Below are positions 1-32,223 of a stretch of 32,223 nt of DNA, in pieces. Both the position numbers and the translations under genes were made by a program. The DNA is from Cellvibrio sp. OA-2007 (lineage in GTDB: Bacteria; Pseudomonadota; Gammaproteobacteria; Pseudomonadales; Cellvibrionaceae), in the NCBI RefSeq assembly GCF_000953825.1, contig NZ_BBUL01000073.1:1-32223 (forward strand), read 5' to 3'. The number at the start of each line of letters is the position of its first letter. Position 1 is the stretch's first letter. The notes below the pieces were generated by a model. The model did no database searches and was not told the DNA's origin. It worked only from the letters and a program-made list of their open reading frames with translations.

Positions 1-94
1 TCACCCAATCGCGATGGAAGACGGTTTACGTTTTGCTATCCGTGAAGGTGGTCGTACTGTTGGTGCTGGTGTTGTTGCCAAAATCATTCAGTAA
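1..94 (+). CDS. tuf: Elongation factor Tu, C-terminal end (partial)
   Basis: Only the last 30 codons are present. The frame starting at base 2 reads [20 protein letters not shown] and continues [10 protein letters not shown] to TAA at 92-94, which is the nearly invariant end of domain 3 of bacterial EF-Tu. EF-Tu is the GTPase that delivers aminoacyl-tRNA to the ribosome. Placement directly upstream of rpsJ matches the str-S10 junction of Pseudomonas-like gammaproteobacteria. The 5' part lies outside the window, and whether this is one of two tuf copies cannot be seen. Confidence 0.97.
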
Positions 95-110
95 TTTTGC
101 TTGTTAAGAG

Positions 111-135
111 GCGGGCCTTTGTGGCCCGCTTTTTA
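111..135 (+). terminator. Intrinsic terminator after tuf
   Basis: A perfect 7-bp GC stem, GCGGGCC (111-117) with GGCCCGC (123-129), has a 5-nt loop and is followed at once by TTTTT (130-134). It lies 17 bases after the tuf stop, so it should separate the str operon from the S10 operon. Confidence 0.9.
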
Positions 136-191
136 TTTTCAGTCTGATTTGGTCTGTTTGATCAAATAATCGCAAATGTGCTGTTTATTTG

Positions 192-609
<418 letters not shown>

Positions 610-622
610 GTAAATGTTTAAG

Positions 623-647
623 GTTCGGGCGCACTGGGTGCTCGAAC
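623..647 (+). other. Hairpin in the rpsJ-rplC spacer
   Basis: GTTCGGGC (623-630) can pair with GCTCGAAC (640-647) with one G-U pair and a 9-nt loop. The spacer is about 104 nt, long for this otherwise tightly packed operon. No T-run follows, so it is not a terminator. It may be an mRNA processing or translational control site before rplC; the function is unknown. Confidence 0.4.
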
Positions 648-713
648 TGTGTAACGCTCTGAAATGGGCGGCCATAGCGGGTAAAAGCCCCGTACACTAT
701 AGAGGTTAGTAAA

Positions 714-1358
714 ATGACGATTGGTATTGTCGGCCGCAAAAGCGGTATGACTCGTGTATTTACCGATAATGGTGTTTCCATTCCTGTTTCTGTGATTGAG
801 GTTGAGCCTAATCGCATCACTCAGGTTAAAAGCGTGGACACTGACGGTTACTCTGCTGTGCAGGTGACTATTGGTGCTCGTCGTGCCTCCCGTGTTACCA
901 AATCCGAAGCTGGCCACTTTGCTAAAGCTAATGTTGAAGCAGGTCGTGGTGTTTGGGAATTGCGTAACGAAGCTCAAGAAGCTTTCGAAGTTGGTGCAAC
1001 AATTACTGTCGAGTCTTTCTCTGCAGGTCAAATAATTGATGTAACCGGCACATCTAAAGGTAAAGGTTTTGCTGGCGGTATTAAGCGCTGGAATTTCGGT
1101 ATGCAAGATGCGACTCACGGTAACTCCCGTTCGCACCGTGTACTGGGTTCTATCGGCCAGTGTCAATCTCCAGGTCGCGTATTCAAAGGCAAGAAAATGG
1201 CTGGTCATATGGGTGCTGAGCGTGTAACCGTTCAAAACCTTGAGATTGTCCGTGTCGATGTTGAGCGCAATCTGCTTCTTGTTAAGGGTGCTATTCCTGG
1301 TGCTCCAGGTGGCGACGTTATTGTGCGTCCTGCTGTTAAAGCGCGCACTAACGGTTAA
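714..1358 (+). CDS. rplC: 50S ribosomal protein L3
   Basis: The 214-residue product starts [20 protein letters not shown], typical of bacterial L3 (about 210 residues). L3 binds 23S rRNA early in assembly, and its long central loop reaches towards the peptidyl-transferase centre. The segment [14 protein letters not shown] is intact; Q149 is the counterpart of the glutamine methylated by PrmB in E. coli. AGAGG at 701-705 serves as the ribosome-binding site. Confidence 0.98.
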
Positions 1359-1378
1359 GTATCCGAGGGGAATCGACC

Positions 1379-1993
1379 ATGGAATTAAAAATTGTTAGTC
1401 CCGGTGGTGCCCAGGGTACAGTTTCTGTATCTGAAGTTGCCTTCGGTAGAGAGTTTAATCAAGACTTGGTTCATCAAACTGTTGTTGCCTATATGGCTGG
1501 TGCTCGTCAAGGTACTAAAGCGCAAAAGACTCGCGCTGAAGTGTCTGGCGGTGGCAAAAAGCCTTGGCGTCAAAAGGGAACTGGTCGTGCTCGTGCTGGT
1601 ACTATTCGCAGCCCAATTTGGCGTGGCGGTGGTGCTACTTTTGCTGCTAAGCCACGTAATTTCGAGCAAAAACTTAACAAGAAAATGTACCGTGCTGCAC
1701 TGCAGTGCATCCTGTCTGAGTTGAATCGTCAGGATCGTTTGATTGTTGTTGAAAGCTTTGATGTGGATGCACCAAAAACCAAATCATTAGTTCAAAAGCT
1801 GGCTCAATTTAATTTGACGGATGCTTTGATTATCACCGAAGAAATGAGTGAAAACTTGTTTCTTGCATCGCGCAACCTGTACAAGGTTGGTGTGATTGAT
1901 GTGCAGGGTGTTGATCCTGTAAGTCTGATCGGTTTTGACAAAGTAATTGTTACTGTTCCTGCTCTGAAAAAATTCGAGGAGATCCTGGGATGA
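1379..1993 (+). CDS. rplD: 50S ribosomal protein L4
   Basis: The 204-residue product has the L4 extended-loop motif [18 protein letters not shown], which lines the peptide exit tunnel. In E. coli L4 also represses its own operon by attenuation and translational control; the short leader here makes the same mechanism uncertain. CGAGGGGA precedes the ATG. The TGA overlaps the rplW start (ATGA), suggesting translational coupling. Confidence 0.98.
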
Positions 1994-2286
1994 ACCAAGA
2001 ACGCATTTATAAAGTGTTGCTAGGTCCTGTGGTTTCTGAGAAGTCAGCTGCAGCCGGTGAGACTAGTAATCAAGTGGTTTTCAAAGTGTTGGCCGATGCC
2101 ACCAAATTGGAAATTAAAGCCGCAGTTCAAGCATTGTTCAACACTAAAGTTGAATCAGTGCGTACATTGAACGTTAAGGGCAAAACCAAGCGTACACGCT
2201 ACGGAATCGGCAAGAGAAGCGATTGGAAAAAAGCGTATGTATGTCTTGAGCAAGGTCAAGAAATCGACTTTGCGGTAGCTGAGTAA
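1990..2286 (+). CDS. rplW: 50S ribosomal protein L23
   Basis: The 98-residue product begins [20 protein letters not shown] and ends within the usual L23 length. L23 sits at the tunnel exit and is the docking site for trigger factor and SRP. The conserved [17 protein letters not shown] segment near the C-terminus is present. The start overlaps the rplD stop by four bases. Confidence 0.98.
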
Positions 2287-2299
2287 GGGGATTGTTGCA

Positions 2300-3127
2300 A
2301 TGCCAATTGTAAAATGTAAACCAACCTCTCCAGGTCGCCGCTTTGTAGTAAAAGTTGTCAATCCGGATTTGTACAAAGGTGATCCTTACGCCCCTCTGCT
2401 GGACAAAAAGTCCAAATCAGGTGGTCGTAACAATACCGGTCGCATTACTACTCGCCATGTTGGTGGCGGCCATAAACAACATTACCGTGTAGTTGATTTC
2501 CGTCGCAATAAAGACGGCATCCCTGCAACTGTTGAGCGCATTGAGTACGATCCAAATCGTACTGCTTATATTGCTCTCGTATGTTATGCAGATGGTGAGC
2601 GTCGCTACATCATTGCGCCCAAAGGTTTGAGCGCTGGTGACAAAATTGAGTCGGGTAACGCTGCGGCTATTAAGCCAGGCAATACTCTGCCAATCCGTAA
2701 CATCCCGTTGGGTAGTGTGATTCACTGTGTTGAGCTTAAGCCTGGTAAAGGTGCTCAAATCGCTCGTTCTGCTGGTGCTTCGGCTCAGTTGGTAGCGCGC
2801 GATGGTGCTTACGCAACTCTGCGTTTGCGCAGCGGTGAAATGCGTAAAGTGTTGAGTGATTGTCGCGCAACTCTGGGCGAAGTCTCTAACAGTGAGCACA
2901 ATTTGCGTTCATTGGGCAAGGCAGGCGCTAAACGTTGGCTTGGCATTCGTCCTACTGTTCGCGGTGTTGCGATGAACCCGGTAGATCACCCAATGGGTGG
3001 TGGTGAAGGCCGTACTTCTGGCGGACGTCACCCAGTTTCACCATGGGGTACTCCAACCAAGGGTTACAAAACGCGCAAAAACAAGCGCACCGATAACATG
3101 ATTGTTCGTCGTCGCGATAAGAAATAA
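2300..3127 (+). CDS. rplB: 50S ribosomal protein L2
   Basis: The 275-residue product is full length for L2, needed for subunit joining and peptidyl-transferase activity. The C-terminal signature [15 protein letters not shown] is intact; H230 matches the functionally critical histidine around position 229 of E. coli L2. The basic C-terminus ([19 protein letters not shown]) is typical. It follows rplW by 13 bases. Confidence 0.98.
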
Positions 3128-3161
3128 GCGCCGACTTAACAGCTGAATAGAGGAAGAGACA

Positions 3162-3440
3162 GTGCCACGTTCACTGAAAAAAGGTCCTTTTATCGATCTT
3201 CACCTGATTAAGAAGGTCGAAGCTGCGATCGCGAGTAATGATCGTCGTCCAATTAAGACTTGGTCGCGCCGTTCCATGATTATGCCGGAAATGGTGGGTT
3301 TGACTTTGGCTGTGCACAATGGGCGTCAGCATGTTCCGGTCCTGGTTAACGAAGAAATGGTTGGCCATAAGCTTGGCGAATTTGCAGCAACTCGCACTTA
3401 TCGTGGCCATGCCGCTGATAAGAAAGCGAAAAAACGCTAA
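3162..3440 (+). CDS. rpsS: 30S ribosomal protein S19
   Basis: The 92-residue product begins [19 protein letters not shown] after the initiator, the standard S19 N-terminus. S19 pairs with S13 in the 30S head and contacts the A-site tRNA region. The start codon is GTG (3162), supported by AGAGGAAG at 3149-3156 and by homology. GTG may keep its translation in balance with neighbours. Confidence 0.97.
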
Positions 3441-3452
3441 TCGAGGTATACG

Positions 3453-3785
3453 ATGGAAGTAGCAGCAAAATTAAGCGGTGCTCGTCTGTCGGCGCAAAAA
3501 GCGCGTTTGGTTGCTGATCAAATTCGCGGTAAAGGCGTTGAAGACGCGCTTGATATTCTCGCTTTTAGCACTAAGAAAGGCGCAGAGATCATCAAGAAGG
3601 TGCTCGAATCTGCAATTGCAAATGCGGAGCACAACGAAGGCGCTGATGTTGATGAGTTGAAAGTGAAAACGATTTTTGTAGATGAAGGCGTAAGTCTTAA
3701 GCGCATTAAACCGCGTGCAAAAGGCCGTGCTGATCGTATTACAAAACGTACTTGTCATATCACCGTTAAAGTAGCCGATAAGTAA
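3453..3785 (+). CDS. rplV: 50S ribosomal protein L22
   Basis: The 110-residue product ([20 protein letters not shown]) is canonical L22. Its hairpin, near [18 protein letters not shown], extends into the exit tunnel beside L4 and is where macrolide-resistance changes occur in other bacteria; no deletion is apparent here. The gene lies 12 bases after rpsS with GAGGTA before the start. Confidence 0.98.
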
Positions 3786-3796
3786 GAGAGCGCGTT

Positions 3797-4477
3797 ATGG
3801 GTCAGAAAGTACATCCAAACGGTATTCGTCTGGGAATCATCAAAAAGCATACTTCAATTTGGTATGCCGATGGCACCGATTACGCAGACAAACTTAACAT
3901 CGACTTGAAAGTACGTGCGTACATTCAGGACAAGCTTGCTAGTGCGTCAGTTAGCCGCGTTGATATTGAACGCCCCGCTAATACTGCGCGCATTACTATC
4001 CACACTGCTCGTCCAGGCATTGTGATTGGTAAAAAAGGCGAAGATGTTGATAAGTTGCGCGCTGAAGTCAGCAAACAAATGGGCGTGCCTGTTCATATTA
4101 ATATTGAAGAGATTCGCAAGCCTGATTTGGATGCAGCTTTAGTGGCGCAAGGCGTGGCTCAGCAATTAGAGCGTCGTGTTATGTTCCGTCGTGCGATGAA
4201 GCGCGCGGTACAAAATGCAATGCGTCAAGGTGCTGAAGGTATCAAGATCCAAGTGGGTGGCCGCTTGGGTGGTGCCGAAATCGCTCGTACTGAGTGGTAT
4301 CGCGAAGGTCGTGTACCTCTGCACACTTTACGTGCAGATATCGATTATGCAACAGCAGAAGCGAGCACCACCTACGGTATCATTGGTGTAAAAGTGTGGA
4401 TTTTCAAAGGCGAAGTTATCGGTGACGTTACTGAAACCGAAGCAGCGTCTAAGAAAAAAGCCGCTAAATCCAAGTAA
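3797..4477 (+). CDS. rpsC: 30S ribosomal protein S3
   Basis: The 226-residue product starts [20 protein letters not shown]. The KH-type RNA-binding motif [15 protein letters not shown] is clear. S3 forms part of the mRNA entry channel and its helicase function with S4 and S5. The C-terminal tail is lysine and alanine rich ([11 protein letters not shown]), normal for the family. Confidence 0.98.
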
Positions 4478-4489
4478 GGGGTACGCATC

Positions 4490-4903
4490 ATGTTACAACC
4501 TAAGCGTACAAAGTTTCGCAAGCAGATGAAAGGCCGCAACCGCGGCTTGGCCCAGCGTGGCTCCAAAGTTAGCTTTGGTGATTTTGGCTTGAAAGCAACT
4601 GGTCGCGGTCGCATTACAGCGCGTCAAATTGAGGCAGCACGTCGTGCGATGACTCGTCACGTTAAGCGTGGCGGTAAAATCTGGATCCGTGTATTCCCTG
4701 ATAAGCCGATTACAGCTAAACCACTCGAAGTTCGTATGGGTAGCGGTAAAGGTGGTGTGGAATACTGGGTAGCGCAAATTCGTCCTGGCAAGGTTCTCTA
4801 TGAGATGGATGGTGTAAGCGAGGAATTAGCTCGTCAAGCCTTCGCTCTTGCTGCGGCTAAATTGCCAATTACAACAACATTTGTTAAACGTTCGGTGATG
4901 TGA
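4490..4903 (+). CDS. rplP: 50S ribosomal protein L16
   Basis: The 137-residue product begins [20 protein letters not shown] and is full length. L16 organises the A-site side of the 50S subunit. The stop TGA (4901-4903) overlaps the ATG of rpmC by one base (TGATG), a typical coupled junction. Confidence 0.98.
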
Positions 4904-5094
4904 TGAAAGCTTCAGAACTCCGCGAAAAATCCGTCGAAGAGCTGAATGGCGTCTTGTTGGAGCAGTTGAAAGAACAGTTTAAGTTGCGTTTGCAAGCTTC
5001 AACTGGTCAATTGACCCAATCGCACTTGCTTACGCAGGCTCGCAAAGACATCGCTCGCATCAAGACGGCGCTTAGTCAAAAGGCAGGTAAGTAA
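4903..5094 (+). CDS. rpmC: 50S ribosomal protein L29
   Basis: The 63-residue product [20 protein letters not shown] is standard L29 size; it sits beside L23 at the tunnel exit. A GTG at 4900 is in frame one codon upstream, but the ATG at 4903 gives the conserved N-terminus and the TGATG overlap with rplP, so it is preferred. Confidence 0.96.
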
Positions 5095-5096
5095 CG

Positions 5097-5363
5097 ATGA
5101 CTCAAGAAACTAAAGTGGCTCGTACACTGACTGGCAAAGTTGTCAGCGACAAGATGGATAAAACCATCACCGTGTTGATTGAGCGTCGTGTAAAGCACGA
5201 GCTTTATGGCAAATACACCACTAAATCATCCAAGCTTCACGCTCATGATGAAAATAATGAGTGCAAGATAGGTGATCTCGTGACTGTATCTGAGTCGCGC
5301 CCCCTGTCGAAAACCAAGACCTGGTCTTTAGTGAAAATTGAAGAGCGCGCTTCAGAAGTCTAA
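5097..5363 (+). CDS. rpsQ: 30S ribosomal protein S17
   Basis: The 88-residue product contains [20 protein letters not shown], the S17 OB-fold core, and ends as expected. S17 is a primary 16S rRNA binder in the body of the 30S subunit. It starts two bases after rpmC. Its last codons lie inside a terminator-like hairpin that covers the stop codon. Confidence 0.98.
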
Positions 5364-5378
5364 GACTTCCGCGCTTTT
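5341..5378 (+). terminator. Terminator-like hairpin at the rpsQ/rplN junction
   Basis: GAAGTC (5355-5360) pairs with GACTTC (5364-5369) around the TAA stop. Below a five-base bulge (5350-5354), AAGAGCGCG (5341-5349) pairs with CGCGCTTTT (5370-5378). The run of four Ts is short, so termination would be weak. It sits at the classic S10/spc operon boundary; the spacer to rplN is only 39 bases and shows no clear promoter, so partial attenuation is the likeliest role. Confidence 0.4.
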
Positions 5379-5402
5379 GTAAGTCAGTTTCGGAGACGGA
5401 CG

Positions 5403-5771
5403 ATGATTCAAACAGAAAGCTACTTAGATGTTGCTGACAACAGCGGTGCTCGCCGTGTCATGTGCATCAAGGTTCTTGGCGGCTCTCACCGTCGCTATGC
5501 GGCAGTGGGTGACATCATCAAAGTGACCGTTAAGGAAGCAATTCCTCGCGGCAAGGTGAAGAAAGGCCAAGTAATGAAGGCAGTTGTTGTACGCACCAAA
5601 AAAGGCGTGCGTCGTCAAGACGGTTCATTAATCAAGTTTGACGATAATGCTGCCGTACTGCTGAATAACCAAGATGCTCCGATTGGTACCCGTATTTTCG
5701 GACCGGTAACTCGTGAGTTACGTGGCGAGAAATTTATGAAAATCATTTCTTTGGCGCCTGAAGTGCTGTAA
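5403..5771 (+). CDS. rplN: 50S ribosomal protein L14
   Basis: The 122-residue product ([20 protein letters not shown]) is a typical L14, part of inter-subunit bridges with 16S rRNA and the site where the silencing factor RsfS binds. CGGAGACGG precedes the ATG. First gene of the spc section. Confidence 0.98.
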
Positions 5772-5803
5772 GCACTTTACGCTAAAGAGTCGAGGGCAGA
5801 TAA

Positions 5804-6121
5804 ATGCGTAAAATTAAACGTGATGACGAAGTGATTGTTGTCGCCGGACGTGATAAGGGCAAGCGCGGTAAAGTTGTTCGCGTATTGGCTGAAGATCGTT
5901 TGATCGTAAGCGGCATCAACATGATCAAGAAGCACCAAAAACCTAACCCACAATTGGGTGTTGCTGGTGGAATCGTTGAAAAAGAAGCTGCGATTCATGC
6001 TTCAAATGTTGCCATTTACAATCCGGCAACAAAGAAAGCTGACCGCGTAGGTTTCAAAGTGCTTGAGAATGGCGACAAAGTTCGTGTTTTCAAATCCAAT
6101 GGCGAAACCCTAGGGGCGTAA
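5804..6121 (+). CDS. rplX: 50S ribosomal protein L24
   Basis: The 105-residue product contains the KOW motif [20 protein letters not shown] at its N-terminus. L24 is one of two assembly-initiator proteins on 23S rRNA and lies near the tunnel exit. Length and C-terminus ([10 protein letters not shown]) are normal. Confidence 0.98.
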
Positions 6122-6127
6122 TGAAAC

Positions 6128-6667
6128 ATGGCTAGGTTAAAAGAGCTTTACGTTAAAGAACTCGCCCCTAAACTCAAAGCTGAGTTGGGCTTGGCAAATG
6201 TGATGGAAGTTCCACGCATTACCAAAATCACCCTGAATATGGGTGTTGGCGAAGCAACTGGCGACAAGAAAATTCTTGATAACGCCGTTAACGATCTGGT
6301 GAAAATTGCTGGTCAGAAAGTGGTTGTGACCAATGCGCGCAAATCGATTGCGGGTTTTAAAATCCGTGAAGATTGGCCAATTGGTTGCAAAGTAACTCTG
6401 CGTTCAGATCGTATGTACGAATTTTTGGATCGTCTGATTACTATCGCGATTCCACGTATTCGCGACTTCCGCGGTATTAGTCCAAAGCAATTTGATGGAC
6501 GCGGTAACTTTTCAATGGGTGTGACTGAGCAAATTATTTTCCCGGAAATCGATTACGACAAGGTAGATCGTTTGCGTGGTTTGGATATTTGTATCACCAC
6601 TACTGCACGTACCGATGAAGAAGGTCGCGCACTGTTGAAAGCATTTAACTTCCCTTTCAAAGGTTAA
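6128..6667 (+). CDS. rplE: 50S ribosomal protein L5
   Basis: The 179-residue product carries the L5 signature [15 protein letters not shown] and the C-terminal [21 protein letters not shown]5 binds 5S rRNA and contacts the P-site tRNA and S13. In E. coli the start of this gene on the mRNA is the S8 repression target; that structure was not tested here. Confidence 0.98.
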
Positions 6668-6676
6668 GGTGGCGTC

Positions 6677-6982
6677 ATGGCTAAAAAATCTATGATTGCA
6701 CGCGAAGTTAAACGTGCAGAAACCGTTAAGAAATTTGCTGCCAAGCGTGCAGAATTGAAAGCGTTAATCGTCAGCCCTTCATCTACTGAAGAGCAAGTGT
6801 GGGAAGCGCAAATCAAACTGCAAAAAATGCCTCGCGATGCCAGTGCATCTCGTCAACGTAACCGTTGCCGCGTAACCGGTCGTCCTCATGGTGTTTACCG
6901 CAAATTCGGCCTGTGCCGTCACAAGTTGCGCGAAGCAGCCATGCGTGGTGATGTCCCCGGCTTGGTTAAGGCCAGCTGGTAA
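6677..6982 (+). CDS. rpsN: 30S ribosomal protein S14 (zinc-free type)
   Basis: The 101-residue product is the long form of S14. It lacks a CxxC pair in the centre ([20 protein letters not shown] has one cysteine), so it is the zinc-independent type usual in gammaproteobacteria. S14 works in the 30S head next to S3 and S10. Confidence 0.97.
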
Positions 6983-7012
6983 GCCTCGGCTTAATTTTAG
7001 GAGCAGAATCTG

Positions 7013-7405
7013 ATGAGCATGCAAGATCCAATGGCAGATATGCTGACACGTATTCGCAATGCGCAAAACGTGGGTAAAGCAGCTGTAACCATGCCTTCTT
7101 CAAAATTGAAAGTAAGCGTGGCGAAAGTACTCTCTGATGAGGGTTACATTAATGGTTTTTCAATCAGTGAAGGCGCTAAGCAAGAGCTGACTGTTGACCT
7201 GAAATACTTTGAAGGCAAGCCAGTTATTGTTGAGCTTGACCGTGTGAGCCGTCCTGGCTTGCGTAATTATGCTGGTAAAACAGCGCTGCCTACCGTTCGC
7301 GGTGGTTTGGGTATCGCAATTGTTTCTACCAGTAAAGGTGTAATGACTGATCGTGCTGCACGCGCCGCTGGCGTGGGTGGCGAAGTCCTCTGCACAGTAT
7401 TCTAA
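7013..7405 (+). CDS. rpsH: 30S ribosomal protein S8
   Basis: The 130-residue product ([20 protein letters not shown]) ends with the S8 signature [21 protein letters not shown]8 binds the central domain of 16S rRNA and, in E. coli, represses the spc operon. AGGAGCAG precedes the ATG. Confidence 0.98.
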
Positions 7406-7418
7406 TTGGGAAATCGTC

Positions 7419-7952
7419 ATGTCACGAGTTGCAAAAAGTCCGGTTGAAGTACCTGCTGCAGTGACTGTCACTCTTAACGGACAGTCTCTGTCCGTTAAAG
7501 GCAGCAAAGGTACATTGGCGCTGCAAGTTCATGCGAGCGTAGAAGTTAAGCACGATAACAACGTACTTACTTTTGCTCCGCGCGATGGTGCCAAGCAGTC
7601 AGATGCGCTAGCAGGCACTACCCGTGCGCTAGTTAATAACATGGTTCGCGGTGTTACCCAGGGCTTCGAAAAGAAGTTAATTCTGGTTGGCGTTGGTTAT
7701 CGTGTTAAAGCAGAAGGCAATACTGTAAACCTGTCTGTGGGTCTTTCTCATCCGGTTAATTACGTTCTTCCAGAAGGTGTTACCGTAGAGACCCCAAGTC
7801 AGACCGAAATAGTACTGAAGGGCACTGACAAGCAATTGCTTGGCCAGGTTGCCGCTGAAATCCGCGCATACCGTGAGCCAGAACCTTATAAAGGTAAAGG
7901 CATTCGTTATTCGGACGAAGTAGTACTGCGTAAAGAAGCTAAGAAGAAGTAG
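7419..7952 (+). CDS. rplF: 50S ribosomal protein L6
   Basis: The 177-residue product from the ATG at 7419 ([20 protein letters not shown]) equals the usual length. The open frame reaches back to 7353 inside rpsH, but those 22 residues are the shifted rpsH reading. The motif [11 protein letters not shown] near the C-terminus is the L6 signature. L6 lies near the GTPase centre of the 50S subunit. Confidence 0.98.
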
Positions 7953-7961
7953 GCCTAGGAT

Positions 7962-8312
7962 ATGAGCGATAAGAAGCAAACTCGTCTTCGCCGTGCACGT
8001 CGTGCTCGCGCCAAGATTCGTGAATTAGGTGTTACGCGTTTATCTATCCATCGTACTCCACGTCATATTTATGCACAGTTGATTTCTGGTGATGGTGCAA
8101 AAGTATTGGCAAGCGCTTCTACTCTGGATAAAGATTTACGCAGTGGCAAAACTGGCAATGCTGATGCAGCTAAAGCTGTCGGTGCTCTGATTGCAGAGCG
8201 CGCTAAAGCAGCTGGTGTTACTCAAGTCGCATTTGACCGCAGTGGTTTCAAATACCACGGTCGCGTTAAAGCACTTGCTGATGCTGCTCGTGAAGGCGGA
8301 CTGGAATTCTAA
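7962..8312 (+). CDS. rplR: 50S ribosomal protein L18
   Basis: The 116-residue product ends with the L18 signature [21 protein letters not shown]18 binds 5S rRNA with L5 and L25 in the central protuberance. The N-terminus is strongly basic. The gene begins nine bases after rplF. Confidence 0.98.
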
Positions 8313-8321
8313 AGGTGAGAT

Positions 8322-8831
8322 ATGGCATACGCTAAGAAAGAAGAAGACAACAACGAAGGCTTGCAAGAAAAATTAGTTCAAGTTAATCGTGTTGCTAAAA
8401 CTGTTAAGGGTGGTCGTATCTTTCAATTTACCGCACTGACTGTAGTTGGTGATGGTAATGGCAAAGTTGGCTTTGGCCGTGGTAAAGCACGTGAAGTTCC
8501 TATCGCAATTCAAAAAGCGATGGAAGCTGCACGTCGCAACATGATCAGTGTTGAATTGAATGGTGATACCATTCAATACCCAACTAAAGGTGCTCATGGT
8601 GCGTCCAAGGTTTACATGCAACCAGCTTCGCAAGGTACTGGCGTTATCGCTGGCGGCGCTATGCGTGCCGTACTGGAAATCGCAGGTATTCAGAACGTTC
8701 TGTCCAAGTGCTACGGTTCTACCAATCCGGTTAACGTAGTTCGTGCCACTTTTAATGCGTTGAAAGAAATGACTTCTCCGGAAGCTGTTGCTGCCAAACG
8801 CGGTAAAAGTGTTGAAGATATTCTGAACTAA
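8322..8831 (+). CDS. rpsE: 30S ribosomal protein S5
   Basis: The 169-residue product contains [20 protein letters not shown] and [19 protein letters not shown], both S5 hallmarks. S5 affects translational accuracy and forms the mRNA entry helicase with S3 and S4. No spectinomycin-resistance change was assessed. RBS AAAGGTGAG precedes the ATG. Confidence 0.98.
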
Positions 8832-8866
8832 TCGATTCAATCGATTACTAGAAGGCGGAATTCACC

Positions 8867-9052
8867 ATGTCTAAAAAAATGATTAAAGTGACCCAGATTA
8901 AGAGCACTGCTCATCGTCTGGAGAGTCATAAGGCCTGTGTAAGAGGTCTTGGCTTGCGTCGCATCCGTCACACTGTTGAAGTTGAAGATACTCCATCAGT
9001 TCGTGGCATGATTAACGTAGTTCACTATCTGGTAAAGGTAGAGGGAGAATAA
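8867..9052 (+). CDS. rpmD: 50S ribosomal protein L30
   Basis: The 61-residue product ([20 protein letters not shown]) contains [20 protein letters not shown], the L30 signature. AGAAGGCGGA precedes the start. The one-base spacing to rplO suggests coupled translation. Confidence 0.97.
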
Positions 9053-9053
9053 G

Positions 9054-9488
9054 ATGCGTCTGAATACCCTTAGCCCGGCACCGGGCAGTACTCATGCAAA
9101 AAAACGTGTTGGTCGCGGTATTGGTAGTGGTTTAGGTAAGACTGCCGGTCGTGGTCACAAAGGTTTGAAATCTCGCTCAGGCGGCTCTGTAAGACCCGGT
9201 TTCGAAGGCGGTCAAATGCCTTTGCAAATTCGTTTGCCTAAATACGGTTTTACGTCACGTATTGGTTTGGTTACTGCAGAAATTCGCTTGTCAGAATTGA
9301 ATGCTGTTGAAGGTTCAGTTGTTGATATCGAGACTTTGAAACAAGCAGGTTTGATTAGCTCTGTAATCAAGCGTGCCAAGATTTTCGCTTCGGGCGAAGT
9401 CAAAAAAGCTGTCACTGTTAAGGGCCTGTCAGTATCTAAAGGTGCTAAAGCAGCGATTGAAGCCGCTGGCGGAACAGTAGAAGAGTAA
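9054..9488 (+). CDS. rplO: 50S ribosomal protein L15
   Basis: The 144-residue product begins [20 protein letters not shown] and has the glycine and arginine rich [20 protein letters not shown] stretch that threads into 23S rRNA. L15 is a late assembly protein. It lies directly upstream of secY, as is general in bacteria. Confidence 0.98.
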
Positions 9489-9498
9489 CGAGGCGCGA

Positions 9499-10836
9499 AT
9501 GGCAACTCCAGGTAATCTGCCATTAGCAAATCAAAGAGGCTTGGGCGAGCTATGGGCTCGCCTGCGCTTTTTGTTTCTGGCAATAGTGATTTATCGTATT
9601 GGTACTCACATACCAGTGCCGGGCTTAGATCCTGAGCGAATTGCAAATCTGTTCAATCAAAATCAAGGCACTATTTTAGGCATGTTTAACATGTTTTCTG
9701 GTGGCGCATTGGAGCGGATGAGTATTCTTGCATTGGGTATCATGCCTTACATTTCTGCATCGATTATTATGCAGTTGCTCACGGCGGTTACTCCTTCTTT
9801 GGAGCAGTTGAAGAAAGAGGGTGATGCTGGTCGTCGTAAGATTAATCAGTACACTCGTTACTTCACAGTGGTTTTAGCAAGTGTTCAAGCTCTGGCAATG
9901 GCAGTAAGTTTTTCTTCCTATGCCTTTGGTGGCGAACCTAGCTTCTCTTATTATTTTATAGCAGTGGTTTCATTGGTGACCGGTGCTGTATTTATGATGT
10001 GGTTGGGTGAGCAAGTTACTGAGCGTGGTATCGGCAACGGCATATCAATGTTGATTTTCGCTGGTATTGTTGCGGGCATGCCCAGTGCTATAGGGCAGGC
10101 ATTTGAAAGTGCAAGACAAGGCGATCTACATATTATTGCTTTGTTAGTTGTCACTATTCTCGCTGTTGCGGTAATTTGGTTTGTGGTTCGTATTGAGCGT
10201 GGGCAGCGTCGCATCACAATCAATTATGCTAAGCGCCAACAGGGTCGTCAGGGTTACGCTGCACAAAGCAGTCACTTGCCATTAAAGATTAATATGGCAG
10301 GCGTAATTCCGGCAATTTTTGCCAGTAGTATTTTGTTGTTCCCTGCATCTATTGCCCAGTGGTTTGGTCAGGGTGGTGAGGGAGTTGTAAATGAAATGCT
10401 GCAGGAGATGGCTCTTGCAATAGGCCCTGGCCAACCATTATATATTTTGTTTTTTGCTGGGCTGATCACGTTTTTCTGTTTCTTCTATACGGCATTAATG
10501 TTTAACCCTAAAGAAGTGGCAGATAACTTAAAAAAGTCGGGTGCTTATATTCCGGGTATTCGTCCGGGTGAGCATTCCGCTAAATATATTGATAGTGTTC
10601 TTACTCGCTTAACAGTGGTTGGTGCTATCTATATGTCGGCAGTTTGCTTGTTGCCTGAGTTCCTTGTAGTTGCCACTGGTGTGCCATTCTACTTGGGCGG
10701 AACATCACTACTTATTGTGGTAGTTGTTGTGATGGACTTTATGTCTCAGGTCCAAGCTCACTTGATGTCTCATCAATATGAATCATTGATGAAGAAGTCA
10801 AATTTGAAAGGATATGGCAGCGGCAACGCGCGCTAA
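9499..10836 (+). CDS. secY: Preprotein translocase subunit SecY
   Basis: The 445-residue product has ten predicted hydrophobic segments. It contains [14 protein letters not shown] in the first segment, [20 protein letters not shown] (plug and helix 2 region) and the late motif [13 protein letters not shown]. SecY is the channel of the Sec translocon in the inner membrane, with SecE and SecG. The secreted enzymes encoded later in this window would use it. Length is normal. Confidence 0.98.
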
Positions 10837-10858
10837 TCCGCGATATTGAGGTTGAATC

Positions 10859-10975
10859 ATGAAAGTTCGTGCTTCTGTTAAAAAGATTTGTCGTAACTGC
10901 AAGATGGTGCGTCGTAACGGTGTTCTGCGTGTAATTTGCAACGTTGAGCCGCGCCACAAGCAGCGTCAAGGCTAA
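10859..10975 (+). CDS. rpmJ: 50S ribosomal protein L36
   Basis: A 38-codon gene beginning [20 protein letters not shown]. The zinc ligands CxxC, a later Cys and a His ([13 protein letters not shown]) are all kept, so this is the zinc-binding form. GAGGTT at 10847-10852 is the ribosome-binding site. It follows secY by 22 bases and closes the spc section. Confidence 0.97.
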
Positions 10976-11003
10976 TATTTAGCGCTTCAGCGGTTAAAAG
11001 GTT

Positions 11004-11040
11004 CAGGCAGGCTGTCTTAGACTGCCTGCCTGTTCTTTTC
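11004..11040 (+). terminator. Intrinsic terminator between spc and alpha operons
   Basis: CAGGCAGGC (11004-11012) pairs with GCCTGCCTG (11024-11032). A T-T mismatch and an inner GTC/GAC pair block leave a TTA loop. TTCTTTTC follows. The 12-bp stem should end the S10-spc transcript. Confidence 0.85.
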
Positions 11041-11109
11041 TGTGTGGCTTGTACTAGGTATTGCCAACTGGGGGCGTTGACTGTCGTCGAGTAAGAAATT
11101 GCTCGGCTA

Positions 11110-11138
11110 TTGCTTTATGGTGTATTTGCGGCTATCCT
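11110..11138 (+). promoter_or_regulatory. Candidate promoter of the alpha operon
   Basis: TTGCTT (11110-11115), a 17-bp spacer and TATCCT (11133-11138) lie after the spc terminator and before rpsM. The GC-rich run GCGCGCC after the -10 resembles the discriminator of the S10 promoter. A TTGACT at 11077-11082 has no good partner. Placement is likely, the exact hexamers less so. Confidence 0.5.
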
Positions 11139-11215
11139 GCGCGCCTTTTGTTCAGGGGCGAGGGTGGTGCTTACGCTGTCAACGCTGCAATTTATGTGTT
11201 ACTGGAGTAATTTGA

Positions 11216-11572
11216 ATGGCTCGTATTGCTGGTGTAAACATACCAGATAACAAACACGCCGTTATCTCATTGACTTATGTGTATGGGATTGGTCGTACCA
11301 CAGCCAAGCAAATCTGTGCTGCTACTGGCATTGCCGAAGATGTAAAAATCGGCACTTTGTCTGAAGAGCAGATGGATGCTATCCGTGCTGAGGTTGCTAA
11401 GCGCACCGTAGAAGGTGACTTGCGTCGTGTAATATCTATGAATATTAAGCGTTTGATGGATTTGGGATGCTACCGTGGCTTACGCCATCGTCGTGGTTTA
11501 CCGCTTCGTGGTCAGCGTACTAAAACGAACGCTCGTACCCGTAAAGGCCCACGTAAGCCTATTAAGAAGTAA
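11216..11572 (+). CDS. rpsM: 30S ribosomal protein S13
   Basis: The 118-residue product ([20 protein letters not shown]) includes the helix-two-turn-helix region [14 protein letters not shown] and the basic tail [21 protein letters not shown]13 sits in the 30S head and contacts L5 and P-site tRNA. TGGAG precedes the ATG. First gene of the alpha operon. Confidence 0.98.
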
Positions 11573-11627
11573 TTCTTGCTTACGCTTTCATTCACTTACG
11601 GTAACAAATTAGTAGGAAGAAATTGCT

Positions 11628-12023
11628 ATGGCGAAGCCAAGTAATAAAACCACAGCCAAGAAAAAAGTTAAAAAGACAGTAATCGATGGTGTTGCTCACA
11701 TCCATGCTTCTTTTAACAATACCATCGTGACTATCACTGATCGTCAAGGCAATGCACTTGCTTGGGCGACCTCCGGTGGTTCTGGTTTCCGTGGTTCACG
11801 TAAAAGTACTCCTTTTGCTGCTCAGGTTGCTGCTGAGCGCGCTGGTGAAGCGGCAAAAGAATATGGTTTAAAAAACCTCGACGTCGAAGTTAAGGGGCCA
11901 GGCCCGGGTCGCGAATCTGCTGTTCGTGCACTTAACAATGTTGGTTATAAAATTACTAACATTACTGACGTTACGCCGATTCCTCACAACGGCTGTCGTC
12001 CGCCGAAGAAACGTCGCGTATAA
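11628..12023 (+). CDS. rpsK: 30S ribosomal protein S11
   Basis: The 131-residue product carries the S11 signature [20 protein letters not shown] at its C-terminus and the [20 protein letters not shown] core. S11 forms the platform near the E-site mRNA. It follows rpsM by 55 bases with AGTAGGAAG as ribosome-binding site. Confidence 0.98.
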
Positions 12024-12036
12024 GGGGGATTAGAAA

Positions 12037-12657
12037 ATGGCTCGTTATATTGGACCTACCTGTAAATTGTCTCGCCGTGAAGGCACTGATCTTTTTTTAA
12101 AGAGTGGTGCGCGTGCGTTAGACTCAAAATGTAAAATTGAAACTGCACCTGGCCAACATGGCCAACGTCGTGGTCGTTTGTCTGACTATGGTGTGCAGTT
12201 GCGTGAAAAGCAAAAAGTTCGTCGTATTTACGGCATTCTGGAAAAGCAATTCCGCGGTTACTACAAAGAAGCAGCTCGTCGTAAAGGCGCAAGCGGTGAA
12301 AACTTGTTGAAGCTGTTGGAGTGCCGTTTAGATAACGTTGTATATCGTATGGGCTTCGGTTCAACTCGCGCTGAATCACGTCAATTGGTATCTCACAAGG
12401 CAATTAGCGTTAACGGCAAGACTGTTAATGTTGCTTCTTTCCAAGTAGGTGCTGGTGATGTAGTTGCTGTGCGTGAAAAAGCTAAGAAACAACTGCGTGT
12501 ACAAAACGCGTTGAACTTGGCAGGTCAACGCAGCAATGTTGAGTGGGTAGATGTGAATGGCGAGAAAAAAGAAGGCGTATTCAAGCGCGTTCCTGATCGC
12601 ATTGATTTACCTGCTGACATCAACGAGAACCTCATCGTCGAGCTTTACTCCAAGTAA
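12037..12657 (+). CDS. rpsD: 30S ribosomal protein S4
   Basis: The 206-residue product ([20 protein letters not shown]) has the S4 RNA-binding domain [21 protein letters not shown]4 initiates 30S assembly and in E. coli represses the alpha operon through a pseudoknot at rpsM; that structure could not be confirmed here. Length is standard. Confidence 0.98.
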
Positions 12658-12683
12658 GGGACGAACCGCTAACAGGTGTGGCT

Positions 12684-13670
12684 ATGCAGACTGCAGTAAA
12701 CGAATTTTTAACTCCGCGTCATATCGATGTTTCAGAAAGTGGCCCAACACGCGCGCGCGTGGTGTTGGAACCCCTGGAGCGTGGCTTTGGACATACTTTA
12801 GGCAATGCGTTGCGTCGTATTTTGCTTTCGTCAATGGCGGGTTGCGCTATTACAGAAGTCGAAATAGATGGTGTGTTGCATGAGTACAGCGCAATTGAAG
12901 GTGTTCGTGAGGATGTTATTGAAATCCTTTTGAACCTCAAGGGTGTTGCAGTAATTATGCACGGTAAGGATCACGCGGTTCTTACTTTGACTAAAAAAGG
13001 CCCTGGCGTTGTTACTGCTGCTGATATTCAAGTTGATCATGACGTGGAAATTAAAAATCCCGATCATGTAATTGCGAACATCACTGGCAATACCGAATTG
13101 AAAATGCGCTTAACCATTGCTCGTGGTCGCGGGTATCAACCAGCTGATAGTCGTCGTCGCGATGATGATGAGAGTCGCGCTATTGGTCGTTTGCAGTTGG
13201 ATGCATCATTCAGCCCGGTTAAGCGTTTGGCTTATAGTGTTGAGAGTGCTCGTGTTGAGCAGCGTACTGACTTGGATAAGTTGATTTTGGATTTAGAGAC
13301 CAATGGTACTATAGACCCTGAAGAAGCTATTCGTCGTGCGGCTACTATTCTGCAGCAACAGCTTGCAGTATTTGTTGATCTTGAAGGCGAAAAACAATCA
13401 GCTCCAGAACAAAAAGAAGAGGCTATTGATCCGATTCTTTTACGTCCTGTTGATGATCTTGAGCTTACTGTTCGTTCAGCAAACTGCTTGAAAGCAGAGA
13501 ATATTTACTACATTGGTGATTTGATTCAGCGCACCGAAGTGGAGCTGTTGAAGACGCCAAACTTGGGTAAAAAATCTCTTACCGAGATTAAAGATGTACT
13601 TGCGTCACGCGGTCTGTCTCTTGGTATGCGTTTGGAAAACTGGCCCCCGGCCAGTTTGAGAAACGACTAA
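12684..13670 (+). CDS. rpoA: RNA polymerase alpha subunit
   Basis: The 328-residue product from ATG 12684 begins [20 protein letters not shown]. The N-terminal dimerisation core [20 protein letters not shown] and the C-terminal domain ([20 protein letters not shown]) that binds UP elements and activators are both intact. A GTG at 12678 is in frame, but the ATG is better: AGGTG sits at a good distance and the N-terminus aligns with the E. coli protein as I recall it. It is followed by a strong hairpin with a T-run. Confidence 0.97.
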
Positions 13671-13681
13671 AAAACCTGAAG

Positions 13682-13729
13682 CCACATACAGATATCATTA
13701 AGGTGATATTTGTATGTGGTTTTTATTAT
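13682..13729 (+). terminator. Strong terminator-like hairpin between rpoA and rplQ
   Basis: CCACATACAGATATCA (13682-13697) pairs over 16 bp, with one G-U, with TGATATTTGTATGTGG (13704-13719). The loop is TTAAGG and TTTTTATTATT follows. It begins 12 bases after the rpoA stop. In E. coli rplQ is cotranscribed with rpoA, so a full-strength terminator here implies attenuation or a separate rplQ promoter. Confidence 0.8.
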
Positions 13730-13738
13730 TAGTTTGCC

Positions 13739-13787
13739 CGTTAACTCACTTCGGTGCGGGTGATTAACGAGATTGCTATTAGCAATC
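13739..13787 (+). promoter_or_regulatory. Paired hairpins in the rplQ leader
   Basis: CGTTAA-C-TCAC (13739-13749) pairs with GTGATTAACG (13760-13769) with one bulged C. Next to it, GATTGCT (13771-13777) pairs with AGCAATC (13781-13787) around ATT. They fill the space between the rpoA terminator and the rplQ ribosome-binding site GAAGGG (13795-13800). No convincing -35/-10 pair was found here. Confidence 0.5.
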
Positions 13788-13808
13788 CATTTTTGAAGGG
13801 TATGTCTC

Positions 13809-14201
13809 ATGCGTCATAAATTAAGTGGTCGTCAATTAGGCCGTAATGCATCTCACCGTAAAGCTATGTTTCGTAACATGGTTATTTCCTTGGTTGAGCA
13901 TGAATTGATTAAAACTACTTTGCCAAAAGCAAAAGAACTGCGTCGTTTTGCAGAGCCTTTGATTACTTTGGCTAAAGTAGATAGCGTTGCTAACCGTCGT
14001 TTGGCTTTCGCACGTTTGAATAGCAAAGAAGCGGTAGGTAAGTTGTTCAGCCAGCTTGGCCCTCGTTACAACACCCGTCCAGGTGGCTACGTTCGCATTT
14101 TGAAATGTGGTTTCCGTGCCGGTGATAAGGCGCCGATGGCTTATGTAGAGTTGGTTGATCGTCCAGCTAAGGCTGTTGAAGTTGCTGTAGACGCTGAATA
14201 A
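13809..14201 (+). CDS. rplQ: 50S ribosomal protein L17
   Basis: The 130-residue product begins [20 protein letters not shown] and contains [20 protein letters not shown], both diagnostic of L17. L17 lies near the tunnel exit next to L32 and L22. GAAGGG precedes the ATG by eight bases. It ends the ribosomal cluster and is followed by a near-perfect terminator. Confidence 0.98.
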
Positions 14202-14220
14202 GTGTTCAACAATCGTTAGC

Positions 14221-14252
14221 AAAAAGGCCAAGCAGTAATGCTTGGCCTTTTT
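14221..14252 (+). terminator. Intrinsic terminator after rplQ
   Basis: AAAAAGGCCAAGCA (14221-14234) pairs perfectly with TGCTTGGCCTTTTT (14239-14252) around GTAA. A-tract and T-tract flank the GC core, so it could also work on the other strand. Confidence 0.92.
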
Positions 14253-14269
14253 GTTTTTGGAGTAAAAAT

Positions 14270-14299
14270 ACTTATGTGTCTGATTTTTGCCTCATAAGT
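14270..14299. promoter_or_regulatory. Inverted repeat upstream of the sRNA candidate
   Basis: ACTTATG (14270-14276) and CATAAGT (14293-14299) form a 7-bp inverted repeat with a 16-bp spacer, about 94 to 123 bases before the inferred sRNA start. It could be a regulator site. It does not match the GacA/UvrY consensus TGTAAG-N6-CTTACA, whose arms are in the opposite order. Confidence 0.3.
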
Positions 14300-14380
14300 C
14301 ACATTTGTCTGCTCGGTTCTATAGTCAATGTCGCACAAAAGTTTCAGCTATTGTCGACTTTTTTAAGATTAGAAAATCGC

Positions 14381-14386
14381 TAAAAT
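14381..14386 (+). promoter_or_regulatory. -10 element of the sRNA candidate
   Basis: TAAAAT matches the -10 consensus in five of six bases, with a start expected around 14393, just before the first GGA motif. No good -35 lies 16-18 bases upstream, which fits an activator-dependent promoter such as the GacA-controlled rsm promoters. Confidence 0.5.
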
Positions 14387-14392
14387 GACTAA

Positions 14393-14565
14393 CACAGGGA
14401 TGCTGATCAGGACAGGATGTTGTGATTAGAGGATTAAGTTTTAGGATGAAACTTATCTAGGGATGTGAAGACAATTAGGCATGATGCCGTACGATCATGA
14501 TGATCGGATTACCCAGGCAGGGAGCAACGGGGCTTGCAGGAAGCAAAGCCCCTATTTTTCTTTTT
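14393..14565 (+). ncRNA. Candidate CsrA/RsmA-binding sRNA (RsmY/RsmZ/CsrB-like)
   Basis: This roughly 170-nt non-coding stretch has nine GGA triplets (14398, 14410, 14415, 14431, 14444, 14461, 14506, 14521, 14539), most in AGGA or AGGGA context. ACACAGGGATGC at 14392-14403 matches 10 of 12 positions of the CsrA SELEX consensus (RUACARGGAUGU, from memory). One GGA is in the 7-nt loop of a 7-bp stem (14435-14441 with 14449-14455), the presentation CsrA prefers. Another is in the loop of the final terminator. Two further stems are GGCA/TGCC (14478-14488) and CGATCA/TGATCG (14492-14506). RNAs of this type sequester CsrA/RsmA and are usually activated by GacS/GacA. Assignment to a named Rfam family was not possible. 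Confidence 0.75.
14529..14565 (+). terminator. Terminator of the sRNA candidate
   Basis: GGGGCTT (14529-14535) pairs with AAGCCCC (14546-14552), and GC/GC pairs inside the loop expose AGGAA. TATTTTTCTTTTT follows. It ends seven bases before the convergent uvrA stop codon. Confidence 0.85.
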
Positions 14566-14571
14566 AGTAAA

Positions 14572-17445
14572 TTATGCTTTTGTTTTTTCGCTCTTGACGC
14601 GCTTAGCTTTTTTACTTGTGACGACATTCAGCATCGGGGCAAGGAATCGCCCAGTATGTGAATGCGTTAGTTGCGCTATTTCTTCTGGTGTTCCAGTTGC
14701 GATAATCTGGCCTCCGCCGCTCCCTCCTTCCGGCCCTAAATCAACTACCCAATCTGCAGTTTTAATTACATCCAAATTATGCTCGATTACCACAACGGTA
14801 TTGCCGTGATCGCGCAGGCGATGCAGTACGTTGAGCAATTGCTGGATGTCGTAGAAATGTAAACCGGTTGTGGGTTCGTCCAAAATGTAGAGCGTTTTTC
14901 CTGTGTCGCGTTTGGATAATTCTTTCGCCAGTTTTACCCGCTGTGCTTCGCCGCCGGACAAGGTTGTTGCTGACTGTCCTAAACAGATATAGGACAGACC
15001 CACATCGATAAGTGTTTGCAGCTTGTTGGCGATGGAAGGGACGGCATCAAAGAATGCACGTGCATCTTCAATTGTCATTCCCAAAACTTCGTTGATGTTT
15101 TTCCCTTTGTATTTCACATCCAGTGTTTCGCGATTGTAGCGTTTACCTTTGCAGACATCGCAGGGAACGTAAACGTCGGGCAAAAAGTGCATTTCTACTT
15201 TGGTTACACCGTCGCCCTGACAGGCTTCGCAGCGCCCGCCTTTTACGTTAAAACTAAAGCGACCGGGTTGATAACCACGTGAGCGCGATTCTTGAGTGCC
15301 AGCAAACAATTCGCGAATTGGCGTGAAGATGCCGGTATAGGTGGCAGGATTTGAACGCGGTGTGCGACCAATCGGGCTCTGGTCGATATCCACGCATTTA
15401 TCAAACAAATTCATTCCTTCGATTGACTCATAAGGCGCGGGTGTCAAAGTGGTCGCACCATTCAGTGCGGTTGCTGCCAGAGGGTGGAGCGTAGCGTTGA
15501 TTAGGGTTGATTTGCCCGAGCCAGAAACACCCGTCACACAGGTCATCAGGCCGACTGGTATTTCCAGCGTAACGTTTTGTAGGTTATTACCCTTGGCGCC
15601 TACAAGACGCAGCATCTGCTTCTTATCGAATGGGTTGCGCTTTTCCGGAATGGCAATCGACCTTGTGCCGCTTAGGTATTGGCCGGTAATCGAGTCCTTA
15701 TTGGCCATAACAGCTTTGACGTTGCCTTGGGCGATAACTTGTCCACCGTGTACGCCCGCACCTGGGCCAATGTCGATGACATGATCGGCTTGGCGGATGG
15801 CGTCTTCATCGTGCTCCACCACAATCACGGTATTACCTATATCGCGCAAATGGGTGAGGGTTTTGAGTAGGCGCTCGTTGTCCCGTTGATGTAAGCCGAT
15901 GGACGGCTCATCAAGAATGTACATGACGCCAACCAAACCTGCACCGATTTGACTAGCTAGGCGGATACGTTGAGCTTCACCTCCGGAAAGTGTTTCAGCA
16001 CTGCGATTGAGTGTTAGGTAATTTAGGCCTACATCCACCAAAAAGCGGAAGCGGTCGCGTAATTCTTTCAGAATCTTATCGGCGATGCCTGCTTTACGGC
16101 CGGTAAACGCCAGCTTCATGTAGTAATCATAAGCATCAGCGACGGGCATTTCGGTGATGCTTGGGAGTGGGCGCTCATCGATAAACACATTGCGCGCTTC
16201 TACGCGCAAACGTGTGCCTTCACATTCAGGGCAAGGTTGGCTTGATAAAAACTTGGTTAGATCTTCACGCACTGAATTGGATTCAGTATCGCGATAGCGG
16301 CGCTCCATATTGGTCAGCACACCTTCAAAGCTGTGGCTGCGTTTGTATACATCGCCGCGATCATTGATGTAGTTAAATTCGATAATCTCTTCACCCGAGC
16401 CGTACAGCACCGCTTCGCGCTGTTTGGCTTTGAGTTTTGCCCATGGTGTGTTCACGTCGAATGCATAGTGTTTGGCGAGCGAGGCGAGCATGTGAAAGTA
16501 ATAAACATTGCGTTTGTCCCAGCCGCGAATTGCGCCTTCGGATAGGCTCAATGCAGTATCTTGAATTACCTTATCTTCATCAAAAAATTGATGCACACCC
16601 AATCCGTCGCAAGTTGGGCAAGCACCCGCGGGGTTGTTGAACGAGAACAGACGCGGTTCGAGTTCGGTCAGGCTGTAATCGCAAATCGGGCAGGCGTGTT
16701 TGGATGAAAACAAACGGTCGGGCGCTTCACCGTCCATATAATTAATGCAGGCGATACCTTCTGATAAGTTCAGCGCAGTTTCAAACGACTCCGACAGGCG
16801 CAGTTTTAAATCTTCGCGCACTTTAAAGCGGTCGATGACAACTTCGACGGTATGTTTCTTTTTCTTGTCGAGTTTTGGTGTGTCATCCAAGTCGCAGAGA
16901 ATGCCGTCGATGCGCGCGCGAATAAAACCATCACGTTTTAGTTGTTCAAAGACATGCAGGTGCTCGCCCTTGCGGTCGCGAATCACCGGCGCCAGCAGCA
17001 TCAGCTTAGTGCCTTCCGGTAATGCGAGAGTCGTATCCACCATCTCGCTAATCGTCTGCGCGGTCAGTGGTGCGCCGTGTTCCGGGCAGCGCGGCTCCCC
17101 CACTCGCGCATAGAGCAAGCGCAGATAATCATAAATTTCAGTGATGGTGCCCACGGTAGAACGCGGGTTGTGCGAGGTGGATTTTTGTTCGATGGAGATG
17201 GCAGGGCTTAAGCCTTCTACGTGATCGACATCGGGTTTTTCCATCATCGATAAAAATTGGCGCGCATAAGTAGAAAGGGATTCCACATAACGGCGCTGAC
17301 CTTCGGCGTAAAGCGTATCAAACGCCAGTGACGACTTGCCCGAACCAGATGGCCCGGTAATCACCACAAGCTTGTCCCGTGGGATATCAAGATCAATGTT
17401 TTTGAGATTGTGAGTGCGTGCACCCCTGACAATAATTTTGTCCAT
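14572..17445 (-). CDS. uvrA: Excinuclease ABC subunit A
   Basis: The 957-residue product is full-length UvrA, the damage-recognition ATPase of nucleotide excision repair that works with UvrB and UvrC. Walker A motifs GPSGSGKSS (31-39) and GVSGSGKST mark the two ABC modules, each with LSGGEAQR. Zinc-binding Cys sets CPIC...CPTC and CEAC...CDVC are intact. The C-terminus carries an extra lysine-rich tail ([16 protein letters not shown]). It is convergent with the sRNA candidate and divergent from the MFS gene. A consensus -10 lies upstream, but I see no LexA box (CTG-N10-CAG) in the 185-bp spacer, although uvrA is SOS-controlled in E. coli. Confidence 0.98.
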
Positions 17446-17481
17446 CTACTGCTTTCCGCCTATGGCCGTTCAAAAGGATCG

Positions 17482-17487
17482 ATTATA
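17482..17487 (-). promoter_or_regulatory. -10 element upstream of uvrA
   Basis: On the minus strand this reads TATAAT, 37 bases before the uvrA start. The -35 at the right distance (CATCTG-like) is weak, so some activator help or low expression is possible. Confidence 0.55.
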
Positions 17488-17562
17488 CGTGAATAGATTG
17501 CCAGCAGATGTCAGCAGGGTAATTAATCCAATCTTGCGCAGGATTTACAGGTCGCCAGCGGC

Positions 17563-17591
17563 TTGAGTTGGTACACTGTCGGCCTTTTAAT
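17563..17591 (+). promoter_or_regulatory. Promoter of the MFS transporter gene
   Basis: TTGAGT (17563-17568), a 17-bp spacer and TTTAAT (17586-17591) give a good sigma70 match, with a start near 17598 and a 33-nt leader. The two divergent promoters are about 75 bp apart. Confidence 0.6.
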
Positions 17592-17630
17592 AATTGACGC
17601 TTTTTTTCACCTCTACCGACACCTGATCCC

Positions 17631-19019
17631 ATGCAAGAATCTACTGATACCTCCATTGTGCGTTCGGCGCCTGTCACCTTTGAGCGCAAGGTGGTCTACT
17701 CGTTGGCGGCGCTGTACACCTTTCGTATGTTTGGCTTGTTTATGCTGCTGCCGGTATTGGCGCTCTATGGCACTGAATATGCGCATCACAGCCCTTTTTT
17801 GCTCGGCTTGGCTTTGGGCGCCTATGGATTTAGTCAGGCGCTGCTGCAGATTCCATTTGGGGTGATGTCTGACCGCATCGGGCGCAAGCCGTTAATTCTC
17901 GCTGGCTTGATTGTATTTGTGCTGGGTAGTGTGGTCGCGGCCCTGGCGGACTCGGTATACGGTTTGATTCTCGGGCGTATCCTGCAGGGCGGCGGGGCAA
18001 TATCGGCAGTGGTGATGGCGCTGTTGACCGACCTTACTTCGGATGAAAATCGCACCAAGGCGATGGCAACGATTGGTGCATCAATTGGTGTTTCTTTCTC
18101 GGTCGCCATGACGGTCGGCCCGCTGCTCGCTGCGTGGGGTGGGGTGGGGGCGATCTTCTGGCTGACGGCTATTTTGGGTTTGGTGGGGATCTATATTCTG
18201 CTGAAGCTGGTGCCCGATGTGGCCAAGACCACCAGCTCCAAGCGCGAGGCGGTAGCGGTGCCAGGGTTGCTGCGCGATACCCTTATGCATCCGCAGTTGC
18301 TGCGTTTAAATGTCGGGATTTTTGTGCTGCATTTTGTGCTTATGTCGAGTTTTGTGGTGCTGCCGCTGATGCTGCAAGATCAATTGCAGATCGCGCGGGA
18401 ATACCACGGCCTCATCTATTTCCCGCTGCTCGCCTTCGCTTTTGTCTTGATGCTGCCGTTTGTGATCATCGCTGAGAAGCGACGCAAAATTAAAAGCGTA
18501 TTTCTGATTGCTGTCGCACTACTGTTGGTGACTGAGCTGGCGCTGACGCTGGTTGGCGGTAGCCGCATTGCCGCATTGCTGGTGTTGTTCCTATTTTTCA
18601 TCGCCTTCAATATTCTGGAGGCGACTCAACCCTCCATGGTCAGCAAAATTGCCCCCGCTGGCGCCAAGGGTACTGCGACGGGTATTTACTCCACCTTTCA
18701 AGTGCTTGGCGTATTTGGCGGCGGCGCATTAGGGGGATTGCTGTTGCAGCATCAGGGCGCAAACGCCGTATTTTTACTCAATGCCGTGTTGGTAATGATT
18801 TGGCTGGCGGTCGCTTGGTCGATGAAACCGCCGCACTTTTTGGCCAGTGTGCTCATTCCTCTGCGAGGGCAAAATCATCAAGTCTTGGCGGAGAAACTGC
18901 GCGCGGTAGATGGTGTAGCTGAGGTGGTGATTGTCGCCTCGGAAAATACGGTTTACCTGAAAGTGGATCAGCGTCGTGTTGATCGCAAACAGCTGGCGGC
19001 GATTGTGGCGGAAGTGTAA
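17631..19019 (+). CDS. MFS transporter, YajR-like with C-terminal YAM domain
   Basis: The 462-residue inner-membrane protein has about 12 hydrophobic segments and MFS motif A ([10 protein letters not shown]) after segment 2. The last 60 residues (from about 400) are a soluble ferredoxin-like domain ending [20 protein letters not shown], resembling the YAM domain of E. coli YajR. It is probably a proton-coupled drug or metabolite exporter; the substrate is unknown. The start has no clear Shine-Dalgarno, but the hydrophilic N-terminus before TM1 is normal. The order uvrA / MFS / ssb is shared with Pseudomonas as I recall. Confidence 0.9.
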
Positions 19020-19064
19020 AGTATCCAGCGCTCCGCACGGGGCAACAACCCATCAACCTGAATG

Positions 19065-19088
19065 CCGCACTGTAACGACAGAATGCGG
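19065..19088 (+). other. Hairpin in the ssb leader
   Basis: CCGCACTGT (19065-19073) pairs with ACAG-AA-TGCGG (19078-19088), with an AACG loop and a two-base bulge. A wider pairing of AGTATCC (19020-19026) with GGATACT (19087-19093) is an alternative fold. The CTGT-N4-ACAG core is too short for a LexA box. It may affect ssb translation; evidence is structural only. Confidence 0.35.
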
Positions 19089-19116
19089 ATACTCGGACAA
19101 TCAAGAGGAATGCAGC

Positions 19117-19674
19117 ATGGCTCGCGGTATTAATAAAGTCATTTTGATCGGCAACATCGGGCAAGACCCCGAAGTGAAATATATGCCCTCCGGCGGCGCC
19201 GTGACCAACGTCAGCGTAGCCACTTCTGAGACTTGGAAAGACAAAAACACCGGTCAACCGCAAGAGCGCACTGAATGGCACCGCGTTGTATTCTTCAATC
19301 GTCTGGGCGAGATCGCGGGCGAATATCTGAAAAAAGGCTCCAAGGTTTATATCGAAGGTTCACTGCGTACCCGTAAGTGGCAGGCGCAAGATGGCACCGA
19401 TCGCTATACCACTGAAATCGTCGCCAGCGAAATGCAAATGCTCGACGGTCGCGGTGACAACCAAGGCAGCGGCATGGGCGGTGGCGCCGGTATGGGCGCA
19501 GCGGCAATCGCCAACAGCTTTGATCAAACTCCCCAGTACAACAATGCCCCTGCCGGCAATAACCAGGGTGGCTATCAGCAGCCAGCGCGCGCGCCACAAC
19601 AACCGGCTCCGCAGCACAGTGCACCGCAACAACCGGCCGGGTTTGACTCGTTTGATGACGATATCCCCTTTTAA
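19117..19674 (+). CDS. ssb: Single-stranded DNA-binding protein
   Basis: The 185-residue product starts [20 protein letters not shown]. The OB fold covers about residues 1-110 ([20 protein letters not shown]). A long Gly/Gln/Pro-rich linker follows, and the acidic tip DDDIPF recruits partner proteins. SSB protects single-stranded DNA in replication, recombination and repair. The open frame runs upstream to 18976, but ATG 19117 with AGAGGA at 19104-19109 gives the conserved N-terminus. Confidence 0.98.
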
Positions 19675-19696
19675 AACCGGAAACACATACAACTAT

Positions 19697-19725
19697 AAAA
19701 ATGGCTCTTCGGAGCCATTTTTTTT
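19697..19725 (+). terminator. Intrinsic terminator after ssb
   Basis: AAAAATGGCTC (19697-19707) pairs with GAGCCATTTTT (19712-19722) around a stable TTCG tetraloop and is followed by more Ts. It begins 23 bases after the ssb stop. Confidence 0.93.
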
Positions 19726-19911
19726 ATGGCGCTGTTTCTTGTTAACTCTGAATTGTTTAAAGATGTGTCAACGTATGGCGCACGTATTGATATTGCCGAT
19801 GCCAAGCGGCAGACTCCAATAGACCTCGTACAAGTCGAGGAATGTAGAGCCACAACCGAGTTTTTATGCCTTTTTGTAAGGCACGTTTTCTCAGACCTGA
19901 TTAAAACCTAA
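19726..19911 (+). pseudogene. Possible ankyrin-repeat gene remnant
   Basis: A 61-codon open frame starts at the T-run of the ssb terminator and has no ribosome-binding site. Its centre, YGARIDIADAKRQTPIDLVQ followed by VEECRATTEFL, resembles one ankyrin repeat (GAD-N--D--G-TPLDLA----EI-ELL). A complete ankyrin protein has many repeats, so this could be the broken 3' end of a lost gene. The resemblance is by eye and it may also be chance coding. Confidence 0.3.
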
Positions 19912-19918
19912 GGGATAA

Positions 19919-20395
19919 ATGATGATAAATAAGTACCTTGCAATCGTTTCACATAAATCTGTTCGTATCGCCTGCACCGGATTATTGGCCGCCGTATGCG
20001 CCGCCTCTGCGTTTGCGCACAAAGAAGTGATGCACGAGCGTCATGAAGGTTTTGAAGATATGGGCGGCGCTATGAAAGCAATCAATGGCCAGCTGAAAAG
20101 CGATGCGCCAAATATCGCCAAAATCGATAAAAATGCCGAAGTGATTGCCGCCTTGGCGGTCAAAGTAGCGGGTTGGTTCCCTAAGGGTAGTGGCCCGGAG
20201 GCAGGCAAAACCGACGCACTGCCATCCATTTGGGAAAAGCCGGAAGAATTCAGCAAAAGCACCGAGGATTTTGTCGCAGCCAGTAAAGCCCTGACGGCCG
20301 CGACCAAGGGTAGTGATGTAGCCGCGATCAAAAAACAATTTATGGCGCTCAAAGAAACCTGCGGTTCCTGTCACGATAGTTTCCGCGCCGATTAA
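19919..20395 (+). CDS. Class II cytochrome c (c'/c-556 type)
   Basis: The 158-residue protein has an N-terminal signal peptide (hydrophobic TGLLAAVCAASAFA, likely cut after A33) and a heme-binding CGSCH at C148-H152 close to the C-terminus. That is the layout of cytochrome c'/c-556, a periplasmic four-helix bundle. M48 or M52 could be the axial ligand of a low-spin c-556; this cannot be decided from sequence. TAAGGGA precedes the start. The next gene, a cytochrome b561, begins five bases later, so the two are likely one operon and a redox pair. Confidence 0.9.
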   Translation: MMINKYLAIVSHKSVRIACTGLLAAVCAASAFAHKEVMHERHEGFEDMGGAMKAINGQLKSDAPNIAKIDKNAEVIAALAVKVAGWFPKGSGPEAGKTDALPSIWEKPEEFSKSTEDFVAASKALTAATKGSDVAAIKKQFMALKETCGSCHDSFRAD

Positions 20396-20400
20396 TTCCC

Positions 20401-21084
20401 ATGAGCCAAACCACACCCACAGCGGTAATCACCGCCCAGCAGCGGCTATGGGACTGGCCAGTGCGCATTTGCCACTGGTCGATGGTGATGCTGATCGCCG
20501 CCTGCTGGTGGACGGCAGAAGAGCATGAAATTGTGTATCACAGTTACTGTGCCTATGCGCTGTTGGGGGTGGTGCTGTTTCGCATTTACTGGGGCTTTTT
20601 TGGCAGCAGTACTGCGCGCTTTAGCCAGTTTCTACGCAAGCCCAGCGCGGTGTTTGCCTACCTGAAAAGCCTTGGGCAGCGCGAGGTAAAACCCGCGAGC
20701 GGGCACAACCCGCTTGGTGGTTACAGCGTGTTGGCACTTTTGTTTGTTGTGCTGCTGCAAATCGGCTTGGGTTTATTTGCAATCGATGTAGATGGTTTTG
20801 ATGGCGGCCCCTTTGCCGATTATCTCAGTTTCAAAACCAGCCGCATGATTACCGGCTGGCATGAAATCATCTTTAATGTGTTATTGGCATTTATCGCTCT
20901 GCATATTGCGGCGATTGTGTATTACCTCCTCTGGCGCCGCCAGAATTTAACCGCCGCTATGCTGCGCGGAAAAACCTCTGCACCCGGCATCACACCCATG
21001 CAACCTGCAAGTATCACACGTGCTATCGCCGGTATTGCTCTGGCAGGTTTAAGTGTCTGGCTGATCTTGTCGCTACCTTTCTGA
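20401..21084 (+). CDS. Cytochrome b561 family membrane protein
   Basis: The 227-residue protein has four or more hydrophobic helices and begins its first with WDWPVRICHWSMVMLIAACW. Histidines fit for two b hemes are in ICHW, YHSYCAY, GWHEI and ALHIAA. This matches the cytochrome b561 / Ni,Fe-hydrogenase b-subunit family (PF01292), which passes electrons between quinol and a periplasmic partner. Immediate linkage to the class II cytochrome c suggests that protein is the partner. No hydrogenase gene is nearby. Confidence 0.88.
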   Translation: MSQTTPTAVITAQQRLWDWPVRICHWSMVMLIAACWWTAEEHEIVYHSYCAYALLGVVLFRIYWGFFGSSTARFSQFLRKPSAVFAYLKSLGQREVKPASGHNPLGGYSVLALLFVVLLQIGLGLFAIDVDGFDGGPFADYLSFKTSRMITGWHEIIFNVLLAFIALHIAAIVYYLLWRRQNLTAAMLRGKTSAPGITPMQPASITRAIAGIALAGLSVWLILSLPF

Positions 21085-21294
21085 TTGGCGGCTATTCACT
21101 CCCTACTGGGGCTATAGGTTAAGCCTTGGCAGGTAGCCACCGGGGACAATTCCGAATACCGAGAGAATGATCAGAATCAGCATAGGGCAGGCTGATCTGG
21201 GAGGCGGTGCGCTAGCACACAGAGGGGGATGGCGCGACTGAAAATACCCGCAAAAAACCTTGGCCAATTCGGACATTTCTGGATACACTTTATT

Positions 21295-21314
21295 TGTCTT
21301 ATAATATTAAGACA
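21295..21314. promoter_or_regulatory. 20-bp operator-like palindrome over a -10 box
   Basis: TGTCTTA (21295-21301) and TAAGACA (21308-21314) are perfect inverted repeats with a 6-bp spacer. The -10 hexamer TATAAT (21300-21305) lies inside. The -35 is weak. A repressor dimer bound here would block the promoter of the arabinanase gene, whose start is about 50 bases downstream. The rest of the spacer 21085-21294 shows only two small hairpins (21176-21196 and 21207-21218). Confidence 0.6.
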
Positions 21315-21361
21315 TTATCAATCACAACCTACCTCATAACAATAATTTGCAGGTGACTACT

Positions 21362-22726
21362 ATGTTTACACGTTTACTCGCAGGCCTTGGCCTTTGGGTG
21401 CTGAGCTTTACCGCATCGGCGATGACTCTCTCAGGTTTAATCAACTCGCACGACCCTGGCACTATTACTAAAGATGGCAACACCTACTTTCATTTCACTA
21501 CCGGTACCGGCATTTGGTATTCGACATCGACCAACCTGACTGCTTGGGCTGGGGCGGCTAGCCCGGTATTTACTACTTACCCTTCATGGATTTACAGCAA
21601 GGTTCCTAACTTCAGCGGATCATTCTGGGCGCCGGATGTGATCCATATGAATGGCTATTACTACCTCTATTACTCGGTATCTACTTTCGGGACCTCAGTG
21701 TCGGCTATTGGTGTTGCGCGCACCGCATCACTCACCTCGCCCAGCTGGACAGATTTGGGCATTGTGGTCGAATCATGGGGTGGCAGTGCAGAAATTAATG
21801 CGATCGATCCGGCGTTGTATCGCGATCATGACGGCAAAGTGTATATGAGTTACGGCTCTTTCTTTGGCGGCATCGGCATCGCTGAAATTAATCAAAGCAG
21901 CGGTAAATTAAATGGCAGTGTGACAAAAATTTACGGCGGCAATCACGCCGATATTGAGGCGCCTTATATTTCTCGCGATGGTGATTACTATTATTTGTTT
22001 ATCAATCGTGGCGCTTGCTGTAATGGCGCAAGCAGCACCTATTACATTCAGGTTGCACGCTCTACTTCTATAAATGGCCCCTACAGCGATGTGCGCACAC
22101 TCATGCCCAATACCGATGGCAAATACAAAGGCCCTGGTCATATTGGTGTATTAAAACAAGATGGCTGCAATTATGTCTCTACCCATTATTACGATTTGAA
22201 TGATAACGGCGCAGCCAAGCTCGATATTTTAAAAATGACCTACAGCAATGGTTGGCCAACATTAACGCGCAATTTTTCTGTCGCGAGTTGTGGTGGGGTG
22301 AGCGATGGTTTGTATCGCATTACCGCGCGCCACAGTAATAAAGACTTAATGCCTGCCGCAAAATCTAGCGCCAACGGCGCCATGATCCAGCAAGAAACTT
22401 GGAATAACTACCGCGCGCAGCAGTGGTATCTGATTAATCAGGGCACCGGATATTACAGCGTGATTAATGCAGCCAGCTTGAAAAGTATGGATGTGTATAA
22501 CAACTCAACCGCTGCAGGTGCCAATATTGCCCAGTGGGACTATTGGGGCGGCGCAGGGCAAAAGTGGAGCCTGACCAATAGTAGTGGTTATTACACACTT
22601 AAATCGCAACTGAGCAATTTACCATTGGATATTTTTAATTTAAGTACCGCTAATGGTGCGCAAGTGATTCAGTGGAATGCAACAGGTGCAACCAATCAAC
22701 AATTTAGTTTGACGCGGTTGAAATAA
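21362..22726 (+). CDS. GH43 endo-1,5-alpha-L-arabinanase with CBM13
   Basis: The 454-residue protein has a signal peptide (MFTRLLAGLGLWVLSFTASA), a five-bladed GH43 domain (about 25-310) and a ricin-type beta-trefoil CBM13 (about 317-454) with QxW-like motifs QQWYLIN, QKWSLTN and QQFSLTR. The catalytic set is D31 (HDPG, base), D149 (AIDPAL, pKa modulator) and E199 (DIEAPY, acid). The sequence resembles the Arb43A arabinanases known from Cellvibrio, which lack CBM13 as I recall. It is secreted and should cut the arabinan backbone. ATG 21362 with AGGTG at 21351 is preferred to a TTG at 21347. A 20-bp palindrome covers its promoter. Confidence 0.9.
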   Translation: MFTRLLAGLGLWVLSFTASAMTLSGLINSHDPGTITKDGNTYFHFTTGTGIWYSTSTNLTAWAGAASPVFTTYPSWIYSKVPNFSGSFWAPDVIHMNGYYYLYYSVSTFGTSVSAIGVARTASLTSPSWTDLGIVVESWGGSAEINAIDPALYRDHDGKVYMSYGSFFGGIGIAEINQSSGKLNGSVTKIYGGNHADIEAPYISRDGDYYYLFINRGACCNGASSTYYIQVARSTSINGPYSDVRTLMPNTDGKYKGPGHIGVLKQDGCNYVSTHYYDLNDNGAAKLDILKMTYSNGWPTLTRNFSVASCGGVSDGLYRITARHSNKDLMPAAKSSANGAMIQQETWNNYRAQQWYLINQGTGYYSVINAASLKSMDVYNNSTAAGANIAQWDYWGGAGQKWSLTNSSGYYTLKSQLSNLPLDIFNLSTANGAQVIQWNATGATNQQFSLTRLK

Positions 22727-22780
22727 ATGCAGGTTGGAAAAGCCAACGATGCGGTAAAGCTGTAAGTCAGTTAACCGTCG

Positions 22781-22845
22781 TCACTCCCGCTTGCGGGAGT
22801 CCAGTTTGTAATTTAAAACCTATGGACTCCCACAGGTGGGAGTGA
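22781..22845. repeat. REP-like inverted repeat pair
   Basis: Two 23-bp units (22781-22803 and 22823-22845) face each other. Each has a GGGAGT/ACTCCC stem of its own, and the second is a near-exact reverse complement of the first, so the whole also folds as a long hairpin. The form TCACTCCCGC..GCGGGAGTCCA resembles widespread REP/BIME elements of proteobacteria. It lies after the GH43 gene and may stabilise or end its mRNA. Confidence 0.7.
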
Positions 22846-22920
22846 CTTTATTGAGAGTGACGTTATAAAGATGCAAGATATTTACACGCTTAAAAATTAT
22901 AAACAGGATGAAAAAAAATT

Positions 22921-24867
22921 ATGAAAAAAATAGGCAGTTATTTGGTCATGCTCGGTGTTTTTGTATTGGCAGGGTGCAGCAAATCAGCCCCGGAGTTGCT
23001 TACCAGCCCCGATAAACAAATACAGGTTAAAGTTTTTGTCACCCAGCAAAATACACTGGCCTATTCAGTTGATCGTGCGTCACAGCCGGTTATTCTCGAG
23101 TCAGATTTAGGGCTGCAATTAACTGCGGCGGATTTCACCCAAGGTGTGGCGATAGATTCCCGGTCATCGATTGTATCGGTAGCCGATGATTACACCATGC
23201 GCGTAGGTAAAAAGAGCAAGATTAGCTATCAGGCCAATGAACAGACATTTATTGTTAAAAACGCGCAACAACAAAAACTGCAGATTGGATTTCGTGTATC
23301 CAATGATGGTGTTGCATTTCGCTATAGCGTGAATGATCCTTCTATTGCGCAAAAACAATTTGTAAAAGAAACAACCAGTTTTAATTTTTCTCCTACGGCT
23401 AAGGCTTGGCTGCAGCCTATGTCCGTTGCGCAAACCGGCTGGAGTAATACCAATCCCTCCTATGAAGAACATTATCAAGCCGATGTGCCAGTGGGCACCG
23501 AATCGACGTTAAAACAGGGTTGGGTTTTTCCGGCATTGTTTAACGCAGCTGATCACTGGCTTGCCATTTCAGAAACCGGCATGGATGGCACTTGGCATGG
23601 TTCCCATTTGCAGTTAGGTGAAAAGCCAGGTGAATACACCATTGTGCCGCCGCAAACACCCGAAGTATTTATTTCAGCAAAGGGTGAAAAAGGCGCGCTT
23701 CTGGCCAATGCGACAGATACACTGGAATCTCCCTGGCGAATTATTGCGTTAGGTTCATTGGCGCAACTAATGGAATCTACCTTAGGGACGGATTTGGCCG
23801 CGCCAGCAATTCCAATCGATGAGGGTTTTATCAAGCCAGGTCACAGTTCATGGAGTTGGGCGATTTTAAAAGACGATTTCACCACCTTTGATGTGCAGAA
23901 AAAATTTATCGATTACGCCGCCGATATGCATTGGGATTACACTTTGATCGATGCGGATTGGGATAAAAAAATTGGCTATGAAAAATTGCAGGAATTGGTT
24001 GATTACGCCGCACAAAAAAATATCGGTGTATTGGTTTGGTATAACTCCTCGGGTGATTGGAATGAAACGCCTTATACCCCCAAGAGCCAGTTAATTTCTC
24101 ACGAGCTGCGTGTAGCTGAATTTTCGCGCTTGCAAAAAATAGGTGTTAAAGGCGTAAAAATAGATTTCTTTGGCGGCGACGGACAATCATTTATGCAGTA
24201 TTACATTGATATTTTGCAAGACGCAGCCGCCCATGAATTATCGGTCAATTTTCACGGGGCGACTCTGCCGCGCGGTTGGCAGCGCACCTATCCCAATTTG
24301 ATGACGATGGAATCGATCAAGGGTTTTGAGTTCACTACATTTTCGCAAGCCGACCAAGACCCGGTTGCTGCACATGTTGTCACCGCCTTATTTGCCCGTA
24401 ATTTATTTGACCCTATGGACTATACGCCTATGGCCTTTGGCGATATTCCCAGTATCAAACGCGTAACCGAAAATTCCTTTGAGTTGGCCGAATCTGTATT
24501 GATGATTTCCGGTATTCAACACTTTGCGGAAATTCCCGAGGGAATGGCGACTGCGCCCGAGTACGTTAAAAATTTCCTGCGCGATTTGCCACGCGAGTGG
24601 GACGAGGTGAAATTTATCGATGGCTACCCGGGCAAGTTTGTGGTGATTGCACGTAAAGCGGGCGATGCCTGGTATATCGCCGGTATTAATGCGGAAAGTG
24701 AAGCTAAAACTCTGACGTTGGATTTAAGTTTTGTGGGCGATAAAACTGGCGAATTAATTACCAGTGGTGAAGCAGAACGCGATTTTTCTCACGAGGAAAT
24801 AGACAGCAAAACGCCACAAACAATTACCTTGCGCCCCAGTGCTGGTTTTGTGATGGTGTTGAAATAA
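22921..24867 (+). CDS. GH97 glycosidase, lipoprotein, retaining type predicted
   Basis: The 648-residue protein has a lipobox LAGC (C19), so it is anchored to a membrane. It shows the GH97 layout: N-terminal beta-sandwich (about 25-270), a (beta/alpha)8 barrel (SWSWAILKDDFTTF onwards) and a C-terminal beta domain. D415 in KIDFFGGDG sits where retaining GH97 enzymes have their nucleophile, and E464 or E470 (MESIKGFE) would be the acid/base. Inverting SusB-type enzymes lack that Asp. Retaining members are alpha-galactosidases or beta-L-arabinopyranosidases, and the arabinanase neighbours favour a pectin or arabinan side-chain role. AGGA lies 12 bases before the ATG. Confidence 0.88.
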   Translation: MKKIGSYLVMLGVFVLAGCSKSAPELLTSPDKQIQVKVFVTQQNTLAYSVDRASQPVILESDLGLQLTAADFTQGVAIDSRSSIVSVADDYTMRVGKKSKISYQANEQTFIVKNAQQQKLQIGFRVSNDGVAFRYSVNDPSIAQKQFVKETTSFNFSPTAKAWLQPMSVAQTGWSNTNPSYEEHYQADVPVGTESTLKQGWVFPALFNAADHWLAISETGMDGTWHGSHLQLGEKPGEYTIVPPQTPEVFISAKGEKGALLANATDTLESPWRIIALGSLAQLMESTLGTDLAAPAIPIDEGFIKPGHSSWSWAILKDDFTTFDVQKKFIDYAADMHWDYTLIDADWDKKIGYEKLQELVDYAAQKNIGVLVWYNSSGDWNETPYTPKSQLISHELRVAEFSRLQKIGVKGVKIDFFGGDGQSFMQYYIDILQDAAAHELSVNFHGATLPRGWQRTYPNLMTMESIKGFEFTTFSQADQDPVAAHVVTALFARNLFDPMDYTPMAFGDIPSIKRVTENSFELAESVLMISGIQHFAEIPEGMATAPEYVKNFLRDLPREWDEVKFIDGYPGKFVVIARKAGDAWYIAGINAESEAKTLTLDLSFVGDKTGELITSGEAERDFSHEEIDSKTPQTITLRPSAGFVMVLK

Positions 24868-24876
24868 ACGTTTACC

Positions 24877-25014
24877 GTAGGTTGCTGGTGAGCCTGCGAA
24901 CCGCAACATGACCATGTCGCCGCGTCAACCAAAAGCCAAGTGGAGCATTGAATATGGTTTCGGTGTGAATTGATAGATGGCCATGTTGCGGTTCGTTCCT
25001 CACCAGCAACCTAC
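24877..25014. repeat. MITE/REP-like element with 38-bp imperfect terminal inverted repeats
   Basis: The left arm (24877-24914, starting GTAGGTTGCTGGTGAG) and right arm (24977-25014) are inverted copies that differ only in a small internal patch and single bases. They enclose about 60 non-coding bases. It fills the spacer between GH97 and the second GH43 gene. The ends resemble the common GTAGGTTGGG..CCCAAC repeats of gammaproteobacteria. No transposase or target duplication is seen. Confidence 0.65.
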
Positions 25015-25049
25015 AAAAAATACAAAGCAAATACAAAAAATACAAAAAA
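25012..25049 (+). repeat. Short A-rich tandem repeat
   Basis: TACAAAAAA occurs three times and TACAAAGCAAA once, in tandem, right after the inverted-repeat element and 25 bases before the GH43 gene. It is low-complexity leader sequence, and unstructured AT-rich RNA here may aid ribosome access. Confidence 0.6.
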
Positions 25050-25073
25050 TGTAAAAGTGAGAGAGCAAACACA

Positions 25074-26972
25074 ATGATTAAAAAATTAGTAACCGGTCTG
25101 CTGCTGCCAATTATTTTATCGGCCTGTGCAACCAAAGAGCCCAATAAACCACCTGCAACCAGTGCGGAAAATTCCAACACCTTTACTAATCCCATCTTCC
25201 CCAATGGCGCTGACCCTTGGCTTGAATATTTTCAGGGCAATTATTATTTGACCACCACGACCTGGACATCCCAACTTGTGATGCGTAAATCACCCACGCT
25301 TGCCGGTCTTGCCAGTGCAACGCCAATCCATATTTGGTCTGAAAGTGAATTGGAGCGCTGCTGTAATTTTTGGGCGTTTGAATTTCATCGTTTGAAAACC
25401 GAAAAAGGTTATCGCTGGTATGTGATGTATACCTCGGGCATCGCGGAAAATTATGATCGCCAACATTTAAGTGTGATTGAAAGCCAGGGCGATGATCCGC
25501 TTGGCCCTTACACTTATAAAGGCTCACCAATGCCGGATATCTGGAATATCGACGGTAATTATTTTGAACATAATGGCGAGTTATATTTACTTTGGTCGCA
25601 ATGGGTGAGAGACGAGCAAACGATTTGGATTTCTAAAATGACTAACCCCTGGACGGTGACCGGTGAGCGAGTAATGATTTCGCGCCCGCAATACGAATGG
25701 GAATTTTCCGGTATGAAAGTCAATGAGGGGCCGGAAATGATTAAACGTAATGGCAAAACCTATATGGTTTACTCGGCGAGCTTTTGCAATACACCGGATT
25801 ACAAATTGGGTTTGATTGAATTAGTGGGTAATGATCCGCTCAAGCCTGAATCATGGCATAAGTTCGATCAACCGGTGTTTAGCAAAGCCAATGGTGTTTA
25901 CGGCCCCGGCCACAATGGTTTTTTTAAATCCCCCGATGGCAGTGAAGATTGGTTGATTTATCACGGCAACGCCAGTGAGTTAGAAGGTTGCAGTTCAACG
26001 CGCTCGCTGCGTGCACAAAAATTTGCCTGGAATGATGACGGTACCCCTAATTTTGGCGAGCCAGCGGCAGCCGGTGAAAAAGTCACTTCTCCCTCCGGCG
26101 AAAATGGCCCGCTGATTACCAGGGTACAAGGCATACAAGTACAATTAGTTAGCAAAGCGAATCACCAATGCGTGGCAGATGCAAACGGCAAGGTCAACAG
26201 CGCAGATTGCAATAGCGCCGCGGCAAGTTGGACACTGGATTACACCACCAATGGTAATTACCGTTTGGTGAATGCGGCCGGATTATTTTTAGGGCAGGGC
26301 GATGACCAATGCAGTGCAAGTAAAATGGCGGATTTAAATGCAGCACCATGGTACAACCAGCTTTGCCAACAATGGCAATTAGTGCCGCACGACAAGGGCT
26401 GGTTAACACTGGTGAATGCGCAAACCAAACAGGAATTGCAATTTGCTGATTGCAAAGAACCTGCCCCCGCCGTAGCGGGCAAAAAATCCGTAGAAGATGT
26501 GCCGCAATTTATCGCGCAAAAACCCGCGTGTAATTTGTGGCGTATTCAACCGGTACAACAAGTAGCGATTACCAGTGTGCAAAGCGGTAAGGCTATTACT
26601 GCCGCAAACGCGAAAACGGGCAGTAACATCGAGCAAGATGAATGGCACAACAAGGCGAGCCAGCGTTGGTTATTGGTCAATACACAAGAGGGCTATTACC
26701 AAATTCAATCCAGTAACGATTCTGCTTTATGCATCGCGGTTGCGAATCAATCTATAGTGCCGGGCAGCAATGCCGAATTGGCTGCTTGCGGTGATACTCA
26801 CGCTCAATGGCAAATCGATTTCCTTGCCGACGGAACGGTTAAGTTGGCGAACCGAAAAAGTAATCTGGCTCTGGATTTAGCCCACTGCGGTTTGGCCAAT
26901 CACACCAATTTTGCACAGAGCCAATGGTCAGATTCCAACTGCCAAAAATTTCAATTGAAGCCAATCGACTAG
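25074..26972 (+). CDS. GH43 exo-alpha-L-arabinofuranosidase-like lipoprotein with two CBM13-like modules
   Basis: The 632-residue protein has a lipobox LSAC (C18). The GH43 domain (about 38-345) carries D47 (NGADPW, base), D160 (WNIDGNYF) and E218 (VNEGPEM, acid), and it resembles subfamily 26 exo-1,5-alpha-L-arabinofuranosidases. GPGHNGFF is another family mark. Two ricin-like trefoils follow (about 347-490 and 495-632) with QQWQL, SQRWLL and AQWQI motifs and many cysteines. It should release arabinose from the ends of arabino-oligosaccharides made by the upstream GH43 enzyme. GAGAGAG precedes the ATG. Confidence 0.85.
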   Translation: MIKKLVTGLLLPIILSACATKEPNKPPATSAENSNTFTNPIFPNGADPWLEYFQGNYYLTTTTWTSQLVMRKSPTLAGLASATPIHIWSESELERCCNFWAFEFHRLKTEKGYRWYVMYTSGIAENYDRQHLSVIESQGDDPLGPYTYKGSPMPDIWNIDGNYFEHNGELYLLWSQWVRDEQTIWISKMTNPWTVTGERVMISRPQYEWEFSGMKVNEGPEMIKRNGKTYMVYSASFCNTPDYKLGLIELVGNDPLKPESWHKFDQPVFSKANGVYGPGHNGFFKSPDGSEDWLIYHGNASELEGCSSTRSLRAQKFAWNDDGTPNFGEPAAAGEKVTSPSGENGPLITRVQGIQVQLVSKANHQCVADANGKVNSADCNSAAASWTLDYTTNGNYRLVNAAGLFLGQGDDQCSASKMADLNAAPWYNQLCQQWQLVPHDKGWLTLVNAQTKQELQFADCKEPAPAVAGKKSVEDVPQFIAQKPACNLWRIQPVQQVAITSVQSGKAITAANAKTGSNIEQDEWHNKASQRWLLVNTQEGYYQIQSSNDSALCIAVANQSIVPGSNAELAACGDTHAQWQIDFLADGTVKLANRKSNLALDLAHCGLANHTNFAQSQWSDSNCQKFQLKPID

Positions 26973-26989
26973 CGAATTATTCAACTTGC

Positions 26990-27016
26990 CTCCCAGGCTC
27001 TGCCTGGGAGTTTATT
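26990..27016 (+). terminator. Intrinsic terminator after the second GH43 gene
   Basis: CTCCCAGGC (26990-26998) pairs perfectly with GCCTGGGAG (27002-27010) around TCT, then TTTATT. The short T-run makes it moderate in strength. Confidence 0.7.
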
Positions 27017-27062
27017 CCCCTACTCCCCGCTTTTTAGCAACCACTCCCGCCCCTGGTCCTCA

Positions 27063-27094
27063 TTGACAATAGTACTTGTCGCATGTATACAAGT
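27063..27094 (+). promoter_or_regulatory. Promoter and operator-like repeat before the araC-type gene
   Basis: Consensus TTGACA (27063-27068), a 17-bp spacer and TATACA (27086-27091) form a good promoter. ACTTGT (27074-27079) and ACAAGT (27089-27094) are perfect inverted repeats with a 9-bp gap that covers the spacer and -10, as for a repressor or autoregulator. A TATAAT at 27111-27116 has no matching -35. Confidence 0.6.
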
Positions 27095-27203
27095 GCACTA
27101 ACTGTTCAATTATAATAATTCGTTCCCGGTATTTTCTGTTGGCGGCTATACGTGTGCTGATTTTTACCGGGATTTTTGTGTATTTCTATCTGGTTTTTCA
27201 GCG

Positions 27204-28364
27204 ATGGCAGGCTTTTATCGAAATGTGGCGATTGGGTCATTTATTATGATGATCTTGAGCGCATGCATTTTTTATCTAGGTTATAAAAAATCCCAGCTGA
27301 GCCTGCCATTATTTCCTGAGCGCGACCAAAGTTTGGTATGGAAGGTGGCGATAGAGCCGGAACAACCAAAAGGAAAAACCCAATTACGGGTAAAAAATGA
27401 AGTGGGAAATATGGAATATGAGTTTCTGCTTGATCCGGCGCAGAAGTTTCCCTATAGCCATTATTCCCTCTATTTTGTCGATGCCATTCAAACTGCACTG
27501 CAGGTGGATCTAACCGCTTATCAAACTGTGTCGTTCAGTATTAGTTGTGATCCCAAAAATGTGCTGTTATTTACCCTGTTTAGTTTTGACGACAAGGTGA
27601 CTGATTTAACTAACTTGGTCACCCGGCGTGTATCTTCAACTGCCTTCACCTGCACCCAAGCCTGGAATAGGGTCACCATTGAGTTGGATGATCTGGAAAC
27701 GCCGCAATGGTGGTTGGGGCGATACGGTTTTGATTACAGTGAAAAAAGCTATCGGCTCGATAAAACCATGGGCTTTGCCTGGGTGAATTCCTTACAAAGT
27801 CCGGTTGATACCTTGTCTACTGTAAAACTAACCGACATTCAATTGTCTGGTTCGGCGCCGCGCTATATTTATGGCGCCAGTATTTTGGTGGCGTGTTTAT
27901 GGCTGTTGTTTTTTGTGTGGCAACTGCGCCGTTACACAAGGGAATTGACGCTGGAGATACGCGCGCGCGTTAAGGATGATCAGCCGTTGATGGCCTATAA
28001 AAAATTATTTATCGCGCCACAAAAAGACAAAGAAAAAGAGGCGCTGCTGCGTTATATGGCGACGGAATACACCAATCACGATTTAAGTCTTGAGGCGACA
28101 ATTGCATCGCTCAATATGAATCGGAATAAGATAAATGACCTATTAAAAGAAGAGTTGGGGCTGACGTTCACCGGTTATCTTAACAAGCTGCGCCTGACTG
28201 AGGCGGCGCGTTTATTAACCGAGAGTACCCATGTGAATGTCTCTGAAATCGCTTATGCGGTGGGTTATAACAATGTGCCGTACTTTAATAAGTTGTTTAA
28301 GCAAGAATATGGCTGTGCGCCAAAAACCTTCAAAACCTTGTATCAGTCAAATGATTTGCAATAG
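27204..28364 (+). CDS. Membrane-spanning AraC-family transcriptional regulator
   Basis: The 386-residue protein has a first membrane segment at about 8-27, a roughly 190-residue domain that should face the periplasm, a second membrane segment at about 221-241 (YIYGASILVACLWLLFFVWQ) and a C-terminal AraC DNA-binding domain (about 285-386). The last ends GYNNVPYFNKLFKQEYGCAPK, a standard AraC second helix-turn-helix. The outer domain has two cysteines and a beta-rich pattern like a jelly-roll carbohydrate-binding fold, but I cannot name its family. It could be a one-component sensor that binds sugar outside and DNA inside. It sits between arabinan genes and a xylanase gene. The start has no clear Shine-Dalgarno; ATG 27204 is the first possible in frame. 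Confidence 0.85.
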   Translation: MAGFYRNVAIGSFIMMILSACIFYLGYKKSQLSLPLFPERDQSLVWKVAIEPEQPKGKTQLRVKNEVGNMEYEFLLDPAQKFPYSHYSLYFVDAIQTALQVDLTAYQTVSFSISCDPKNVLLFTLFSFDDKVTDLTNLVTRRVSSTAFTCTQAWNRVTIELDDLETPQWWLGRYGFDYSEKSYRLDKTMGFAWVNSLQSPVDTLSTVKLTDIQLSGSAPRYIYGASILVACLWLLFFVWQLRRYTRELTLEIRARVKDDQPLMAYKKLFIAPQKDKEKEALLRYMATEYTNHDLSLEATIASLNMNRNKINDLLKEELGLTFTGYLNKLRLTEAARLLTESTHVNVSEIAYAVGYNNVPYFNKLFKQEYGCAPKTFKTLYQSNDLQ

Positions 28365-28380
28365 GGCAGATCATCCACGG

Positions 28381-28433
28381 TAAAGCACACAATTGTTTTA
28401 ATAAAGCACACAATTGTTTTAATAAAGCACACA
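28381..28433 (+). repeat. 21-bp tandem repeats (2.5 copies) upstream of the GH10 gene
   Basis: Two identical 21-bp units (28381-28401, 28402-28422) and an 11-bp third copy (28423-28433) each begin TAAAGCACACA. The full units contain the palindrome ACAATTGT. Twenty-one bp is two helix turns, so bound proteins would sit on one DNA face. AraC itself binds direct half-sites 21 bp apart at araI. The repeats lie just after the araC-type gene and about 320 bases before the GH10 start. Confidence 0.85.
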
Positions 28434-28459
28434 GCGATGATTTTATCGGCGAAAAATAT

Positions 28460-28465
28460 TTTATA
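28460..28465 (+). promoter_or_regulatory. Tentative -10 of the GH10 gene
   Basis: TTTATA, in an AT-rich run, would place the start near 28472 and the 21-bp repeats at about -40 to -90, an activator position. No -35 hexamer is visible, so this is only a suggestion. Confidence 0.25.
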
Positions 28466-28521
28466 TGGAGATTGGTTGGTGCTTCCAGCAGTTTAAATCC
28501 CTTTCATTATTCGCATTATTG

Positions 28522-28566
28522 TTTTCATTTTTCGCACGCTGAAAGAGGTTGTGCGAAAAATGAAAA
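28522..28566 (+). repeat. Perfect 16-bp inverted repeat in the GH10 leader
   Basis: TTTTCATTTTTCGCAC (28522-28537) and GTGCGAAAAATGAAAA (28551-28566) match exactly, with a 13-base loop. No T-run follows, so it is not a standard terminator on this strand. It is either a hairpin in the long 5' leader or a DNA site. The rest of 28365-28748 holds no plausible gene. Confidence 0.75.
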
Positions 28567-28748
28567 GATTATTAATCAAATTTCGCTATCTTCCTCGTCT
28601 CTCCACCCCTTAATTGCGGGTTCGCAACTACATAACAATAAATGCAGTTTTACTCACTCCTCACATTGGGTTTACAGCGTTAGGCCAACAACCATTGGCT
28701 GAAACACTTTCTATTGCTCCATCGCTACTCTTATCGGAGATTAAAATA

Positions 28749-31700
28749 ATGCGCAGCTTAACAATATTTCCTGGGCACATTGCTCAGGCTCTTAAACGAA
28801 CTCGCCATCTGGTTACTGCTGGTGCTTTGTTGGCCGTTGCGGCGCAAGGCGCCTCTGCCGCGTGTACCTACAATATTGATAATGAATGGAATACCGGTTT
28901 TGTCGCGAGCATCACTATCAAAAATGATACAGGTGCGGCGATTAATAATTGGAATATTAATTGGAGTTATTCCGCCAACCGCATCACCAACTCCTGGAAT
29001 GCAAATCTTTCTGGTTCGAACCCCTACACAGCAAGCAATCTGGGCTGGAATGGCAATATAGCTCCAGGTCAATCTATTTCCTTTGGCTTTCAGGGAAATA
29101 AAAATAATGGCGCAGCTGCTGAGCGCCCGACCATTAATGGCGCAGCCTGTAATGGCGGCGCTGTGTCCTCGGTGCGATCCAGTGTTGCGCCAAGCTCTGT
29201 CGCTCCCAGTTCCGTCGCGCCGAGTTCTGTCGCTCCTAGCTCGATTGCGCCCAGCTCAAGCCGCAGTTCCGTTCCCAGTTCTGTAGCACCCAGCTCGATT
29301 GCAGTGACGTCCAGCAGCCGATCTTCAGTGGCACCGGCGCCGCGCAAATTTGTCGGCAATATCACTACCTCAGGTGCAGTGCGATCTGATTTTATTAATT
29401 ACTGGAATCAAATCACGCCGGAAAATGAAGGCAAGTGGGGCTCGGTAGAGGCCACACGCGACCAATATAACTGGGCGCCGCTCGACCGTATTTACGCGTA
29501 TGCGCGGCAGCACAATATTCCGGTGAAAGCGCATACTCTTGTGTGGGGGAGCCAATTCCCGAGTTGGATTAATAATTTGAGTGCAGCGGAGCAAGCGGCG
29601 GAAATTGAAGAGTGGATTCGCGATTACTGCGCGCGCTACCCGGATACCGCAATGATCGATGTAGTCAATGAAGCTACCCCCGGCCATGCCCCGGCAGCCT
29701 TTGCACAAAATGCATTTGGTAATAATTGGATTATTAAATCCTTCCAGCTGGCGCGCCAATATTGCCCTAACGCAATATTGATTTTGAACGATTACAACGT
29801 GCTGAGTTGGAACACCGCTGAATTTATCACCATGGCAACCCCTGCGATTAATGCCGGTGTGGTAGATGCATTGGGTATGCAGGCGCACGGCCTCGCGGAT
29901 CGCCCATTGTCAGAAACCACCAACAAGTTGAATCAAATCGCGGCATTGGGTTTACCGATTTATATTTCAGAATATGACATCGAAAAAACCAATGATCAGG
30001 AGCAGCTGCAAGTGATGCAACAACAATTCCCGCTGTTCTATAACCATCCTTCGGTCAAAGGGATTACCTTGTGGGGTTATGTAGTGGGCAAAACCTGGCG
30101 CGATGGCACTGGCCTGATTCAAGAAAACGGTACACCGCGCCCAGCGATGACCTGGTTGATGAATTACCTCGCCACTAATGCAACGTCCAGCCAGAGTTCG
30201 GTTGCCAGTTCATCCAGATCGAGCCAATCATCGGCGATTATTTCCAGCTCATCTTCAAGTGTGATTGTTCCCGCAACATCCAGCAGTTCGCTGTCATCCA
30301 CCAGCTCAGCGCGTTCATCCAGTTCCAGTTCAATTATTTCAACCTGGCCGGAGTTGGTGGTGGCGATTAATGCGGGCGGAGCGCAAGTGAATTACAACGG
30401 AGTGCAATACAAAGCCGATCAATACAGCACTGGCGGAACGGTACACAGCACCACGAGTAGCATCAGCAACGTCGCAGAAGGTGCGCTGTTCCAAAGTGAG
30501 CGCTACGGCACTTACGGTTATGAAATTCCAGTCACTAATTCGACTTACTCTATCGAATTACACTTCGCGGAAATTTATCAAACTACTGTCGGCAAGCGCT
30601 CGTTCAATGTATCGGTTGAAGGCAAGCAAGAGATGTATCAAGTGGATCTTTATTCATTGATCGGTGCGAACGCGGCTTACAGCTACACGGTGGATAATGT
30701 GCAAGTGACCGATGGCAAATTGAATATTGATTTAACCACTTTGGTGGATAACGCAACGCTTGCAGGCTTTGCGATTTATTCATCAACCGGCGGCAAATTG
30801 GTGGAAACAACTCCTCCAATTAATCCCGGTACCGCCAGTAAAGAAAATGAAGGTGCAGATTGCGTTTTGGGTAATCCCCCCGCTGCAACCAGCAATGCAA
30901 AATTGCCTGATCCGTTTAAAAAATATAACGGCGCGCGCATTGCATCCAAAGCAGATTGGCGCTGTCAGCGGCAGGAAACCTTGAAGCAAGTTGAAGCATC
31001 AATCTACGGCACTAAGCCGGGCAAACCACAAACCGTAACGGGCACTGTGAGCAATTCACAAATTACCGTGAATGTGCAGCACCAAGGTAAATCGGCAAGT
31101 TTTAGCGCGCGAGTAGAAATGCCAAGCAATACCAGTGGGCCGGTGCCCGCTGTGGTTGTGCTCGGTGGTTTTGGTGCAGACACCGCCACTATTAAAGCGG
31201 AAGGTGTTGCAGTTATTGTTTACGATCCTTACGTGGTTGGCGCCGAGTCGGGCAGTCGCAGTAATAAAACCGGCGCTTTCTACAGCATTTATGGCAACAA
31301 CAGTTCAACAGGTTTGTTAGCCGCATGGGGCTGGGGCGTGAGCCGTATTATCGACGTGCTGGAGCAATCTGGTACTACGGTGCTGAAACCTGATGCCATC
31401 GGCGTAACCGGCTGTTCACGTTTTGGTAAAGGTGCATTTGCTATCGGCGCATTGGATCAGCGCATCGCGTTAACTATGCCGTTTGAATCCGGCAGTGGCG
31501 GTGTTCCCATCTGGCGCGGCATTCCAGGCGAAGGCGCACAAAGCCCAAGCAGTGCCTACGGTGAGACCTATTGGTTGGGCGATACCTTCGGTAATTACAC
31601 TGCAGATACAAAACGTTTACCGGTAGACACGCATCAAATTATTGCACTAGTAGCACCGCGCGGATTATTCATCATGGACAACCCGCACATCGCCAACCTC

Positions 31701-31964
31701 GGGCCGAAATCAGCACACGCAGCGGCACTTGCGGGTGCAGAAGTGTACAAAGCCCTCGGCGCAACCAGCTCCATCACCTACCACTCCAACGTAGCCGACG
31801 GCTCACACTGCTCCATCCGCCCGGAACACAAAGCACCACTGCAAGCCAACATTCGCCGCTTCCTGAAAAAAGAATCGGCGACTACCGGCGGAATTAATGC
31901 GCGCTCAAACGCAACCGCCAATATCAATGACTGGGTAGATTGGACTACACCAACGTTGAATTAA
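28749..31964 (+). CDS. Multimodular CBM2-GH10-CBM57-CE15 xylanase/glucuronoyl esterase
   Basis: The 1071-residue secreted protein has a signal peptide (1-37), CBM2 (about 38-137, Cys at both ends, W in NNWNINW, NSWNANL, NLGWNGN), a serine-rich linker of SSVAP repeats, GH10 (about 200-476; acid/base E308 in DVVNEA, nucleophile E408 in ISEYDIE), a second serine linker, a malectin-like CBM57 (about 533-678) and CE15 (about 700-1060). The CE15 triad is S890 (GCSRFGKG), E913 and H1020 (GSHCSI). The usual HTLVWHSQ of GH10 is HTLVWGSQ here. It would cut xylan and break ester links between glucuronic acid side chains and lignin. The open frame starts upstream at a TTG (28614), but ATG 28749 with GGAGA at 28736 gives a proper signal peptide. 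Confidence 0.92.
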   Translation: MRSLTIFPGHIAQALKRTRHLVTAGALLAVAAQGASAACTYNIDNEWNTGFVASITIKNDTGAAINNWNINWSYSANRITNSWNANLSGSNPYTASNLGWNGNIAPGQSISFGFQGNKNNGAAAERPTINGAACNGGAVSSVRSSVAPSSVAPSSVAPSSVAPSSIAPSSSRSSVPSSVAPSSIAVTSSSRSSVAPAPRKFVGNITTSGAVRSDFINYWNQITPENEGKWGSVEATRDQYNWAPLDRIYAYARQHNIPVKAHTLVWGSQFPSWINNLSAAEQAAEIEEWIRDYCARYPDTAMIDVVNEATPGHAPAAFAQNAFGNNWIIKSFQLARQYCPNAILILNDYNVLSWNTAEFITMATPAINAGVVDALGMQAHGLADRPLSETTNKLNQIAALGLPIYISEYDIEKTNDQEQLQVMQQQFPLFYNHPSVKGITLWGYVVGKTWRDGTGLIQENGTPRPAMTWLMNYLATNATSSQSSVASSSRSSQSSAIISSSSSSVIVPATSSSSLSSTSSARSSSSSSIISTWPELVVAINAGGAQVNYNGVQYKADQYSTGGTVHSTTSSISNVAEGALFQSERYGTYGYEIPVTNSTYSIELHFAEIYQTTVGKRSFNVSVEGKQEMYQVDLYSLIGANAAYSYTVDNVQVTDGKLNIDLTTLVDNATLAGFAIYSSTGGKLVETTPPINPGTASKENEGADCVLGNPPAATSNAKLPDPFKKYNGARIASKADWRCQRQETLKQVEASIYGTKPGKPQTVTGTVSNSQITVNVQHQGKSASFSARVEMPSNTSGPVPAVVVLGGFGADTATIKAEGVAVIVYDPYVVGAESGSRSNKTGAFYSIYGNNSSTGLLAAWGWGVSRIIDVLEQSGTTVLKPDAIGVTGCSRFGKGAFAIGALDQRIALTMPFESGSGGVPIWRGIPGEGAQSPSSAYGETYWLGDTFGNYTADTKRLPVDTHQIIALVAPRGLFIMDNPHIANLGPKSAHAAALAGAEVYKALGATSSITYHSNVADGSHCSIRPEHKAPLQANIRRFLKKESATTGGINARSNATANINDWVDWTTPTLN
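29178..29300 (+). repeat. 15-bp coding repeats of the SSVAP linker
   Basis: About eight imperfect 15-bp units encode S-S-V/I-A-P. They vary at third positions, so selection appears to keep the protein repeat. Flexible serine linkers between modules are typical of Cellvibrio enzymes. Slippage here could change linker length. Confidence 0.7.
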
Positions 31965-31996
31965 TTGTGTTGTCACCAAGGACGGCGAGTTAAACG

Positions 31997-32040
31997 AAAA
32001 AGCCAACATTGTTTACGCAATGTTGGCTTTTTGTTTTTTT
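31997..32040 (+). terminator. Intrinsic terminator after the GH10-CE15 gene
   Basis: AAAAAGCCAACATTG (31997-32011) pairs perfectly with CAATGTTGGCTTTTT (32018-32032) around TTTACG, and more Ts follow. It begins 33 bases after the stop codon. Confidence 0.93.
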
Positions 32041-32057
32041 ACGGGAAAACTAATGGG

Positions 32058-32109
32058 GTAATAGCCTGTAATTCAAACTGGCAGAAAATGCTGTAATAGT
32101 CTCTAATTC
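32058..32109 (+). repeat. 17-bp imperfect direct repeat
   Basis: GTAATAGCCTGTAATTC (32058-32074) and GTAATAGTCTCTAATTC (32093-32109) agree at 15 of 17 bases with a 35-bp period. They lie between the GH10 terminator and the possible insertion sequence. A nearby perfect hairpin is GGTAGGG/CCCTACC (32126-32143). Confidence 0.5.
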
Positions 32110-32194
32110 GCATCTAGTCTCTGCAGGTAGGGTGATCCCTACCGCGAATATCGGACACCTTAGAAACTGAGTAAACTTACTCCAGAGGTGATCC

Positions 32195-32223
32195 ATGAGC
32201 AAGAAACAATCCACGCAAACGAA
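32195..32223 (+). CDS. Start of a possible IS3-type transposase gene (partial)
   Basis: ATG at 32195 with AGAGGTG at 32184-32190 opens MSKKQSTQT and then leaves the window. The upstream ATATCGGACACCTTAG resembles, from memory, the end-proximal sequence of IS3-family elements, whose small first ORF often starts MSKQ or MSKK. Nine codons cannot prove this; any other gene is possible. Confidence 0.35.

Follow-up and report, generated by a model that had tools for sequence, protein, structure and literature searches.

Positions 14393–14565 (+ strand) of the window, by which we mean the whole 32,223-nucleotide stretch of DNA analysed, very probably encode a free-standing small RNA (sRNA) of approximately 170 nt that sequesters CsrA/RsmA. 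RNA sponges of the Csr/Rsm type adjust the level of a post-transcriptional switch with global reach, and the earlier note suggested that in this organism the switch could govern secreted enzymes and biofilm. The sponge reading, which an earlier note on this DNA had put forward, is supported by covarying hairpins with GGA loops, a conserved upstream box, sub-threshold matches of two copies to Rfam clan CL00106, and an RsmA-like CsrA. We also consider it reasonably likely that IS66 transposons of this genus carry a self-contained, GacA-box-driven CsrA-sponge cassette, that they spread and multiply it and exchange it between transposase lineages of approximately 34% identity, and that the copy between rplQ and uvrA either gave rise to this cassette or is a domesticated form descended from it.

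The upstream neighbour of the unit is rplQ, which encodes L17 (13809–14201, + strand; TIGR00059, 158.5 bits), and the convergent neighbour is uvrA (14572–17445, − strand; NF001503, 1589 bits). A terminator-like hairpin of its own was read from the sequence 3′ of rplQ at approximately 14220–14255, and is followed by the upstream box, the −10 hexamer, and the GGA-rich unit, in that order. The sequence features noted earlier were found again: nine GGA motifs in 14393–14565 (at 14398, 14410, 14415, 14431, 14444, 14461, 14506, 14521, and 14539), a perfect 7-bp stem-loop with GGA at 14435–14455, a terminator stem with an AGGAA loop at 14529–14552, a −10 sequence TAAAAT at 14381–14386, and a 3′ end 7 bases from the uvrA stop codon (14572–14574). 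The 10/12 match to what we take to be the CsrA consensus is ATCTAGGGATGT at 14455. On both strands of the window, 14393–14565 is the only place with nine GGA per 173 nt. The number of GGA motifs on its own is weak evidence, because nine were reached by 617 of 5000 dinucleotide shuffles (approximately 12%), against which the count is not unusual, and by 28 of 5000 mononucleotide shuffles. The homologues, not the GGA count, decide the case for an sRNA. The window RNA folded better than 200 of 200 shuffles (z −3.38). A simple consensus scan for promoters and terminators listed neither the −10 at 14381–14386 nor the terminator at 14529–14565, and its sole promoter-like site (14298–14325) was at the level given by shuffles; the terminator was called from reading of the sequence and from conserved pairs.

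We searched for homologues of the unit at the DNA level in 37 genomes, including its own. Clear homologues (E < 1e-6) were found in 12 genomes, all of the same genus, and most other matches were at chance level. The copies differ in length by one or two bases, which argues against coding. A covariance model, R1, was built from 15 aligned copies, which match it by construction; the window copy is one of them and matched at 14390–14563 with 172.8 bits. Against 21 genomes of the genus, R1 detected 25 copies with >75 bits in 13 genomes and a match at E 0.1 in 20. Searches of wider collections, each counting the own genome and run with stricter filters that lose weak matches, gave no strong homologue outside the genus, the best scores being 40.7 bits among 293 genomes of the order, 27.8 bits among 144 genomes of the family, and 27.7 bits among 369 genomes of the class. 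The highest of these belongs to a pair of weak tandem matches (29.2 and 40.7 bits; L062 and L077, G030:C77:71095–71386) in another family of the order, which are possibly distant sponge RNAs. The earlier note had made its proposal depend on conservation of the GGA motifs in related genomes, and the GGA loops were indeed conserved, within the genus.

The conserved structure was predicted from the 15 aligned copies using RNAalifold, which gave 31 pairs; 29 were tested, and two long-range pairs were left out. In the 29 pairs and 15 rows, 94.7% of the cells were paired, compared with 87.6% in shuffled alignments and 28.6–51.0% when the partners were slid, a control that favours the structure because it was drawn from the same alignment. 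Thirteen pairs had changed on both sides, compared with 7.3 in the shuffles (as many in 1 of 500), and 37 cells carried a two-sided change, compared with 12.3 (as many in 0 of 500), although kinship among the 15 rows inflates this control. The GGA loops were kept while the stems changed, and compensatory change was strong.

Hairpins 1 and 2 carry most of the covariation (9 of the 13 two-sided pairs). Hairpin 1 (14407–14425, + strand), with the loop AGGAT at 14414–14418, had two-sided changes in 5 of 7 pairs, and hairpin 2 (14435–14455, + strand), the perfect 7-bp stem with AGGA in its loop, in 4 of 5 modelled pairs. Hairpin 3 (14478–14488, + strand) had no pair with a two-sided change, hairpin 4 (14492–14506, + strand) had 2 of 5, and hairpin 5 (14517–14525, + strand), a 2-bp stem with the loop AGGGA, had 1 of 2. 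The intrinsic terminator (14529–14565, + strand), with its AGGAA loop and T-rich tail, had 98.7–100% of its cells paired. With each loop extended by one base at both ends, GGA was present in hairpins 1–5 and then the terminator in 15, 13, 10, only 5, 15, and 13 of the 15 rows, respectively. The window copy keeps GGA in loops 1, 2, and 5 and in the terminator, that is, in four of the six conserved hairpins, and its loops 3 and 4 lack GGA and read AUGAU (ATGAT in the DNA). Single minimum free energy folds of 22 copies placed 1 to 5 GGA per copy within hairpin loops. In 16 of the 22 copies, 3 or fewer of 100 shuffles placed as many GGA in such loops; in the other six, the window copy included, 7 to 47 of 100 shuffles equalled the number. 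For the window copy alone, 3 of the 9 GGA lay in hairpin loops of this fold, which was equalled by 8 of 100 shuffles.

Rfam at gathering thresholds gave no match in the entire window. With lax filters, 551 bases gave 22 matches up to E 10, and the best E value was that of the unit against CsrB/RsmB (RF00018), with 19.9 bits and E 0.0017 over the whole model (gathering threshold 71). A homologue in another genome (G004) matched PrrB_RsmZ (RF00166) with 22.6 bits and E 0.0021 (gathering threshold 44). Both models belong to Rfam clan CL00106, of which only the best match, CsrB, is kept for the window, and PrrB_RsmZ is unlisted there up to E 10. Ten loci scanned together against Rfam gave no match at E 0.1. 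The scan with these models had been suggested earlier as a check of the proposal, and both scores were far below gathering (19.9 versus 71 and 22.6 versus 44). Membership in a known Rfam family was considered and is ruled out by these scores. The unit is best read as a Csr/Rsm sponge by function that would form a new sequence family outside the Rfam thresholds.

Upstream of the unit, the conserved box TATAGTCAATGTCGCACA (14320–14337, + strand) is GacA-box-like, is conserved in position across the copies, and is a possible upstream activating sequence. A box of the form GTCAATNTCNYACA or near it was centred 58–60 bases ahead of the model start in all 25 copies with upstream sequence. The −10 hexamer (14381–14386, + strand) occurred as TA[AG]AAT at the same spacing in 19 of the 21 aligned copies with upstream sequence, the 22nd row having none. 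GacA boxes given in three papers include TGTAAGCATTCTCTTACA and TGTAAGCATTCGCTTACT (PMC4353343), TGTAAGN6CTTACA (PMC3171408), and TATAGCGAAACGCTTACA (PMC7911923). The match to TGTAAGN6CTTACA summed over 21 copies was highest at the offset of the box (151, versus a mean of 67.6 and an sd of 18.4 over all offsets). Copy by copy (n = 21), the box was the best site in 10 copies, tied in 4, and was beaten in 7. The window box alone matched the published GacA boxes at 11/18 positions, and 1328 of 2000 shuffles were as good. These results suggest that the upstream box weakly resembles a GacA site, and the unit may be under GacA control. The box pattern alone occurred 79 times in the 21 genomes of the genus, compared with 22 times for the reversed control. 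Among 31 box matches in 30 loci, 19 were followed by at least 8 GGA within 250 nt and 12 were not (one of these runs off the end of its contig). Visual inspection assigned one of the 19 to the window type and the others to two longer types, A and B.

The own genome contains two CsrA-family genes (PF02599 matches over the cut-off). The product of the first is RsmA-like, being identical to a chain of PDB 7yr6 at 48 of 52 residues, and has an arginine at position 44, which we presume to be important. The second gene is diverged (L133; G000:C19:31865–32014, − strand); it lies in a 94-codon frame, is over the Pfam cut-off, and gave no match among PDB sequences. Among the response regulators, one is clearly ahead of the others and is most likely the orthologue of GacA/UvrY, with 272.2 bits in the genome search and 271.2 bits as a protein, against an NCBIfam cut-off of 280 and 122.9 bits for the next regulator. 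We propose that a response regulator, most likely this orthologue, would bind the box centred approximately 60 bp upstream of the start, and that RNA polymerase would start near 14393 and stop at the GGA-loop terminator ahead of uvrA. The RNA would fold as a row of short hairpins with GGA exposed in most loops. Judging from the known biology of CsrB/RsmZ, CsrA dimers would bind these GGA loops and thereby be drawn off their target mRNAs.

We examined the rplQ–uvrA locus across the genus and located rplQ in 20 of the 21 genomes. Of these 20, 9 have a copy of the unit in the rplQ–uvrA gap that shows no IS ends, the window copy being one of them. In five genomes (G007, G012, G016, G017, and G019), uvrA is close behind rplQ and the unit is absent, and one (G005) has other sequence between the two genes. 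In a further four (G003, G009, G018, and G020), the unit was not seen in the stretch fetched behind rplQ, and that stretch does not contain uvrA. Two further R1 matches at rplQ loci, with 12.6 and 13.4 bits, are at chance level. Since close relatives such as G017 do without the unit at this locus, it is dispensable. In G006, an IS66-type copy with a GTAAGCGCAGC end, cut by the contig end, directly follows the rplQ terminator (L183, G006:C217); it occupies the site at which other genomes have the chromosomal copy. Other copies adjoin leuA (that of G009 and one of two in G020), and the G003 copy adjoins the gene that follows leuA in G009 and G020, as judged from its first residues. The second G020 copy lies at a contig end.

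The own genome (G000) has seven GGA-rich sRNA genes with the box or a variant of it: three of them are type A, type B, and the window copy, and the other four are accompanied by IS66 ends or remains. The IS66-associated copies are on C14, C19, C34, and C31, and three of them have box variants missed by the exact pattern. Type A (G000:C15:64479, L127) and type B (G000:C2:100366, L107) are longer GGA-rich sRNAs with the same box, present in many genomes of the genus. Neither type had an Rfam match at E 0.1; type A reached 13.2 bits (E 0.88) against PrrB_RsmZ, type B had no match to clan CL00106, and both scored worse in Rfam than the window and G004 copies. The regions of the C14 and C31 copies are shared with the genome G014, with identities of 100% over 7,719 bases (L082 1–7719/L087) and 99.97% over 5,646 bases (L085 1–5646/L088). 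Between the two genomes, the rplQ–uvrA copies agree to only 73%, and the species have otherwise diverged. This difference suggests recent transfer of the near-identical regions, with foreign contigs in one of the assemblies as a lesser possibility.

Most of the remaining copies adjoin an IS66 transposase gene, whole or reduced to a short remnant, that is convergent with the sRNA. The carrier elements encode HTH_Tnp_1, TnpB_IS66, and DDE_Tnp_IS66 proteins and have GTAAGCG ends; at G000:C34 and G006:C25, IS66-type ends were seen and tnpC was not. IS66_C (PF13817) was found at 26 places in 8 of the 21 genomes, one place being below the curated cut-off, and an R1 match of 77.2 to 155 bits lay beside 8 of these places. 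At 16 of the 26 places, 12 of them in G019 and many near-identical, the terminal repeat starts one base after the tnpC stop codon. In 7 of the 8 sRNA carriers, the repeat lies 266–343 bases past this stop with the sRNA in between; two of the seven are one region common to G000 and G014, and the eighth carrier is truncated by the end of its contig. The other two places comprise one without a stop in the locus and one without a clear repeat. In these seven carriers, the sRNA has the tnpC stop on one side and the terminal repeat on the other, which indicates that the gene can be cargo of an IS66 transposon. A GTAA[GA]CG end was present 37–76 bases ahead of the box in 14 of the 25 copies, whereas the 11 chromosomal copies (9 rplQ–uvrA and 2 leuA-side) all lacked it, a split that describes more than it tests because the copies were grouped partly by their IS remains. 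We considered whether the window copy is an IS66 remnant and rejected this, since no GTAARCG end was found upstream of its box and no tnpC remains were seen on reading the gap. To judge from its surroundings, the window copy is a chromosomal copy.

The C-terminal parts of TnpC from two carrier groups are only approximately 34% identical to each other, whereas those of the carrier-free elements of G019 are 68–71% identical to those of one carrier group, which suggests that the cassette was gained, lost, or exchanged between lineages of IS66 elements. In a tree of 22 copies, the IS-borne copies cluster, except for one G006 copy that is placed among the chromosomal copies; several branches have modest support, and the tree was midpoint-rooted for drawing only, so the direction of capture between chromosome and IS66 is not readable from it. 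At one locus (L094, 93–215), an sRNA copy is interrupted mid-way and the left end of a further IS66 comes next, as though an element had inserted into the cargo of another. Spread on plasmids or phages was considered and set aside, because a blastn search with the copy of G000:C19 (L083:4640–4912) gave no match in the plasmid and phage collections. At least 5000 plasmid records contain a related TnpC. Three plasmid IS66 relatives, from Marinomonas, Halioglobus, and Pseudomonas and among the 12 matches listed, had no cassette, and the one R1 match in those elements (5.5 bits, E 0.78) is at chance level. The cassette may benefit the element or its host; an IS66 element could employ it to relieve its own transposase mRNAs of CsrA repression or to change the behaviour of the host.

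Pure chance as the source of the unit is ruled out by the conservation and the covariation, though the GGA count alone could not have done so. A transcript end is a most improbable explanation: the unit fills the gap between convergent genes and stops 7 bases short of the uvrA stop codon, as a 3′ UTR or the terminators of uvrA or rplQ would, but rplQ already has its own terminator-like hairpin, and the same cassette with its box is found at the leuA-side locus and in IS66 elements, away from rplQ and uvrA. Improbable to a lesser degree is the reading that the unit is a structured element without action on CsrA, such as an Hfq-type antisense sRNA, and that its GGA runs are incidental. Its length and terminator fit many sRNAs, and 12% of dinucleotide shuffles contain as many GGA; against it, the loops keep GGA while the stems vary, and 19 of the 31 matches to the shared box precede GGA-rich stretches, two further RNA types included.

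There is a somewhat larger, though still low, probability that the window copy is decaying, either as a relic or as a member of low activity, and that the IS66-borne copies and the longer types do the sponge work. Two of its six loops lack GGA, several relatives lack the unit at the rplQ locus, and six further GGA-rich sRNA genes with the box or a variant are present in its own genome. Against decay, the box spacing, the −10, the terminator, and four GGA loops are intact and the RNA folds with a z of −3.38, and hairpin 4 is without GGA in 10 of the 15 rows, which makes the state of this hairpin in the window copy the usual one.

The PrrB/RsmZ (RF00166), RsmX, and RsmY RNAs of Pseudomonas resemble the proposed sponge in size class, GGA hairpin loops, an upstream box at a fixed distance, and an RsmA-like partner. 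They also occur as several paralogues per genome, as here, and duplications of rsmX have been described (PMC7911923). In contrast to PrrB/RsmZ, the box of the window family has diverged from the published GacA boxes, and some of its relatives are carried by IS66. CsrB/RsmB (RF00018) has a similar sponge layout, but its model comprises 356 positions and the window RNA is half as long. According to a Shewanella study, a transposase gene separates csrB1 and csrB2 (PMC3171408); this looks like an insertion between neighbours, not cargo. Within the IS66 family, the sRNA carriers differ by the extra stretch of 266–343 bases that holds the sRNA, whereas 16 of the 26 places in the genus end one base after the tnpC stop.

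In the titles and abstract openings of literature on IS66, CsrA/Rsm, mobile elements, and Cellvibrio, in which subscription journals are thinly covered, we found no description of a Csr/Rsm RNA as IS cargo. The new feature is the carriage of a probable Csr/Rsm-type sponge RNA by IS66. A sponge carried as IS cargo would provide a simple route for the duplication, movement, and loss of such RNAs, and how sets of Rsm sRNAs expand becomes directly testable. The IS200 5′tnpA sRNA, which originates from the transposase mRNA and reportedly base-pairs with the sRNA PinT (PMC12594629), is likewise a transposon-derived sRNA that regulates the host; unlike it, the IS66 copies are a separate cassette with its own promoter and terminator and are predicted to be a protein sponge. 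Plasmids and phages are known to carry CsrA homologues, RsmQ among them (PMC9928087, PMC7366521), and these are similar in that mobile elements tap the Csr/Rsm switch. Those elements carry the protein, whereas the IS66 elements described here carry its presumed antagonist RNA, and a mobile element with such a cargo would be the complement to the CsrA proteins of plasmids and phages.
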